Notes under the pieces: generated by a model
What the model was told of the DNA's origin: nothing
The model's database searches: none
What the model saw: the letters and a program-made list of their open reading frames with translations, nothing else
Translations under genes and position numbers: made by a program
Assembly (NCBI GenBank): GCA_944325185.1
Contig: CALUZA010000032.1
Location: 1 to 64,000 of the forward strand
Length of the DNA stretch: 64,000 bases
Direction: 5' to 3'
Source: Candidatus Gastranaerophilales bacterium
GTDB taxonomy: Bacteria; Cyanobacteriota; Vampirovibrionia; Gastranaerophilales; Gastranaerophilaceae
Part shown: piece after piece, positions 1 to 64,000 of the stretch
Position numbering within the stretch: position 1 is the first letter of the stretch
Layout of the letters: every line of letters starts with the position of its first letter

Positions 1-53
1 ATTTTTGATATGATATAAGTTCGTATGTGGTATTATTTAATTAGAAAGTTTAA

Positions 54-875
54 ATGGTATTCAATATTATGAAATCAGCAAAAGAAATCTCAATAGAAAC
101 AAAAATTTTAAAAAGACTTGAAAATAATGATATTTGTACAAAGCTTGTTAAATATTTGTTTGCGGATGATGAGTTGCAAGAATTGCAAGAATATGCAAAT
201 AATGTTTCAATAAAAAGATTGGGTTTTAATGACCATGGGCCGGTTCACATGCGCCAAGTTGCAGGCAATGCAATTAAGATGCTAAATATCCTACAGAAAG
301 CAGGAATTAAAACTTCTTTAGAAAAAGAAGAGGTTGGAACATTTGATGATAGCATGTGCGCGGTTATAATGGCTGCTTTAATGCATGATCTTGGTATGGC
401 AATATCAAGATCAGGTCATGAGGATATGTCGGTTATATTAGCTCAACCTATAATTGATAGAGCTTTGAATCACCTTTTACCTTGTGATTTGCACAGAAAA
501 ACTATTATTAAAGCACTTACAACTGAAGCTATCGTAGGGCATATGTCATCAAGAAAAATTCACTCTATTGAAGCGGGTATTATTCTCATTGCTGACGGTT
601 GCGATATGACAAAGGGTAGAGCTAGAATTCCTTTGGCTATAAATAATATGCCAAGAGTTGGTGATATTCACAAGTATTCTGCAAATGCAATTAATAGAAT
701 TTCTATTTGTAAAGGTGAGAGAAAACCAATTAGAATTGAAGTTGAGATGTCGGGTGATGTTGGATTTTTCCAAGTTGAAGAAGTTTTATTGACCAAAATC
801 GATTCTAGTCCTGCTAAGCAATATGTTGAATTGTATGCTGGAGTAATTGGCTGTGACAAAAAATGTTATCTGTAA
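54..875 (+). CDS. HD-superfamily metal-dependent phosphohydrolase
   Basis: This 273-residue protein carries the ordered metal ligands of an HD phosphohydrolase: H61 and H65 (in NDHGPVHMRQV), the HD pair H111-D112 (ALMHDLG), H122 and a late Asp at D181 (ADGCDMTKGRARIP). HD proteins hydrolyse phosphate esters of nucleotides or cyclic nucleotides; the substrate here cannot be read from the sequence. The late motif with its TKGRARIP stretch resembles a COG-level HD group that I associate with archaea, from memory. No signal peptide or membrane segment is visible, so it should be cytosolic. There is no clear Shine-Dalgarno site; an in-frame ATG at 69 is an alternative start. It lies 48 bases before lptC, but lptC seems to have its own promoter. 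Confidence 0.75.
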   Translation: MVFNIMKSAKEISIETKILKRLENNDICTKLVKYLFADDELQELQEYANNVSIKRLGFNDHGPVHMRQVAGNAIKMLNILQKAGIKTSLEKEEVGTFDDSMCAVIMAALMHDLGMAISRSGHEDMSVILAQPIIDRALNHLLPCDLHRKTIIKALTTEAIVGHMSSRKIHSIEAGIILIADGCDMTKGRARIPLAINNMPRVGDIHKYSANAINRISICKGERKPIRIEVEMSGDVGFFQVEEVLLTKIDSSPAKQYVELYAGVIGCDKKCYL

Positions 876-910
876 GTTTTTAGTTTTTAAACTTGTTTTG
901 TTTTTTGTGT

Positions 911-916
911 TATCAT
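911..916 (+). promoter_or_regulatory. Candidate -10 box for a leaderless lptC transcript
   Basis: TATCAT lies 7 bases before the lptC ATG at 924, and no Shine-Dalgarno sequence is present. Transcription starting about 7 bases after the hexamer would begin at the start codon itself. No good -35 element is visible. Confidence 0.4.
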
Positions 917-923
917 CTTTTGT

Positions 924-1517
924 ATGAAAAAGAGGAAGTTGTTTGCTAAAATTCTTATATTGGTACTTTTGCTTGCAATCACATGGGGGTTTATTTGGTC
1001 TTGGTCTATAACTAAGACTGTAAGAAAAAATAATTCTGATGACAAAATGAAAAATCAACATGCTATTGTTAAGAATATTATTGCAACAGAAACCAAAGAA
1101 GAGAAGAAATATTGGGAATTTTACGCTAAATCAGGAGAATATGATTCTGAACATAATAGCGTAATTTTAAATGATGTTATAGGTAATTTTTACGATAAAG
1201 ATGAAAATGTTGTTGTAAGTTTCAAATCATCCAAGGGTACGTACGATGAAAAAACCAAAAAGGTTGAATTAAATGGCGACAATCTTTTTGTAGGAAAAGA
1301 CGGTTCACAATTGTATGCGGATAAACTTATATGGCAAGGTCAAGATAAAGATATTTTAGCTAACGGAAATGTACAATTTATTCAACCAAATAAACTTGTA
1401 ACCAAATCAGAAAGAGCTGTATTTAATTCAACATTAACTAATTTTAAAATTATCGGAAAGGCTAAAGTAAAAGTTTATACTGATGATGAAACCAAGAAAA
1501 AATATACACAGTTGTAA
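924..1517 (+). CDS. lptC: LptC-like LPS export periplasmic protein
   Basis: This 197-residue protein has a basic N-terminus, a single membrane segment (about residues 8-28) and a periplasmic beta-rich domain with the repeating short strands of the LptC/OstA fold. Proteins of this family take lipopolysaccharide from the LptBFG transporter in the inner membrane and pass it to LptA. The length matches the family (about 190 residues). The next gene, 21 bases on, encodes an LptA-like protein, and lipid A genes follow, which supports the call. Sequence similarity within this fold is weak, so the assignment rests on architecture and context together. Confidence 0.75.
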   Translation: MKKRKLFAKILILVLLLAITWGFIWSWSITKTVRKNNSDDKMKNQHAIVKNIIATETKEEKKYWEFYAKSGEYDSEHNSVILNDVIGNFYDKDENVVVSFKSSKGTYDEKTKKVELNGDNLFVGKDGSQLYADKLIWQGQDKDILANGNVQFIQPNKLVTKSERAVFNSTLTNFKIIGKAKVKVYTDDETKKKYTQL

Positions 1518-1538
1518 TTTTATGCTAGATTATTAATT

Positions 1539-2528
1539 ATGAAAAAGATATTTTTTAAATTTTTTATATTGTTTTCAATTTTATTTTTATCGGGAAGCGT
1601 TTTTGCATTGACTATTGAATCCAAAAAACAAGAGATGCAAATTGATAAAAATAAAGGTTATTTTACAGGTGATGTAAAAGTTCAAGTTGGCGATGTTATA
1701 GTCACCTCGCCAAAAGCTGATTTAGATTTGGAGCCTGAAACTAAAAAACCTTCCCTTGCGACTTTTTTTGATAAACCTTATGCATATCAAATTAAAGGGA
1801 ACAAAAAGCATGAAGTAAAGGCTGATATCATTAAAGTTTCTTTAATAAAAAAAGTTATAACCGCTGAAGGTAGCGCTCAAACAAATGTTCTTGAAGATAA
1901 AAAACCAACAATAATTATAACAGCTGATACTCAAGAATATGATACAAATACTAATTTAATGACTGCTATAGGTTCTGTTGTTATAAATTATGAGGATATG
2001 GTTGCAACTTCGGATAAAGCTTTTGCGTTATTAGATAAGCAAGGTGATGTTCACAATATAAAACTTTCTTCAAGAGCTACAATTAAGCAAGATAAAAGTA
2101 TTATTAAAGGTGATAATATACAGTATTCTAAATTAAGACAAGACATTATTGTTTCGGGTAATACATTGTCAGATGTCACTTTTGAAAACGGCGACAGAGT
2201 AATAATTAATGCAAGAAGTCAACAATATGATAGATTATCAAACACAATGATGGCTGTCGGAGCTGTACATGTTAAGTATGCTGATTATGTTGCAGACGGT
2301 CCAAAGGCTATTATGCATATAAATCCTAAAACAAACAAACCTGAAAAAATTATTTTTATCGGTAGGTCAAAAATAGTTGAAAAGGGACTTAACTCGGTTG
2401 AAGCTGATAAAATAACTATGACGGTCAATCCGAGAACATTTGAAGCAATAGGACATGTTAAAACAAATATTGAACAAGGTTCGAGTGAAAAAAGTAATTC
2501 AAACAATAAAATGGAGTTCAGTTTATAA
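1539..2528 (+). CDS. lptA: LptA/OstA-like periplasmic LPS transport protein with duplicated domain
   Basis: A typical signal peptide (about residues 1-23, ending SVFA) is followed by about 300 residues of OstA-type beta strands. In the Lpt bridge, such proteins shield the lipid A acyl chains during transit across the periplasm. At 329 residues it is far longer than a single-domain LptA (about 185). It contains at least two closely matching modules: residues about 127-160 (motif TQEYD, then AIGSV) and about 223-256 (SQQYD, then AVGAV), about 96 residues apart. This suggests internal duplication and a longer bridge segment. It sits between lptC and lpxI, with 2 bases between its stop and the lpxI start. 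Confidence 0.75.
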   Translation: MKKIFFKFFILFSILFLSGSVFALTIESKKQEMQIDKNKGYFTGDVKVQVGDVIVTSPKADLDLEPETKKPSLATFFDKPYAYQIKGNKKHEVKADIIKVSLIKKVITAEGSAQTNVLEDKKPTIIITADTQEYDTNTNLMTAIGSVVINYEDMVATSDKAFALLDKQGDVHNIKLSSRATIKQDKSIIKGDNIQYSKLRQDIIVSGNTLSDVTFENGDRVIINARSQQYDRLSNTMMAVGAVHVKYADYVADGPKAIMHINPKTNKPEKIIFIGRSKIVEKGLNSVEADKITMTVNPRTFEAIGHVKTNIEQGSSEKSNSNNKMEFSL

Positions 2529-2530
2529 GT

Positions 2531-3352
2531 ATGGAAAATATAGTTTTAGAACATAAACAATGTTTGGTTGCAGGAGACGGGATGTTACCTGTTCAAATGG
2601 CAAAAAGTGCAGTCCAAAACGGTTTTGATGTAGTGTGTATTTCGCTTTCTTCCGATAATTATAAGGATTTAAAAAAATATTGTTCTAAGGTTGTTTCCTA
2701 TGGTCCGGGCGAAGTTGAAAAAATTAAAAAGTTTTTAATTGACGAAGGTATAAAACAGCTTACTTTTCTTGGTAAAGTATCTAAGACTATGCTCATTAAA
2801 AGACCAAAACTGGATAAAACAGCTTTTAATCTTTTAAAAGAAATGAAAAAATTGAACGATGATGCTATTATGCTAAAAATAATTGAGCAAATGCAGAATA
2901 TCGGAATTACAATTTTAGATCAAACTATATTTATTAAAAATTTAATGGTACAGAAGGGTGTTTTAACAACTGTTGAACCTAATGATGTACAATTATCGGA
3001 TATCGAATACGGATATAAAATTGCAAAAGAAATGGGCGGATTAGATATTGGTCAGTCTGTTGTGATAAAAGACCGTATGATAATGGCAATAGAGGCAATC
3101 GAAGGTACCGACAGATGCATAAAGCGTGGCGGTAAGTTGGCAAAGCGAAAAAATGCAATAGTAGTAAAAGTTTCTAAGCCTGCACAAGATAAAAGATTTG
3201 ATATTCCTGCGGTTGGACTTAGAACTATAAAAATAATGCATAAATATGGCGCAAATGTATTGGCGCTTGAAAGCGGCGAGACAATTATTGTTGATCAGGA
3301 TAAAATGGTTAAATACGCAAACAAGCATAAAATGGTTATAGTGGCAGTATAA
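2531..3352 (+). CDS. lpxI: UDP-2,3-diacylglucosamine pyrophosphatase LpxI
   Basis: LpxI (DUF1009) cleaves UDP-2,3-diacylglucosamine to lipid X and UMP in lipid A biosynthesis, replacing the LpxH found in E. coli. The 273 residues match the family length. The C-terminal signature KPxQDxRFDxPxxGxRT is at residues 216-232, with D224 at the place of the catalytic Asp. It is followed after one base by lpxB, which encodes the next enzyme of the pathway and uses lipid X as substrate. The protein should be cytosolic. The combination of lpxI and lpxB is strong contextual support. Confidence 0.93.
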   Translation: MENIVLEHKQCLVAGDGMLPVQMAKSAVQNGFDVVCISLSSDNYKDLKKYCSKVVSYGPGEVEKIKKFLIDEGIKQLTFLGKVSKTMLIKRPKLDKTAFNLLKEMKKLNDDAIMLKIIEQMQNIGITILDQTIFIKNLMVQKGVLTTVEPNDVQLSDIEYGYKIAKEMGGLDIGQSVVIKDRMIMAIEAIEGTDRCIKRGGKLAKRKNAIVVKVSKPAQDKRFDIPAVGLRTIKIMHKYGANVLALESGETIIVDQDKMVKYANKHKMVIVAV

Positions 3353-3353
3353 A

Positions 3354-4469
3354 ATGGCAAAAAAAATATTTATAATCACAGGGGAGTATTCGGGTGATAT
3401 CCATGCTTCAGGAGTTGTAAGAGAGCTAAAAAAAATATATCCTGATGTAATTATAGAGGGTGTTGGAGAATCATCACTTGAAAAAGAGGGGGTTAAGCTC
3501 TTTTTGAACCATGAAAAGATGGGTGAAGTGGGTTTAACTTTGAAGAATATAATTAATCATTTTTCAATGGGATTAAATATTGTAAACTATTTAAAAAATG
3601 TTTTTAAGCCTGATTTAGTTTTATTGGTGGATTATGGCGCATTTAATCTGCAAATTTCTAAAGCCTTAAAAAAGGAAGGTTTCAAAATTTTCTACTTTAT
3701 TCCGCCTCAAATATGGGCTTCAAGAAAATATCGCATAAAAACCATTAAAAAGAATGTTGATAAAGTATTAACTATTTTCCCTTTTGAAAAAGAGTTTTAT
3801 GATAAAGAAGGTGTTAATTCTGAATTTGTTGGCCATCCAATTGTATCCGAGTTGCCTGTTTGCGATAATAGAGAGTTATTTTTTAAAAAGCATAATTTAG
3901 ATTTAAATAAAAAATTAATTTCAATTTTTCCGGGTTCCAGAATCTTCGAAATTAAATTTATGTTGAAGATTTTTGTTGAGGCAGCAAAAATAATCGAAAA
4001 GGCAAGAAATGATGTTCAAATTGTGTTTTCTCATGCAAAAAGTTTAAAAGACGACGCTTTTTCGGTTGACTATAAGACAATTAAAAATGAAAACCATGAA
4101 TTGCTTGCATATTCCGATATGTTAATTTTAACATCAGGAACTGTTGCACTTGAAGCTGCTATGTACGAAAAACCAATGTTAATCGCCTATAGGGGGCCAT
4201 TATTATTTTATATAATATATTTGATTGTTAGAAATATTAAAAAAGCGTGTCTTGTAAATATAATTACAAAAAGTGATTATGTTGATGAATTTTTAATGTT
4301 TGACGCAAATTCAAAAAATATTGCAAACTGCGCTATGGAAATTCTAAATAATCCTTCTAAACAAAAACATATTATTGAAGGTTGCAAGAAAACTAAAGAA
4401 TTGCTGACATCAAGACATTGTGTTGAAGTTGTAGCAAATATAATAAAAAATGAATTAAATAAGGGGTAA
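3354..4469 (+). CDS. lpxB: Lipid-A-disaccharide synthase
   Basis: LpxB joins lipid X to UDP-2,3-diacylglucosamine to make the lipid A disaccharide. The 371-residue protein starts with the family N-terminus (KIFIITGEYSGDIHASG) and has the GT19 nucleotide-binding half with a GSR motif at the start of the second domain and TSGTVALEA in the C-terminal half. Length and order of motifs are normal. A hydrophobic stretch near residues 280-295 fits the known peripheral membrane association. The gene is one base after lpxI and 3 bases before the phosphatidyltransferase gene, so the three are almost certainly co-transcribed. Confidence 0.95.
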   Translation: MAKKIFIITGEYSGDIHASGVVRELKKIYPDVIIEGVGESSLEKEGVKLFLNHEKMGEVGLTLKNIINHFSMGLNIVNYLKNVFKPDLVLLVDYGAFNLQISKALKKEGFKIFYFIPPQIWASRKYRIKTIKKNVDKVLTIFPFEKEFYDKEGVNSEFVGHPIVSELPVCDNRELFFKKHNLDLNKKLISIFPGSRIFEIKFMLKIFVEAAKIIEKARNDVQIVFSHAKSLKDDAFSVDYKTIKNENHELLAYSDMLILTSGTVALEAAMYEKPMLIAYRGPLLFYIIYLIVRNIKKACLVNIITKSDYVDEFLMFDANSKNIANCAMEILNNPSKQKHIIEGCKKTKELLTSRHCVEVVANIIKNELNKG

Positions 4470-4472
4470 AAT

Positions 4473-5093
4473 ATGGAAAATATTAAAAAGAATTTAGCAA
4501 ATATAGTGACTTTATCCAGAATTTTCTTTGTGTTTATTGTGATTGGTCTTTTATATTGTACGAGTTGCGATTATTCATATATTGCAGCACTTGTTTTAAC
4601 GGCTATTTTAATGTGGTTTGACGGTCTGGATGGTTTTTTAGCAAGAAAGTTTAATGTTTCATCTAAATTCGGCGCTTTATTGGACATTATGGGTGATAGA
4701 ATTGTTGAAAACGTATTTTGGGTTAGCTTTTGCGCATTAGGCTGGGTTAATGTAATTGTACCAATAATAGTTTTAACAAGAGGTATAGTGACTGATTCTT
4801 TGCGCACGTTAGCATTCGAAAAAGGATATACTGCATTTGGAAAAACAACCATGATGCAAGGTAAGATTGCTAAATTTATAGTTGCGTCTAATTTTTCACG
4901 TTTTACTTACGCAGTTTGTAAAGCTGTAGCATTCTTTTTCTTGATTGCAGGACACATGCCTCAAGATTATTCTTTCAAAGGTACTATCTTATCAATCGGT
5001 ATAGTTTGTGTGTATATTTCTGTTGCTTTTTGTGTGCTAAGAGGTTTACCTGTTATAGTTGAGTCAAAAAGATTTTTTGTTGAGGAAAAGTAG
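4473..5093 (+). CDS. CDP-alcohol phosphatidyltransferase family protein (PgsA-like)
   Basis: This 206-residue membrane enzyme carries the full CDP-alcohol phosphotransferase signature: D50, D53-G54, A57-R58, G67, D71 and D75, with the standard spacing. These Asp residues bind the metal ions. About five or six hydrophobic segments surround the motif. The family transfers a phosphatidyl group from CDP-diacylglycerol to glycerol-3-phosphate, inositol, serine or another alcohol. Phosphatidylglycerophosphate synthase is the default guess, but substrate cannot be fixed from the motif. The gene is in the envelope run and its stop overlaps the GTG start of trmL by one base. Confidence 0.85.
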   Translation: MENIKKNLANIVTLSRIFFVFIVIGLLYCTSCDYSYIAALVLTAILMWFDGLDGFLARKFNVSSKFGALLDIMGDRIVENVFWVSFCALGWVNVIVPIIVLTRGIVTDSLRTLAFEKGYTAFGKTTMMQGKIAKFIVASNFSRFTYAVCKAVAFFFLIAGHMPQDYSFKGTILSIGIVCVYISVAFCVLRGLPVIVESKRFFVEEK

Positions 5094-5563
5094 TGAAATC
5101 CGATTTTTTAAATATAGTTTTATTTGAGCCTGAAATTCCGCAAAATACGGGAAACATTGCCCGTTTATGTGCGTGTATTGGTGCTAAACTGTATCTTGTG
5201 GGGCGTTTGGGTTTTGTTTTATCGGATAAATATTTAAAAAGAGCCGGACTTGATTATTGGGATAAACTTGAGATAGAGCAAATCGACTCGCTTAATGAAC
5301 TGCTTAAGCAAAATCCTGATTCGAATTTTTATTATTTCACAACTAAAACTAAAAAAATATACACTACTATAGATTATAATAAAGGTGATTTTTTAGTGTT
5401 TGGCCCTGAAACAAGAGGAATACCCGAGGAAATATTAAATAAAAACTGCAACTATTGCCTAACAATTCCGATGAAAAAGAACACTCGAAGCTTAAATTTA
5501 TCAAATTCGGTTGCAATAGCAGCATATGAAGTAGTGCGTCAATTAAATATTCAGTTAGATTAG
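5093..5563 (+). CDS. trmL: tRNA (cytidine/uridine-2'-O-)-methyltransferase TrmL
   Basis: TrmL is a SPOUT-class methyltransferase that methylates the 2'-O of the wobble nucleotide 34 in certain leucine tRNAs. The 156-residue length is typical. The N-terminus FEPEIPQNTGNIARLC is the family hallmark, and the C-terminal LNLSNSVAIAAYE stretch belongs to the trefoil knot that binds SAM. The start is GTG at 5093, overlapping the previous stop codon by one base. The protein lacks an N-terminal RNA-binding extension, as expected for minimal SPOUT enzymes. Confidence 0.93.
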   Translation: MKSDFLNIVLFEPEIPQNTGNIARLCACIGAKLYLVGRLGFVLSDKYLKRAGLDYWDKLEIEQIDSLNELLKQNPDSNFYYFTTKTKKIYTTIDYNKGDFLVFGPETRGIPEEILNKNCNYCLTIPMKKNTRSLNLSNSVAIAAYEVVRQLNIQLD

Positions 5564-5571
5564 AGGAATAC

Positions 5572-6471
5572 ATGTCAACAAAAAACACAGCAGATATTCA
5601 AGTTCTTGGAAAAGATATAATATTAAATATGTTGCCAAAAAGAGTTCAAAATTCTCACAAAGGCACATTTGGACATATATTAAATATTGCAGGTTCTGCG
5701 CAATATTTTGGTGCTGCATATTTAAGCTCGATAAGTTCACTCAAAGTTGGCGCAGGATATACTATGCTTGCAAGTTGTTCTGATGTTATAAATACAGTTG
5801 CAACTATGGCGCCTGATTTAACATATCTTGATTTGGGTCAATCCGCGTATGGAACAATTCCAAAGGATGCTATAAAGTATTTATCTGCAATTGCAAATTA
5901 TGATGTTGTTTCGATTGGTTGCGGTTTGAATCAAATTGGCGGAGTAAGCGAACTTGTAGTGAATTTTTTAAAGAAAAATAAAAACTCTTATACGCCTATC
6001 ATAATTGATGCTGATGCAATTAATGCAATTGCTGCCTCAAAGGCTTTTGTATTCCCTCTAAATTCTATAATTACACCACATCCGATGGAATTATCAAGAT
6101 TAATGGGGGTTGATGTTAAGGAAATACAGCAAAATCGTGCTAAATGGGCTTGGGAAGCCAGCAGGGAATTTGATTGTATAGTTTTACTAAAAGGGCATGA
6201 AACAGTAATTGCAATTCCAAGTGGAAAAATATTTATTAACCACACAGGTAATTCTTCGCTTGCAAAAGCAGGAAGCGGTGATGTCTTAACAGGAATGATT
6301 GCAGGTTTTTGCGCTCAGGGTATTCAACTCGAAAATGCTGCGTGCTGCGCTGTTTATTTGCATGGACTTGCAGGTGAAATTGCTTCTAAAACTATGACAG
6401 AGTATTCCGTACTTGCTTCTGATTTATTAAAATATATTCCACTAGCGCTTAAAGCTGTTTTAACTGTTTAA
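5572..6471 (+). CDS. nnrD: ADP-dependent NAD(P)H-hydrate dehydratase
   Basis: NnrD repairs hydrated NADH and NADPH using ADP or ATP. The protein has 299 residues, matching the stand-alone kinase-like domain; the NnrE epimerase domain that is often fused N-terminally is absent and not seen elsewhere in the window. Key motifs are HKGTFGHILNIAGS near the N-terminus, the GCGLNQ loop, the DADAINA strand and the nucleotide-binding KAGSGDVLTGMIAG near the C-terminus. It starts 8 bases after trmL and is the last gene of the plus-strand run. Its last 23 bases overlap the tail of the convergent glycosidase gene. Confidence 0.92.
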   Translation: MSTKNTADIQVLGKDIILNMLPKRVQNSHKGTFGHILNIAGSAQYFGAAYLSSISSLKVGAGYTMLASCSDVINTVATMAPDLTYLDLGQSAYGTIPKDAIKYLSAIANYDVVSIGCGLNQIGGVSELVVNFLKKNKNSYTPIIIDADAINAIAASKAFVFPLNSIITPHPMELSRLMGVDVKEIQQNRAKWAWEASREFDCIVLLKGHETVIAIPSGKIFINHTGNSSLAKAGSGDVLTGMIAGFCAQGIQLENAACCAVYLHGLAGEIASKTMTEYSVLASDLLKYIPLALKAVLTV

Positions 6472-7768
6472 CGCTGGAAATTTGCATTTCGTTGAGGTTG
6501 ATTTCATTTACGATTAGCGCATTTGAAACAGGAATTCCTTCTGTATTAACAGCATTATTAACTATTCTACCTTTAACATACATTGCGCTTGATGAGCCGC
6601 CATCAAAATTCATAGCATAGTCACATCCTATATTTTTCATTAATTTTGCTAATTCATACAATGTCATTCCGACAGAGGCCTTTTCTCTGCCATCAATGGT
6701 AACTATAAAGAATGATCCTTTATTGTTATAACCTATTGCGCTTCTTGGATTTTTTCCAGAAATTGCTTGAAGTTTTTGCTCTTTATAGTCGACAAATATT
6801 TCAGAATCTTTTACAAGATATGGTCCTGCCCCAATTATATGTGTTGCTCCTTGTAAATCTTCCTGCAGTTTTATATCAACTTTAATTTTTTTGTCTTTAC
6901 CAATTTTGCTTATTTTTTCTTTTGAGGACTGAATTACAATATCATTTTCCTCTATTTTTATTGGATTAGCCGAAATTTTAATTACACTTCCGTCACGAAT
7001 TTGCATATTATACCCGTTTTTTGGTGGCGGAGGAGAATATTCACCCCATGCTGAAGTATACATTAACGTATAGGTTGAAAGCATTCTTGGTTGATTAATG
7101 TTGTCGATTTTTAAGGTATTATTAATTGAATATGCCGTAATATCAAAATTTATATTATCCATTTTAAAGGATATATTGTTGTCGTCCTCATAAATTGCAA
7201 TTCCGACTCTATTATATATGGGGCCAGTTAATACTTCTCCGTCAATCATTAATGCCCCTAAAGGTACACCGGTGGCCGGTTTAAAAAATCCTCCGTTAAT
7301 TGCTATTAATGCTTGGTTGTTCTGTGCAATTTTCCTAACTGTCCTCTTTGAATTTAGTTTATCTGATGCTGTTTGCGGTTTAATTTTTAAATATGGATTT
7401 ACCTTGGTATTAAGTTCAACAATATTTATTTTAATTGGTTTAGAATTTATGTATTTAATTTTTTTAATGTGTGCTACGCCTTTATGGGGGAAAGATACAT
7501 AGGAGCCTGCGTATTTATTTTTTATATTTTCTTCAAAGTTTTTTTGTATATATATTTCTTGTCCTGTATCAGCAAGTTTTACATCTATGTTATCGCTTTT
7601 TGCAAATATCGGCTTTGATAAACCAATTGATATTAATAAGACGCTTATAATGAAAATTATCATTATACAATTGAGTTTCGCATCTTGCCTTTTTTTATCT
7701 TTTAAATAGTCAGCAAAATACGCACCAAAATAACTCCGATAGTAGTCGTTTGCTTGCGAATTTAACAT
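6449..7768 (-). CDS. Membrane-anchored phosphodiester glycosidase (NAGPA) domain protein
   Basis: This 439-residue protein has a cytosolic tail of about 33 residues, one membrane segment (about 34-55) and a long extracytoplasmic part. The C-terminal half matches the phosphodiester glycosidase domain named after NAGPA: an AINGGFF motif, then GALMIDGEV, and further on NPRSAIGYN, VTIDGR and the NFDGGSSSAMY signature. Members remove sugar caps from phosphodiester-linked glycans or act on exopolysaccharide and cell-wall polymers. The substrate is unknown here. A promoter with TTGAGG and TATAAT lies upstream. The gene is transcribed alone and converges on nnrD with a 23-base overlap. Confidence 0.82.
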   Translation of the reverse strand: MLNSQANDYYRSYFGAYFADYLKDKKRQDAKLNCIMIIFIISVLLISIGLSKPIFAKSDNIDVKLADTGQEIYIQKNFEENIKNKYAGSYVSFPHKGVAHIKKIKYINSKPIKINIVELNTKVNPYLKIKPQTASDKLNSKRTVRKIAQNNQALIAINGGFFKPATGVPLGALMIDGEVLTGPIYNRVGIAIYEDDNNISFKMDNINFDITAYSINNTLKIDNINQPRMLSTYTLMYTSAWGEYSPPPPKNGYNMQIRDGSVIKISANPIKIEENDIVIQSSKEKISKIGKDKKIKVDIKLQEDLQGATHIIGAGPYLVKDSEIFVDYKEQKLQAISGKNPRSAIGYNNKGSFFIVTIDGREKASVGMTLYELAKLMKNIGCDYAMNFDGGSSSAMYVKGRIVNNAVNTEGIPVSNALIVNEINLNEMQISSVKQLKQL

Positions 7769-8164
7769 TTTTTATGTCCGTATCTAGTATGCTCTATTTA
7801 TATTATATCACGAATTGTAAATACCCTCAACCCCAGTTATAACAATATTTTTAGGGAAATTTTAAAGTGTATTATTTACGATTTTTAAGAAAGCTTAATA
7901 TAGTCAAAAATGCTTATATTGCCTTAAATAAGTGTAAAAAACAACATTAAGAATTGTAAAAACAGTAAATTTTTTATTTTTCTTAGTTAAAAAAAATATT
8001 ATGTTGGTATATATAATATATATACATAGTATATAGCAATATATCTTTGTCCAAAACCGAAAATATGCTCTTATAACATATTTACACACACCTACATTTT
8101 TCCTAACCTTTCCTTCCTTTCTATGTACCAAGTAGAAAACTCCCGCTTTTGTTGGGAGCTTTTT
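7769..8164. other. AT-rich intergenic region between two minus-strand genes
   Basis: This 396-base gap holds the promoter of the glycosidase gene at its left end and a hairpin terminator at its right end (8138-8166). In between I see only AT-rich sequence, with no convincing open reading frame, tRNA or riboswitch fold. A 75-codon TTG-initiated frame on the minus strand lacks a credible start and reads like translated noncoding DNA. Because the hairpin at 8140-8158 has its better T-run on the plus strand, a short plus-strand RNA ending there is possible but unproven. Confidence 0.6.
7802..7830 (-). promoter_or_regulatory. Sigma-70-type promoter for the phosphodiester glycosidase gene
   Basis: On the minus strand TTGAGG (7830-7825) is followed after 17 bases by TATAAT (7807-7802). 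This is a good match to the housekeeping consensus with ideal spacing. The predicted start would give a leader of about 27 bases before ATG 7768. Confidence 0.6.
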
Positions 8165-8166
8165 TT
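8138..8166. terminator. Hairpin terminator after the epimerase-like gene
   Basis: CTCCC (8140-8144) pairs with GGGAG (8154-8158). On the minus strand it follows directly after the stop codon at 8165 and has a short TTTT tail. On the plus strand it is followed by seven T residues (8160-8166), a stronger tail, so it may work in both directions. Confidence 0.65.
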
Positions 8167-9049
8167 ATGTGTAAAAAGCAAGTTTAATGTAGTCTATTGT
8201 TTTTGAAATTCCATCCAATATTGGAGTATTACATCTAAAATCTAATTCGTTATTCAAATAGCTTATATTTGGTTTATAATTTGGCTCTACTTGAAAATCA
8301 TTTTTTATAATCAAATTAGATTTTGATTTAGTGAAATTTATTATTAATTTAGCTATATCTGATTTTAGTGACCAATTTGGAGAAGAAATGTCGATTAATT
8401 CATCATTTAAATAAGAGTTCATAACCTTAATTAGCCCGATTATTGCGTCATTTGAATAAGTATAATAGTCTGCATTATCGTTGTCGATTACTATATCTTC
8501 ATTGTTGAATGCTTTGTTTATTGCAGATGGAATAAAGCGATTGTCGTATTTGGTAAAATATGCGCCATAAACCTTGTTTAATCGGATTATTTTTGAATTT
8601 AATTTTTTAATTTTGGAATATTCTGATATTAAATCTATTTTTATTTTTTCAGTATTACAATAAATACTGTAATTTAAATCATTTTTATATTTTTCAATAT
8701 TTTCGGTAATAAAAATGACTTTTGCGCCACAAGATGACGCAAAATTTAAAATATTTTTTGTATTATTCAAGGTTTGATATGAATAGTCAAATTTATTATT
8801 AAAATAGCCTCTTTTATCCCCATTGCCGGCTAAATTATAAATCTCATCAACACATAAAGAAATTTTATCCGACAAATCTTGCTCAATAAAATTAAAACGG
8901 TTATTTTTTAATAACTTGTATAAATTTGAAATATCTGATGAAGAAAAATCGTCAATACCAAATATAAGATTATTTTCATCCTCTAAAAGTTTAAGAGCAA
9001 GATTAACTCCAAGAAATCCGGCTACTCCGGTAATTAAAACTTTCTTCAT
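8165..9049 (-). CDS. NAD-dependent epimerase/dehydratase-like protein with atypical active site
   Basis: This 294-residue protein is an extended short-chain dehydrogenase: the Rossmann motif GVAGFLG is at residues 8-14, and an acidic pair follows beta strand 2 (GIDDFSSS). Family members epimerise or dehydrate nucleotide sugars. The active site is odd. The usual YxxxK reads Y130-C-N-T-E134-K135, so the Lys is shifted by one and Glu takes its place, and the SS motif two strands earlier is not evident. It may be a weak enzyme or a binding protein. It is 20 bases downstream of the TOPRIM gene on the same strand and is AT-rich even for this genome. Confidence 0.75.
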   Translation of the reverse strand: MKKVLITGVAGFLGVNLALKLLEDENNLIFGIDDFSSSDISNLYKLLKNNRFNFIEQDLSDKISLCVDEIYNLAGNGDKRGYFNNKFDYSYQTLNNTKNILNFASSCGAKVIFITENIEKYKNDLNYSIYCNTEKIKIDLISEYSKIKKLNSKIIRLNKVYGAYFTKYDNRFIPSAINKAFNNEDIVIDNDNADYYTYSNDAIIGLIKVMNSYLNDELIDISSPNWSLKSDIAKLIINFTKSKSNLIIKNDFQVEPNYKPNISYLNNELDFRCNTPILDGISKTIDYIKLAFYT

Positions 9050-9069
9050 AGAAATATTTTAAAATGTTT

Positions 9070-10065
9070 TTAGCTGCTTGTAAAGGTTATGTTATCGCTA
9101 AAAATTGATTTGATTAATTTTTCAAATTCGCTTTGCTCGAAATCAGCTAATGTTGCATATTGGCAAATATAATGTGATAATTGTTTTGCAAATTCTGCTT
9201 TTTTAAAATCGCCAAAACCATATTTTTTATATATGTTTTCAAGATTTGAAACCATTGAAATATCATCATTAAAGTCATCAAAAAAGCAGTTATAATCATT
9301 TTTGTGGACATAATTTATTGTTTTTAAAAGAATATTTTTGGGGATTATATCCTCGAATTCACCTTTATGAATTAGATATAAAGTATCAATTTTTCTTAAT
9401 TTGGGCTTAATTAATTCTTGTATTTTATATGCATCTTTGTCGAGCAAAATATAAAAAGGCAGTTTTGTGTATTCTGCCATTTGATAAAATTTTCTTGCAA
9501 CCTGATTTTTTCCTCCGGCAGAAATAACCTTTATTCCAAGTTTGTTAAAGTCATGCCCGAATAATCTGCATATAGGCTCTAATAGCAATTCTTCAGTCTG
9601 TCCTTCGCAAAGAATTATTTTTTCTATTGGATAAAGCAGAGAATTATCATATCTGAGTTTAGCTAAGTCACAGTCAGGATTGTTTATCACATGTTTTAAC
9701 CAAATTAAATTTTTTGGCAAATTTTCATTTAATTCAATCTCTTTAATCATTTGCGAAATATTCAATCGTGACGACAGGTATTGATAAGATAATTCGTTAA
9801 ATTCAAAATATTTATCTTCCAGATACATAAAAAGATGATTTAAATCAAAATAATTAATGCCTGTATTATCTAAAGAACTGTTAAAAATATATTCAACACG
9901 TTTTATTTCATCATTTAAATCTATAATATTTTTTTTATCCAAAGAATCAAATTTATTAAGGATATCTCTAAATACTCTTTTGTATCTAATGTAAGCTGGT
10001 TCAAAGCGTGTTAACCTGTCTAAAACGGTTAAAAAATATTCTTTTGGTATTTTTCTTTCGGTCAT
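9070..10065 (-). CDS. Stand-alone OLD-type TOPRIM domain protein
   Basis: The C-terminal half of this 331-residue protein is a TOPRIM domain of the OLD-nuclease type: E154 in ILCEGQTEE, a conserved GGK (184-186), and the metal-binding D209-x-D211 in ILLDKDA, followed by KGEFEDIIP. OLD proteins usually carry an N-terminal ABC-type ATPase; here the first 145 residues contain no Walker A or Walker B motif and look alpha-helical. It is therefore a nuclease or nucleotidyl-transfer domain without its motor. Partner ATPases of the Gabija or OLD type are not seen nearby. The target is unknown; roles in DNA repair or phage defence are possible but only inferred. Confidence 0.75.
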   Translation of the reverse strand: MTERKIPKEYFLTVLDRLTRFEPAYIRYKRVFRDILNKFDSLDKKNIIDLNDEIKRVEYIFNSSLDNTGINYFDLNHLFMYLEDKYFEFNELSYQYLSSRLNISQMIKEIELNENLPKNLIWLKHVINNPDCDLAKLRYDNSLLYPIEKIILCEGQTEELLLEPICRLFGHDFNKLGIKVISAGGKNQVARKFYQMAEYTKLPFYILLDKDAYKIQELIKPKLRKIDTLYLIHKGEFEDIIPKNILLKTINYVHKNDYNCFFDDFNDDISMVSNLENIYKKYGFGDFKKAEFAKQLSHYICQYATLADFEQSEFEKLIKSIFSDNITFTSS

Positions 10066-10071
10066 AATAGT

Positions 10072-10077
10072 ATTTTA
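10072..10077 (-). promoter_or_regulatory. Candidate -10 box for a leaderless TOPRIM transcript
   Basis: On the minus strand TAAAAT lies exactly 6 bases before the ATG at 10065 and there is no Shine-Dalgarno site. The layout fits a transcript that begins with the start codon. Confidence 0.4.
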
Positions 10078-10147
10078 ATTCCAAAAATATATTAACATAT
10101 ATACTTTTTTATTCAAAATCTTAATCCTTTCTTTATAAAGTGTAATC

Positions 10148-10175
10148 TTGACATTTGTTGATTATGTAGTAGTAT
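10148..10175 (+). promoter_or_regulatory. Promoter of adhE
   Basis: TTGACA (10148-10153), a perfect -35 box, is followed after 16 bases by TAGTAT (10170-10175). A leader of about 30 bases carries AGGAG (10201-10205), 9 bases before the ATG. I looked for a Rex palindrome of the TTGTTAA-N4-TTAACAA type in this region and did not find one. Confidence 0.7.
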
Positions 10176-10214
10176 TTAAATAGAGATTTTTTTCACGAAA
10201 AGGAGAATAAATTT

Positions 10215-12839
10215 ATGACAACAACTGAAGAAATCAAAATGAGCGAAACAGTTGAAACTGCTGAACAACTCGAAGCTCTTATTGACAGAGTTGTTGCTGC
10301 ACAAAAAGAATTTGCTACTTATTCACAAGAACAAGTAGATAAAATTTTTAAAGCAGCTGCAACTGCAGCAGACAAAGCTCGTATTCCTCTTGCTAAAATG
10401 GCACATGAAGAAACGGGTATGGGTATAGTTGAAGATAAAATTATCAAAAATCACTATGCAGCCGAATACATCTACAATAAACACAAAAACACTAAAACTT
10501 GCGGTGTAATCGAAGAAGACAAAGCAAATGGTATCAAAGTTGTTGCTGAGCCTTTAGGTGTTTTAGCAGGTGTTGTACCTACTACCAACCCTACTTCTAC
10601 AGCAATATTTAAATCATTAATTGCCCTTAAAACAAGAAACGGTATCATTTTTTCACCGCACCCAAGAGCAAAAAAATGTACAACTGAAGCTGCAAGAATA
10701 GTTTTAGAAGCTGCAGTTAAAGCAGGAGCTCCAAAAGATATTATAGGTTGGATAGATGTTCCTTCAATTGAATTATCTGGACAACTTATGAAACATAAGA
10801 AAATTTCTTGTATATTAGCAACAGGTGGTCCGGGCATGGTTACCGCTGCATATTCTTCAGGTAATCCTGCACTTGGTGTTGGCCCTGGTAACACTTCTGC
10901 TGTTATAGATGAAACTGCTGATATTAAAATGGCTGTTTCTTCAATTTTAATGTCAAAAACATTTGATAACGGTATGATATGTGCTTCTGAACAATCAGTA
11001 GTTGTAATCGATAGCATATATGAAGAAGTTAAGAAAGAATTTGCATACAGAGGTGCTTATATTTTATCAGATGCCGAAATGCAAAAACTTATTGATTTTG
11101 GATTTATTGATCCTGCCAGAGGAACTGCTCATCCTAAGATTGTTGGACAAAGCGCTCACACAATCGCTCAATTAGCAGGTTTTGAAGTTCCTGAAAATGC
11201 TAAAGTTCTTTTAGCTCAAAGACCTGAAGTAAATTGGGATGATCCTTTTTCAAGAGAAAAATTATCTCCAATTTTAGCTATGTATAAAGCAGAAAGCTTT
11301 GAACAAGCTTCTGATATTGCTTATACATTAGTGTCAAAAGGTGGTGCAGGTCACACATCTGTTTTATATACTGATGAAAGAAAATCAGACAGAATAAATG
11401 CTTATGCTAAGAAAATGCCTTCTTGCAGAGTATTAATCAATCAACCTTCAAGCCAAGGCGGTATTGGTGATTTATATAACTTCCGTATGGAACCTTCTTT
11501 AACATTAGGTTGCGGTTCTTGGGGTAAAAACTCAGTTTCAGGCAACGTTGGTGTTGAAAACTTATTAAACTACAAACGAGTTGCTGAAAGGAGAGAAAAT
11601 ATGCTTTGGTTTAAAGTTCCTCAAAAAGTATACTTCAAAAGAGGTGCTACTGATTTAGCTTTACGTGAATTGCAAGGCAGAAAAAAAGCATTTATCGTAA
11701 CTGATAGATTTTTATTTAATTCCGGTGCTGCTGAAAAAATTACTAAGGTGTTAGATGAAATCGGTATAGACCATGAAATTTTCTTTGATGTTAAACCGGA
11801 TCCTACATTATCTACAATTGAAGAAGCATACAGTATTATGAAACCTTTTGAACCTGATGTAATTATCGCATTGGGTGGCGGTTCACCTATGGATGCTGCT
11901 AAAATACTTTGGTTGAAATATGAACAACCTGATACTGTATTTGAAGACATAGCAATGAGATTTATGGACATAAGAAAAAGAATTTGCCAATTACCTGAAC
12001 TTGGCAAAAAAGCTCTTATGGTTGCTATTCCTACAACTTCAGGTACAGGTTCTGAAGTAACTCCATTCTCAATTATCACTGATGACAAATCGGGAGTTAA
12101 ATACGCAATCGCTGATTACGCTCTAACTCCTTCTATGGCGATAGTTGATCCTAATTTCGTAGACGGAATGCCAAAAGGTCTAACTTCTGCTTCAGGTATT
12201 GATGCATTAGTTCATGCTATTGAAGCTTATGTATCTTGTATGGCAACAAACTTTACTAATTCAAATGCACTTGAAGCAGTAAAATTAGTATTTAAATATT
12301 TAAGCCGTTCATATCATGAAGGTGCTAATGATCCTATTGCAAGAGAAAAAATGCACTACGCTGCAACAATTGCCGCTATGGCTTTTGCTAACTCATTCTT
12401 AGGATTATGTCACTCTATGGCTCATAAATTGGGTGCAATGTTCCATATTCCACATGGTGTTGCAAACGCTTTATTAATCAGACAAGTGATTAAATACAAT
12501 GCAACAGATTGTCCTAAAAAACAAGCAACATTCCCACAATACAAATACCCATGTGCAGTTGAAAGATATGCGCAAATTGCAGATGAGTTAAAACTTGGCG
12601 GAAATACAAATGAAGAAAAAACTCAACTTCTGTTAGATGCAATCGACAAATTAATGATTGATATAGAACTTCCTAGATCTATCAAAGATTTCGGTGTTTC
12701 TGAAGAAGACTTCTACGCTAAATTAGATGAAATGGTTGAATTAGCATTTGATGACCAATGTACAGGTGCTAATCCGGTATATCCTATTATGGATGATATG
12801 AAACAACTATACATCGATGCATTTAACGGTGTAGTTTAA
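10215..12839 (+). CDS. adhE: Bifunctional acetaldehyde-CoA/alcohol dehydrogenase AdhE
   Basis: AdhE reduces acetyl-CoA to acetaldehyde and then to ethanol, regenerating two NAD+ during fermentation. The 874-residue protein has the full two-domain layout. The N-terminal aldehyde dehydrogenase domain has catalytic Cys256 in DNGMICASEQ. The C-terminal iron alcohol dehydrogenase domain has GGGSPMDAAK, TTSGTGSEVTP and iron ligands D663, H667, H733 and H747, each ten residues later than in E. coli AdhE as I recall it. AdhE proteins assemble into cytosolic spirosomes. The gene has a strong promoter and Shine-Dalgarno site and codon use suggestive of high expression. The redox regulator rex follows directly. 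Confidence 0.97.
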   Translation: MTTTEEIKMSETVETAEQLEALIDRVVAAQKEFATYSQEQVDKIFKAAATAADKARIPLAKMAHEETGMGIVEDKIIKNHYAAEYIYNKHKNTKTCGVIEEDKANGIKVVAEPLGVLAGVVPTTNPTSTAIFKSLIALKTRNGIIFSPHPRAKKCTTEAARIVLEAAVKAGAPKDIIGWIDVPSIELSGQLMKHKKISCILATGGPGMVTAAYSSGNPALGVGPGNTSAVIDETADIKMAVSSILMSKTFDNGMICASEQSVVVIDSIYEEVKKEFAYRGAYILSDAEMQKLIDFGFIDPARGTAHPKIVGQSAHTIAQLAGFEVPENAKVLLAQRPEVNWDDPFSREKLSPILAMYKAESFEQASDIAYTLVSKGGAGHTSVLYTDERKSDRINAYAKKMPSCRVLINQPSSQGGIGDLYNFRMEPSLTLGCGSWGKNSVSGNVGVENLLNYKRVAERRENMLWFKVPQKVYFKRGATDLALRELQGRKKAFIVTDRFLFNSGAAEKITKVLDEIGIDHEIFFDVKPDPTLSTIEEAYSIMKPFEPDVIIALGGGSPMDAAKILWLKYEQPDTVFEDIAMRFMDIRKRICQLPELGKKALMVAIPTTSGTGSEVTPFSIITDDKSGVKYAIADYALTPSMAIVDPNFVDGMPKGLTSASGIDALVHAIEAYVSCMATNFTNSNALEAVKLVFKYLSRSYHEGANDPIAREKMHYAATIAAMAFANSFLGLCHSMAHKLGAMFHIPHGVANALLIRQVIKYNATDCPKKQATFPQYKYPCAVERYAQIADELKLGGNTNEEKTQLLLDAIDKLMIDIELPRSIKDFGVSEEDFYAKLDEMVELAFDDQCTGANPVYPIMDDMKQLYIDAFNGVV

Positions 12840-12849
12840 TTTTAAGATT

Positions 12850-12877
12850 ATATCGGGGCGTTTAGCCCCGATATTTT
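12850..12877 (+). terminator. Hairpin between adhE and rex
   Basis: A perfect 10-bp stem (12850-12859 with 12865-12874) with a 5-base loop ends in TTT. It sits 10 bases after the adhE stop and 15 bases before the rex ATG. It could end most adhE transcripts and let a fraction read into rex, or act as a stabilising 3' hairpin. Confidence 0.75.
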
Positions 12878-12891
12878 ATATAGAGGATTTA

Positions 12892-13515
12892 ATGAAAAAT
12901 AGTCTTTCTCAACGTGCTATAGTCAGATTGACGCAATATCATACAATTTTAAGGGATTATGCTAAAAAAAATATTGAGTATATAACATCATCATCAATTT
13001 CAAAACTCCTTGAAATTGATGAAACTCAGGTTAGAAAAGATGTTAAAAGCATTAATTGCAAAGGTAAATGCAAGGTTGGCTATAGTGTTCTTGAATTAAA
13101 AAATATAATTGAAGAAGTATTAGATTATAAAGTAGTTAAAAGAGCCTACGTTATTGGTGCGGGAAACTTGGGTACTGCGCTGGCAAAGTATTCTAAATTT
13201 AATGATTATGGTCTTGAAATTTGCGGACTTTTTGATGTGGATTTAAATAAAATTGGAAAAATTATTGACGGAAAACAGGTTTATGACCTCAAATTCATAA
13301 AAGAACACATTAAAAAAGATAAAATTAATATTGCAATTTTAACAACTCCAAACAAGGTAGCTCAAGAGGTAGCTGAATTTATTGTTGATTCCGGAATTAA
13401 ATATATATGGAATTTTGCTCCTACGATATTAAATTTACCTTCGGGTATTCATGTTTGGCATGAAAATTTGATAGGCAGTTTTTTGCAATTTTGTGCAATT
13501 GAAAATATATCATAA
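12892..13515 (+). CDS. rex: Redox-sensing transcriptional repressor Rex
   Basis: Rex senses the NADH/NAD+ ratio and represses fermentation genes until NADH rises. The 207-residue protein has an N-terminal winged helix (about residues 5-75, with ISKLLEIDETQVRKDV as recognition region) and a Rossmann domain with GAGNLG (about 86-91), followed by the FDVD acidic end of strand 2. Length matches the family. A GAGGA Shine-Dalgarno site is 7 bases before the ATG. It lies directly downstream of adhE, a classic Rex target, so feedback control of this locus is likely, although no operator could be recognised by eye. Confidence 0.94.
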   Translation: MKNSLSQRAIVRLTQYHTILRDYAKKNIEYITSSSISKLLEIDETQVRKDVKSINCKGKCKVGYSVLELKNIIEEVLDYKVVKRAYVIGAGNLGTALAKYSKFNDYGLEICGLFDVDLNKIGKIIDGKQVYDLKFIKEHIKKDKINIAILTTPNKVAQEVAEFIVDSGIKYIWNFAPTILNLPSGIHVWHENLIGSFLQFCAIENIS

Positions 13516-13610
13516 TTTAACATTAAGAAAAGTAAAACTTAATTAAATATTTTCTTGCAAAAAAATATTTTTCATTTATTATAGATAATGCGCCTCAAAT
13601 AAAGCGCATA

Positions 13611-13646
13611 AAAAAAACCGAATTTGATTTTATTTCAAAGCCGGTT
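13611..13646 (-). terminator. Terminator for the regulator-rhodanese unit
   Basis: On the minus strand two stacked 5-bp helices, AACCG/CGGTT and TTTGA/TCAAA, separated by a 2x2 internal loop, are followed by a run of T residues. It lies about 160 bases after the rhodanese stop codon. Confidence 0.65.
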
Positions 13647-13679
13647 ATATAATGAGTCTTGTATCGTTAGTAAATCTTG

Positions 13680-13704
13680 AAGCCCGAAATAAGGGCTTTT
13701 TTTT
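13680..13704 (+). terminator. Terminator downstream of rex
   Basis: AGCCC (13681-13685) pairs with GGGCT (13693-13697) around a GAAATAA loop, followed by eight T residues. It is 165 bases after the rex stop, leaving an unusually long 3' untranslated region. The region 13516-13807 contains this hairpin, the opposite-strand terminator at 13611-13646 and a further inverted repeat ATGCGC/GCGCAT (13588-13593, 13604-13609). I see no gene in it. Confidence 0.7.
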
Positions 13705-13807
13705 ATCACGATTTTAATTATACTATATTCTACAAATATAGAAATACTACTTTTATACTATTTATTCTTATACACTTATATAATACTTTTGGGTGATATA
13801 TGATTGC

Positions 13808-14200
13808 CTAGCTTTCTGCACTTGTTCTTACAGTATCATATCCCATTTTGTTCCAAGTGTGATATCCGCCGACTAAAACCTTTACTGGATAGCCTTTTTC
13901 GGCCATTTCATAGGCTGCCTTTAGCCCTAATTTACAGTTGTAATCGTAGCAATATACAATATTGATTTTTTCCTTTTCTAGCATAACAAGATGTTCTTCG
14001 AGGCTATCATATGGGATGTGTATTGCGTATGGAATGTGCCCGTCAATGTAGTCGTCATATTTTCTGACATCAACTATGTTAATGCTTTCAATATCATTTT
14101 CTATTAAATTTTTTAGCTCGTAAATACTTGTAAAGAACGAAAGTTGTTCCATAAAAAATTCTTTAGCTTTGTTTTTATCAAAAGTAAAATTTTCTTTCAT
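13808..14200 (-). CDS. Rhodanese-like domain protein
   Basis: A single rhodanese domain fills most of this 130-residue protein: the CH2A-like region INIVDVRKYDDYIDGHIPYAIHIP and the active loop beginning at C84 in VYCYDYNCKLG, followed by GYPVKVLVGG. C84 is in the position of the catalytic persulfide Cys; C89 nearby is a second candidate. Rhodaneses carry sulfur for tRNA thiolation, sulfide handling or redox signalling. It follows the NarL-type regulator gene on the same strand after 76 bases, with its own AAGGAG site. That gap contains two 20-base direct repeats that look like operator sites. Confidence 0.85.
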   Translation of the reverse strand: MKENFTFDKNKAKEFFMEQLSFFTSIYELKNLIENDIESINIVDVRKYDDYIDGHIPYAIHIPYDSLEEHLVMLEKEKINIVYCYDYNCKLGLKAAYEMAEKGYPVKVLVGGYHTWNKMGYDTVRTSAES

Positions 14201-14221
14201 ATTTTCTCCTTTCTTTCTAGT

Positions 14222-14277
14222 CGATTGGTATCGATAATAATATTACTTAAATCGTCACGATTGGTATTGATAATAAT
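14222..14277. repeat. Pair of 20-base direct repeats, candidate regulator binding sites
   Basis: CGATTGGTAT followed by CGATAATAAT (14222-14241) recurs at 14258-14277 with a single mismatch, 36 bases apart. The first copy contains the inverted repeat CGAT-N4-ATCG. The extended word AGTCGATTGGT (14219-14229) occurs again in inverse orientation at 15195-15205, upstream of the regulator and the FAD oxidoreductase. The repeats lie in the leader of the rhodanese gene. Confidence 0.55.
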
Positions 14278-14966
14278 TAGACAATACCTTCCCTAATTGC
14301 TTTAACGGCAGCCTGAGTTCTATCGTCGACAACAAGCTTTTGAATAATATTACATACGTGTGCTTTTGATGTGTGTTCAGATATATTAAGTGCTGCAGCA
14401 ATTTGTTGGTTTGATTTTCCGTCTACAACCAGTTTTAATACTTCATATTCTCTTGCTGTTAGATTTGCATGTGTAGATTTAAAACTTGATCGACTTATTT
14501 GTGTCGCAGGAACTACGTTTGGATTTAATTCTCTTAAAATTTGGACTACTTTTTTGTCTATCCACATTGCACCGGTTGAAACGGATTTTACTATCATATC
14601 TAAAAATTCAGCGTTTATATCTTTTAAAATATATCCGTATATTCCCATTTTCATAGCTTTATTTATTACATGTTCATTTACATGTGATGTTAATATAACA
14701 AATTTTACGTTTGGTTTTTGCGAATGCACTTTGTCGATTAAATCTAAACCGTTAATATCACCAAGTTCTAAATCCAATAATACAACATCCGGATTTTGGG
14801 CTATGATTTTACTTATTCCTTCTTTTCCGTTTGAAGCTTCTGCTATTACACACACTCCGTTTGAAGTTTCAAACAATGATTTTATTCCGCACCTAAATAA
14901 TTTATGGTCGTCAACTAAAATTAATCTTACTTTGTCATTAGTCTTATTTGAAATTGTATTTTCCAT
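14277..14966 (-). CDS. NarL/FixJ-family response regulator
   Basis: This 229-residue protein has a receiver domain (about residues 13-130) with the acidic pair D19-D20, phospho-acceptor D65 in VVLLDLEL, T93 and K115, and a LuxR-type helix-turn-helix (about 163-225, LTAREYEVLKLVVDGKSNQQIA). It should bind DNA as a dimer on phosphorylation. The C-terminal DRTQAAVKAIREGIV is reminiscent of cyanobacterial regulators. No histidine kinase is encoded in the window. The start is supported by AAGGAG 8 bases upstream. The rhodanese gene follows on the same strand, and repeated motifs before both genes suggest autoregulation. Confidence 0.92.
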   Translation of the reverse strand: MENTISNKTNDKVRLILVDDHKLFRCGIKSLFETSNGVCVIAEASNGKEGISKIIAQNPDVVLLDLELGDINGLDLIDKVHSQKPNVKFVILTSHVNEHVINKAMKMGIYGYILKDINAEFLDMIVKSVSTGAMWIDKKVVQILRELNPNVVPATQISRSSFKSTHANLTAREYEVLKLVVDGKSNQQIAAALNISEHTSKAHVCNIIQKLVVDDRTQAAVKAIREGIV

Positions 14967-15311
14967 TTTATACTCCTTAATTTTTGTATTAATTTATCAA
15001 ATATATTTTTTATTTACATCACAATTAAAAGATTATTAAAGTGTAGTTATTACAATGAGTTGAATTTGAAATATAATTATAGAGAAAATAAACACCGCCT
15101 TATTTGCCTTTTAAACATCATCAGTTAATGTCCCTCTTATAAATTTATATAATATTAATTTGAATAACTAAATTACATAATATACATTATCATAACCAAT
15201 CGACTAACATGGATATTAATTTAAAACGCCCAAAAACTAAGGTTTTATTATTTTATTATTAATTGATGTAAATTCTTTTTGTAAAATATAAAGTTAGTCT
15301 ATAATATTGTT
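14967..15311. other. Divergent regulatory region between response regulator and FAD oxidoreductase
   Basis: This 345-base gap separates two divergent genes. It contains the AAGGAG site of the regulator, an inverse copy of the AGTCGATTGGT word (15195-15205) and a TATAAT box right before the oxidoreductase gene. No RNA gene or coding sequence is apparent; a long plus-strand frame crossing from inside the regulator gene is a shadow of it. Confidence 0.6.
15300..15305 (+). promoter_or_regulatory. Candidate -10 box for a leaderless FAD oxidoreductase transcript
   Basis: A perfect TATAAT ends 6 bases before the ATG at 15312 and no Shine-Dalgarno site exists, so transcription is expected to begin at or within a base of the start codon. 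Confidence 0.5.
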
Positions 15312-16595
15312 ATGGATAAAATATCTAAATATGATGTGGTAATTATTGGTGGTGGCACTTCAGGTTGTGCTTGTGCTTATAATTCTTCAAAGCTCGGGCT
15401 TAAAACTTTGCTTGTCGAAAAAAATAATTTTCTTGGCGGATTAATGACAGGTGGGCTGGTTGTTCCTGTCATGAAATCTTCGGTTGAAGATATAAATTGT
15501 AATTATTATAAAGCTCTTGTTGAAAAAGCTAAAAAATATCACGCACAAATCACATATAAGGATAAAAATGATGGGTGGTTTAATCCTGAATGTTTAAAAA
15601 TTGTCCTTGACGATTTATTAACTGACTACGACATTAAAAATAATTTAGATATTTTATTTGAGACCATTCCTATAAAAATACAAAAAAAAGATAACTTGAT
15701 TCAAAGTGTAATTTTTAATTCTAATATCTTATCAATACCAATCGAAGCGAGTTATTTTGTTGATGCTACTGGTTCGGGAGAATTTTCAATCATGTGTGGA
15801 TGTGAAATTTTGAATGACTCAGAATTAAAACAACAAAATTCTCTCAGGTTTATTTTGGATAATGTAAATATAGATAAGTTTAAAGTTTTCTTAGATGAAC
15901 TAAATGATTCTGAGGATATTACCAATACCTATCGTCACGATATAGATACGAATAACGAATTGCATTTTACTACTGCATCAACTTGGGATAATAATCGTGA
16001 ATGGAAATTGGATAAATTCCTTAAAAAAGCAGTTGATGAAGGTATATTATTTGATTCCGACAGAGCCTATTTTCAAATTTTTTCCGTTGCCGGCTCAAAA
16101 ACTTCCGTTGCTTTTAATTGCCCAAGAATTAACAATTATAAAGACAATCCCTATATGTCTTCATTGGAATTAATTGAAGCAAGAAAAGCAATTTGGCGAC
16201 TATATAATTTTGTTAAAAAATATTTTAAAGGCTTTAGAGATTCGCATATTTCGAATATTGCGACTCAAACCGGTATTAGAGAACAAAATCGTATAAAGAC
16301 TAAATATATTTACAAAAAAGATGATATCTTAACTCAAAAGACCTTTAATAATCCGGTCTTAAAAGCTAATTATTCAATTGATATACATTCTGCTCAAAAA
16401 GATAAATCGATATTGCAAAAAACTGCTTCTTATGAACTTCCCATTGAATCACTGATGAGTTTCGATGTTGATAATTTGTATGTAATCGGAAAACCTTTGG
16501 GCGCGGATTTTTACGCTCAAAGTGCGCTAAGAGTTCAAAAAAGCTGCATGTCTATGGGTGAAGCGGTTGCAAAATATATTAGAAATATAATTTGA
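15312..16595 (+). CDS. FAD-dependent oxidoreductase
   Basis: The N-terminal dinucleotide-binding motif is G13-G-G15-T-S-G18 after VVIIGGGTSGC, with an acidic residue (E34 in LLVEK) closing strand 2. FLGGLMTGGLV and a later VDATGSGEF match the FAD-dependent oxidoreductase family PF12831, and a C-terminal VIGKPLGADF completes the FAD site. The 427-residue length is normal for it. Members of this group act on varied substrates and the substrate here is unknown. No secretion signal is seen. It is a single gene that converges on mnmE with a 2-base gap, and it shares its upstream region with the NarL-type regulator. Confidence 0.82.
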   Translation: MDKISKYDVVIIGGGTSGCACAYNSSKLGLKTLLVEKNNFLGGLMTGGLVVPVMKSSVEDINCNYYKALVEKAKKYHAQITYKDKNDGWFNPECLKIVLDDLLTDYDIKNNLDILFETIPIKIQKKDNLIQSVIFNSNILSIPIEASYFVDATGSGEFSIMCGCEILNDSELKQQNSLRFILDNVNIDKFKVFLDELNDSEDITNTYRHDIDTNNELHFTTASTWDNNREWKLDKFLKKAVDEGILFDSDRAYFQIFSVAGSKTSVAFNCPRINNYKDNPYMSSLELIEARKAIWRLYNFVKKYFKGFRDSHISNIATQTGIREQNRIKTKYIYKKDDILTQKTFNNPVLKANYSIDIHSAQKDKSILQKTASYELPIESLMSFDVDNLYVIGKPLGADFYAQSALRVQKSCMSMGEAVAKYIRNII

Positions 16596-16597
16596 TA

Positions 16598-17923
16598 TTA
16601 TTTTCCAATACAAAAGTTGCTAAAAATGTCATCAAGTATAGTGTCCGTAAATACTTCGCCTGTGATTTCCCCTAGCGCAAGTATTGAGCTTTTTAAATCC
16701 ATTGCATATAAATCCGGTTCATCGGTAAAATTTGATGTATTAATAACGTTTTCAAGTGCTAATTTGGCATTTATCAAGCAAGCTTGCTGGCGTTTGTTTG
16801 TTGTGTATCCCATATCATCAGGGATAAAAGACTTGATTATTTCAAATATTTTTTCTTTTAAAATTTCTATTCCATATCCTGTAATTGAACTAATCTGAAT
16901 GGCATTATTGGAAATGTTTAATTTATTTATATCGTATTTTGTTTGAATAAATATCTTTTCTTTACCTTCTGCGCATTTTAGAAGATTTTCATCAATTTCA
17001 TTTATTGAGTTTTCAAACAAAAACAATACAATATTTGACGTTTTAATTGCTTCTATAGAATTATCTATGCCGATTTTTTCAACCAAATCCGCAACATTTT
17101 TGTCTCTGATACCTGCAGTATCTACAAAATTAATTAAATAACCGTTAAGGTTAATTGTTTCCTTGATTGTATCTCTTGTTGTTCCTTCAATAGGGGTAAC
17201 TATTGCTCTTGAGTAATTTAAAAGTGTATTAAATAACGAACTTTTACCTACATTTGGTTTCCCTATAAGACATACGTTAAAGCCATCTCTTATAAAGTCA
17301 TGACTTTTTGTATTATCCAGAATTTTATTAATTTCAAGAATTTTATCGTTACATATCGATACGATAGTTTTTGTATCAACTTCTGCGACATCTTCAGGAA
17401 AATCTATTGAGGCAATTATTTTTGAATAAAGCTCAATTAAATTATTTTTTAAATTTAAAATCTTATTTTTTAAATAGCCTTCAAGATTTGAAAGTGCATT
17501 TTGTGCCGATTTTTGGCTTTTAGAATTGATTATATCGATAACAGCTTCAGCTTGCGACAGGTCAATTCTGTGGTTAAGAAAAGCACGTTTTGTAAATTCG
17601 CCTCTTTGCGCCATTCTTGCACCTTTTGATAATATCAGCTCTATTATTGTATTAATTACAGCTGGTGAGCCATGAGTTTGAATTTCAATAACATCTTCAC
17701 CTGTATAGCTGTGTGGTGCAACAAACGGTAATACGATTACTTCGTCAATTTTATTGCCATTATCAATTATATAGCCATAGTTAATCATTTTTGGTTTGAT
17801 TTTATGGGAAAAAATAGTTGAAATGATGTCGTACGCTCTATTTCCTGATATTCTTATAATTCCTACCGCGCTACATGCAATCGGTGTGGCTGTTGCAACA
17901 ATTGTATCAAAATTATTTTCCAT
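16598..17923 (-). CDS. mnmE: tRNA modification GTPase MnmE
   Basis: MnmE, with MnmG, makes 5-carboxymethylaminomethyl-type modifications at wobble U34 of tRNA. The 441-residue protein has the N-terminal folate-binding domain (IVATATP start), a helical region, the inserted G domain with GKPNVGKSS (221-229) and DTAGIRD, and the diagnostic C-terminal CIGK with the catalytic Cys. All parts are intact. It is transcribed divergently from yidC, a frequent chromosomal neighbour of mnmE. It has no Shine-Dalgarno site; TAAAAT lies 6 bases before the ATG. Confidence 0.96.
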   Translation of the reverse strand: MENNFDTIVATATPIACSAVGIIRISGNRAYDIISTIFSHKIKPKMINYGYIIDNGNKIDEVIVLPFVAPHSYTGEDVIEIQTHGSPAVINTIIELILSKGARMAQRGEFTKRAFLNHRIDLSQAEAVIDIINSKSQKSAQNALSNLEGYLKNKILNLKNNLIELYSKIIASIDFPEDVAEVDTKTIVSICNDKILEINKILDNTKSHDFIRDGFNVCLIGKPNVGKSSLFNTLLNYSRAIVTPIEGTTRDTIKETINLNGYLINFVDTAGIRDKNVADLVEKIGIDNSIEAIKTSNIVLFLFENSINEIDENLLKCAEGKEKIFIQTKYDINKLNISNNAIQISSITGYGIEILKEKIFEIIKSFIPDDMGYTTNKRQQACLINAKLALENVINTSNFTDEPDLYAMDLKSSILALGEITGEVFTDTILDDIFSNFCIGK

Positions 17924-17929
17924 AAATTG

Positions 17930-17935
17930 ATTTTA
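17930..17935 (-). promoter_or_regulatory. Candidate -10 box for a leaderless mnmE transcript
   Basis: TAAAAT on the minus strand is 6 bases before ATG 17923, with no Shine-Dalgarno site between. The -35 region is not recognisable. Confidence 0.4.
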
Positions 17936-17989
17936 ACATGTTTATAGTAAAATTTATATATAACAATTTTTACAGACGAGGAGAAGATA

Positions 17990-19096
17990 ATGGATTTTGT
18001 TACTTTAACAATAAATATACTGAATAAGTTAGCTGATTTTGCTGGTAGTTACGGCATGGCAATAATTATTTTTACTATTGTCATGAGAATGTGTTTGTGG
18101 CCTATTAATGTCTCTCAGCAACGTTCCATGAAAAATATGCAACAGTTGACTCCTAAAATGAAAATGATACAAGAAAAGTACAAAAATAACCCGCAATTAA
18201 TGCAGCAAAAAATGATGGAATTTTATAAAGAACATAATTTTAATCCTACAGCAGGATGTCTGCCCATGCTTATACAAATTCCTGTATTTATTATGCTGTA
18301 TAGTGCTCTTATGAGTCCTTCTTTTATTCAAATGGCAGGAAATACACATTTTCTATTTATAAACAGATTAGATTCCACTATTAAATCTAATGCAGGTGTT
18401 TCTTTGGATGGTAAATTTTCTATCTCAAAAAATGCACAATTCCAAGCCGGTAAATCTGCAAAAGTATATCTTGCAAATAACGAAATTATAGACAACGTAA
18501 AAATAGAAAAACCTCAAAAGGCAGTAAGTATCCAAGGTGAAATTGAAACAGATAAGCCAGTTGAATTAAAAATTTCACTTGATAACTTAAACCTTAAATT
18601 TTCACAACTTGATAAAGTTGAAAAAGCAGATGTTTCAGTTATGAATATAATGACTAAAGAAACGGAAAATATTACTTTTGCCCGCAGAGGAGATATTTTA
18701 ATAGCGTCTGTTCCAACTATACCGGCGCAAAATCAAATACATTATGATGTTATTTTGCTTGTTGCCTTGTTTGGTTTAACAATTTGGTTGTCACAAAAAG
18801 TTATGATGGCGACAACGCAGACAAAAAACCAAGATGCAACACAAGCAGCAATCCAAAAATCAATGGGTACAATTATGCCTGTTATGATTATACTTACTTT
18901 TGTATTTATCCCGATTCCTGCAGGTGCGCTTTTGTATCTTGTTACAAGCAATATTTTCCAAATAATCCAAACGCTTGTAATTAATAAACAACTCTCTATT
19001 GAAGAAAATAAAAAAGAAGCACAAAAAAATGAAAAAAACGGTATAATTGATGCAAAGGTAATAGACGCAAAGGTTATAGATAATAAAAAAGAATAA
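17990..19096 (+). CDS. yidC: YidC/Oxa1 membrane protein insertase with an internal insertion
   Basis: YidC inserts and folds inner-membrane proteins, alone or with SecYEG. The core is clear: a first hydrophobic segment with the groove Arg region (IVMRMCLWPINVSQQRSM), the cytosolic coiled hairpin, FNPTAGCLPMLIQIPVF, and two or three C-terminal membrane segments. Between the second core segment (ending near residue 115) and the next (from about 251) lies a polar domain of about 120 residues (130-248) that should face the periplasm. The large domain of E. coli YidC is elsewhere, before the core. The basic tail ends with a short DAKVI repeat. A GAGGAG site supports the start. Confidence 0.93.
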   Translation: MDFVTLTINILNKLADFAGSYGMAIIIFTIVMRMCLWPINVSQQRSMKNMQQLTPKMKMIQEKYKNNPQLMQQKMMEFYKEHNFNPTAGCLPMLIQIPVFIMLYSALMSPSFIQMAGNTHFLFINRLDSTIKSNAGVSLDGKFSISKNAQFQAGKSAKVYLANNEIIDNVKIEKPQKAVSIQGEIETDKPVELKISLDNLNLKFSQLDKVEKADVSVMNIMTKETENITFARRGDILIASVPTIPAQNQIHYDVILLVALFGLTIWLSQKVMMATTQTKNQDATQAAIQKSMGTIMPVMIILTFVFIPIPAGALLYLVTSNIFQIIQTLVINKQLSIEENKKEAQKNEKNGIIDAKVIDAKVIDNKKE

Positions 19097-19191
19097 AGCG
19101 ATATAAATATCCTACAAAAATTTTATTTTTGCCTGCTTTTCTTTAAAAGAATGAGAATTTATACTAAAATCAGTTAGTAAAGGATATAAAA

Positions 19192-20472
19192 TTGAGCGAA
19201 AAATTAATTATAAAAGGTCTAAACCCTGCAAACGGCGAAGTTACAATAAGCGGCGCTAAGAATTCTGTCTTAAAATTAATGGCAGCCTCCTTATTAGCTG
19301 GTGATAAATGTATAATTCATAATGTTCCCGAATTAACTGATGTTGAAATTATGCTCGAAGTTATAAATGGGCTTGGTGCAAAAACTTCTTACGATAAAAA
19401 ATCTAAAAAAGTTGAAATCGATTCTAAAAATCTTACTAATTGCATTGCAAAAAAAGAATATGTTTCAAAAATGCGCGCAAGTTTTGTTGTACTTGGAGCA
19501 TTGGTTGGACGCTTAAAAGAAGCAAAAGTTGCCTTACCCGGCGGATGTAAAATAGGCGAAAGAAGAGTCAATTTTCATATTAAAGGGCTTGAGGCGCTTG
19601 GTTGCGAGTGTAAAATTGATGACGGATATGTAATTGCAAAAACTTCAAAATTAATTGGCAATACTGTTTGTTTTGATATACCTTCTGTTGGTGCAACAGA
19701 AAATGTTATGATGGCTTCTATACTAGCTGAAGGAGTGACGGTTATTCAAAATGCTGCTCAAGAGCCTGAAATAGTTGATCTTGCTAATTTTCTAAAATCT
19801 ATGGGTGCTAAAATAGATGGTGCAGGTACAAGTCAAATTACAATAACTGGTGTAAGACAGTCTGAACTTAGAGGTTGCGAATATACAACAATACCTGACA
19901 GAATTGAAGCCGGAACTTATATGAGCATAATAATTGCTTCAAAGGGTCATGGTATTATACGAAACATATTTCCAAATCATTTAACCTTATTTACGGGCAA
20001 ACTCCTTGAAATGGGTGCAAATATAAAACTTATTGACCCTAACACTATGGAAGTTTCAAACGATAAAAGATTGAAAGCTATGAATTTTATAACTCAACCT
20101 TATCCGGGTTTTCCAACAGACCTACAAGCTCTTGCTATGGCTCTATTGTGTTGCGCAGACGGTATTTCTGTTGTAACAGAAAGTTTGTATGAAAATCGTT
20201 TCATGCATATACAAGAACTTTGGAAAATGGGTGCAAATATTATCGTCAATAAAAAGCATGCAATTATTAAAGGTGTTGACTGCTTAGTTGGCACACAGGT
20301 TGAATCAACTGATTTAAGAGCGGGTGCTGCACTGGTTACTGCTGCTGTTATGGCAAGAGGTGAAACCGAAATAGGTGCTTTAAACCATATTGATAGAGGC
20401 TATGAAAATTTTGTTGAAAAATTACGTGGTTTAAATATTGATGCAACGAGAGTTACTGATACAAGCTTATAA
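19192..20472 (+). CDS. murA: UDP-N-acetylglucosamine 1-carboxyvinyltransferase
   Basis: MurA transfers enolpyruvate from PEP to UDP-GlcNAc, the first committed step of peptidoglycan synthesis. The 426 residues have the standard inside-out barrel sequence, with GAKN at 21-24 (Lys23) and the fosfomycin-target Cys at C119 in LPGGCKIGERR. A Cys at this position predicts fosfomycin sensitivity of the enzyme. The start is TTG at 19192, supported by AAAGGA 9 bases upstream. A small unknown protein is encoded 20 bases downstream. Confidence 0.97.
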   Translation: MSEKLIIKGLNPANGEVTISGAKNSVLKLMAASLLAGDKCIIHNVPELTDVEIMLEVINGLGAKTSYDKKSKKVEIDSKNLTNCIAKKEYVSKMRASFVVLGALVGRLKEAKVALPGGCKIGERRVNFHIKGLEALGCECKIDDGYVIAKTSKLIGNTVCFDIPSVGATENVMMASILAEGVTVIQNAAQEPEIVDLANFLKSMGAKIDGAGTSQITITGVRQSELRGCEYTTIPDRIEAGTYMSIIIASKGHGIIRNIFPNHLTLFTGKLLEMGANIKLIDPNTMEVSNDKRLKAMNFITQPYPGFPTDLQALAMALLCCADGISVVTESLYENRFMHIQELWKMGANIIVNKKHAIIKGVDCLVGTQVESTDLRAGAALVTAAVMARGETEIGALNHIDRGYENFVEKLRGLNIDATRVTDTSL

Positions 20473-20492
20473 ACAACATATAGGAGAACGTA

Positions 20493-20816
20493 ATGACCCA
20501 AGAATTTAAACGCTGGTATGACCATGATCCTCTTTTATTAAAAGTTATAAATATGTTGAAGGATTATAGAGTAGAACTTCATGAACAAGCAGAAATTTTT
20601 TTAAAAACTGTAGAAGAAAAAGTTTCCAAAGATACAATTGACAGATTTTATAATATGGTAAAACCAATTAACGGTGGAAAACGTTGGTATGATGATGACG
20701 TTGTAATTTCAAAAACAGTAGAATTACTTAGAGTTGTTCCTCTTGAAATTCAAAAAGCCACTGCAGAGAATTTTATTAACGCATTGAAAGAAAACGGAAT
20801 TGATATTAAAGAGTGA
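20493..20816 (+). CDS. Small protein of two repeated helical modules, unknown function
   Basis: I do not recognise this 107-residue protein. It consists of two copies of a module of about 38 residues (about 6-43 and 63-100), each opening with KRWYD followed by an acidic residue and then amphipathic helices (VINMLKDY and VELLRVVP). It has no signal peptide or membrane segment. AGGAG precedes the ATG by 9 bases, so translation is credible. It follows murA closely and is probably co-transcribed. Its last 93 bases are antisense to the end of the putative anti-sigma gene. Confidence 0.7.
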   Translation: MTQEFKRWYDHDPLLLKVINMLKDYRVELHEQAEIFLKTVEEKVSKDTIDRFYNMVKPINGGKRWYDDDVVISKTVELLRVVPLEIQKATAENFINALKENGIDIKE

Positions 20817-21059
20817 TTTTTCTTTAATTGTTTTTTCAATCATTATACTTATATTTGCTTGATTTTTTTGATGTGCTCTAATTTTAGCCAGTTTAATAGA
20901 ATTTGAAATTTTAAAATTTTCAAAACACTTTTCTTCGGCATATTCTTTTATCCCCTTGAAAGTTGCAAGTTTTGCTTCAAAAGCAATTAATTCGCTTTCA
21001 TTCATTTCGTTATCATAGTATCTATTAATTTGTTCATCTAAGCAATCTAGTTCTAGCAT
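20724..21059 (-). CDS. Putative anti-sigma factor
   Basis: This 111-residue protein begins 2 bases after the stop of an ECF sigma gene and has an AAGGA site inside that gene's end. Its N-terminus (INRYYDNEMNESELIAFEAKL) resembles the start of anti-sigma domains, with the acidic LDGE-like turn, but the zinc-finger His and two Cys are not there. Near residues 85-98 is a weakly hydrophobic stretch, not a clear membrane segment. The last 31 codons lie antisense to the neighbouring plus-strand gene. The role is inferred mainly from its pairing with the sigma factor. Confidence 0.55.
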   Translation of the reverse strand: MLELDCLDEQINRYYDNEMNESELIAFEAKLATFKGIKEYAEEKCFENFKISNSIKLAKIRAHQKNQANISIMIEKTIKEKSLFNINSVFFQCVNKILCSGFLNFKRNNSK

Positions 21060-21061
21060 TT

Positions 21062-21628
21062 TTATTCCTTTGAATATTTATTTATATCATCTTTGATTTT
21101 TGCTCTTGCACGAGATATTCTTGATTTTACTGTACCTATTGACGTATTTGTAATATTTGAAATTTCATCATAACTTAAACCTTGTATTTCTCTTAATGCA
21201 ATTGGGATTTTGTATTGAATAGGTAAATTTAAAATAGCATTTTTAATAACTAAATCCAGTTCATTATATAAAATAGCATCCTGAGGGTTAGTTGAGTTAT
21301 CAGGTATTTCAAATTCTACCTCTTCATCTTGCTTAAAAGGGTTTATAGTTACTATTTTTCTTTTGTTTTTTCTTAAATAGTCATAATACGAATTGATTAT
21401 TATTTGATTAAGCCATGTTTTGAAATATGCCGGATTTTTTAATTGTGAAATCCTTTTTGTTAATTTAATTAAAACATCTTGCATAATATCATATAATTCA
21501 TTTTCGTCTTTTTTTAAATAAAATAGGGTTGTATAGATATTAGCTTGTTCCTCTTTAATTAACTCGCTTAATGCCTTATTGTCGCCTTTTTGAGCTTTTC
21601 TGATTAATTCGTTATATTTTTCATCCAT
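21062..21628 (-). CDS. ECF-type RNA polymerase sigma factor
   Basis: This 188-residue protein has sigma-70 region 2 (about 25-90, with YDIMQDVLIKL and FKTWLNQI) and region 4 (about 130-180, with LPIQYKIPIALREIQGLSYDEIS and GTVKSRISRARAKI). Regions 1 and 3 are absent, as in extracytoplasmic function sigma factors. Such factors direct polymerase to a small stress or envelope regulon and are usually held by a co-transcribed anti-sigma factor, here the next gene. No target promoters were identified. A TAGTCT hexamer 7 bases before the ATG may be its -10 box, though the match is weak. Confidence 0.92.
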   Translation of the reverse strand: MDEKYNELIRKAQKGDNKALSELIKEEQANIYTTLFYLKKDENELYDIMQDVLIKLTKRISQLKNPAYFKTWLNQIIINSYYDYLRKNKRKIVTINPFKQDEEVEFEIPDNSTNPQDAILYNELDLVIKNAILNLPIQYKIPIALREIQGLSYDEISNITNTSIGTVKSRISRARAKIKDDINKYSKE

Positions 21629-21699
21629 AAATTCAAGACTATTAAAATTTATAAAAATTCGCTATAATCAAAGATATATAATCGTGGCGGTAATTTATT

Positions 21700-22725
21700 A
21701 TGAACTATAGAATAATTGACGCAAATATAAACAGAGTTAATGAAGGATTAAGATGTATTGAAGAATATACAAGGTTTGTTCTTAATAACAAAGATTTAAC
21801 TTCTCGGTTAAAAAATATAAGACATGAAATTTCTATCTATTTTGATGACAAATACGAAAACCTTATAAAATCAAGAGATACAGTTAATGATATTGGTGTA
21901 GACATAAAAAATATTTCAAAAGAAAATAATAAATCAAGCGTAATAAGAGCTAACTTAAAACGAATTGAAGAGGGGTTAAGAGTTTTGAGCGAATATGCGG
22001 GGCTTGATGATAAATATAGATACCAAATTTATACTATAGAAAAGGAAATATCGGAAATAGTTTCAATGGAAAAACACACAAATATCAAAAAAGCTTTACT
22101 AAAAAACAGAAATATTTATCTTATTACTTCATCTGACAGCTTTAAAAATGATGATGATTTTTTAGATAAAGTAGCACAAATTTTAAAAGCCGGAGTAAAT
22201 ATTGTTCAATTAAGGGAGAAAAACAAATCGGCCTCTGAAATTATAAAGCTTGGTTATGCAATCAGGCAATTATGTTCAATTTATAATGCGCTTTTTATAG
22301 TAAACGATAGGGTTGATATAGCAAAGATTTTAGACGCCGACGGAGTTCATTTGGGTCAAGATGATATTTCTATTGAAGATGCAAGAAAAATACTTGGCGA
22401 AGATAAAATAATAGGAATTTCAACTCATAAACCTCAAGATGCAATTGAAGCAAAAAACAGTGGTGCTGATTATATTGGTGTAGGTCCTGTTTTTAAAACA
22501 CCAACAAAACCTAATACTATACCTGTAGGTTTGGAATATGTTAAATGGGTTAGAGAAAATATCGATATTCCATTTTATGCAATAGGCTCAATTGATACTA
22601 ATAATGTCAATAATGTTGTATCATCAGGGGCAGAAAATATTGCCGTCATTAGAGCATTAATGAATTCAAACAATCCATCTGATACAGTTAAAAAATTTAT
22701 GGAGGTGCTTAAAAATGGAAAATAA
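21700..22725 (+). CDS. thiE: Thiamine phosphate synthase with cyanobacterial-type N-terminal domain
   Basis: ThiE couples hydroxymethylpyrimidine diphosphate and the thiazole phosphate to thiamine phosphate. The C-terminal 210 residues are the TIM-barrel enzyme, with QLREKN, VNDRVDIA, DGVHLGQDD and the GVGPVFKTPTKPN phosphate loop. The first 125 residues form a helical domain with two similar motifs, NRVNEGLRCIEEYTRF and KRIEEGLRVLSEYAGL. This extension is characteristic of cyanobacterial ThiE as I know it and is absent from E. coli ThiE (about 211 residues). No TPP riboswitch is visible upstream. The Nudix gene overlaps its end by 11 bases. Confidence 0.92.
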   Translation: MNYRIIDANINRVNEGLRCIEEYTRFVLNNKDLTSRLKNIRHEISIYFDDKYENLIKSRDTVNDIGVDIKNISKENNKSSVIRANLKRIEEGLRVLSEYAGLDDKYRYQIYTIEKEISEIVSMEKHTNIKKALLKNRNIYLITSSDSFKNDDDFLDKVAQILKAGVNIVQLREKNKSASEIIKLGYAIRQLCSIYNALFIVNDRVDIAKILDADGVHLGQDDISIEDARKILGEDKIIGISTHKPQDAIEAKNSGADYIGVGPVFKTPTKPNTIPVGLEYVKWVRENIDIPFYAIGSIDTNNVNNVVSSGAENIAVIRALMNSNNPSDTVKKFMEVLKNGK

Positions 22726-23290
22726 AGTGCTTTATGAAACAAAGTTTCTTCAATTAAAATCAGCTATTTCGCCTTCAGGACATGATTGGTACTACGTCAG
22801 AAGGACAAACGACTCCAATGAAAAGGATAGCGCCGTTGTAATAACTACTTTAATTAAAAAAAATAATGAATACCATTTTTTACTTTTGAAAACAAGAAGA
22901 CCTCCAATATACTCCGAAGATAAGGCTGAATTTTGCCTTGAATCTCCTGCAGGATTGATTGGAGATATCGATTGTGATGAAACTTTAATTAAATGCGCAA
23001 AAAAAGAACTTTTAGAAGAAACAGGCCATGCGGCAGAAAAAATCTATGTTGAACTTTTAAACAGCTCAACTTCTGCGGGTTTGTCATCTGAAACAATAAG
23101 CTATGTAACTGCTGTTATAGATGAAGATAGGATTTTAAAGGACCCTGTGTCTGATGGTGGAATTATAGAAGCAAGAACCTATGTTCCTGCAAGTAAAATT
23201 CGTCAATTTCTTGTTGAAACATCAAAAAATCTTTCTGTTGCAACAGCTACCGTTTGTGGAATATTTTTTGCTTTGGAAAGAATTAAATAA
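22715..23290 (+). CDS. Nudix hydrolase
   Basis: The Nudix box is complete at residues 83-104: G83, E89, K97-E98-L99, E101-E102 and G104, with Lys in place of the usual Arg. The upstream LESPAG motif is typical of the ADP-ribose pyrophosphatase group. The enzyme would cleave a nucleoside diphosphate linked to another group, in the cytosol, needing Mg2+. At 191 residues it has the standard size. Its first 11 bases overlap the end of thiE with GGAGG just upstream, so it is translationally coupled. A link to cofactor housekeeping is possible but unproven. Confidence 0.87.
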   Translation: MENKVLYETKFLQLKSAISPSGHDWYYVRRTNDSNEKDSAVVITTLIKKNNEYHFLLLKTRRPPIYSEDKAEFCLESPAGLIGDIDCDETLIKCAKKELLEETGHAAEKIYVELLNSSTSAGLSSETISYVTAVIDEDRILKDPVSDGGIIEARTYVPASKIRQFLVETSKNLSVATATVCGIFFALERIK

Positions 23291-25093
23291 TTATTCTTCA
23301 TTTAATGACAACACGGCCATAAATGCTTCTTGAGGTATTTCTACGCGTCCGACTGATTTCATGCGTTTTTTACCACGCTTTTGCTTTTCAAGCAATTTTC
23401 TCTTACGAGAAATATCGCCGCCGTAACATTTATCTAAAACTGATTTTCTCAAGGCTTTGATGTTTGTTCTGGCAATAACTCTGCCGCCAATAGCAGCTTG
23501 TATTGCAACTTCAAACAGTTGTCTTGGAATGATTTCTTTTAATTTATTTGTTAGTTTTTGACCAATATTATATGCGCTATCTTTGTGACAAATAACAGAT
23601 AACGCATCAACTACTTCGCCTGCTAACATAATATCCATTTTAACTAAATCAGACTTTTTATAGTCACAAAATTCATAGTCCAGTGAAGCATATCCCTTTG
23701 AACGAGACTTTAATTGATCATAAAAATCAGTAATTACTTCTGATAAAGGAAGCTGATATTCGAGATTTACGCGAATATCATCAATATATTGCATGTTGAT
23801 AAAAATACCTCTTTTATCCTGACATAATTCCATCAAGGTTCCAACAAAATCATTTGGTGTAAAAATATTTATTCTAACGTAAGGTTCTTCTATATAATCA
23901 CGGTATTGAGCTGCGGGAAGTTCTGCAGGGTTATCTATTTCAACAATTGATCCGTCTGTCTTATGAACTTTATAAATTACAGAAGGTGCCGTTGTAATTA
24001 ATGATAAATTATATTCTCTTTCCAGACGCTCTTGAGCTATCTCCATATGTAGCATGCCCAAAAAACCGCATCTAAAGCCAAAACCAAGTGCGTTTGAAGT
24101 TTCTGGTTCGTATGTTATAGAGCTATCTGACAATTTAAGTCTTTCAAGAGCTTCTTTTAATTCGTGATAATCTTCATTATTTACGGGATATAACCCTGAA
24201 AACACCATAGGTTTAGCTTCTTTATATCCTTCAAGAGCTTCTTTTGCGGGTTTTTCCACGTGGGTTATAGTATCACCTACAAATCTTGTTATTTCTTTTA
24301 TAGAACCTGCAAAGTAACCTACTTCACCGGTTTTTAGCTCTTGCACTTGATTTCTGTTTGGATTTAAAAAACCAAGTTCAATTACTTCAAATTCCCTACC
24401 GGTAGCCATAAATTTAATTTTATCACCGAGCTTAATTGAGCCGTCTACAACCTTAAAAAAGCAAATTGTACCCAAATAAGCATCATAAGCACTATCAAAT
24501 ACTAATGCTCTTAATGGTTTATCTGATGTATCTTCAGGTGCCGGGATATAATTAACTATTGCCTCAAGCACATTTTCTATGCCAACTCCAGTTTTAGCAC
24601 TGACTGGAATTGCCATGCTTGCATCTATTCCAAGAACATCTTCTATTTCTTTTTTAACTCGTTCAACATCTGCTGAAGGCAAATCAATTTTATTAATAAC
24701 AGGGATTATTTCTAGGTTTTGCTCCATTGCAAGATAAACATTTGCAAGAGTTTGTGCTTCTACGCCTTGAGTGGCATCTACTATCAATAAAGCCCCTTCG
24801 CAAGCAGCAAGAGAACGAGAAACTTCATAAGAAAAATCCACATGCCCAGGAGTATCAATTAAATTTAAAATGTATTCTTTACCATCATGCGCTCTATAGT
24901 TCATTTTTTCGGCATTTAATTTAATTGTAATACCTCTTTCTCGCTCAATATCCATAGTGTCTAACAGTTGGTCTTGCATTTCACGCTTTGAAACTGTCCC
25001 TGTTTTTTCGAGCAATCTATCTGCCAGCGTAGATTTTCCGTGGTCAATGTGTGCTATTATGCTGAAATTTCTTATATGTTCTAATTTTTTCAT
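23291..25093 (-). CDS. lepA: Elongation factor 4 (LepA)
   Basis: LepA is a ribosome-associated GTPase that acts on stalled or back-translocated ribosomes and in ribosome assembly. The 600-residue length is exact for the family. G motifs are intact: [18 protein letters not shown] and NKIDLP, followed by domains II, III, V and the LepA-specific C-terminal domain ending [16 protein letters not shown]. It converges on the Nudix gene without any gap. There is no Shine-Dalgarno site; TATAAT lies 7 bases before the ATG. Confidence 0.97.
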
Positions 25094-25100
25094 ATTTTGA

Positions 25101-25106
25101 ATTATA
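25101..25106 (-). promoter_or_regulatory. Candidate -10 box for a leaderless lepA transcript
   Basis: TATAAT on the minus strand ends 7 bases before ATG 25093 and nothing resembling a Shine-Dalgarno site is present. Confidence 0.45.
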
Positions 25107-25207
25107 CAATAAATAAATAATTAAGATTTGTAAATTTTTTTTCAAATTTTCTAATTTTTTTTAAATACATGTCGATATATAAAATAAAAAGAAAGTAAGG
25201 AATAATT

Positions 25208-26956
25208 ATGGGCAGTGAAGTTACAGCATCTTATTTGAAAAATGGTGTTACTATTGAAAATTTGTTTAATGGTAAAGTCGATCAAGAAAAAATTGAAAAA
25301 ATTAAAGATTGTGCAAAAGGCGGTTTTACTGAAGACGAACTTCAGACGCTTGAAGCCGATGGCATTGATATAGATTTATTAAAAGATAACTTTGCTGACT
25401 CAAAAACAGATGAAGATATACAAAAAAAAGCAGACGATCTGAAAAAAATATACTGCTCAGATTTAGCGGAATTTACCGGTGATAAAAATTCTTATGCAAA
25501 CCCTGAATTGCAACAATTAGAAAAAGCAATTAACAATGGGGTTTTAAAAAATCTTGCTGACGAAGGCTATACAAAAATGCAAATTATTGAAATTATTTCT
25601 ATTGCATTTCCAAATACCGGAATTCAGGCAAAAGAAGATGGAAAATATGATATACCAATAGGTCATGATGACCAAGCAAAGGATGTATATACTTCATTTA
25701 CAATTAAACTTCTTGAAGCTCTTGGTGAGGACCCCGAGGAAATATCTTCCGCAAAAGATAAATTAAATGATTTAAAAACTCAAATTGCAAAATTAGATAG
25801 CGAAATTACAACATTAGAATATAAAATTTCAACTGAACAAGATGAAATTGAAAAAGAAATGACAGAGGCAATAGATAAATCAACTGAAATTGCCGAAGAA
25901 CAAAAAGAAGAAGCTAAAAACACTGTTAATAGTGCCCTTAATGAATACGTCAATTCAAAGGGTGAGATGACCTATGAGGAATTTCAACAAGGCTTAAAAA
26001 GTGACTTGGATGGAATAGCAGGTACAACAGACAGCAAACTTTCAAGCGTAATATTAACAATGCTTAATTGTAGTGACAATATGGAAACATTAAATGCTGA
26101 CATTAAAAGTCTTGGTGGTTTATATCAAAAAAAATCTGACCTTCAAGATCAAGCTTCAAAGGCAGAATCGGAATTAAATTCATTAATTGAAGATCAGAAG
26201 AATAATGTAGCATCTGCCGATGAAGATGCCAATATGGTTGATCCTATCGGTTTTACGCATAATAATACAAGATATGACTTTTTTGTTGACAAAGATAACA
26301 ATAATGATTTATCAAATGAATCTGAGTTTCTTGGTGCTAAAAACGGATTTATGGAATTAATTAGTTTAGATACCAACAAAGATAATAAGGTTGACGCATC
26401 GGAGCTTTCTAAATCAGATATTAAAGTTGTAGTTACCCATGGTAATGGCTCGCAAAATATAAAAGATGCAAAAGAGGTCTTTGATAGCTCTGATTTTATT
26501 GATTTAGCAAGCTATAGCGAAAAGAATACTGCATTAAGCAACGGAAATCAATTGCTTGGAACATTCGATGTTCAATTTGATGATACACTCCTTGACGATA
26601 AAGGTTATCAAACCCTTGATAATATTGATTGGTTAAACGAAAATTACGATTTTTCCGATAATAAAAATTCTATAGGTTCATCTTTATCTCAAGAAGCTAT
26701 TGAAAAGAAACTTTCGGATTATACTGCTCAAGCGGATGACCTTGAAAAACGATTATTTAAAGCCCAAGGAAAAGTTGATGACAATATAGACGTAATTCAA
26801 AATAAAACAATTCAACAAGCACAAAGAAGTGCTAATTCCAAGGGAATTATTGCAAGTATGTCACTTGAAAATAATCAAAATGATAAAAATGTTCAAGAAA
26901 AACCACTTGAAGAGTTAGAAGAAATTGAAGAAATAGAAAAAGAAAAAGATATATAA
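25208..26956 (+). CDS. Coiled-coil protein with EF-hand-like calcium sites, unknown function
   Basis: I do not recognise this 582-residue acidic protein as a named family. The middle (about 180-245) is a predicted coiled coil rich in Lys, Glu and Asp; a second coil covers about 295-335. Two calcium-loop motifs follow: D361-x-D363-x-N365-x-D367 and a canonical loop D388-x-N390-x-D392-x3-D396-x2-E399. A third short coil and a Glu-rich tail end the protein. There is no signal peptide or membrane segment. AAGGAA lies 7 bases upstream of the ATG. It is probably monocistronic. EF-hands in a protein without an export signal suggest either cytosolic calcium sensing or a non-Sec export route. Confidence 0.75.
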   Translation: MGSEVTASYLKNGVTIENLFNGKVDQEKIEKIKDCAKGGFTEDELQTLEADGIDIDLLKDNFADSKTDEDIQKKADDLKKIYCSDLAEFTGDKNSYANPELQQLEKAINNGVLKNLADEGYTKMQIIEIISIAFPNTGIQAKEDGKYDIPIGHDDQAKDVYTSFTIKLLEALGEDPEEISSAKDKLNDLKTQIAKLDSEITTLEYKISTEQDEIEKEMTEAIDKSTEIAEEQKEEAKNTVNSALNEYVNSKGEMTYEEFQQGLKSDLDGIAGTTDSKLSSVILTMLNCSDNMETLNADIKSLGGLYQKKSDLQDQASKAESELNSLIEDQKNNVASADEDANMVDPIGFTHNNTRYDFFVDKDNNNDLSNESEFLGAKNGFMELISLDTNKDNKVDASELSKSDIKVVVTHGNGSQNIKDAKEVFDSSDFIDLASYSEKNTALSNGNQLLGTFDVQFDDTLLDDKGYQTLDNIDWLNENYDFSDNKNSIGSSLSQEAIEKKLSDYTAQADDLEKRLFKAQGKVDDNIDVIQNKTIQQAQRSANSKGIIASMSLENNQNDKNVQEKPLEELEEIEEIEKEKDI

Positions 26957-27039
26957 CCTGTAAATGAAAAATATCTTGAAATATTTTTTTGAGTGCATAA
27001 AATATTATTATCAGATATTATCATTTAAAGGAAAAAGTA

Positions 27040-27240
27040 ATGAAAAAAGATATCCATCCCGATTACAAAAAAACAACTATAAAGTGTGTTTGCGGAAATG
27101 AAATCGAAACAGGTTCTGTTGAAGAAAACATTACAGTTGAAATTTGTAACGCTTGCCATCCGTTTTATACAGGCAATCAAAAAATTCTTGACTCTGAAGG
27201 TAGAGTTGAAAGATTTAAAAAACGTTACGAAAAAAAATAG
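27040..27240 (+). CDS. rpmE: 50S ribosomal protein L31, zinc-binding form
   Basis: This 66-residue protein is L31 of the Cys-containing type: C16, C18, C36 and C39 form the zinc site, with the start MKKDIHPDY and the conserved HPFYTG motif. L31 bridges the central protuberance of the large subunit to the small subunit head. AAAGGA lies upstream at good spacing. An overlapping frame on the plus strand (27086-27295) is a shadow. A hairpin follows before thyX. Confidence 0.96.
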
Positions 27241-27250
27241 TTGCAAAGTG

Positions 27251-27275
27251 TTTGGCTGGCTAAAAACCAGCCAAA
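27251..27275. terminator. Hairpin between rpmE and thyX
   Basis: A 9-bp stem (27251-27259 with 27267-27275) encloses a 7-base loop, 10 bases after the rpmE stop. It lacks a proper T-run, so it may be a weak terminator or a processing and stability element. Confidence 0.45.
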
Positions 27276-27298
27276 AATTTATGTGTGGAGTTTAGTTG

Positions 27299-27994
27299 AT
27301 GCCAAATAGTGATTTAGAAGTAAGATTAATTTCAATACCTGACAATTTGCTTGATATTGTATATACAGCTTGTAGAACTTGCTATAGTGCAGATGGTGCT
27401 GTTGAAATATATGAAAATCATACTAATGATAAAGATAAGATGTTGTCTTTAATTAAAAAAGTAATTTCATCAGGACATTATTCAACAATAGAACACATTC
27501 AATTAACTTTCGCCATTAATAATATTTCAAGGGCTGCTACGCATCAATTAGTTAGACACCGTCACATGAGCTTTTCACAAAAATCTCAAAGATATGTGAA
27601 AGAAAAAGGTGAATTTGACTATATAATTCCAAGTGCAATAAAAGCAAACAAAGAACTTTGCAAAAAATTTGAACTATTTATGCAGGATACTGCAGCTTTA
27701 TATCAAGAATTTATACAAAACGGAATTAAAAGCGAAGATGCTCGTTCAATTCTCCCAAATGCAACAGCAAGCTCAATTGTAACCAGTTTAAATTTAAGAG
27801 AACTTATTCATCTTGCTAATTTAAGACTCTGTACCAGGGCACAATTGGAAATACGTATGGTAGTTAAAAAAATGTGTGCTTTAGTTGAAGAAAAAGAACC
27901 TTGGCTAACAGAACATCTTGTTCCAAAATGTGAAAGACTTGGTTATTGTGATGAAGATAATTCATGTGGAAGGATGAAAACTAAAAATGGATAG
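27299..27994 (+). CDS. thyX: Flavin-dependent thymidylate synthase ThyX
   Basis: ThyX makes dTMP from dUMP using FAD, NADPH and methylene-tetrahydrofolate. The ThyX signature RHRxxSxxxxSxR is present as [13 protein letters not shown] near residues 86-98. The C-terminal [18 protein letters not shown] is also typical. A TTG codon directly precedes the ATG at 27299, but the GGAG at 27287-27290 is better placed for the ATG (8 bases). The prfA start overlaps its end by 8 bases. No thyA is seen in this window. Confidence 0.95.
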
Positions 27995-29078
27995 TTCAAT
28001 GTTTGATAAAGTTGAAAAAATTGAAAAAAAATATCAGGAATTAGGTGAAATCCTTTCAAAACCTGAAGTAATACAAGATTATGAAAAATTTCGTGATTTA
28101 TCAAAACAAAGAAAGACAATGGAAGAAACGGTAAATATATATTACCAGTACAAAGCTGCAATTGAAGCTATAAATGAAGCAAAAGAAATGCTTCACAGCG
28201 AAAAAGATTCTTCCATGAGAGAATTTTTAAATAATGAAATTTCATCAAATGAATCAAAAATTGAAGAATTTGAACACAGATTAAAAGTTTTGCTTTTACC
28301 GAAAGACCCTATGGATGACAAAGATATTATGCTTGAAATCAGAGGTTCTGCAGGCGGTGATGAAGCTAATATTTTTGCGGGTGACTTAATGAGAATGTAT
28401 CTTAGATATGCTCAAAGCAAAGGTTGGCAGACAAAAATTTTATCAATCAATGAATGCGAAGCTGGCGGTGTGTCTGAGGTTGTTATTTCCGTAAAAGGCG
28501 GTGACAATATTTATTCACAGCTAAAATATGAATCCGGAGTTCATAGAGTTCAAAGGGTTCCTCAAACGGAATCTCAAGGCAGGGTTCACACTTCAACTGC
28601 AACCGTTGCCGTTATGCCCGAAGTTGATGATGTTGAAATTGAATTAAATATGAACGATATAGAAATTACAACTGCTCGTTCAGGAGGTGCCGGCGGACAG
28701 AACGTTAATAAAGTTGAAACAGCTGCCAGAGTTTTTCATAAGCCGACAGGTATTATGATATTTTGTACGGAAGAACGTTCTCAATTACAAAATAAAGAGC
28801 GTGCATTGCAAATTTTAAAAGCAAAATTATATGATATGGAAGTGCAAAAGCAAATGCAGGAAGTTACGGATTTAAGACGTTCACAAGTTGGTACCGGAGA
28901 CAGATCCGAACGAATAAGAACATATAATTTTCCACAAGGTCGTTTGACTGATCATAGAATCGGACAAAATCTTGATGTTTGGGAAGTTATCGAAGGGAAT
29001 TTAGATAAATTAATCAATATGCTAATTGAATATGACCAAAAAATAAAACTAGAAAAATTAGCTGAAATTGAAGAATAG
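27987..29078 (+). CDS. prfA: Peptide chain release factor 1
   Basis: RF1 reads UAA and UAG stop codons and triggers peptide release. The 363-residue protein has the GGQ motif in [13 protein letters not shown] and the PxT-type anticodon tripeptide region expected of RF1 ([14 protein letters not shown]) rather than the SPF of RF2. The chosen ATG overlaps thyX by 8 bases, with GGAAGG 13 bases upstream; an ATG at 27999 is an alternative. prmC, the methylase often following prfA, is absent here. A hairpin follows the stop. Confidence 0.96.
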
Positions 29079-29097
29079 TATATTTTTTTACAATTAA

Positions 29098-29130
29098 AAC
29101 GGCCTTTATAAATTTAAAAGCCGTTATTTT
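29098..29130. terminator. Terminator shared by prfA and the SNF2 gene
   Basis: AACGGC (29098-29103) pairs with GCCGTT (29120-29125), with extra A-T pairs in the loop, and is followed by ATTTT on the plus strand and TTTTAATT on the minus strand. It lies between two convergent genes. Confidence 0.6.
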
Positions 29131-29142
29131 CTAATTTATAAT

Positions 29143-32100
29143 TTATATTGAAAAAATATCTTTAATGTCTTGGTATGTAAGTGATTTAACAATGTTTCTA
29201 TCTATTGAAATTACGCTGTCAACAAGTGAACGTTTCTTTGATTTTAGGGCTTGTATTTTTTCTTCTACCGTATTTTTTGTAATTAATCTATATACAAACA
29301 CTTTTTTAGTTTGCCCAATACGATAAGCTCTGTCTGTCGCTTGATCCTCAACTGCAGGATTCCACCAAGGGTCATAATGTATAACATAATCCGCACCTGT
29401 TAAATTCAAGCCTGTACCGCCTGCTTTAAGGGAAACAAGGAATATTGGAATAGTTGGATCATTATTAAATCTTTCAACCACTGCTTCTCTGTCTTTTGTT
29501 TTGCCCGATAGATATTCATGCTTGATACCTTTTTCTTCAAGCCAAGCCTTTATTATATCGAGCATTCCAACAAATTGCGAGAATAAAAGTATTCTATGCT
29601 TTTCTGCAATTATTTCTTCAAGCATAGCTTGAAGCTGTTCAAATTTTCCTGATTCATTTATGCCAAGCATACCTTCTTTATCATACAATCTTGGATGGCA
29701 GCAAATTTGTCTCAAGCGTAAAAGAGCTGAGAATATTGACATTCTTGATTTTTCAAGACCAACAGTTTCAATTGATTTAAACAATTCTTCTTTTGTAGAA
29801 TCCAATACCTGTAAATATAAATCTTTTTGTTCGGATGTAAGTTCGCAATATGCAACAGATTCAATTTTATCGGGTAAATCTTTTGCAACATCTCTTTTCA
29901 TTCTTCTTAAAATAAACGGATAAATTTGAGATTTCAAGCGCTTTTGAACTTCTGTATCTTCGTTTTCGACAATCGGGTTAACAAAACGATGATTAAATTC
30001 ATTTGCATCAAATAAAAATCCTGGCATGAGAAAATCAAAGACACTCCATAATTCTTCTAGTTTATTTTCAATTGGAGTACCGGATAAAGCAAGCCTATGA
30101 GAAGCATTTAACATCTTACATGCTTTAGAAGTTTGGCTTGTAGAATTTTTAATATTTTGAGATTCATCTAAAATTACATATCGGAATTTTTGCTTCTTTA
30201 AACACTCAATATCGCGTCTGACAAGTGCATAGCTTGTAATTACTACATCATATTTTTCAATATCCTTAAATTTAGATTTTCGATCGCTTCCCGTTAAAGT
30301 TAAATATTTCAAATTTGAAGCAAATTTTTCAATTTCTTTTTCCCAGTTAAAAACAACGGAAGTAGGGCAAATAACAAGGGTTGGCTCTTTTCCATCTTTT
30401 TCTTTGGCTTTTTGCAAAAGAGTAAGTGTTTGCAATGTTTTACCAAGGCCCATGTCATCAGCTAAAACACCATTTAAGCCGTATTTATATAAAAACCAAA
30501 GCCACGTATAACCCTTTAATTGGTATTCGCGCAGATCGGCTTTAACTGTTTTAGGCAAAGCGGTTGTATCCATTGTTGAAAATGTTGAAATTTCTTTCCA
30601 GAATTTAGAAAAAGCTCTGCTCATTTTTAACGTTATGCCCATTTTTTCCATTTCAGACACAACGCCAGCTCTATAAGTTCTTACGATATATTTGTCTTCA
30701 TCGTTTTTATAAACATCATATGTATTGAAGGATTTTAATAAAGAAAGTATATCATCAGTGGGGATTGAAACTTGTCCACCAGAAGGGATATTAAAGTATT
30801 TAGCCCCTTCATATGTCATATCAATTATTTTTTCAAAATCTAGTTCTTTGTCATCTGCAAGGCCTTTAAGCTCGATATAGAATTTATCAATGCTTTCAGG
30901 TAAGAAATCAATTTCTGCGACAAGTTTTAAACCTTTTTTATTTAATTTATAAAAAGATAAATCATCTTTTTCAATAAATTCCCAATTCTTGCCAGCTTTA
31001 GAAATATAGTAATTATAAAAATCTATGGCATATTCTTTATCCAAAGCAAGATTATTTGATTGAACGGGTGCAAACCTGCAAGCAAGCAACATTTGATATG
31101 CAGCTTGCTCATATTGCATATCTCTTTTAATCCAATACAATAAATCCTTTGCAGGGTCTTTAATTGTAACATAAGGACTTTTATATTGCTTTTGATATGG
31201 AACTCTGACTCCATCGTATTCAAATTCTAAAGAAGCTTTTAAAGATTGGTCATAATCAACACCAAGCTCAACAACACATTTTGGCGGACGTTTTTCAAAA
31301 GTTAATTTTTCCATCTCTTCCGACATATTAACAGTCATAACTTCTTTAAGTTTTGGAAGTTCTTCATAAACAAATTTTCCACCATCGGCATCTTTAATAT
31401 CTGAAAAACTTGCTTTTGTTAAATTTTGTGGAATGACGCTTACTGATGTATTGGTCTGAAAAATAACATCCTTGTATCTTCCCCATTTAAGTTGCCTTGA
31501 AAAGTATCTGACTTCTTCAAAAGGATAAATCTCGTCAATATCTGGACGCTTCCAGTATAAGCTCAATAAGACGTTTCCGACATAAGAAACATTAACATCC
31601 AAACATAAATTCCAAATATCATCAGCAAAACGAATTTTTTTATGTGTCTTGGCATCAATTACATCATCCATTTTGGATAACATTTTGAAAAATTCATCGA
31701 ACTTATTAATTTGTATATCATACCAACCGGATTTTTTATCAAGTCTTGATTGATTTAAAAGCATTTTAAACATAACAACCTCAAGTTTTTGAGAATTAGT
31801 TAGTTCAAAATTTTCTTCTTCTTTTTGTCGCATTAAGATTTGTTTAAATACAGCTTCTAAGTCCCTTATGACTTTCTTCGTATGCCTATTCATAACAAGA
31901 ATTGAAAAGAAATTCTGCCTTCGTTTAGGATTAAAATGAAAAATAAAATCCCCTTCCGGTTTTTCATTCATTGGCAAGTCTTCATCAATTAATTCAGGCT
32001 CAATATTTAATTTTTCATATAAGAATTCTTCCCAAAAATGATTTTTAAGAGAATGAAAACCAAGTGCAATTGCATGCTTACACCAAGGCTCTTCCAATGG

Positions 32101-32310
32101 GCAATTACAAGTCGGTCTTACATCAGACTTTGTAAACTTAATTCCGACGTCATAATGAGACTTATAGTTGCCCTTTACCTTGGCTCTTACGATGTTTTCA
32201 TTAAACTTAACATCTTCAACAAGCCCTTTTTGAAAAGTTTCATAACCCCTTCTAAAAGAACCGGGCTTAGAATTATCCTTTAAAAATTTATTGTTAAATG
32301 TATACTTCAC
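29143..32310 (-). CDS. SNF2-family DEAD/DEAH-box helicase with SWIM zinc finger
   Basis: This 1055-residue protein starts with a SWIM zinc finger (about residues 55-85: CNC, then CKHAIALG), has a long middle region, and ends with a Swi2/Snf2 ATPase (about 590-1050). Motif I is ADDMGLGKTLQT near residue 620, motif II reads ILDESQ, and RMSIFSALLRLRQICCHP and YDPWWNPAVEDQATDRAYRIGQT mark the second RecA half. Bacterial members remodel or translocate on double-stranded DNA and include RapA-like factors that act on RNA polymerase. The exact role is unknown. The start is GTG at 32310, with only a weak CGGA upstream. Confidence 0.9.
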   Translation of the reverse strand: MKYTFNNKFLKDNSKPGSFRRGYETFQKGLVEDVKFNENIVRAKVKGNYKSHYDVGIKFTKSDVRPTCNCPLEEPWCKHAIALGFHSLKNHFWEEFLYEKLNIEPELIDEDLPMNEKPEGDFIFHFNPKRRQNFFSILVMNRHTKKVIRDLEAVFKQILMRQKEEENFELTNSQKLEVVMFKMLLNQSRLDKKSGWYDIQINKFDEFFKMLSKMDDVIDAKTHKKIRFADDIWNLCLDVNVSYVGNVLLSLYWKRPDIDEIYPFEEVRYFSRQLKWGRYKDVIFQTNTSVSVIPQNLTKASFSDIKDADGGKFVYEELPKLKEVMTVNMSEEMEKLTFEKRPPKCVVELGVDYDQSLKASLEFEYDGVRVPYQKQYKSPYVTIKDPAKDLLYWIKRDMQYEQAAYQMLLACRFAPVQSNNLALDKEYAIDFYNYYISKAGKNWEFIEKDDLSFYKLNKKGLKLVAEIDFLPESIDKFYIELKGLADDKELDFEKIIDMTYEGAKYFNIPSGGQVSIPTDDILSLLKSFNTYDVYKNDEDKYIVRTYRAGVVSEMEKMGITLKMSRAFSKFWKEISTFSTMDTTALPKTVKADLREYQLKGYTWLWFLYKYGLNGVLADDMGLGKTLQTLTLLQKAKEKDGKEPTLVICPTSVVFNWEKEIEKFASNLKYLTLTGSDRKSKFKDIEKYDVVITSYALVRRDIECLKKQKFRYVILDESQNIKNSTSQTSKACKMLNASHRLALSGTPIENKLEELWSVFDFLMPGFLFDANEFNHRFVNPIVENEDTEVQKRLKSQIYPFILRRMKRDVAKDLPDKIESVAYCELTSEQKDLYLQVLDSTKEELFKSIETVGLEKSRMSIFSALLRLRQICCHPRLYDKEGMLGINESGKFEQLQAMLEEIIAEKHRILLFSQFVGMLDIIKAWLEEKGIKHEYLSGKTKDREAVVERFNNDPTIPIFLVSLKAGGTGLNLTGADYVIHYDPWWNPAVEDQATDRAYRIGQTKKVFVYRLITKNTVEEKIQALKSKKRSLVDSVISIDRNIVKSLTYQDIKDIFSI

Positions 32311-32426
32311 AAATTATCCGTGACAAACTACTCACAAAAGTGCACCAGACTTAAAACAGAATAAATAAATCCCATTCGGTGCTAACAATTATAAAGATAA
32401 CATCACCAGAAAAAAAATGCAAGTAA

Positions 32427-33149
32427 TTATTTTAAATAATAAGTCATATTAACCCCCGCACGAATATTAATTACTCCAGGTTCAATTGAATCGATAACAG
32501 TAGAGGCCTCTGCACTATCTGCCATTTTTGATGTCATGGAGTTTGCATAAAACCTCGGAGCAATGATATTTGAATTTAATGAACAATATGGGTTAATTGA
32601 TTTTACTTTTAAAATTTGATTTCCAGAAGCTTGCGCAAGATATGAAGCACGTTTTTGAGCGATTTTAATAGCATCAGACATAGCCAAATTGCATGCTTCT
32701 TCTCCATCTGCTACAGAAAAATTTAATTCGCCGATATTTTTAATACCATTATCCATTGCAATCTTTATTATTTCTGAAATTTTTGACAAGTCTTTCAATT
32801 TTACTTCAAAACCATTTCTTACTTCATATTTTTGGAATATTCTTACTTTATCTTTGTATGAATACACATTATTTACACTAAATGCAATTGTTTTTGCAGA
32901 TTCATTTTGATTTAATTTTTGTTTGATTGCACTTATAGCAGCGTTTACAATTTTGTCATTCTTTTCTTTTATGTCATTTAAATTAATTCCTGAGTTTTCA
33001 ACATAAAATCTTATTGTAGCTGTATCCGGAGAAACCTCTTTTACTTTTGAAGCCTCAACATTCATTGTAGATTCCATAGTTTCTATTGCAAATACGGGTA
33101 ATATAGCCAAGCTAAATAAGCTTAATGACAATAAAACGATCTTTTTCAT
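32427..33149 (-). CDS. SIMPL-domain (DUF541) secreted protein
   Basis: This protein of about 240 residues has a signal peptide (MKKIVLLSLSLFSLAILPVFA) and a SIMPL/DUF541 domain with GxNLNDIKEKN-like and SYKDKVRIFQKYEV segments and a late QKRASYLAQA helix. Periplasmic or outer-membrane members of this family have been linked to oxidative stress and envelope functions; the mechanism is unknown. The GGAGG in the end of ligA points to ATG 33149 as the start, not the in-frame ATG at 33161, which overlaps ligA. It is translationally coupled to ligA with one base between stop and start. Confidence 0.82.
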   Translation of the reverse strand: MKKIVLLSLSLFSLAILPVFAIETMESTMNVEASKVKEVSPDTATIRFYVENSGINLNDIKEKNDKIVNAAISAIKQKLNQNESAKTIAFSVNNVYSYKDKVRIFQKYEVRNGFEVKLKDLSKISEIIKIAMDNGIKNIGELNFSVADGEEACNLAMSDAIKIAQKRASYLAQASGNQILKVKSINPYCSLNSNIIAPRFYANSMTSKMADSAEASTVIDSIEPGVINIRAGVNMTYYLK

Positions 33150-33150
33150 A

Positions 33151-35187
<2,037 letters not shown>

Positions 35188-35189
35188 TT

Positions 35190-36515
35190 ATGAGCATAAT
35201 CAAATTGTTAAATAAAAAGTTAGAAAGAACCATTTTTACGACTCCTTCACACAATCAAAAGGCTTTTTTTAGTCAAAATTACGAATCGTTTTATAAGAAT
35301 GATTTTTCAGAAATTGAAGGTTTTGATAATTTATCATGCCCTAAAAGTTCAATTTTAATGGCACAGGGTAAAGTATCAGATATATTAGATACTAAGCACA
35401 CCTTTTTTATAACTCAAGGGTCTACAACAGCAATATTAGCTGCTATGAAAGCTTTAATATCGCCGGGTGATAAAGTTTTGGTTGCCAGAAATTGCCACAA
35501 ATCTGTTTTTAATGGGCTGATTTTAACTGCAGGTTATGTAGATTGGTTTATGCCTGAAGTTGATAAAGAATGGGGTATATATACAAAAATAGATATAAAA
35601 AAATTAAATTCAACTTTAGAATTAAATGACTACAAAGCTTTTATAATGACAAGTCCTACGTATGAAGGTGTTAATTCTGATATTAAAAAAATATCTGAAA
35701 TCTGCAAAAGAAATGATACATATTTAATAGTTGATGAAGCCCATGGCTCACTATACAATTTTTCTGATGAACTTCCAGATAGCGCAATAAATCAAGGTGC
35801 AGATGTTTCAATAAATTCTCTGCATAAAACCGCAGGTGCGCTAAATCAAACAGCTATTTTAAACATAAACAAAAATATCAGAAATATTGATACAAACTTA
35901 TTTCAAAAAGCAATCAATATATTTCAAACAACATCACCCTCATACCCTTTACTTGCAAATATTGAGGCCTGTATAACATATTTGAATTCTAAAAACGGAA
36001 AAGACGAAATTAAAAATTTAATCTTGGAAATTGAAAAAACAAAAAAAGAACTTAAACGTTTTGGTGTGGAATTTTATGAAGACGAAAATCATGATCCAAC
36101 AAAACTATTTCTCAAAAAAGAAGGTATTTCAGGTTACGACTTATCTGATTCAATGTATGATGAATTTAAAATAGAAGATGAATTGAATAATTCAATAGGA
36201 TGTCTTTATCTTTGTGGAATAGGAACCACAAAACAAAAGCTTGAAAAATTAAAAAATGCACTCAAGAAAGTCAGGACCAATCCTTCTTTTGAGCCGATAA
36301 CAGCAGAATTTCAGCCGTTTCCTTTGGTTAAAATTCAACCTGTTGATACATTTAACAGAAATTTTATATTTATAAACAAGGAAGATTCTCTTTTAAAAAT
36401 ATCAAACAAAATGCTTCTTCCATATCCACCCGGAATAGGCATTTTATACCCAGGAGAAGCCATTCAAAAGTGGCATTTAGATTATTTAAACAACAACGTT
36501 GAGGTGATTATATAA
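35190..36515 (+). CDS. PLP-dependent Orn/Lys/Arg decarboxylase family protein, short form
   Basis: This 441-residue protein is a fold type I PLP enzyme: TQGSTTAILAAMKAL near residue 75, ISPGDKVLVARNCHKS, the PLP-ring Asp in IVDEAHGSLY, and the Schiff-base Lys in NSLHKTAG (about residue 213). The C-terminal LLPYPPGIGILYPGE motif is characteristic of Orn/Lys/Arg decarboxylases. It resembles the short Gram-positive type (SpeA or YaaO-like), which lacks the N-terminal wing domain of inducible decarboxylases. The product could be agmatine, cadaverine or putrescine; substrate cannot be told. Its stop abuts the deoB ATG directly, so the two are coupled. Confidence 0.88.
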   Translation: MSIIKLLNKKLERTIFTTPSHNQKAFFSQNYESFYKNDFSEIEGFDNLSCPKSSILMAQGKVSDILDTKHTFFITQGSTTAILAAMKALISPGDKVLVARNCHKSVFNGLILTAGYVDWFMPEVDKEWGIYTKIDIKKLNSTLELNDYKAFIMTSPTYEGVNSDIKKISEICKRNDTYLIVDEAHGSLYNFSDELPDSAINQGADVSINSLHKTAGALNQTAILNINKNIRNIDTNLFQKAINIFQTTSPSYPLLANIEACITYLNSKNGKDEIKNLILEIEKTKKELKRFGVEFYEDENHDPTKLFLKKEGISGYDLSDSMYDEFKIEDELNNSIGCLYLCGIGTTKQKLEKLKNALKKVRTNPSFEPITAEFQPFPLVKIQPVDTFNRNFIFINKEDSLLKISNKMLLPYPPGIGILYPGEAIQKWHLDYLNNNVEVII

Positions 36516-37643
36516 ATGAAAAGAGCTATTGTTATTGTTATAGATTCAATGGGAATAGGTGCACTGCCTGATGCAGAAGAATTTGGCGATGATTTATCGG
36601 TAAATACGTTGGTAAATATTGCGAATACACAAAATGGACTCAATGTACCAAACATGGAAAAAATGGGTCTTGGAAACATAAAAAATATTAAAGGTGTAAA
36701 TAAAACAAATGCTCCTACTGCCGACTATGGCATTTTAAATATGAAATCAAAAGGCAAAGATACAACAACAGGACACTGGGAGTTGATGGGTCTTATTTTA
36801 GAAAATCCTTTTAAAACTTATATTAAATTTGACGACAAAATCATAAATGAATTTATAGAAAAAACAAACTGCAAAGGCATATTAGGAAATTATCCGGCTT
36901 CAGGTACAAAAATAATAGAAGAGCTAAATCAAGAACATCAAAAAACAAAATTTCCAATAATATATACATCTGCAGATAGCGTGTTTCAAGTTGCAGTTGA
37001 TATTGATTTAATACCTGTTGAAACATTATATGATTGGTGTAAAACAGCAAGAAAAATTTTAGATGAAAGCAACTCAGGCATTTCGAGAGTCATCGCAAGA
37101 CCCTATAGGGTTATAGATTCTAAACCAACAAGAATTGGTGGACTTAGACATGATTACTCGGTTAAACCGCCAAAAGATACTATTTTAAATATCCTTGAAA
37201 AAAACGGCAAAAAAACTTTAGGAATTGGAAAAATTTACGATATTTTTACAGGCAGCGGAATAACGGAAAAAATTCCAACCAAAGGCAATACAGACGGATT
37301 AAACCAAACATTAAATGCAATCAAACAATCTGACTGCGATTTAATTTTTACAAATTTGGTTGATACTGATATGCTTTACGGACACAGACGAGATAGTTTA
37401 GGGTATAAAAATGCAATCGAAGAAATCGATTCATATATTCCTGATTTTATAAAATATATGAACGACGATGATATATTAATCATAACCGCTGATCATGGTT
37501 GCGACCCGACATATAAGGGCTCTGATCATACAAGGGAATGTGTACCATATCTAATGTACAAGAAAAACTATATTGGACAAAATATAGGCACATTAGACAG
37601 TTTCACGTACGTAAGTGAAGTAATTAAAAAACATTTGCTTTAA
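36516..37643 (+). CDS. deoB: Phosphopentomutase
   Basis: DeoB interconverts ribose-1-phosphate or deoxyribose-1-phosphate with the 5-phosphates, linking nucleoside salvage to central metabolism. The 375-residue protein has the alkaline-phosphatase-superfamily metal sites: D in VIDSMGIGALPDA near the N-terminus, the catalytic Thr in GKDTTTGHWEL, and the late DTDMLYGHRRD and ITADHGCDPTYKGSDHTRE. GAGGTGA lies inside the end of the preceding gene. It is followed by a strong 19-bp terminator. Other deo genes are absent from the window. Confidence 0.96.
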   Translation: MKRAIVIVIDSMGIGALPDAEEFGDDLSVNTLVNIANTQNGLNVPNMEKMGLGNIKNIKGVNKTNAPTADYGILNMKSKGKDTTTGHWELMGLILENPFKTYIKFDDKIINEFIEKTNCKGILGNYPASGTKIIEELNQEHQKTKFPIIYTSADSVFQVAVDIDLIPVETLYDWCKTARKILDESNSGISRVIARPYRVIDSKPTRIGGLRHDYSVKPPKDTILNILEKNGKKTLGIGKIYDIFTGSGITEKIPTKGNTDGLNQTLNAIKQSDCDLIFTNLVDTDMLYGHRRDSLGYKNAIEEIDSYIPDFIKYMNDDDILIITADHGCDPTYKGSDHTRECVPYLMYKKNYIGQNIGTLDSFTYVSEVIKKHLL

Positions 37644-37654
37644 AATTTAAAATT

Positions 37655-37698
37655 TATAATTTTAATGGGAAGGCAAAATCCTTCCCATTAAAATTATA
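37655..37698. terminator. Strong bidirectional terminator between deoB and leuS
   Basis: A perfect 19-bp stem (37655-37673 with 37680-37698) with a 6-base loop holds a GGGAAGG core flanked by A-T pairs that supply the T-tract on either strand. It lies just between the convergent stops at 37643 and 37700. Confidence 0.85.
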
Positions 37699-37699
37699 T

Positions 37700-40168
37700 T
37701 TATTTTACAACGATATTTACCAGTTTATTTGGAACAACGATTGTTTTTACAATAGTTTTATCCATAATAAATTCAGAAGTTTTAGGCGCTTTCTTTGCAA
37801 GCTCCTCTAATTCTTCATTAGATAAATCGGATTCAACTTCTAATTTATCTTTAATTTTACCGTTAACTTGAACAATTAATGTAATATTTGCAGTTTTAGC
37901 AAGATCGTTATCATAACTGCACCATGGTAAATCATGAATTGAATCACTAAAACCAAGAGAAGAATAGATTTCCTCAGACATAAATACACAAACAGGAGAA
38001 ATCAACTTCAATAAAGTCAAAAGTGCAAAGCTTAAAACATCATAATTTATTGAGTTCTCATCTTTTGTATAATCATAAATCGAATTTGTAAATTCACGAT
38101 ATCTTGAAATAACTGTATTAAATTGAAATTCATTTTCAATATCATTCGTTATTTTTTTAATAGCGATATGAGTTTGTCTTACCAAATCACTATCTTTCTT
38201 AGATAAACTAGAAAAGTCAAATTCATAGTCTTTTTTAATTTGGTTTTGATATTTAGAATACAAACGATATACTCTGCAAATAAACTTATAGCAGCCTTCT
38301 ACTCCGGCATCCGTCCAATCAAAATCACGTGCAGGGGGAGAATCGGATAGTATAAATAATCTTGCTGTATCGGCTCCGTAATTTCTATAAATATCATCAG
38401 GATCGACGGTATTTCCTTTTGATTTAGACATTTTAGAACCATCCTTTAATACCATTCCTTGGGTTAAAAGATTTTTAAACGGTTCATCAAAGCTTAAAAG
38501 TCCGCAATCCCTTAAAGCTTTTGTAAAAAATCTTGAATACAATAAATGCAAAATAGCATGCTCGATTCCACCAATATACTGATCAACCGGAAGCCACTTA
38601 TTTACTAAATCTTTATCAAAACACTTTTCACTGTTTTTTGCATCTGAATATCTCATATAATACCAGCTTGAGCAAACAAATGTATCCATTGTATCAGTTT
38701 CTCTGGTTGCTTTTTCGCCGCATATAGGACAGGTTGTTTCTTTAAATGTTGGACTTGTTTCAATAGGAGATTTACCTTGTACACTAAAATCAACATCTTT
38801 TGGAAGCATAACCGGTAAATCTTTTTCATTAACCGGCACTGTACCGCACTTTGGACAGTATACAACCGGAATTGGAGCGCCCCAATATCTTTGGCGTGAA
38901 ATCAACCAATCACGCAATCTATATTGAGTTTTAAAAGAACCAAAGCCATTTTCTTCTGCAAATTTTGTAATTGCATCTCTGGCTTTGTCTGCCTGCATAC
39001 CATCAAATTTACCGCTATTTACAAGAGTTCCTTGTTTATCCGTAAAACATTCGCCTTCTTTAAAGTTTTCACCTGTTATAACTTGAACCATAGGAAGGTT
39101 ATATTTTCTTGCAAAGTCAAAATCTCTATCATCATGATACGGAACAGCCATAACTGCGCCTGTACCATAGTCAACAAGAGCATAGTCAGCAACCCAAATC
39201 GGACAAACTCTTCCTGTAAAAGGATTAATGATATGCGTTCCTAGAGGAACCCCTGTTTTTATTCTTTCGGTTGAAAGTCTTTCGATTTCGGAAAGTTTTT
39301 TGGCATTTTCACGGTATTCTTCAACTTTTTCTTTATTTTCAGGGGTTGTCAGCTTCTCAATATCTTTATATTCAGGAGCAACGACAAGATAAGTTATTCC
39401 ATAGGCTGTATCTGGTCTTGTTGTAAAAACAGGAATTTCAAGACCTTCAATTTCTTTAACCTTGAATTTTAATATAGCACCATTAGATTTACCGATCCAG
39501 TTTGATTGCATTGTTTTAACGTTATCGCCCCAACCGGTTAATAGGTCTAAATCTTTTAATAACTCTTCCGAGTAGTCGGTAATTTTCAAAAACCACTGAG
39601 AAAGATTTTTTTTGGTTACTTCGCTGTCACATCTCCAGCATTTTCCGTCAATTACCTGCTCATTTGCTAGTACAGTATGACATTTTTCACACCAATTAAC
39701 AGGAGCAGTCTTTTTATAGGCAAGACCTTTTTTAAATAATTGAACAAAGAGCCATTGTGTCCATTTATAGTAATCAGGAAGGCAAGTAGTAACTTCTCTA
39801 TCCCAATCAACAGACAAACCAAGCATTTTCAATTGTTTTTTCATATATGCGATATTGTCTAAAGTCCAAGTTTCGGGATCTGCACCATGCTGAATTGCCG
39901 CATTTTCTGCAGGCAAACCAAAGCTATCCCACCCCATAGGATGCAATACGTTGAAGCCTTGTGCCTTTTTAAAACGAGCAACAACATCTGTTATGGTATA
40001 ATTTCTAACATGTCCCATGTGTAACTTACCTGATGGATAAGGAAACATAGAAAGTGCGTAATATTTAGGCTTAGGAGAATTATCGTCAACCTTATAAGGT
40101 TTTGTTTTTTCCCAAATGTCAAACCATTTTTTTTCAATTTGCTGTGGGTAGTATTCTTTTTCCAACAT
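37700..40168 (-). CDS. leuS: Leucyl-tRNA synthetase
   Basis: LeuRS charges tRNA-Leu. The class I motifs are HMGHVRN near the N-terminus (HIGH) and KMSKSKGN (KMSKS) near residue 570. The CP1 editing domain is present with its TTRPDT motif, and two Cys pairs (CEKC/CWRC and CPKC/CPIC) mark zinc sites. The ATG at 40168 is preferred: it begins MLEKEYYPQQIEKKW and has AGGA 9 bases upstream. An in-frame ATG at 40189 lies inside thrC. It is the last gene of the hom-thrC-leuS unit. Confidence 0.96.
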   Translation of the reverse strand: MLEKEYYPQQIEKKWFDIWEKTKPYKVDDNSPKPKYYALSMFPYPSGKLHMGHVRNYTITDVVARFKKAQGFNVLHPMGWDSFGLPAENAAIQHGADPETWTLDNIAYMKKQLKMLGLSVDWDREVTTCLPDYYKWTQWLFVQLFKKGLAYKKTAPVNWCEKCHTVLANEQVIDGKCWRCDSEVTKKNLSQWFLKITDYSEELLKDLDLLTGWGDNVKTMQSNWIGKSNGAILKFKVKEIEGLEIPVFTTRPDTAYGITYLVVAPEYKDIEKLTTPENKEKVEEYRENAKKLSEIERLSTERIKTGVPLGTHIINPFTGRVCPIWVADYALVDYGTGAVMAVPYHDDRDFDFARKYNLPMVQVITGENFKEGECFTDKQGTLVNSGKFDGMQADKARDAITKFAEENGFGSFKTQYRLRDWLISRQRYWGAPIPVVYCPKCGTVPVNEKDLPVMLPKDVDFSVQGKSPIETSPTFKETTCPICGEKATRETDTMDTFVCSSWYYMRYSDAKNSEKCFDKDLVNKWLPVDQYIGGIEHAILHLLYSRFFTKALRDCGLLSFDEPFKNLLTQGMVLKDGSKMSKSKGNTVDPDDIYRNYGADTARLFILSDSPPARDFDWTDAGVEGCYKFICRVYRLYSKYQNQIKKDYEFDFSSLSKKDSDLVRQTHIAIKKITNDIENEFQFNTVISRYREFTNSIYDYTKDENSINYDVLSFALLTLLKLISPVCVFMSEEIYSSLGFSDSIHDLPWCSYDNDLAKTANITLIVQVNGKIKDKLEVESDLSNEELEELAKKAPKTSEFIMDKTIVKTIVVPNKLVNIVVK

Positions 40169-40178
40169 AACTTTATTC

Positions 40179-41231
40179 CTACATTTCAATTATTTTAACT
40201 ATATCATCTATTTTAGAAGTTGTTTTATGAATGTCATTTTTTGAATATTCAATAGCATTATTAGGATCTTTTAATCCGTTGCCTGTTAAAATGCAAACAA
40301 CTGTCGAATTTTCTTTTATATCATCCTTTAATTTGATTAATCCTGCAACGCTTGAAGCGGAAGCAGGTTCTGCAAAAACGCCTTCTGTTCGTGTTAAAAG
40401 ACGGTATGCTTCCAATATTTCATCATCGGAAACCATATCAATTTTACCAAAAGACTCATCAAGAGCGGCTTGTGCCTTTTCCCAACTTGCAGGATTTCCT
40501 ATTCTAATTGCAGTTGCAATAGTATCAGGATTTTCTACTTTATGCCCAAGGACAATAGGTGCTGCACCTTCTGCTTGTATACCCATCATTTTTGGCAATT
40601 TAGAACATTTATTTTGATAATAATATTCTTTATATCCTTTCCAATATGCAGTTATATTTCCTGCATTTCCGACCGGAATAAAATGATAATCAGGAGCGTT
40701 TTCTAAATCATCCACTATTTCAAATGCACCGGTCTTTTGACCTTCAATTCTATATGGATTAACAGAATTTACAAGAGTAATCGGATACTTGGAAGAAATT
40801 TCACGAACTGCATCAAGCGCTTCATCAAAATTTCCGTCAATTGCAATAATATTAGCTCCATACATCATTGCCTGAGATAATTTTCCCATAGCAATATGTC
40901 CGTCCGGAATTAAAACACAGCACTTAATTCCGGCTTTTGCTGCATAAGCAGCAGCCGAAGCTGACGTATTTCCCGTTGAAGCGCATATAATTGCCTTTGA
41001 ACCTTCTTCAACAGCCTTAGTTACAGCCATCGTCATGCCTCTATCTTTAAAGCTTCCTGTGGGATTTAAACCTTCATATTTTAAATACAAATTGATGTTT
41101 AAACCAATTTCTCTAGCTAAGTTATCAGCTTTAATCAAAGGAGTTGCACCCTCACATAAAGTAATTACAGGGGTTGAATCACAAACAGGTAAATATTTTC
41201 TATATTTTTCAATTAATCCGCAATATTTCAT
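40179..41231 (-). CDS. thrC: Threonine synthase
   Basis: ThrC converts O-phosphohomoserine to threonine with PLP. The 350-residue protein has the Schiff-base Lys in [10 protein letters not shown], the phosphate-binding glycine loop PVGNAGN and the [12 protein letters not shown]-terminal motif. It belongs to the shorter subgroup (about 350 residues), not the long E. coli or yeast type. Its ATG follows the hom stop codon without a gap. The homoserine kinase gene thrB is not in the window. Confidence 0.95.
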
Positions 41232-42500
41232 CTACATAACCCTTATTCTATTTAAAACTTTAATTTCAGATGTTTCTTCAATTGATTTAATCATCAGATT
41301 GATATCTCTTTCCAAACATTCTTCGGTTATTACGATAATTGTTGCACTACCGTCTTCATTAACTCCTTTTTGCAATATACAAGAAAGATTTATGTTATAC
41401 TTTCCACATGCTAAACCTATCTTACCGATTGTACCAGGAGTATTTATTGCTTTTATTCTTAAGTAGTAGCAATTAACTGTATTTTCAATATTTATTTGAT
41501 TGGCAAATTTACTGTGATGACAAACTGACATAGGTAATATGTCATCATTTTTATGGATTTCAGTCTTTATTGCAAGAATGTCGCCCACAACTGAGCTTGC
41601 TGTAGGAAATTCACCTGCGCCCGGACCCACAAACATAACTTCATCAACAGGAAATCCTTTTAACATAACCGCATTTGTTGCATTTTTTATATCAGATAAA
41701 GCCCTTTTTTTGGACACAAGCATAGGATGAACTCTTATATCTAATGCGCTTTCATTGTTTTTATCCTGCATTTTTTTTGCTTGTGCAATTAATTTAATTT
41801 TATAACCAAACTCATCTGCAAGTTTCATATCTAGTGAAGTTATTTTAGTAATTCCTTCACGATAAATCTTGTTGATATCTATTCTTTTGTTAAAGACTAT
41901 ATTAGACAATATTGCAATTTTATACATTGCATCAAAGCCTTCAACATCCCCTGTTGGATCAGTTTCTGCATATCCCAACTCCTGAGCTCGTTTAAGACAC
42001 TCATCATATCCAATATTATCTTCATCCATTTTGGTTAAAATATAATTAGTAGTTCCATTTAAAATCCCCGCAACTGCAGAAAATTCATTAGCTCTCAAGC
42101 TGGATTTAATAGGAAAAATAATTGGAATACCGCCTGCAACAGCAGCTTCATAAAGGATAACAACTTTATTTTTTCTGGCTAAATCAAAAAGTTCACTGCC
42201 ATGCTTAGCTAAAAGTTCTTTATTAGCTGTAACAATATGTTTTTTATTGTTTATAGCCGTTTTAAGTGCTTCAAAAACATTCTCGCCACCGGCAACTTCG
42301 ACAACAATATCAATTTCAGGATTGTTTACTATTTCAAAAACACTTGTTGTCAAATGTTTAACTTCAACATCTCTTTTTTTTGATATGTTTTTAACAGCCA
42401 CGCTGACTATTTCAATATCATCATACTTAGCTAAAACCTTGACAACTCCTTGTCCTACGGTTCCTAAACCAATTAACCCGATTTTTAATTTTTTTTCCAT
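41232..42500 (-). CDS. hom: Homoserine dehydrogenase
   Basis: Hom reduces aspartate semialdehyde to homoserine on the route to threonine and methionine. The 422-residue protein has the Rossmann motif GLIGLGTVGQGV, the catalytic-domain segments AAVAGGIPII and GILNGTTNYILT, and a C-terminal ACT domain (about 350-420), which usually confers threonine feedback inhibition. Length is typical of monofunctional enzymes. Its stop abuts thrC. There is no Shine-Dalgarno site; TATTAT lies 6 bases before the ATG. Confidence 0.96.
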   Translation of the reverse strand: MEKKLKIGLIGLGTVGQGVVKVLAKYDDIEIVSVAVKNISKKRDVEVKHLTTSVFEIVNNPEIDIVVEVAGGENVFEALKTAINNKKHIVTANKELLAKHGSELFDLARKNKVVILYEAAVAGGIPIIFPIKSSLRANEFSAVAGILNGTTNYILTKMDEDNIGYDECLKRAQELGYAETDPTGDVEGFDAMYKIAILSNIVFNKRIDINKIYREGITKITSLDMKLADEFGYKIKLIAQAKKMQDKNNESALDIRVHPMLVSKKRALSDIKNATNAVMLKGFPVDEVMFVGPGAGEFPTASSVVGDILAIKTEIHKNDDILPMSVCHHSKFANQINIENTVNCYYLRIKAINTPGTIGKIGLACGKYNINLSCILQKGVNEDGSATIIVITEECLERDINLMIKSIEETSEIKVLNRIRVM

Positions 42501-42506
42501 AGAAAA

Positions 42507-42512
42507 ATAATA
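42507..42512 (-). promoter_or_regulatory. Candidate -10 box for a leaderless hom transcript
   Basis: TATTAT on the minus strand is 6 bases before ATG 42500, with no Shine-Dalgarno sequence in between. Confidence 0.4.
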
Positions 42513-42571
42513 ACATAAATTTGTTTTTGTTGTACTATAAACTTGAAAGTTATTTAAAGAGGATTTTCAAA

Positions 42572-44014
42572 ATGAATGACATTAATGAAAAAGTTAGAGT
42601 TAGAATAGCACCTTCCCCTTCTGGCAATTTACATATAGGTACTGCAAGAACGGCTCTTTTTAATTTTTTATTTGCAAAAAAAACAGGCGGAAAGTACGTT
42701 CTTAGAATTGAAGACACGGATTTAGACAGAAGCTCTGAGGCATTTAAACAAAATATTTTTGACAGTTTAAAAGCTTTAGGACTTAACTGGGACGAAGGTC
42801 CTGATGTCGGAGGAAATTACGGTCCATACAAACAATCAGAAAGATTTGACATCTATCCTAAATTTGCTCAAATGCTGATTGACAAAGGTTATGCTTATGA
42901 ATGTTTCTGCTCAAACGAGGATTTGGAAGAAGAGCATAGAATTGCTGCCGAAAAGAAAATTCCGTATAAATATTCAAGAAAATGTTTAAATCTTACAAAA
43001 GAAGAAAAAGATGCTCTAAAAGCAAAAGGGATTGTCCCTTCAATAAGATTTAAAGTTGATGCAAAAGAACTTATATTTAACGATTTAGTTAAAGGTGAAC
43101 TTAAATTCGATACAGGTCTTATAGGTGACTTTGCAATTATGAAGTCCAACGGAACTCCTACATATAATTTTGCAGTTGTTGTAGATGATATGTTAATGGA
43201 AATTACACATGTAATAAGAGGTGAAGACCATATTTCAAATACACCAAAACAAATTTTAATATACGAAGCACTAGGCGCCAAAGTTCCAAAATTCGGACAT
43301 TTAGGTATGATTTTAGCTCCTGATAGAAGTAAGCTTTCAAAACGCCACGGTGCAACTGCTGTATCAGACTTCATTAAAGAAGGATACTTAACAGAAGCTC
43401 TTCTAAATTTTGTAGCGCTTTTAGGTTGGTCACCATCTGATGGAGTTGAAATTAAAAATGTTGACGAAATCGCACAAGACTTTAGAATAAATGAAGTTTC
43501 AAGTTCTAATTCAATATTTGAATATGAAAAACTAAATTGGATGAACGGTCAATATATTAAAAAAATGGATATCTCAAAATTAACAGATTTAGCGTTACCA
43601 TTTTTGGAAAAATATGACACTTCAAAATATACAAGAAAGCAATTGGAACATATAATAGAAGTCACAAGAGAGCCAATTACTCTCCTAAAAGATTTAGTAT
43701 ATGATACTCAATATTTCTTTGAAGAACCTGATTATTCAGAAGTTAAAGAATTGCTGTCAACTGATCTTTCAAAAGAAGTTTTAGCAAAATTTAAAGAAGA
43801 TGTATTAAGCTACGACTTTGAAAATTCTGAAGATATACACGATAAATTAGCTGATTTTAGAACTTTCTTTAAAGAAAATAAAGGCTATAAACCAAAAGAA
43901 ACAATGTGGGCAATCAGAGCAGCTCTAACAGGAAGAACAAGAGGTGCTGATATGGTTGCAACAATTCAAATACTAGGAAAAGATGAAGTTGTAAAAAGAT
44001 TAAATAATTTTTAA
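42572..44014 (+). CDS. gltX: Glutamyl-tRNA synthetase
   Basis: GluRS charges tRNA-Glu and, in many bacteria, also mischarges tRNA-Gln for GatCAB amidation. HIGH motif is HIGTARTAL near residue 21 and KMSKS-type motif is KLSKRHG near 250. The C-terminal anticodon-binding helices are complete. A longer frame begins at 42521, but ATG 42572 has GAGGA at 42559-42563 and starts the conserved MNDINEKVRVRIAPSPSG region. It is divergent from hom. A strong terminator follows. Confidence 0.96.
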   Translation: MNDINEKVRVRIAPSPSGNLHIGTARTALFNFLFAKKTGGKYVLRIEDTDLDRSSEAFKQNIFDSLKALGLNWDEGPDVGGNYGPYKQSERFDIYPKFAQMLIDKGYAYECFCSNEDLEEEHRIAAEKKIPYKYSRKCLNLTKEEKDALKAKGIVPSIRFKVDAKELIFNDLVKGELKFDTGLIGDFAIMKSNGTPTYNFAVVVDDMLMEITHVIRGEDHISNTPKQILIYEALGAKVPKFGHLGMILAPDRSKLSKRHGATAVSDFIKEGYLTEALLNFVALLGWSPSDGVEIKNVDEIAQDFRINEVSSSNSIFEYEKLNWMNGQYIKKMDISKLTDLALPFLEKYDTSKYTRKQLEHIIEVTREPITLLKDLVYDTQYFFEEPDYSEVKELLSTDLSKEVLAKFKEDVLSYDFENSEDIHDKLADFRTFFKENKGYKPKETMWAIRAALTGRTRGADMVATIQILGKDEVVKRLNNF

Positions 44015-44034
44015 TTAACTTCACAAATTCAATA

Positions 44035-44064
44035 AAAAAGAGGCTTTAAAAAGCCTCTTTTTTA
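44035..44064. terminator. Bidirectional terminator between gltX and nadC
   Basis: A 12-bp perfect stem (44035-44046 with 44051-44062) with a TAAA loop ends in a run of T on the plus strand; the mirrored A-run serves the minus strand. It lies between convergent stops. Confidence 0.85.
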
Positions 44065-44083
44065 TATTAACTAAGTAAACACC

Positions 44084-44944
44084 CTATGGATTATAGTCAA
44101 AAGCTAAATCCAAAGTTGGTGCTTTCATAACAATTGCGCTTGTTGAAATAACATCAACACCTGTTTTTGCAATTTCTTCAATATTGTCTAAAGTAACACA
44201 TCCTGACGCTTCTACAATTGCTTTTTTATTAATAATATCGCAAGCTTCCTTCATTTGTGCACATGACATATTATCAAGCATAATTATATTAACACTATTG
44301 GCTAATGCTTCTTTAACTTGATCAATTGTATCACACTCGACTTCGATTTTATGTGCATGTGAAAGATTTTTTCTGACGCATTTTACAGCATTTGTAATTG
44401 AACCACCAAGAAGCGCTATATGATTATCTTTTAACATAACACAATCAGAAAGGTTAAATCGATGAAGATTATTTCCACCAACTTTAACTGCATACTTTTC
44501 AAATAATCTGAAATTAGGAGTATTTTTTCTTGTATCAACAACTCTGACTCCAAATTTCTCAACTAATGATTGAAATTTTCTTGTATAAGTAGCTATTCCA
44601 GATAGTTTTTGAACAAAATTCAAAGAAAGTCTTTCGCCCATTAAAATAAAGCGTGCATCACCAGTAATTTTTGCAATTTTATCACCTTTTTTTATTTCAT
44701 CACCATCCGAAAAATAAAATTCAATTCTAACTTCATCATCACAAAGAATTTTAAAAACTCTTTCAAATACAGTCCTGCCACACAACACGCCATCAGCTCG
44801 AGTAGTTAAATATATTTCAAACTGTGGACTATCAAGATTTTGACATACTGCGTCAGTGGTAATGTCACCATAATACATATCTTCTTTTAATGCTGATTTA
44901 ATAAAATCATCTATTGCAAAATTATTTAACCAATAATTTGTCAT
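44084..44944 (-). CDS. nadC: Nicotinate-nucleotide diphosphorylase (quinolinate phosphoribosyltransferase)
   Basis: NadC converts quinolinate and PRPP to nicotinate mononucleotide in NAD synthesis. The 286 residues show EDMYYGDITTDAV near the N-terminus, GERLSLNFVQKLSGIATYT, the VVDTRKNTPNFRLFEKYAVKV loop with its substrate Arg and Lys residues, KDNHI, and the late VEASGCVTLDNI. The start overlaps the end of nadB by 23 bases. nadA, the partner that makes quinolinate with nadB, is not in the window. Confidence 0.96.
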   Translation of the reverse strand: MTNYWLNNFAIDDFIKSALKEDMYYGDITTDAVCQNLDSPQFEIYLTTRADGVLCGRTVFERVFKILCDDEVRIEFYFSDGDEIKKGDKIAKITGDARFILMGERLSLNFVQKLSGIATYTRKFQSLVEKFGVRVVDTRKNTPNFRLFEKYAVKVGGNNLHRFNLSDCVMLKDNHIALLGGSITNAVKCVRKNLSHAHKIEVECDTIDQVKEALANSVNIIMLDNMSCAQMKEACDIINKKAIVEASGCVTLDNIEEIAKTGVDVISTSAIVMKAPTLDLAFDYNP

Positions 44945-46550
44945 AATTATCTGTTACCCCTACTTTGTTATTATTAAATTCGACAGCTTTATGCGGAAAA
45001 TCTGCTCTGTAATGAGCTCCGATTGAATTTCTACGCTTAAGTGCAGAATTTACAATTAGTTCTGCAACACAAAGTGCATTTTTAAGTTCATACTTCTTTC
45101 TTGAATTTGAAATAACACTCTCTACTCTCAATTTTAAACTGTTAATCACATCTTTTGCATGTTTAAGACCATTTTCGGTTCTGATAATACCAACATATTC
45201 AGTCATTGTTTGCTTCAACTCACCAAATAAAATATTAATAAAATCTTCTTGGCTATCAGCAAAAGAATCTTCTGATAAATATTTTTCAAGTATATTTTTA
45301 ATACTTTCATCATGCTTTTTGGGCGCAGGAATTGCATTTTTAGAAAAATGTTCACATAGTCTTTCTGCAAAAACACCGCACTCTAATAAAGAATTTGACG
45401 CTAATCTGTTTGCGCCATGCAACCCAGTGCAAGCGCATTCACCAATCGCATACAAATTTTTTATTGATGTTTTTGAATATGTATCAACTTTAATTCCACC
45501 CATAAAATAATGCTCGGCAGGAATAACAGGAATCAAACCGGAGCTTAAATTAATATTATTTTCTTCGCATAACTTAGTAATTGTTGGGAAACGCAACTTG
45601 AATTTTTCAATACCTATTTGAGAAATATCTAAATTAACGTATTCACTTTTTGTTAATTTAATTTGCTCGTTAATTGCTCTTGCAACAACATCTCTTGGTG
45701 CTAAATCCGCTAAATGATGATAATTTTTTGCAAAATAATCTCCATCCAAATCAACTAATTTTGCACCTTCCCCACGTGCAGACTCCGAAACAAGAGGCAT
45801 GCTAAATTTATCTTTACAATATAGGGCAGTCGGATGAAATTGTACAAATTCCATATCGGACACTTCCGCTCCGGCATTATATGCAAGCGCAATTCCGTCG
45901 CCTGTTGATACAGAGGGGTTCGTAGTATTTTTATATAATTGTCCTATCCCACCTGTTGCTATTACTACATTGTTTGAATAAATCGCTTCATAGTAGTCAT
46001 TTTGCCAATTATAAACAACCAAACCCTTGCAAATATTTTTAGCATCGATTAAAAGCTCAAGCGCCATTGTGTTGTCATATAATTCAACATTATCAGTATT
46101 TTTAAGCCTATTGCACAGAGTTTCTTCAATTACTCTTCCTGTTGAATCACCCTCAGAATGAAGTATTCTCGGGCAGCTGTGAGCCCCTTCCAATGTAAAA
46201 TTTAATACATTATTTTCATTTTTATCAAATTTAACACCAAATCTCATTAATTCTTGAGCAATATTTGAAGATAACTCAGAAACAATTTTAACAGCATTTA
46301 AATTATTTAAACCGCAGCCAGCTTTAATCGTGTCCTTAATGTGCGAAGAAACAGAATCCGATTTATTTATTTCGGGAATTACAGACACTATACCACCTTG
46401 AGCTAAAGCGGACGAACCTGAAAATAGGTTTTCTTTTGTTACAAGTAATATTCCATCATTAAAATTTCTGCATTCGGATAGTCTGTTTGCAAGATATAAA
46501 CCGCTAATACCGCTTCCAACAATTACTACGCTATATTTTGAATATCTCAT
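44922..46550 (-). CDS. nadB: L-aspartate oxidase
   Basis: NadB oxidises aspartate to iminoaspartate for quinolinate synthesis, using FAD with fumarate or oxygen as acceptor. The 542-residue protein is a fumarate reductase-like flavoprotein: VVIVGSGISGLYLAN, SSALAQGGI, HSEGDSTGRVIE, EFVQFHPTAL, SESARGEGAKLVD, the catalytic ARG of LAPRDVVARAI, and HYFMGGI. AAGGAAA precedes the ATG. It is the first gene of a two-gene unit with nadC, divergent from gpmI. Confidence 0.95.
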   Translation of the reverse strand: MRYSKYSVVIVGSGISGLYLANRLSECRNFNDGILLVTKENLFSGSSALAQGGIVSVIPEINKSDSVSSHIKDTIKAGCGLNNLNAVKIVSELSSNIAQELMRFGVKFDKNENNVLNFTLEGAHSCPRILHSEGDSTGRVIEETLCNRLKNTDNVELYDNTMALELLIDAKNICKGLVVYNWQNDYYEAIYSNNVVIATGGIGQLYKNTTNPSVSTGDGIALAYNAGAEVSDMEFVQFHPTALYCKDKFSMPLVSESARGEGAKLVDLDGDYFAKNYHHLADLAPRDVVARAINEQIKLTKSEYVNLDISQIGIEKFKLRFPTITKLCEENNINLSSGLIPVIPAEHYFMGGIKVDTYSKTSIKNLYAIGECACTGLHGANRLASNSLLECGVFAERLCEHFSKNAIPAPKKHDESIKNILEKYLSEDSFADSQEDFINILFGELKQTMTEYVGIIRTENGLKHAKDVINSLKLRVESVISNSRKKYELKNALCVAELIVNSALKRRNSIGAHYRADFPHKAVEFNNNKVGVTDNYDKLLVK

Positions 46551-46664
46551 GATAATTTCCTTAACTAATAAAATAATAATATAAAAACAAATTAAATAAA
46601 ATCTGGTCTGTATAATGTATTTTTTCTATGTTAAAATTATGTTCGAAAAAAAGAGAGGTACTAT

Positions 46665-48203
46665 ATGTCAAATACTAAAAAAAGAACCCTGCTTTGCATA
46701 TTAGACGGATGGGGTATTTCAAAAGATACTAAATACAATGCTGTTTACAGCGCAAAAACTCCAAACTTCGACAAGTTTATGTCCGAAATGTCATCAACAA
46801 CAATCCATGCAGACGGACTCAACGTCGGACTGCCGGAAGGTCAAATGGGTAATTCTGAGGTTGGGCACTTAAATATCGGCGCAGGAAGAATTGTTTATCA
46901 AGAATTGACAAGAATTAACAAATCTATTGATGAAGGTGAATTTTTCAAAAATGAAGAATTTATGGCTGCAATCGACCATGTTAAGAAAAACAATTCAGCG
47001 TTACATATCTGGGGATTAGTTTCCACAGGCGGAGTTCATAGCTCACTAAAACACCTTAAAGCCTTGATTGAAATGGCAGCAAAAAACAATTTAAAAGATG
47101 TTTATATTCACGCATTTTTGGATGGACGTGACACTCCTCCAAAATCTGCTTATGAATATCTAAATGAAATTGAAAATGAACTCAAAAAATATAATCTACC
47201 TCCGATTGCATCGATTATTGGTCGTTATTGGGCCATGGATCGTGATAAACGTTGGGATAGAGTTGAAAGAGCTTATAATTGTTTAACTTTAGGTGAAGGA
47301 ATTAAGGAAAACTCCTCAAAAGAAGCAATTGAAAATTCATATAAAAACGATATTACCGATGAATTTGTTGAACCGGCGGTAATATCTAAAAGACGAGTAG
47401 AAGATAACGATGCTGTAATTTTCTTTAACTACAGACCAGACAGAGCAAGAGAAATTACAAGAGCATTTAATGATGAAAACTTTGACGGATTTAACAGGAA
47501 AAAAGTTATTAAAAACCTTTATTATGTTTGCATGACGCAATATGATGAAACATTCAAAGTTCCTGTTGCTTTCAGACCGCAAACATTAACAAATATATTA
47601 GGTGACGTGCTTGATAACAACAACATAAAACAATTCAGAACAGCGGAAACCGAAAAATATGCTCACATTACATTTTTCTTTAATGGCGGGGTAGAAAAAT
47701 CAGGCAAATTAGAAACAAGAGCGCTTGTTAATTCACCAAAAGTTGCAACATACGACTTAAAACCCGAAATGAGTGCTTATGAAGTATGTGATAACGTATT
47801 AAAAGCACTTGATGATGACGAATATGGTTTTATTTTAGTTAATTTTGCTAATCCTGATATGGTTGGACACACAGGCGTTATGGAAGCTGCAATTAAAGCA
47901 TGTGAAGCAGTTGACGAATGTGTTGGAAAAATTGCAAATAAAGCAATTGAAAATAACGTTACAATGATTATTACAGCTGACCATGGAAATGCAGAATGGA
48001 TGTATAATGAACAAACCCACGCTCCTCAAACCGCTCACACAACAAATGTTGTACCTTTTATAATTGTATCTAAAGACAAATTTGAATTAAATGAAACAGG
48101 TGCTCTATGTGACATTGCTCCGACAATTTTAGCATTAATGGATATCGAGCAGCCAAAAGAAATGACAGGACATTCAATTATAAAAGCAATGGCAAGAAAA
48201 TAA
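46665..48203 (+). CDS. gpmI: 2,3-bisphosphoglycerate-independent phosphoglycerate mutase
   Basis: GpmI interconverts 3- and 2-phosphoglycerate in glycolysis and needs Mn2+. The 512-residue length matches the family. The phospho-serine is in GQMGNSEVGHLNIGAG (about residues 60-70); later metal sites are in MVGHTGV and ITADHGNAEWM, with THTTNVVP-like AHTTNVVPF. GAGAGG lies 8 bases before the ATG. It is a single gene, ended by a strong hairpin. Confidence 0.97.
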   Translation: MSNTKKRTLLCILDGWGISKDTKYNAVYSAKTPNFDKFMSEMSSTTIHADGLNVGLPEGQMGNSEVGHLNIGAGRIVYQELTRINKSIDEGEFFKNEEFMAAIDHVKKNNSALHIWGLVSTGGVHSSLKHLKALIEMAAKNNLKDVYIHAFLDGRDTPPKSAYEYLNEIENELKKYNLPPIASIIGRYWAMDRDKRWDRVERAYNCLTLGEGIKENSSKEAIENSYKNDITDEFVEPAVISKRRVEDNDAVIFFNYRPDRAREITRAFNDENFDGFNRKKVIKNLYYVCMTQYDETFKVPVAFRPQTLTNILGDVLDNNNIKQFRTAETEKYAHITFFFNGGVEKSGKLETRALVNSPKVATYDLKPEMSAYEVCDNVLKALDDDEYGFILVNFANPDMVGHTGVMEAAIKACEAVDECVGKIANKAIENNVTMIITADHGNAEWMYNEQTHAPQTAHTTNVVPFIIVSKDKFELNETGALCDIAPTILALMDIEQPKEMTGHSIIKAMARK

Positions 48204-48220
48204 AAAATAGATTAATAATA

Positions 48221-48254
48221 AAAACTTCCCGACTTCACATTCGGGAAGTTTTTT
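48221..48254. terminator. Bidirectional terminator between gpmI and lgt
   Basis: A 12-bp stem (48221-48232 with 48241-48252) with an 8-base loop is followed by T residues on the plus strand and, in reverse, on the minus strand. The stop codon of lgt (48235-48237) lies in the loop. Confidence 0.85.
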
Positions 48255-49035
48255 TAAATATAAAAAATAAATTTAATAATCCAAATAATAAAATTGCAAT
48301 ACTTAAAATTGTAGCTATTGGAATTGAACTTATATTCATAACGCTATCTATCCTAATAGATTCGATTATAATCCTTATAATAGAATAAAAAATTAAATAT
48401 AAAGAAAATATTATCCCGTTTTTTAAATCTTTTTTTAAAAATAATAAAATCAAAATCAAAAATAAAATAAAATTTAAAACACTTTCATACAAAAAAGTTG
48501 GATGAAAATATTCATAATTAGCGTAAGCAAGGGGTCTTTGAGTATAGTCAACAAATAATTTTAAAAAAGATAAAGAAGGCTTTCCAAAAGCTTCTTGATT
48601 AAAATAATTTCCCCATCTGCCAATTGACTGACACAAGGGCATAAGTAGTGCAAAAAAATCTAAATATCTATATATATTTTCTTTTTTTAAACTTAAATAA
48701 ATAATTAAAGTCAAAATTCCAAAAATTATCGCGCCATATATTGATAAACCCCCATGGTTTATCATTATCATTTCTTTTGGATGATTAGAATAAAAATTGA
48801 AATCACCAATAATGTAAAATATCCTTGCACCTATTATTGAAAATACAACTACGTAAAAAATGCTATCTAAAAAAACTTCGGCAGCTTTTTTTCCTTCTTT
48901 TTTTAAAAAAAGAAAATACCCTAATATTACTCCCGTAAAAATTGAAAAAGCTAATATTATGCCATACCATCTTATGGGAAAATTAAAAATTTCAAATGCA
49001 ATCGGGCTTGTGGGCGGATAAATTACAAAATCCAT
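48235..49035 (-). CDS. lgt: Prolipoprotein diacylglyceryl transferase
   Basis: Lgt attaches diacylglycerol to the lipobox Cys of prolipoproteins at the inner membrane. The 266-residue protein has about seven membrane segments and the Lgt signature GRWGNYFNQEAFG near residues 136-148, plus the N-terminal FPIRWYGI motif and GGLSIYGA. Key Arg and Asn residues are intact. It begins 3 bases after the stop of a TPR protein gene and ends within a bidirectional terminator. Confidence 0.95.
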   Translation of the reverse strand: MDFVIYPPTSPIAFEIFNFPIRWYGIILAFSIFTGVILGYFLFLKKEGKKAAEVFLDSIFYVVVFSIIGARIFYIIGDFNFYSNHPKEMIMINHGGLSIYGAIIFGILTLIIYLSLKKENIYRYLDFFALLMPLCQSIGRWGNYFNQEAFGKPSLSFLKLFVDYTQRPLAYANYEYFHPTFLYESVLNFILFLILILLFLKKDLKNGIIFSLYLIFYSIIRIIIESIRIDSVMNISSIPIATILSIAILLFGLLNLFFIFKKTSRM

Positions 49036-49038
49036 GGT

Positions 49039-49602
49039 TTATTCCAAATTAAATTGAGCTTTTTTTTCAGCTATTTTTTGTTTATTTTGATCTACGACAC
49101 TTATGACTTCATTCACATCTTCCGCAGTTGGAACAAGAGAAGCATATTTATCAAAAGCATCGTTTGCTTGTGTCAAATAATCAACATAATTTTTTGCCAT
49201 TTTATAAGCTTCTTCAGGGTTATTGTAAACTATTTCTTCTTCTAGTCCGTCCGGGGTTTTTTTATGGTATATATTGTCTGCAAGGCAGTTGCTTGCAACA
49301 CCTAAAGTATAAAATACTGCAGGTTCATCTTTTATAAGCTTTTCTGCTTCTTTAATTTGCGTAAAAGCTTTTTGACAATCACCAACTCTTAAATAAGCAA
49401 CAGCAAGATTATATCTGGATTCATACACGGCTCCATCTAAATCAATCGAAGATTCAAGTCTTGAAATTGCAGCCGGATAATTTCCATCCTCAATATATTG
49501 TGCTGCAATTTGATTTAATTCATGTACTGCAAATGTATTCACACAAGCACCGGATACAACTGCTAAGAATAATATTGCTACAAAAGAAAGTAATTTTCTC
49601 AT
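49039..49602 (-). CDS. Exported TPR-like protein, possibly a lipoprotein
   Basis: This 187-residue protein starts with a hydrophobic signal segment (MRKLLSFVAILFLAVVSGAC). C20 might be lipidated, but SGAC is a poor lipobox because Ser replaces Leu at -3; cleavage after NTFA is an alternative. The mature part has two to three TPR-like helix pairs, for example YIEDGNYPAAISRLESSIDLDG and YNLAVAYLRVGDCQKAFTQIKEAE. TPR domains mediate protein contacts. It sits directly upstream of lgt on the same strand, 3 bases apart. AAGGA precedes the ATG. Confidence 0.7.
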   Translation of the reverse strand: MRKLLSFVAILFLAVVSGACVNTFAVHELNQIAAQYIEDGNYPAAISRLESSIDLDGAVYESRYNLAVAYLRVGDCQKAFTQIKEAEKLIKDEPAVFYTLGVASNCLADNIYHKKTPDGLEEEIVYNNPEEAYKMAKNYVDYLTQANDAFDKYASLVPTAEDVNEVISVVDQNKQKIAEKKAQFNLE

Positions 49603-49714
49603 TATTAATTCCTTATAAAATTTTTATTAAGATTTTACTACATGCTACTTTATAAGAATATTTGTGATACATTTAAATGTAAATCATACATTTGATTAAT
49701 TTTTTTACCGGAGT

Positions 49715-50470
49715 ATGAAATTGAAAAATTATATTTTATTGGAATATCAGGAGAATTTTGCTGACAATTTAAGCGTTATTGCCTATGGCAAGATTTTAGA
49801 AAGAAATACAAACTCGCATTGCTACTTTGAAAACGACACCAAAAAAAGAGTAAAATTTGAAAATTTTATGTCAAATTTTAATCTTGATTATGATTTTATC
49901 TCAACATCAAGAGTAAAGGAAATTGCAAAGAAAGCATATTTAGCGAATAGATTTCCACTAATTAACAATAAAAATAAAATTTTAAAATACAATCATTTCA
50001 AAATTAATGATATAGATTTAATCTCTGATGATATTAAATCTATGATTAAATTCAATCACCTAAATTTTATAACAAATTATGATATACTTGAAGAAATAGA
50101 ACAAAATCAGTCCATAGGGTTGTATATAAACAAAAATGACATCAAAGAAATAGAAAATTCAGATTATATTTTAAGAGCCACAGAAAGACTTAACAAATAT
50201 ATAAAGAAACCTAAATTATATATTTTCACGGATAGAAATTTTGAAACAAAAGTAAAGTCATATATCGACTTTAAAATTATAAATCTGTCAGACTGGAGAG
50301 AAGAGTTTTACTTTTTAACTGCGTGCAAACACAAAATCATATTAAACACAAAAAACTCTTATTCCGAAGGATTTTGGGCAGCAATTTTGAATAAAAAAGA
50401 TTATCATATAAATGTTTACGATAAAAAAATTAAAACAAAATACAAACACAATAATTGGATAGCAGTTTAA
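49715..50470 (+). CDS. Divergent GT11-like (fucosyltransferase family) protein
   Basis: This 251-residue protein keeps scattered echoes of alpha-1,2-fucosyltransferase family 11: an N-terminal YQENFADNLSVIAYGKILER segment, LYIFTDRNF (169-176), and CKHKIILNTKNSYSEGFWAA (204-223), which resembles the CKH-x-I-ANSSFSWWGAWL motif. The GDP-fucose-binding HxRRxD motif is missing; the matching site reads LYINKNDI (136-143). It may be a pseudo-enzyme or use another donor. GGAG at 49710-49713 is too close to the ATG at 49715 but ideally spaced from a TTG at 49721, so the true start may be TTG. It is transcribed alone. Confidence 0.5.
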   Translation: MKLKNYILLEYQENFADNLSVIAYGKILERNTNSHCYFENDTKKRVKFENFMSNFNLDYDFISTSRVKEIAKKAYLANRFPLINNKNKILKYNHFKINDIDLISDDIKSMIKFNHLNFITNYDILEEIEQNQSIGLYINKNDIKEIENSDYILRATERLNKYIKKPKLYIFTDRNFETKVKSYIDFKIINLSDWREEFYFLTACKHKIILNTKNSYSEGFWAAILNKKDYHINVYDKKIKTKYKHNNWIAV

Positions 50471-50478
50471 TTTTTTAA

Positions 50479-51099
50479 TTATTCAAGCGGCTGCTTTATA
50501 TAAACTCCGTCGCCACCGAGATACTCAACTTCTTTTCCATTAATATAGAGATAAATTGGCCTATTTGGAGAATATGTTTTTATTGTTTTTGACAATTGCT
50601 TAACTCGGCTTTCAATACTTTGAGATCCGCCACCATTACCAAAATTAGATGAAAGATTTACAATTAATCCCTTATCTTCATTTCTAACAGAAATTAAATC
50701 AACATTAGCAGGAATTTCAGAATATATGCCTTTCTTTGTTTCAGAAATTGTAGGCCCTTTTAAAAGCAAAGAAATTGTTGTTTCAAGAGAAGGTTTACTT
50801 GTAAGCATGCGCTTAACAGGAATTAGTGCGCCATTATTCGAGTAAAAATAGCAGGTATGTGCGTATTTTTTAACTTCAGGCTTAACTGTTTCTTGTGTTT
50901 TTGGAGTTTGCGGAGTTTGAACAATAGGGTTTTCTTTAATTGGCGCACTCTCGGTAAAATCATCATGTGTGCCAAAAACAGGACTTTCTTTTGATACAAA
51001 TAAATCAGAATTATAGCTTTCAGTTGAAAAATATTTATAACCTAAAAACCCAAACGTCAATACTAAACAAACAAAAAATGTCTTAAAAAATGCGCCCAT
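50479..51099 (-). CDS. GerMN-domain protein with N-terminal membrane anchor
   Basis: A single N-terminal membrane segment (about residues 5-23) is followed by a Pro/Thr/Lys-rich linker and a GerMN domain (about 85-200): TISLLLKGPT, an INVISVRNEDKG-like strand, VNLSSNF, and RPIYLYINGKEV. GerMN was named after the spore germination protein GerM and occurs also in non-sporulating bacteria, including cyanobacteria, in periplasmic proteins. It may bind envelope polymers. The gene is one base after truB and belongs to the infB-rbfA-truB unit. Confidence 0.85.
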   Translation of the reverse strand: MGAFFKTFFVCLVLTFGFLGYKYFSTESYNSDLFVSKESPVFGTHDDFTESAPIKENPIVQTPQTPKTQETVKPEVKKYAHTCYFYSNNGALIPVKRMLTSKPSLETTISLLLKGPTISETKKGIYSEIPANVDLISVRNEDKGLIVNLSSNFGNGGGSQSIESRVKQLSKTIKTYSPNRPIYLYINGKEVEYLGGDGVYIKQPLE

Positions 51100-51100
51100 C

Positions 51101-51946
51101 TCAATTTCCCCTAAATACTTTTTTTGGCTTAATTAGATTATCTGATAAATTTGCAAATGACACAAGTTTATTATTTTTTGTTAATAAAACTTTATCAGTT
51201 TTAAATAAATTATTATTGCAAATAAAGTTTCCATTCATTACTCTATTGTATTCAATTTCATTTAATTCATATTTATCAAATGGTAACACATCAAGAGGAT
51301 TTATTTTATTAAATTCATCACTATCCAAATCATCCGAATTTTGAATTGAAAAATTACCGGCTTCAATTCTTGATAAATTCGTTATATATGCACCGCATTT
51401 TAATTTTTCACCGATGTCATAAGCAAGAGATCGAATATAAGTACCCTTTTTGCAATGTACGAGAATTTTTACATTTTCATAAGAACTAAATTCCAATAGT
51501 TCTATAGAATGGATTTCTATTTCACGAGGCTCAATTTGAAATTCAAAATCAGAATTTATTCTTGATAAATCACACAACTTTTTCCCGTTAATTTTTATTG
51601 CACTATATTTTGGGGGTACTTGCAAAGTTTTACCCAAAAAAGAATTTAAAGTGCACAGAAGCTTATCTTTAGTAAAACTCGGCTTAGCTATAAATCTTTT
51701 TTCTCCTTCATCATCATACGTATCTGTTACATAGCCAAAACAAATATCGGCAATATATTTTTTATCCGAAGGAAGGTAGTCCAAAAGCTTGGTACATTCA
51801 CCAACTCCGACCTGCAACACGCCTGATGCCAAAGGATCAAGCGTACCTGAATGACCAATTTGTTTAATAGATAACTTTTTTCTTAAAATTCTTATTACAT
51901 CAAATGAAGATATACCCTTAGGCTTATTAATATTAAGAAAAAACAT
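51101..51946 (-). CDS. truB: tRNA pseudouridine(55) synthase
   Basis: TruB makes pseudouridine 55 in the T arm of tRNAs. The 281-residue protein shows INKPKGISSFDVI, the catalytic Asp in GHSGTLDPLASGVL, YVTDTYDDEG, and the CKKGTYIRSLAYDIG motif. A short C-terminal extension is likely PUA-like. Its ATG directly follows the rbfA stop, and the GerMN gene follows after one base, so translation is coupled along the operon. Confidence 0.96.
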   Translation of the reverse strand: MFFLNINKPKGISSFDVIRILRKKLSIKQIGHSGTLDPLASGVLQVGVGECTKLLDYLPSDKKYIADICFGYVTDTYDDEGEKRFIAKPSFTKDKLLCTLNSFLGKTLQVPPKYSAIKINGKKLCDLSRINSDFEFQIEPREIEIHSIELLEFSSYENVKILVHCKKGTYIRSLAYDIGEKLKCGAYITNLSRIEAGNFSIQNSDDLDSDEFNKINPLDVLPFDKYELNEIEYNRVMNGNFICNNNLFKTDKVLLTKNNKLVSFANLSDNLIKPKKVFRGN

Positions 51947-52297
51947 CTATAGCTCGCCACGCTCAATTTTGTTTATTAATTCAGTCATTCTGGCGCCTTT
52001 TTCAAGTGATTCATCCAAAATGAAAAGCAATGTAGGAGTTTTTCTAAGGCGTATTCTTTTTCCTACCTCATGACGAATTTGTCCAACATGTCTTTCAAGA
52101 GCTTTTGATGTTCTTTCTTTTGCATTTTCGTCGCCATAGACACTATAAAAAACTCTTGCAGCAGAATTATCCGATGAAACATCAACATCTGTAATTGAAA
52201 CCATACCACAAATATCGCGATCTTTAATTTCTCTAAATATAATATCAGATATCTCGCGCATTAATGCTTTTCTTACTCTTTCATTTCTTAATGACAT
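51947..52297 (-). CDS. rbfA: Ribosome-binding factor A
   Basis: RbfA assists 30S subunit maturation and 16S rRNA processing. The 116-residue protein has the single KH-like domain: an RVRKALMREISDIIFREI helix at the N-terminus, VSITDVDVSSDNSAARVFYSV, and LRKTPTLLFILDESLEKG with the conserved RxxPxLxFxxDxS pattern. It lies 15 bases downstream of infB and directly before truB, the standard order. Confidence 0.95.
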   Translation of the reverse strand: MSLRNERVRKALMREISDIIFREIKDRDICGMVSITDVDVSSDNSAARVFYSVYGDENAKERTSKALERHVGQIRHEVGKRIRLRKTPTLLFILDESLEKGARMTELINKIERGEL

Positions 52298-52312
52298 ATT
52301 TTTTCTCTTAAA

Positions 52313-54811
52313 TTAAACAAGTGTCTGGGGCTCAACTTCCTTAGTAGTAGAAACTTCAATTATATCACCTTCTTGGATGTCGTTAAATTTAGCAAATGAA
52401 ATTCCACATTCAAAACCTTCTTTTACTTCTTTAACATCATCTTTAAAGCGTTTAAGTTGATTGATTTCACCTTTAAATATTTCTTCGCCGTTTCTGATTA
52501 ATCTTGCAGTTTTAGAGCGAACAATTTTACCCTCTGTAACATAGCAGCCTGCTATCTTAGTTGTTTTACCAATAGTAAATACTGCTCTAACTTCAGCCTT
52601 ACCTAGCTCAACATCTTCAATTTCGGGAGATAACAATGAAAGCATGGTTTTTTCAATATCTTCCAAAACTTGATATATAATATCATATTTTTTAATCTTT
52701 ACTCCTTCTCTTTGAGCAGAAAGAAGTGCGTTTCCGTCTTCTTTAACAGTAAAGCCTAATATAATAGCATTAGAAGCAGAAGCTAGCATAACGTCAGCCT
52801 CTGAAATATCGCCCACGCCAACGTGAATAATTTTAGGAACAACTTTCAATGACTTAACATTCTGTATAGCCGTTGAAACAGCTTCGGCCGAACCGTTTGT
52901 ATTAGCTTTTATAATTAAATTTAGATTTGTAATTTCATCTGCATTTGACATTGCTTCTTTTTGAACATGAGCAGCAGTCATAGCTTCAAGACGAGTAGAA
53001 CGTTCTTTTTGTTTTCTTTCTTGGACAATAGCCTTCATTAATTTCTCGTTAGCAACAACTTCAAAAACGTCGCCCGCTTGAGGAACTTCGTTCAAACCAA
53101 GAATTTCAACAGGCGTAGAAGGCCCCGCAGTTCTAACCCTACGACCGGAATCATCCAAAAGTGCACGTACCTTGCCACCCACAGTACCTGCCACAATAGA
53201 ATCACCTACTTTAAGTGTACCATTTTGAACAAGCATTGTTGCAACTGGACCTTTTCCTTTATCCAAATTAGCTTCGATTATAACACCGGTTGCAGGACAT
53301 TTTTCAACTGCTTTTAATTCTTGCATATCAGCAACCAGCAAAATATATTCTAACAATTCATCAATTCCTGTCTTTTGAAGTGCAGAAACTGGGACACAAA
53401 TAGTATCTCCACCCCATTTTTCAGGAATCAAATTATGCTCTGTCAACTCTTGTAAAACTTTATCAGGATTAGCATCTGGTTTATCCATTTTATTTATAGC
53501 AACAATTATTGGAACACCGGCTGATTTTGCATGAGAAATACTTTCAACTGTCTGAGGCATAACGCCATCATCAGCAGCAACAACCAAAACTGCTATATCT
53601 GTTGACTGCGCACCACGTAAACGCATTTGAGTAAAAGCTTCATGACCCGGAGTATCAATAAAAACAATTTTCCTTTTGTCAAGCCAAACTGTGTAAGCAC
53701 CGATACTTTGAGTAATTCCACCAACTTCAGTGTGAACAATTTTATGTTTTGAAGCCCTAATAGAATCTAAAAGCGTTGTTTTGCCATGGTCAACGTGCCC
53801 CATAACAGTAACAACCGGCGCACGCTTAATAATGTCTTCTTCTTTAGCATTCACTAAATATTTATTAACGCCTTCTTTTTCTTCTTCTTGTTCTATAAAA
53901 GCTTCGATGTCTTCATCTAAAACCTCTAAATCAAAATGCATAGCAACTTTTTTAGAAGTTTCTGTGTCAATAGGAGCGTTAACTGTCACCATAATTCCTT
54001 CAAGCATAAGGAATTTGATTATTTCTGCCGGAGTTTTCTTGATTTTATCACTTAATTCACCGACTGTCATGGGTCTATCTATTACAACAGATTTAACTTC
54101 TTCAACAGCAGCGACTTCTTGAGTATGTTTTTTGTGTTTATTTTGAACTGCCTTTTCAAGACTTATTCTTTCTTGTTCTTCTCTTTTGTTGCTAAATTCA
54201 TGATCTTTTTTCTTCTTTTTTCCGCCTCTGGATTGGTTAAGATACATATCTTGAGGAATTATATGTCTTTTTATGGGCTGCTGGGGCGCACTTTGCTTTT
54301 TCGGAGTAGCTTCTTTTTGCTTCTTTTCATTCTTTGTATTATCCACTGCAGGCTTTTCAAAATTCTTTCTTGTCATTGAAGGCAAAGAAGAAAGTTTATC
54401 AGTGGAATTAACCACAGCCGACTTCTTCTCGGGAGCAGCCTTTTGTTCAACTTCATTTTTAACTTGTTGTTTTGGAGCAATTTGAGGTTTTTTCTCACGT
54501 TGCACAATAGGTTTTGGTGCGGGTCTAACAACTTCTAATTTTGATACTGTCTTAATAATTTTTTGTTCACTTGGTTCAGGCGAATTAACTTCTTCCTTAA
54601 CGTCTGCCGTTTTTTGTTTTTTGACAACAAAAGCTTTTGGTTTAATAGAAGGTTTTTGATCTTTCTTATATAAAGCTTTTATTTTATCTATATAAACATC
54701 GCCAACCGTCGAACTATGCGATTTTAAAGATAAACCAAGTTTTTCATTTACTTTTTCAATTAATTCTTTGGAAGTTATATTAAGGTCTTTAGCTAATTCG
54801 TGTACTCTCAT
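52313..54811 (-). CDS. infB: Translation initiation factor IF-2
   Basis: IF-2 recruits fMet-tRNA to the 30S subunit and promotes 50S joining. The 832-residue protein has a small N-terminal helix domain (RVHELAKDLNITSKELIEKV), a Lys/Glu/Pro-rich linker of about 200 residues, the IF2N-like motif near 250-300 and the G domain with GHVDHGKTTLLD (about 340), DTPGHEAFTQMR and NKMDKP, then domains II, III and IV. Its end is intact. In many bacteria nusA precedes infB; here the upstream gene is an unrelated TPR protein. GGAGAAAT sits before the ATG. Confidence 0.96.
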   Translation of the reverse strand: MRVHELAKDLNITSKELIEKVNEKLGLSLKSHSSTVGDVYIDKIKALYKKDQKPSIKPKAFVVKKQKTADVKEEVNSPEPSEQKIIKTVSKLEVVRPAPKPIVQREKKPQIAPKQQVKNEVEQKAAPEKKSAVVNSTDKLSSLPSMTRKNFEKPAVDNTKNEKKQKEATPKKQSAPQQPIKRHIIPQDMYLNQSRGGKKKKKDHEFSNKREEQERISLEKAVQNKHKKHTQEVAAVEEVKSVVIDRPMTVGELSDKIKKTPAEIIKFLMLEGIMVTVNAPIDTETSKKVAMHFDLEVLDEDIEAFIEQEEEKEGVNKYLVNAKEEDIIKRAPVVTVMGHVDHGKTTLLDSIRASKHKIVHTEVGGITQSIGAYTVWLDKRKIVFIDTPGHEAFTQMRLRGAQSTDIAVLVVAADDGVMPQTVESISHAKSAGVPIIVAINKMDKPDANPDKVLQELTEHNLIPEKWGGDTICVPVSALQKTGIDELLEYILLVADMQELKAVEKCPATGVIIEANLDKGKGPVATMLVQNGTLKVGDSIVAGTVGGKVRALLDDSGRRVRTAGPSTPVEILGLNEVPQAGDVFEVVANEKLMKAIVQERKQKERSTRLEAMTAAHVQKEAMSNADEITNLNLIIKANTNGSAEAVSTAIQNVKSLKVVPKIIHVGVGDISEADVMLASASNAIILGFTVKEDGNALLSAQREGVKIKKYDIIYQVLEDIEKTMLSLLSPEIEDVELGKAEVRAVFTIGKTTKIAGCYVTEGKIVRSKTARLIRNGEEIFKGEINQLKRFKDDVKEVKEGFECGISFAKFNDIQEGDIIEVSTTKEVEPQTLV

Positions 54812-54881
54812 ATTTCTCCAATTTATTTCTGGACATTATTATTAATTTTAAAATAACACAAGAATATTAATAAGTACAGCA

Positions 54882-56147
54882 CTAAATATTTAATGAATCT
54901 ATTTTAATTAAAGTCCAAGGCGCATTTTCATTTTTTCTTGCGAAATACTTAATAATTACGGTATTTTTATCTTTTAGATTGTCAATTTTAAAATTTTTAG
55001 GAAGTAATATTTTGTTCTGCTCAATAATTTCGTAAAAATCAAGAGGCTGAGCATAAGAAAACATCTTTTTATCAAGCTTGTATTGATTATTATCAACATA
55101 TAAAATGACTTGTAAATACAGTTCAGGAATTTTAACCTTGGTATTATTTTCAATATCAAAAACCAAAAAATAAGAAAAATCTTTACTCAAAAATTTCTTT
55201 TTCTTTGCAATAAATGAATTTTCAATCAAAATATCATTTTTATAAACATAATTTTCAGAAAGCTTCTTTTTAAAAGAATTTAACTTCAACGTGTAATAAT
55301 CTGAACTATGTAAACCACGAGTATTTTTTGATTCATCAGATAAATCTACCAAAAGCGAATTATAAATATAAGGATTTACCATAAAAATGTTTTTCTTAAA
55401 AACACTTGAAATATGTTTCTCTGCAATGAATTTATCAACATTGATATAAATTAATCCTAACTTATATCTTGCTTCATCACTTTCTTTAATTTTAAGGGAA
55501 TTATTCAAATTTGAAATAGCTTCTTTTATTTTATTTTTTTTAATATTTTCATCTGCAAGCATTATATAACTTTTTGCATATTGTAATCTTATATGCTCTT
55601 TAAATTGCAAATCTTTAGAATTTTTTGCATATTTATATGCAATCTGATATGCACTTACAACCGCATCGTATTGTTTTTTTTCCATTAATGTTTCAGCAAT
55701 TTGACTATATATTTTTGCTCTATATTCGAAAGCCTTGTCGTTTACCTCCATTATTTCATCAGCTAAGGTTGCAGCAAGATTAAACATACCCCTTCTTGCA
55801 CAAAACTCTGCATAAGAATATAAAGCAAAATTTGAGCGCACGGAGGTTCCTACAGCTTCTACATATAACTTATTTGCAATATCATATTCTTTCAAATATT
55901 CATATATGCCTGCAAGCTTAATTTTTGCAAAATAATCCTTGGGATTTTTTTGCAGATATTTTTCAAGCTGCTCAATAGTGCAAAATTCAACTAAATTCTC
56001 AACATTAAGCTCTTCCGAGTTAATTTTTGCTTCAGTTCTAAAAAGTAATTCCAATTCAACACAAAAACAAAGAGAAATTACTGCAACAGCAGTTACAATT
56101 ATTGTTATTATATAATTTTTCAGAGGATTTATGCTTTTTTTATTCAT
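54882..56147 (-). CDS. Membrane-anchored TPR protein, unknown function
   Basis: This 421-residue protein has one N-terminal membrane segment (about residues 12-32) and an extracytoplasmic part. Residues about 50-250 form a row of TPR-like helix pairs (LEKYLQKNPKDYFAKIKLAGIYEYLKEY, and later SEFCARRGMFNLAATL and EAISNLNNSLKI). The last 150 residues are beta-rich and end in an ILPKNFKI-type domain with no named match. I do not recognise the family. Its start overlaps the mgtC-like gene by 8 bases, and infB lies 70 bases downstream on the same strand. Confidence 0.7.
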   Translation of the reverse strand: MNKKSINPLKNYIITIIVTAVAVISLCFCVELELLFRTEAKINSEELNVENLVEFCTIEQLEKYLQKNPKDYFAKIKLAGIYEYLKEYDIANKLYVEAVGTSVRSNFALYSYAEFCARRGMFNLAATLADEIMEVNDKAFEYRAKIYSQIAETLMEKKQYDAVVSAYQIAYKYAKNSKDLQFKEHIRLQYAKSYIMLADENIKKNKIKEAISNLNNSLKIKESDEARYKLGLIYINVDKFIAEKHISSVFKKNIFMVNPYIYNSLLVDLSDESKNTRGLHSSDYYTLKLNSFKKKLSENYVYKNDILIENSFIAKKKKFLSKDFSYFLVFDIENNTKVKIPELYLQVILYVDNNQYKLDKKMFSYAQPLDFYEIIEQNKILLPKNFKIDNLKDKNTVIIKYFARKNENAPWTLIKIDSLNI

Positions 56148-56823
56148 AATATTCTCTTATTTCAATCGATTCAATACCTATAACTTTTTTAAATATATCA
56201 TTTAACTCTATTAATGACTTTTTAGTAGACACAACAGCAGCAAATCTTAATTCAACATGATTTACCAATTTTTTATTAAACTTAAAAACTTTATGAAAAT
56301 TATTCTCAAAAATTGATTGAATTATATCACAATCTTTTAATGAAGCAGAAATTGAAATTTCGTACAAAGTGTACGATTTCTTTCTTTTCGAAAGTATATT
56401 TTTTTCAAGTCTTCGAATTAAAATTAATACAACTAAAGTCGCTAAAGATGTGATAATTGCGACAAAATACTGTCCGCAACCGCATGACATGCCCATAGAG
56501 GCACAAACCCACAAAGTTGCAGCGGTTGTAATTCCGGAAACATTGCTGCCGTGTCGCATTACGGTACCTGCACCAATAAAACCGATACCTGTAATTATTT
56601 GAGCAGCAATTCTAGCCGGGTCATTTGTGCCGATTGTATCCGGTGTAATATGCATTTCGAAGCCATATATAGACAATATTGTAAATACACAAGCACCCAG
56701 TCCGACTAAAATGTGCGTCCTAAGTCCTGCAAATTTGCCTGTCATCTCTCTTTCAATCCCAGGGATAAAAGACAAAACCACAGCCAAAACTACTCTAAAC
56801 AAGATTATTAAATTTACTTCCAT
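56140..56823 (-). CDS. MgtC/SapB-family membrane protein
   Basis: This protein of about 227 residues has four to five membrane segments with the MgtC family signatures PGIEREMTGKFAGLRTHILVGLGAC and IAAQIITGIGFIGAGTVMR, then GITTAATLWV, and a soluble C-terminal domain with an ACT-like fold. MgtC proteins are linked to growth in low Mg2+, virulence and control of the F-ATPase; biochemical activity is unsettled. The ATG at 56823 is preferred to a TTG three codons upstream. It is 26 bases after an OppC-type permease gene. Confidence 0.88.
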   Translation of the reverse strand: MEVNLIILFRVVLAVVLSFIPGIEREMTGKFAGLRTHILVGLGACVFTILSIYGFEMHITPDTIGTNDPARIAAQIITGIGFIGAGTVMRHGSNVSGITTAATLWVCASMGMSCGCGQYFVAIITSLATLVVLILIRRLEKNILSKRKKSYTLYEISISASLKDCDIIQSIFENNFHKVFKFNKKLVNHVELRFAAVVSTKKSLIELNDIFKKVIGIESIEIREYYE

Positions 56824-56849
56824 AACTTCCAACTTACTCTATTCTACAA

Positions 56850-57914
56850 CTATTTTATTGTTTTAGGATCAAGTATATCTCTAATTTTATCCCCCAATAC
56901 ATTAAAAGACAAAACCGCAATAAAAATTAAAAATCCAGGCATTAAAAGCCAAGGTCTATATATTATATTTGCAAATTCTTGCGCTTCCCTTAACATATTT
57001 CCCCAGCTCGCATCCGGAAGTTGAATTCCAAGCCCCAAAAAGCTTAAGCCTGATTCCGCCAATATGTACGAAGGAACGGATAATGTAATTGCAATAATAA
57101 CATAGCTTGATGTTTGTGGCAAAATATGTTTCAAAATGACCCTTTTTTTAGAAGCACCAATGGTCTCGATTGCTTTTATGTATTCCTGATTTTTTATGGA
57201 CAATACCATACCTCTTATTACCCTTGAAAATCCAGCCCAGCCAATAAAAGCAAGGATTGCCGTAATTAAAGCAAACCTTTGAATAGATGTCATGTTAGAA
57301 GGTAAAATTGAAGCCAAAATAATTAATAAATAAAAACTTGGAATAGACATAATTGCTTCAGCTATTCTCATTAAGATTTTATCGGTTTTACCGCCAACAT
57401 AACCCGAAATACCACCATACACAGCGCCGATTGGAAAAGATATCAAAAGGGCAAGAAAACCTATTGTAAGAGAAATACGACCGCCAAAAAAGAGTCTTGA
57501 ATATACATCATGCCCATTTATATCGGTACCTAATAAAAATAAATTACATTCATCAGGTTTTGAAATTAGGTGAATATTCGTTTTAAATAAACCTAGAAAT
57601 TTATACTCATATCCTTTTGAAAAAAATTTTATTCTATATTTTTTATCACGTAGTTGTTTGTATTCAACAGACAATGTTTCTTCATCAAAATACTTTTTAA
57701 AATTATAAGTATATGGAAAAGTGAACTTATTTTCAGGCGTTATAACGTATAAATTGCTTGGTGGCTGATAGGCAAGCTTTCTGTTTGCATAATTTGCAGG
57801 ATAAATTGCAAAAAAATCCGCAAAAATAATTAAAAAATACATTACAATCAGCGCAATTAATGCAATAAAAGGTATTCTGTCTTGCTTAATTTTATTAAAA
57901 AATTTCAACATCAA
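56850..57914 (-). CDS. Peptide-type ABC transporter permease (OppC/DppC family)
   Basis: A membrane protein of 354 residues with one N-terminal segment, a long extracytoplasmic insert (about 40-130) and five C-terminal segments, the OppC arrangement. The EAA loop reads ETIGASKKRVILKHILP, the contact site for the ATPase. The C-terminal GLGIQLPDASWGNML motif is typical. Its ATG overlaps the end of the OppB-type gene by 4 bases. Neither a substrate-binding protein nor an ATPase gene is adjacent, so the rest of the transporter must be encoded elsewhere. Confidence 0.9.
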   Translation of the reverse strand: MMLKFFNKIKQDRIPFIALIALIVMYFLIIFADFFAIYPANYANRKLAYQPPSNLYVITPENKFTFPYTYNFKKYFDEETLSVEYKQLRDKKYRIKFFSKGYEYKFLGLFKTNIHLISKPDECNLFLLGTDINGHDVYSRLFFGGRISLTIGFLALLISFPIGAVYGGISGYVGGKTDKILMRIAEAIMSIPSFYLLIILASILPSNMTSIQRFALITAILAFIGWAGFSRVIRGMVLSIKNQEYIKAIETIGASKKRVILKHILPQTSSYVIIAITLSVPSYILAESGLSFLGLGIQLPDASWGNMLREAQEFANIIYRPWLLMPGFLIFIAVLSFNVLGDKIRDILDPKTIK

Positions 57915-58876
57915 ATCCTCACCCTCGGATCCGTTAACTTCAGAAGTATATCTGCAATTAAATTTCCTGTAATTAACATAATTGCGCCAATCATAAGACT
58001 TGCCATTACCAAATTAATATCTGATTGCATTACGGCTTCCAATATAAGCTTTCCAAGCCCCGGATATTGAAAAACATATTCAGTTAATGCTGCACCCGAA
58101 AGCAATCCCGCAAACTCAAAGCCTAAAAGAGTTATAATCGGGTTTATTGCATTTCTTAAAGCGTGCTTTAAAATTATTTTTATTTTAGGTAAACCTTTTG
58201 CATAAGCAAATTTTATATATTCAGCACTTAAAATATCTAACAAATTAGCTCTCATTTGTCGCATCAAAGAGGATAAAGAAATTGTTGTTAAAACAAAAAC
58301 AGGTAAAAATAAATGCCAACAAATATCCAATATTTTATGTAAAAGATTCATTTCAGAGAAATTAACACTGGTTAATCCGCCAACAGGAAACCATCCTGTA
58401 TGCTGCGCAAATAAAAGCATTAGTATGGCAAAAAAGAACGAAGGTATAGCCATGCCGACACTTGAAATCAAAGTTAGAAGCCTATCAAAAAAAGAATTGT
58501 AATAAACTGCAGCCAAAATACCCAAAGGAATTGCAATTATCCAACTTGAAACAATAACTGCAAAAGATAAAAGCAGTGTATTAAAAATTCTATCCTTTAT
58601 TTTAGTAGAAACCTTAGTGTTATCGGTACAATAACCCATATTACCAGATACAAAATTCTTAGCCCATAAAAAATATTGGACAATTACCGGTTTATCCAAC
58701 CCAAGTCTTATTTTTTCTTTTTCAATAGTTTCTGCGCTTATTGCAGGATTTAATTTTAATTGCGCCAAAGGATCAACAGGAGAAAGTCTTATTAAAAAGA
58801 AACTTATTATAGATACCATAAAAAGTATCGGAATAGCACCTATTATTCTTTTAAATATATAAACCCAAGTATTCAT
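57911..58876 (-). CDS. Peptide-type ABC transporter permease (OppB/DppB family)
   Basis: This 321-residue permease has six predicted membrane segments and the OppB N-terminal LIRLSPVDPLAQL loop. The EAA motif is AKGLPKIKIILKHALRNAI near residue 225, followed by LTEYVFQYPGLGKLI, both standard in OppB/DppB/GsiC transporters for peptides or nickel. It forms a heterodimer with the OppC-type protein encoded 4 bases into its end. The TPR gene upstream ends 50 bases before it. Confidence 0.92.
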   Translation of the reverse strand: MNTWVYIFKRIIGAIPILFMVSIISFFLIRLSPVDPLAQLKLNPAISAETIEKEKIRLGLDKPVIVQYFLWAKNFVSGNMGYCTDNTKVSTKIKDRIFNTLLLSFAVIVSSWIIAIPLGILAAVYYNSFFDRLLTLISSVGMAIPSFFFAILMLLFAQHTGWFPVGGLTSVNFSEMNLLHKILDICWHLFLPVFVLTTISLSSLMRQMRANLLDILSAEYIKFAYAKGLPKIKIILKHALRNAINPIITLLGFEFAGLLSGAALTEYVFQYPGLGKLILEAVMQSDINLVMASLMIGAIMLITGNLIADILLKLTDPRVRI

Positions 58877-58926
58877 ACGGATAACATCCTACAACAATTA
58901 TTATTTAATTAAATCAGCCTGTTAAG

Positions 58927-60519
58927 TTAATTAAATAAATTATTTAATCTCTCTTGAATATCCTGAGGATCAATTTCATTTGTAATATTATTTACATCCA
59001 TCGCCTGTTGAAAATATCTTGCCGCTTCAACGTTTTCACCTTTTAATGCATAAGATCTTCCAAGATTATAATAAGCAAGAGCATAATTTGGATTACATTC
59101 AATTGCACAATTAAAACAATCTATAGCTTTCTGTAATTGTACTAAATCATCCAAATATATAACCCCTAAATTATTATGAGCAATATCATAAGTAGGGTCA
59201 TATTTAATTGAAAGGGTATACTCTTTAATGGCTTCATCCAAATCACCCATACCCCAATATAAGTAACCTAAATTACAATGTATTTTAGAATTTTTAGGTT
59301 CAAGCTCCAATGCTCTTCTATAAACAATTAAAGCGTTTTTATAATCGTCATTATCATAAAAAGCACTTCCAAGAGAAATATAAACATCTATTTCCTTTGG
59401 GGTTAATATATTCGCCAGCTGATAATTTGCTATTGCACAATCCGTATTTTTAATAACATTTTGTTGAATATAACCTAAAGTTTGAGCAACAATACTTGTC
59501 CAATCGGCTTTTGGATTTATTGAAATTGCAGATTGATACTGTGAAATTGCTTTCTCTGCCTCACCTTTCATGAAGTACAAATTCGCCAAATTAGAATGTA
59601 AAACCGCGTTATTTGGATGTATTTTTATATATTTTTGATAATAAGCAATTGCATTATCATAATCGCCCAATTCTTCATAAGCCTGTACTAAACCTGAATA
59701 AGCGCTATGATTAAGAGAATCAATCCAAAGTGCCATTTTATATTCAATTACTGCCTCTTCAAGTTTTCCTGCTCTTCTGTATGTATCCCCCAAAGCAACA
59801 TATAAAGCTGAAAATCCGGGCATTGTATCGATTGCCTTAGAATAACAATCAAAGGCAAGTTCAATCTGTCCAGCGGCAAAATAACTGTCTGCTTTAAACA
59901 AAATAGGAAGAATAGCAAACCACTTCATTTTAGATTTTAGATTTTTCTTTGCTTCTTTATCGAAAGGCAAGGTAATATACGATAAAATTAGTTCAATCCA
60001 ACTCAAAAAACGCTTTTTTGTGTCTTTAAAATATAAAGCGTTCAACAATCTGGATTTTGAATAATGCATACATGATGTCGAGAAAAAAGCATGTTTTAAT
60101 GCTTTATTAATATTTTCTAAAGCATCTTGAAATCTGTCTTTCTTTTTAAGGCAATTGGAAATCATGTAATAATTTTGAGCCGGATTTCCGCCTTTTTCCA
60201 TCGAGATATTAAAATAATTAATTGCTTTATCCAATTCGCCTTTGTAATAAAGTGCAAGTCCGATTTTATGATAGATTTCACCATTATCAATTAAAACTTC
60301 AGCTGCCTTTTGATATTCCGTTATTGCTTCATCAATATATTGTTTAGCTTGATAAACATCTAAATGCCAATCTAAATACAAATCTCCTAAACGAATATGC
60401 AAGTTTGTATTAACAGGTTCATTTGCTAGCAAGCTTTGGCAATATTCAATTGCCTTTTGAATTTCGCCTTTTTTTGTTAATTTATTAATTTCCTTTTCAA
60501 TTTTCTTGATATCTTCCAA
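58927..60519 (-). CDS. Large cytosolic TPR-repeat protein
   Basis: This 530-residue protein is built almost wholly from tetratricopeptide repeats, at least ten of them, with typical YxxLGxxYxxxGxxDxAIxxYxxAL patterns (for example residues about 60-110, 245-330 and 390-500). A stretch of basic, hydrophobic sequence near 165-205 may be a membrane-associated interruption. No signal peptide is present. It probably serves as a scaffold; targets are unknown. The gene lies 14 bases after the PilZ gene and 50 bases before the OppB-type permease gene. Confidence 0.85.
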   Translation of the reverse strand: MEDIKKIEKEINKLTKKGEIQKAIEYCQSLLANEPVNTNLHIRLGDLYLDWHLDVYQAKQYIDEAITEYQKAAEVLIDNGEIYHKIGLALYYKGELDKAINYFNISMEKGGNPAQNYYMISNCLKKKDRFQDALENINKALKHAFFSTSCMHYSKSRLLNALYFKDTKKRFLSWIELILSYITLPFDKEAKKNLKSKMKWFAILPILFKADSYFAAGQIELAFDCYSKAIDTMPGFSALYVALGDTYRRAGKLEEAVIEYKMALWIDSLNHSAYSGLVQAYEELGDYDNAIAYYQKYIKIHPNNAVLHSNLANLYFMKGEAEKAISQYQSAISINPKADWTSIVAQTLGYIQQNVIKNTDCAIANYQLANILTPKEIDVYISLGSAFYDNDDYKNALIVYRRALELEPKNSKIHCNLGYLYWGMGDLDEAIKEYTLSIKYDPTYDIAHNNLGVIYLDDLVQLQKAIDCFNCAIECNPNYALAYYNLGRSYALKGENVEAARYFQQAMDVNNITNEIDPQDIQERLNNLFN

Positions 60520-60533
60520 AACAACTCCAATTT

Positions 60534-61121
60534 TTATTGACTTGTAATTAAATTATAAACATGTCTAACAATTCTGTCCTCATCATAAATATTTAAATTC
60601 ATAAACTGTCCGACATATATATCATTATTTTTCTTTATAATTTTTGCTCTACAGATTATTTCTTTGCCGAAATCTCTCTCGAAAAATTTAAACTCCAATA
60701 TTTCATCTAATTGCAACAAATCGCTATTTTTTATACGAAAAGCAATTCCTCCTGCTGAAATATTAACACAAACACAATCTATAATCTTATTTTCTTTTAT
60801 AATCTCGAATGATATCGAACTCAAAACTCTTACAAATTGTCGTTTTTGAACAACAGGAACAGCAGGATTGTTTTCAATTATAATGCAATTATTTTTATCC
60901 AATTCGGAAATTACAGAACTTACCATCTTTTTTATACCCATAAAAGTATGGACAAAAACAGAAAGCTCGTCTAACTCTTTTAATAAAGAGGCGTCTTTAA
61001 CCGAGTCCTTGTCAATTGAAACCAAAACTCTATCTGAAGCATAATCTGCAACAATTCCATTTATTGTAACATTGTTATCTAAAAGAATTTGAACTATATG
61101 ATTTTTCCTTAATTCATACAT
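60534..61121 (-). CDS. PilZ-domain protein, probable c-di-GMP receptor
   Basis: The C-terminal half of this 195-residue protein is a PilZ domain with both c-di-GMP-binding motifs: R94-Q-F-V-R98 (RxxxR) and N120-I-S-A-G-G125 (D/NxSxxG). The N-terminal 90 residues are a beta-rich module similar to the YcgR-type N-terminal domain. Such proteins pass the c-di-GMP signal to motility, adhesion or polysaccharide machinery. No flagellar or cyclase gene is in the window. There is no Shine-Dalgarno site; TAAAAT is 6 bases before the ATG, with TTGCTA 17 bases further upstream. Confidence 0.9.
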   Translation of the reverse strand: MYELRKNHIVQILLDNNVTINGIVADYASDRVLVSIDKDSVKDASLLKELDELSVFVHTFMGIKKMVSSVISELDKNNCIIIENNPAVPVVQKRQFVRVLSSISFEIIKENKIIDCVCVNISAGGIAFRIKNSDLLQLDEILEFKFFERDFGKEIICRAKIIKKNNDIYVGQFMNLNIYDEDRIVRHVYNLITSQ

Positions 61122-61127
61122 AAAACG

Positions 61128-61156
61128 ATTTTAAAATATTTTCTAATTTTTAGCAA
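61128..61156 (-). promoter_or_regulatory. Candidate leaderless promoter of the PilZ gene
   Basis: On the minus strand TTGCTA (61156-61151), a 17-base spacer and TAAAAT (61133-61128) are followed after 6 bases by ATG 61121. No Shine-Dalgarno site is present. This is the most complete leaderless promoter in the window. Confidence 0.5.
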
Positions 61157-61162
61157 ATGTTA

Positions 61163-61720
61163 TCAATCGGATAATATATAATCACATTTAATATCAAAAT
61201 CATCCTGAACAAATTCATCTGATACAAATTGACTTTGAACAACAGCAACCTTTATAAAATCTTCTTTGTATTTATTAAAAAATCTGTCATAAAAACCTTT
61301 GCCGTATCCCAGCCTAAAACCATGCCTGTTTACAAGAAGCGCCGGAGTAAATACTATATTTAATTTTTTAGGTTCAACAACTTCACCCAAAGGTTCTAAT
61401 ATACCAAATTTTCCTTCTTTTAATTTATCACAACCCAAAAACTCTCTAAACTCTAATTCACTATCATGACAACAAGGAAAATAAAATTTCTTATCTTTAT
61501 CACACAAAAGAGATGTTAAATCAATTTCATTTTTAATTGGAAAATATAAAGCTATATTCTTGGCATTCTTATAAATATCAGAATTTAAAATTTTAGAAAC
61601 AATAATTTTTGAACTTTTTTCAATAATTCCGAGCTTATTAAAAGCTGCTCTTTTTTCAAGAGCACGCTTTCTTAGTACAGATTTATTAATTTTTTGTTCT
61701 TTTTGTTCTAAAACAAGCAT
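61163..61720 (-). CDS. 5-formyltetrahydrofolate cyclo-ligase
   Basis: This enzyme converts 5-formyl-THF to 5,10-methenyl-THF with ATP. The 185-residue protein has the family layout: the N-terminal LRKRALEKRAAFNK helix, VALYFPIKNEIDL-like IALYFPIKNEID, and the C-terminal VNRHGFRLGYGKGFYDRF motif, which is diagnostic. It is 3 bases downstream of the HIT gene. The first residues (MLVLEQKEQKINK) extend slightly past the usual start. Confidence 0.92.
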   Translation of the reverse strand: MLVLEQKEQKINKSVLRKRALEKRAAFNKLGIIEKSSKIIVSKILNSDIYKNAKNIALYFPIKNEIDLTSLLCDKDKKFYFPCCHDSELEFREFLGCDKLKEGKFGILEPLGEVVEPKKLNIVFTPALLVNRHGFRLGYGKGFYDRFFNKYKEDFIKVAVVQSQFVSDEFVQDDFDIKCDYILSD

Positions 61721-61723
61721 TGC

Positions 61724-62038
61724 CTACTCCTGATTAGAAAGTATATGAATATGCAAATGCATTACTTCCTGACCTGCATCACTTCCTGTATTAATTAAAG
61801 TTTTAAAATGCGAAATATTTTCCTGTTTATTAATTTTTTTAATAGCTTCAAACATTTTTTTAATCAAATTAAAATCTTCAACAGAATTCAATGATTCAAT
61901 ATGTTCTTTTGGTATTACTAATATGTGTTTTTTTGCCTTAGGATTAATATCATTAATTGCAAAACAAACATCATCTTCATAAACAAATTTCGAAGGAATT
62001 TCTTTATTTAATATTTTACAAAAAATGCAATCTTTCAT
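61724..62038 (-). CDS. HIT-family (histidine triad) nucleotide-binding protein
   Basis: This 104-residue protein has the histidine triad H94-L-H96-I-H98 near its C-terminus and an N-terminal CIFCKI motif (C4, C7) with IPSKFVYED, the HinT arrangement. HinT-like proteins hydrolyse nucleoside phosphoramidates and aminoacyl adenylates. AAGGAG is 5 bases before the ATG. It is the first gene of the long minus-strand run that continues to infB. Confidence 0.93.
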   Translation of the reverse strand: MKDCIFCKILNKEIPSKFVYEDDVCFAINDINPKAKKHILVIPKEHIESLNSVEDFNLIKKMFEAIKKINKQENISHFKTLINTGSDAGQEVMHLHIHILSNQE

Positions 62039-62144
62039 ACCATCTCCTTATTTATCACAACAATAAAATTATAAAGTAAAAATATGAAATATTTATAATT
62101 TTATTTTAATTATATAAAATGCGTATTATAATGTTTACTGAAAT

Positions 62145-63290
62145 ATGGGGAATAGAATAAAAAAAACTATATCAATAATTTTAGCTGCTCTGTTTATTAA
62201 TCTTTCTAATATTCAGTTTGCTTATTGTGCTTCAATGTCAGGACATGTTCAAAAAGATGAAACAATAAACCAAGAATTAGATGAAAAACTTTTTACAGGG
62301 GAAATTGAACATCTTGACGAAAAAGATACAATCAATTTAACAGTTTCTCAAGTTTTAAGCTCGGGCTATACTCTTGAAGGAGATGAATTTTTTGCAGAAG
62401 TAACGTCTGATGTTGAATCAGACAAAGGTATTTTGATTCCAACAGGAACAATTGTTCACGGACTTGTAAAATTCATAGAAAACCCCAAAAATATGGGACG
62501 TGACGGATATGTCAATATTGATTTTGACTACATGGTAACCCCCGATGGCAGAGAAATACCAATTCAAGCTTCGCTTTCAACAAAAGATAATCTCGTAAAA
62601 GGTGCTGCCAAAACCTTAGCTGTTCATGCAGGATACACTCTATTGGGAGGTGTTGCAGGCGGATTTTTTGCACTTAACGCACTTGGCCTTGGTGCAGCAA
62701 TAGCTTCAAACGGATATACAATAGCAGGAGGTGCTGCAATAGGTGGTGTAGTTGGATTAACTGCTGCAATTATAAGAAAAGGCAACGGTTTTATGATAAA
62801 ACCCGGTGATGAACTAAAAATCAAAATTGAAACCGGTTTTGACCTACCAGTATTCGCAAAAGATGCGTTTAAGCAAGAAGAGTTATTTTTAGACGGATTA
62901 AATGTTAGAATTAATTCTGTAAGTTTGGAAAAAGATCCCTTTGGAGTCGAAAACACTATAGTATTGTCCTTAGGGATAGACAACTATACAGACTATACTT
63001 TTTCAACTTTTGATATTGCACTTGCATCCAATACAGAGCAAATATATTTTCCCAGCCCCTTTGGAGATACTTCTCTTTGGTTTAAATCAATTTCTCCCGG
63101 AGAGAGGGTTGTAGGAAAACTTTCTTTCTGTATTAATGATAAAAAAGCGAAACATTGGCTTGTTTTTTATGATAGAAAAACAAAAAGACCGATTGCAAAA
63201 TATTCAATTGACAATGCAAGAACTAATTTAAAAGAACTTGCAAAAATAAAAGAAAACAACAAAAAAAATCGCAAAAAAAGCAATAAATAA
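62145..63290 (+). CDS. Secreted protein with glycine-rich hydrophobic segment, unknown function
   Basis: I do not recognise the family of this 381-residue protein. A signal peptide (about 1-30, cleavage after YCA) is followed by a beta-rich domain with ILIPTGTIVHGLV and VNIDFDYMVTPDGREI, then a Gly/Ala-rich hydrophobic stretch (about 158-208) with GGVAGGF and GGAAIGGVVG patterns that resembles glycine-zipper membrane hairpins. The last 150 residues form another beta-rich domain, and the C-terminus is strongly basic (KENNKKNRKKSNK). There is no Shine-Dalgarno site; TATAAT is 12 bases before the ATG. A second unknown gene follows 23 bases later on the same strand. Confidence 0.7.
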   Translation: MGNRIKKTISIILAALFINLSNIQFAYCASMSGHVQKDETINQELDEKLFTGEIEHLDEKDTINLTVSQVLSSGYTLEGDEFFAEVTSDVESDKGILIPTGTIVHGLVKFIENPKNMGRDGYVNIDFDYMVTPDGREIPIQASLSTKDNLVKGAAKTLAVHAGYTLLGGVAGGFFALNALGLGAAIASNGYTIAGGAAIGGVVGLTAAIIRKGNGFMIKPGDELKIKIETGFDLPVFAKDAFKQEELFLDGLNVRINSVSLEKDPFGVENTIVLSLGIDNYTDYTFSTFDIALASNTEQIYFPSPFGDTSLWFKSISPGERVVGKLSFCINDKKAKHWLVFYDRKTKRPIAKYSIDNARTNLKELAKIKENNKKNRKKSNK

Positions 63291-63313
63291 ACAAATTTTG
63301 TTTTTATTTATAT

Positions 63314-64000
63314 ATGGTTTCTAATGATATCAAAATAACCAACGAAAGCATCTATGCAAAATTTAACAACAGGCTGAATACGCCTGTATCAAACTATGCA
63401 TATAATAACTACACCGCAAATAAAATTTACTACTATAATGATGAAAAAAAATCGAAAAATAAAAAAATAAAAAGAAACCTCATAATAGGCACAGTCGGAT
63501 TTACTCTAGCTTCTGCAACTATTTTTGCATTAGGCAACAAAGGATTTAAAATTGATAAACTAAAATCAACCACAAAAACATTGTGGGAAAAAATCCGCAA
63601 TGCTTCGGTTAATTTAACAAATTTAAAAGATGACGCCTGGGATAGATTTGCAACATTTCTCCATGAAAAAACGCCTCTTAAATTTGTAAAAAATACGGGT
63701 GATAAATTTAGCGACTGGTATAGATCAAACGTATACAAATCACTTGAAAAAAGTTTCAAAAAGGCGCAAGAAGATATAATTAATGCTAAGGGCGGAGAAC
63801 AAATAAAACCGCAAATAATAGAATATAAAACTTTATTTGAAAATCTTGATAAAAACATAAGAAAGGCTGCAACCGACTCAAGGATTTCATCAAAAGAAAC
63901 ATTACTCAAAGGCAAAAAAGGCAAATTGAACAACCTGATATCAAATATAAGTTCTCCAATAGGGGATAACAACATTATAGGTGCAGTTAAGAATTCAGCC
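63314..64000 (+). CDS. N-terminal part of a membrane-anchored protein, cut by the window edge
   Basis: An open frame of 229 codons from ATG 63314 runs to the last base of the window without a stop, so only the N-terminal part is seen. About 45 polar residues rich in Asn and Tyr, ending in a basic KKSKNKKIKR cluster, precede one membrane segment (about 48-66, LIIGTVGFTLASATIFALG). The rest is a Lys-rich, mostly helical domain with an AWDRFATFLHEKTPLKFVKN stretch. No family is recognised. No Shine-Dalgarno site lies upstream. A 180-residue frame on the opposite strand (63433-63975) is a shadow of this gene. Confidence 0.7.
   Translation, partial: MVSNDIKITNESIYAKFNNRLNTPVSNYAYNNYTANKIYYYNDEKKSKNKKIKRNLIIGTVGFTLASATIFALGNKGFKIDKLKSTTKTLWEKIRNASVNLTNLKDDAWDRFATFLHEKTPLKFVKNTGDKFSDWYRSNVYKSLEKSFKKAQEDIINAKGGEQIKPQIIEYKTLFENLDKNIRKAATDSRISSKETLLKGKKGKLNNLISNISSPIGDNNIIGAVKNSA

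Follow-up and report, generated by a model that had tools for sequence, protein, structure and literature searches.

The window, that is, the whole stretch of 64,000 nt that was analysed, contains at positions 25208-26956 of the forward strand a CDS of 582 amino acids plus the stop codon, defined by ORF call and translation. A likely ribosome-binding site, AAGGA, was read from the sequence on the same strand at 25197-25201, 6 bases 5′ of the ATG. The open frame around this ORF measures 585 amino acids in all and an in-frame TAA lies at 25196-25198, four codons 5′ of the ATG; hence, no upstream start can give the 582-aa protein a signal peptide. The highest hydropathy over 19 residues was 0.79, a value at which our hydropathy test classes the protein as soluble and without a Sec signal, and none of 53 distinct N-termini of the family (with the starts as set by ORF calling) was signal-like by hydropathy. 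The absence of a signal peptide, which the original prediction had affirmed while leaving room for an upstream in-frame start, therefore holds. As neighbours of the gene we assume a lepA-like gene on the opposite strand and, on the other side, thyX- and prfA-like genes; a short ORF at 27040-27240, between the gene and the thyX-like one, presumably resembles ribosomal protein L31.

The encoded coiled-coil protein is soluble, has two calcium-type loops that are conserved, and ends in an acidic tail. AlphaFold, run on the whole protein with 35 family members, gave a mean pLDDT of 84.0 and a pTM of 0.43; the latter value leaves the mutual arrangement of the parts uncertain. From the N-terminus, with all the features on the forward strand, the model shows a helical region (aa 16-171, 25253-25720), two long helices (aa 177-249 and 256-337, together 25736-26218) drawn as a coiled-coil hairpin, a beta-rich domain (aa 345-482, 26240-26653) and a further long helix (aa 495-559, 26690-26884). 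The sequence ends in a Glu-rich acidic tail (aa 560-582, 26885-26953), which is poorly modelled (pLDDT <50 at residues 561-571 and 580-582). The beta-rich domain, identified by fold and profile matches as similar to the self-processing module (SPM) of Neisseria meningitidis FrpC, begins with D345-P346 (26240-26245), an Asp-Pro predicted to be the scissile one, which falls on FrpC D414-P415 in both structure and sequence alignments. By profile alignment, calcium-type loop 1 (D361-E373, 26288-26326; 13 residues, with Glu at position 13) is the counterpart of FrpC D462-E474, and loop 2 (D388-E399, 26369-26404; canonical, 12 residues) that of the FrpC loop starting at D499. W475 is the sole Trp of the protein, and no GGxGxD (RTX) repeats were found in it. 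The two EF-hand loops that had been predicted, with D388-E399 as the canonical one, are thus borne out, as are the long coiled coils and the acidic tail.

No family had been assigned to this protein and, in fact, no Pfam or NCBIfam model scored above its cut-off; the EF-hand Pfam matches were weak and under the curated cut-off, and the single sequence, searched against the PDB, had three matches, all weak and to OmpH-type chains (best E 0.0052). The family can nevertheless be assigned by fold and homology. The domain alone, modelled by AlphaFold with 42 sequences, reached a pLDDT of 95.3 and a pTM of 0.89. Foldseek with this model placed 6sjx at the top (E 9.7e-4), followed by 6sjw (E 1.5e-3), both entries of the FrpC SPM, the remaining rows having E 0.74 or worse. 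VIA-align gave for the two FrpC SPM entries Z scores of 12.3 (rmsd 3.4, 127 residues, 24% identity) and 11.4, against 4.5 for the next entry; the first residue paired was residue 5 of the model (P346), with chain residue 1 of 6sjw, as read from range ends, the only positions given. When the whole-protein model was used, the SPM was found at rank 5 with Z 12.6, after coiled-coil rows, and the Foldseek output was dominated by coiled coils (best E 0.09).

At the sequence level, a profile search of the PDB placed the FrpC entries at ranks 1 and 2 (E 1.2e-7 over 106 profile positions, and 1.3e-7), with ordinary EF-hand proteins coming next from E 3.4e-6; sequence alone is therefore not decisive, and it is the fold result that bears the weight. 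In a profile-profile comparison the family domain matched seven full-length SPMs of Cyanobacteriota, which themselves match FrpC at E 6.9e-55, with a probability of 98.1% and E 7e-14; the matched stretch starts at loop 1, leaving the Asp-Pro outside. On this evidence the domain almost certainly has the SPM-type fold. We considered aa 345-482 as an SPM-like variant and did not class it with the RTX-type SPMs, since D478, D579, two calcium sites and the Trp pair of FrpC are not conserved in it. A dockerin identity was rejected: a match was seen only in the N-terminal stretch of one relative (L040:9962-10711; E 1.1e-4, 22.7 bits versus a cut-off of 22.9), and the 582-aa protein has no such match.

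The available excerpts of PMC7078468, PMC5233953, PMC3034196 and PMC12538545 describe the FrpC module as unfolded at cytosolic calcium and folding outside the cell, where it breaks the Asp414-Pro415 bond and leaves an Asp anhydride able to link to lysines. Cleavage is stopped by D414A (excerpt of PMC7846742) and by P415A; according to PMC7078468, D478 and D579 are ligands of a fifth calcium, D478A lowers cleavage, D579A abolishes it and D579N does not, and FrpC leaves the cell by type I secretion. With this module, used as NeissLock, the present domain shares the fold, an Asp-Pro with which the domain begins, a pair of EF-hand-like loops, a position C-terminal to a cargo segment and an invariant glycine, G376, in the position of the port residue G477. 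It differs in being shorter (~140 residues versus 177) and in lacking the first half-loop and the D521 loop. Precisely, FrpC has four calcium sites (D419-G424 with D456, D462-E474, D499-D511 and D521-E532); D462-E474 and the D499 loop have counterparts here, and the other two are missing. D478 is replaced by A377 (Ala in 32 of 42 domains) and D579 by Q468 (Q in 17, N in 12 and R in 6 of 42, hence Q or N in 29), the alignment being less certain at the latter position. The W451/W519 pair, both invariant in the seven full-length SPMs, is absent. Moreover, FrpC is a large RTX protein of another phylum, with RTX repeats where this 582-aa protein has coiled coils on both sides of the domain. Among the open-licence papers listed by our literature searches, none reports an SPM in Gastranaerophilales, and the term 'self-processing module' does not occur in the five best of 77 from one of these searches; this is weak evidence of absence.

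Conservation was scored on strings of the domain, a few of which are cut copies of others and whose source proteins, being relatives, are not independent. In the first set, 53 of 57 strings had DP, three EP and one neither; in the enlarged set of 82, DP was found in 69 of the 73 scored, again with three EP and one neither, the nine unscored strings being seven large proteins and two fragments. Among 42 aligned domain rows, D345 is Asp in 40, Glu in one and a gap in one. The loop residues, whose conservation in homologues had been named as a check on the EF-hand reading, are well kept: D361, G376, D388 and E399 are invariant (42/42), E373 is Glu in 37 and Asp in five, and D392 is Asp in 36, while position 363 is gapped in four rows, so that loop 1 is shorter in some relatives. 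The seven large relatives keep the Asp-Pro in two cases and have lost the Asp in five, with the Pro invariant in all seven; for this reason the Pro may be structural, which makes the retained Asp the informative part. In 17 of the 42 domains the residue preceding the Asp-Pro (V344 here, 26237-26239) is Cys, which would put a thiol next to the predicted anhydride, and in 13 it is Thr.

At E 0.001 a search with the 582-aa protein found relatives in 26 of 58 genomes, and at 1e-20 in 27 of 288, the own genome included in both counts; this genome has one diverged paralogue of 948 aa on contig C9. Syntenic relatives occur in G023, G012, G003, G009 and G018 (two in tandem in G018), whereas the two copies of G013 lie elsewhere than the syntenic position. 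The 16 related loci in named records comprise six labelled Candidatus Gastranaerophilales, one labelled Candidatus Galligastranaerophilus and others more vaguely named, rumen or cecum being mentioned for some; no relative was found in viral contigs, nor by a single-protein scan of genome_contigs. The constant block across the family is aa 345-482, and coils and N-termini vary. Two family members of G047 (L010:1207-3963 and L030:1258-3591) carry an N-terminal EF-hand above the cut-off together with thioredoxin-like stretches in which a CxHC or CGHC motif is seen; in L010 the thioredoxin match with Pfam is under the cut-off, and in L030 the stretch was read by eye only.

A profile of the domain matched in 45 of 292 genomes of a phylum-wide draw, and in the own taxonomic family 13 of the matches lay in open frames <300 aa. 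As exported-type kin we inspected six of these 13 short relatives and seven large ones, leaving out the matches in G327 and G345. All six short ones inspected (L114, L123-L127) have a Sec-like N-terminus and the Asp-Pro, with degenerate loops; L114 has a stop codon inside the matched stretch, and an NCBIfam scan of six relatives gave no match naming the short ones. The large proteins (L116-L122) carry a homologous domain in the form of a full-length SPM and, unlike the 582-aa protein, have GGxGxD repeats in six cases out of seven (Pfam RTX repeats in two of the three scanned). That homologous domains follow Sec-like signals, and also occur in large proteins most of which have RTX repeats, fits export.

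We also considered the secretion genes. FlhA-type proteins (PF00771) were found in 57 of 58 relatives and flagellin (PF00669) in 50. The seven members of the order without a flagellin match (G010, G028, G029, G030, G033, G034 and G047) have only the lower-scoring FlhA (714.6-731 bits, versus at least 859 for the other type, the types being assigned by score and not by tree) and one FliP each (224-233 bits); two FliP are present in each of G000, G003 and G023. The split is not clean, as G006, G027, G041 and G050 have a flagellin match and no first-type gate among the matches listed. Full-length copies of the second gate type occur in 51 of the 58 genomes, so that its co-occurrence with the family is uninformative. 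We rejected the reading as a motility-linked substrate, given that family members are present in G010 and G047, where flagellin had no match. A second, basal-body-like export locus was observed in G000 (L083:14664-19993 and L088:518-3259, contig C59) and in G047 (L091:183-10381). By Pfam the G047 locus has rod-type, SLT, FliE, FliF, FliH and FlhA proteins, with one rod match just below the cut-off; in G000, Pfam identifies FliF, FliH and FlhA, and a FliE-like protein is recognised by similarity. This locus has been retained in relatives where flagellin had no match, and it may represent a distinct secretion system and not a flagellum in decay. The excerpts of PMC3787301 and PMC4040986 read incomplete flagellar gene sets as flagella loss, PMC3787301 also describing the gut types as having no type I system, and that of PMC5877343 gives both views.

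Also on contig C59 of G000, a 483-aa protein (L082:13520-14971) aligns with FlhA over the C-terminal half alone (PF00771 positions 321-656, 161.6 bits), and similar half-matches occur in many relatives. Three related proteins (L033:15576-16817, L089:2586-3560 and L089:4871-5203) have similar N- and C-terminal helices; the first two, scanned with Pfam, gave nothing above the cut-off. They look like axial or secreted parts, and one pair lies near the second export locus of G033.

The non-Sec route that had been offered as one option is thus a sound proposal, in view of the missing Sec signal and of the FlhA- and FliP-type gates in the genome, and a flagellar or type III-like gate is the most available such route. 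Export genes were not found adjoining the gene in the window, and none of 16 probe proteins matched in loci L034-L045. The 53 family N-termini, when compared with 31 ORFs of the window, are richer in STNQ (34% versus 20%) and poorer in KR (9% versus 18%), although these are related sequences, some with uncertain starts, and composition is unspecific. We consider the protein to be probably exported, and a type III-like route to be possible rather than probable.

The reading that we prefer, and to which we lean without great assurance, is that of a calcium-triggered clip, perhaps a clip-and-link, coiled-coil protein acting outside the cytosol. From the likeness to FrpC we infer calcium binding, a folding switch, cleavage, an anhydride and linking. 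At low calcium the SPM-like module would be unfolded or idle; after export, for which a flagellar or related type III gate would be the first choice, the two conserved loops would bind calcium in a calcium-rich place and the domain would fold, straining the D345-P346 bond. The side chain of D345 would then attack its own carbonyl and break the chain, and aa 1-345 would retain a C-terminal Asp anhydride, to be captured by water or by an amine such as a nearby lysine. Calcium-dependent cleavage appears somewhat more probable than its absence; we do not rate it higher, because EF-hand proteins follow closely behind FrpC in the profile search and the Asp-Pro lies outside the profile-profile match. 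Linking in vivo may occur, but we would sooner expect that it does not.

Against cleavage count the lost ligands of the fifth calcium, the two missing calcium sites out of four and the missing Trp pair. These losses would suit an inactive SPM-like scaffold, in which the fold and two calcium sites are kept and the domain, stabilised by calcium, acts as the spacer or the binding head of a coiled-coil protein that is exported, the Asp-Pro serving for folding only; the five large relatives with Pro and without Asp indicate that loss of cleavage does occur in this fold. Retention of the Asp in 69 of the 73 scored strings, with Glu in three of the other four, argues in the opposite direction, and we regard the inactive scaffold as rather unlikely.

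The cytosolic calcium sensor of the original prediction, or a cytosolic buffer, would agree with the lack of a Sec signal, the solubility and the conserved loops, and D388-E399 does share its loop residues, like the weak EF-hand matches under the cut-off, with calmodulin-like EF-hand proteins. However, the loops sit in an SPM-like beta-rich fold, with no paired helix-loop-helix and with a loop 1 of 13 residues, in a domain that starts with a conserved Asp-Pro; a calmodulin-like sensor is for this reason not the best reading. The domain is, in addition, that of an extracellular module, its homologues stand behind Sec-like signals and in RTX-repeat proteins, and the calcium affinity of the FrpC module is near 150 uM, whereas cytosolic calcium is <100 nM (excerpt of PMC7078468). 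We judge a cytosolic role improbable. Type I export, as for FrpC, would be a variant of route compatible with the clip explanation, and a HlyD-type adaptor scored above the cut-off in 15 of 58 relatives (among them G010, G013, G015 and G047). In the own genome, which is 93.9% complete so that a missed gene is possible, the best HlyD-type score was instead 68.8 bits versus a cut-off of 208.65, and the scores of G003, G009, G012, G018 and G023, all with close relatives of the gene, were also under the cut-off. Moreover, the 582-aa protein has no RTX repeats; this route seems very improbable.

The clip explanation can be extended to the order, as a conjecture that we hold as doubtful in its entirety: Gastranaerophilales would have taken clip-and-link chemistry outside the RTX/type I setting, with coiled-coil proteins that would pass a flagellum-related type III gate, be folded by calcium in the gut and cut themselves at the Asp-Pro, and whose N-terminal coil would be covalently tethered to the own surface, to a neighbour or to the host by a minimal, two-site SPM of ~140 residues. 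SPM-like domains with a kept Asp-Pro are found here in non-RTX coiled-coil proteins and in short proteins with a Sec signal, in a gut lineage of Cyanobacteriota. If active, the domain would be a smaller and divergent module for calcium-triggered protein coupling, for which NeissLock uses FrpC and FrpA, it would reveal which calcium sites the chemistry requires, and it would suggest that uncultured gut bacteria carry out covalent chemistry at their surface.
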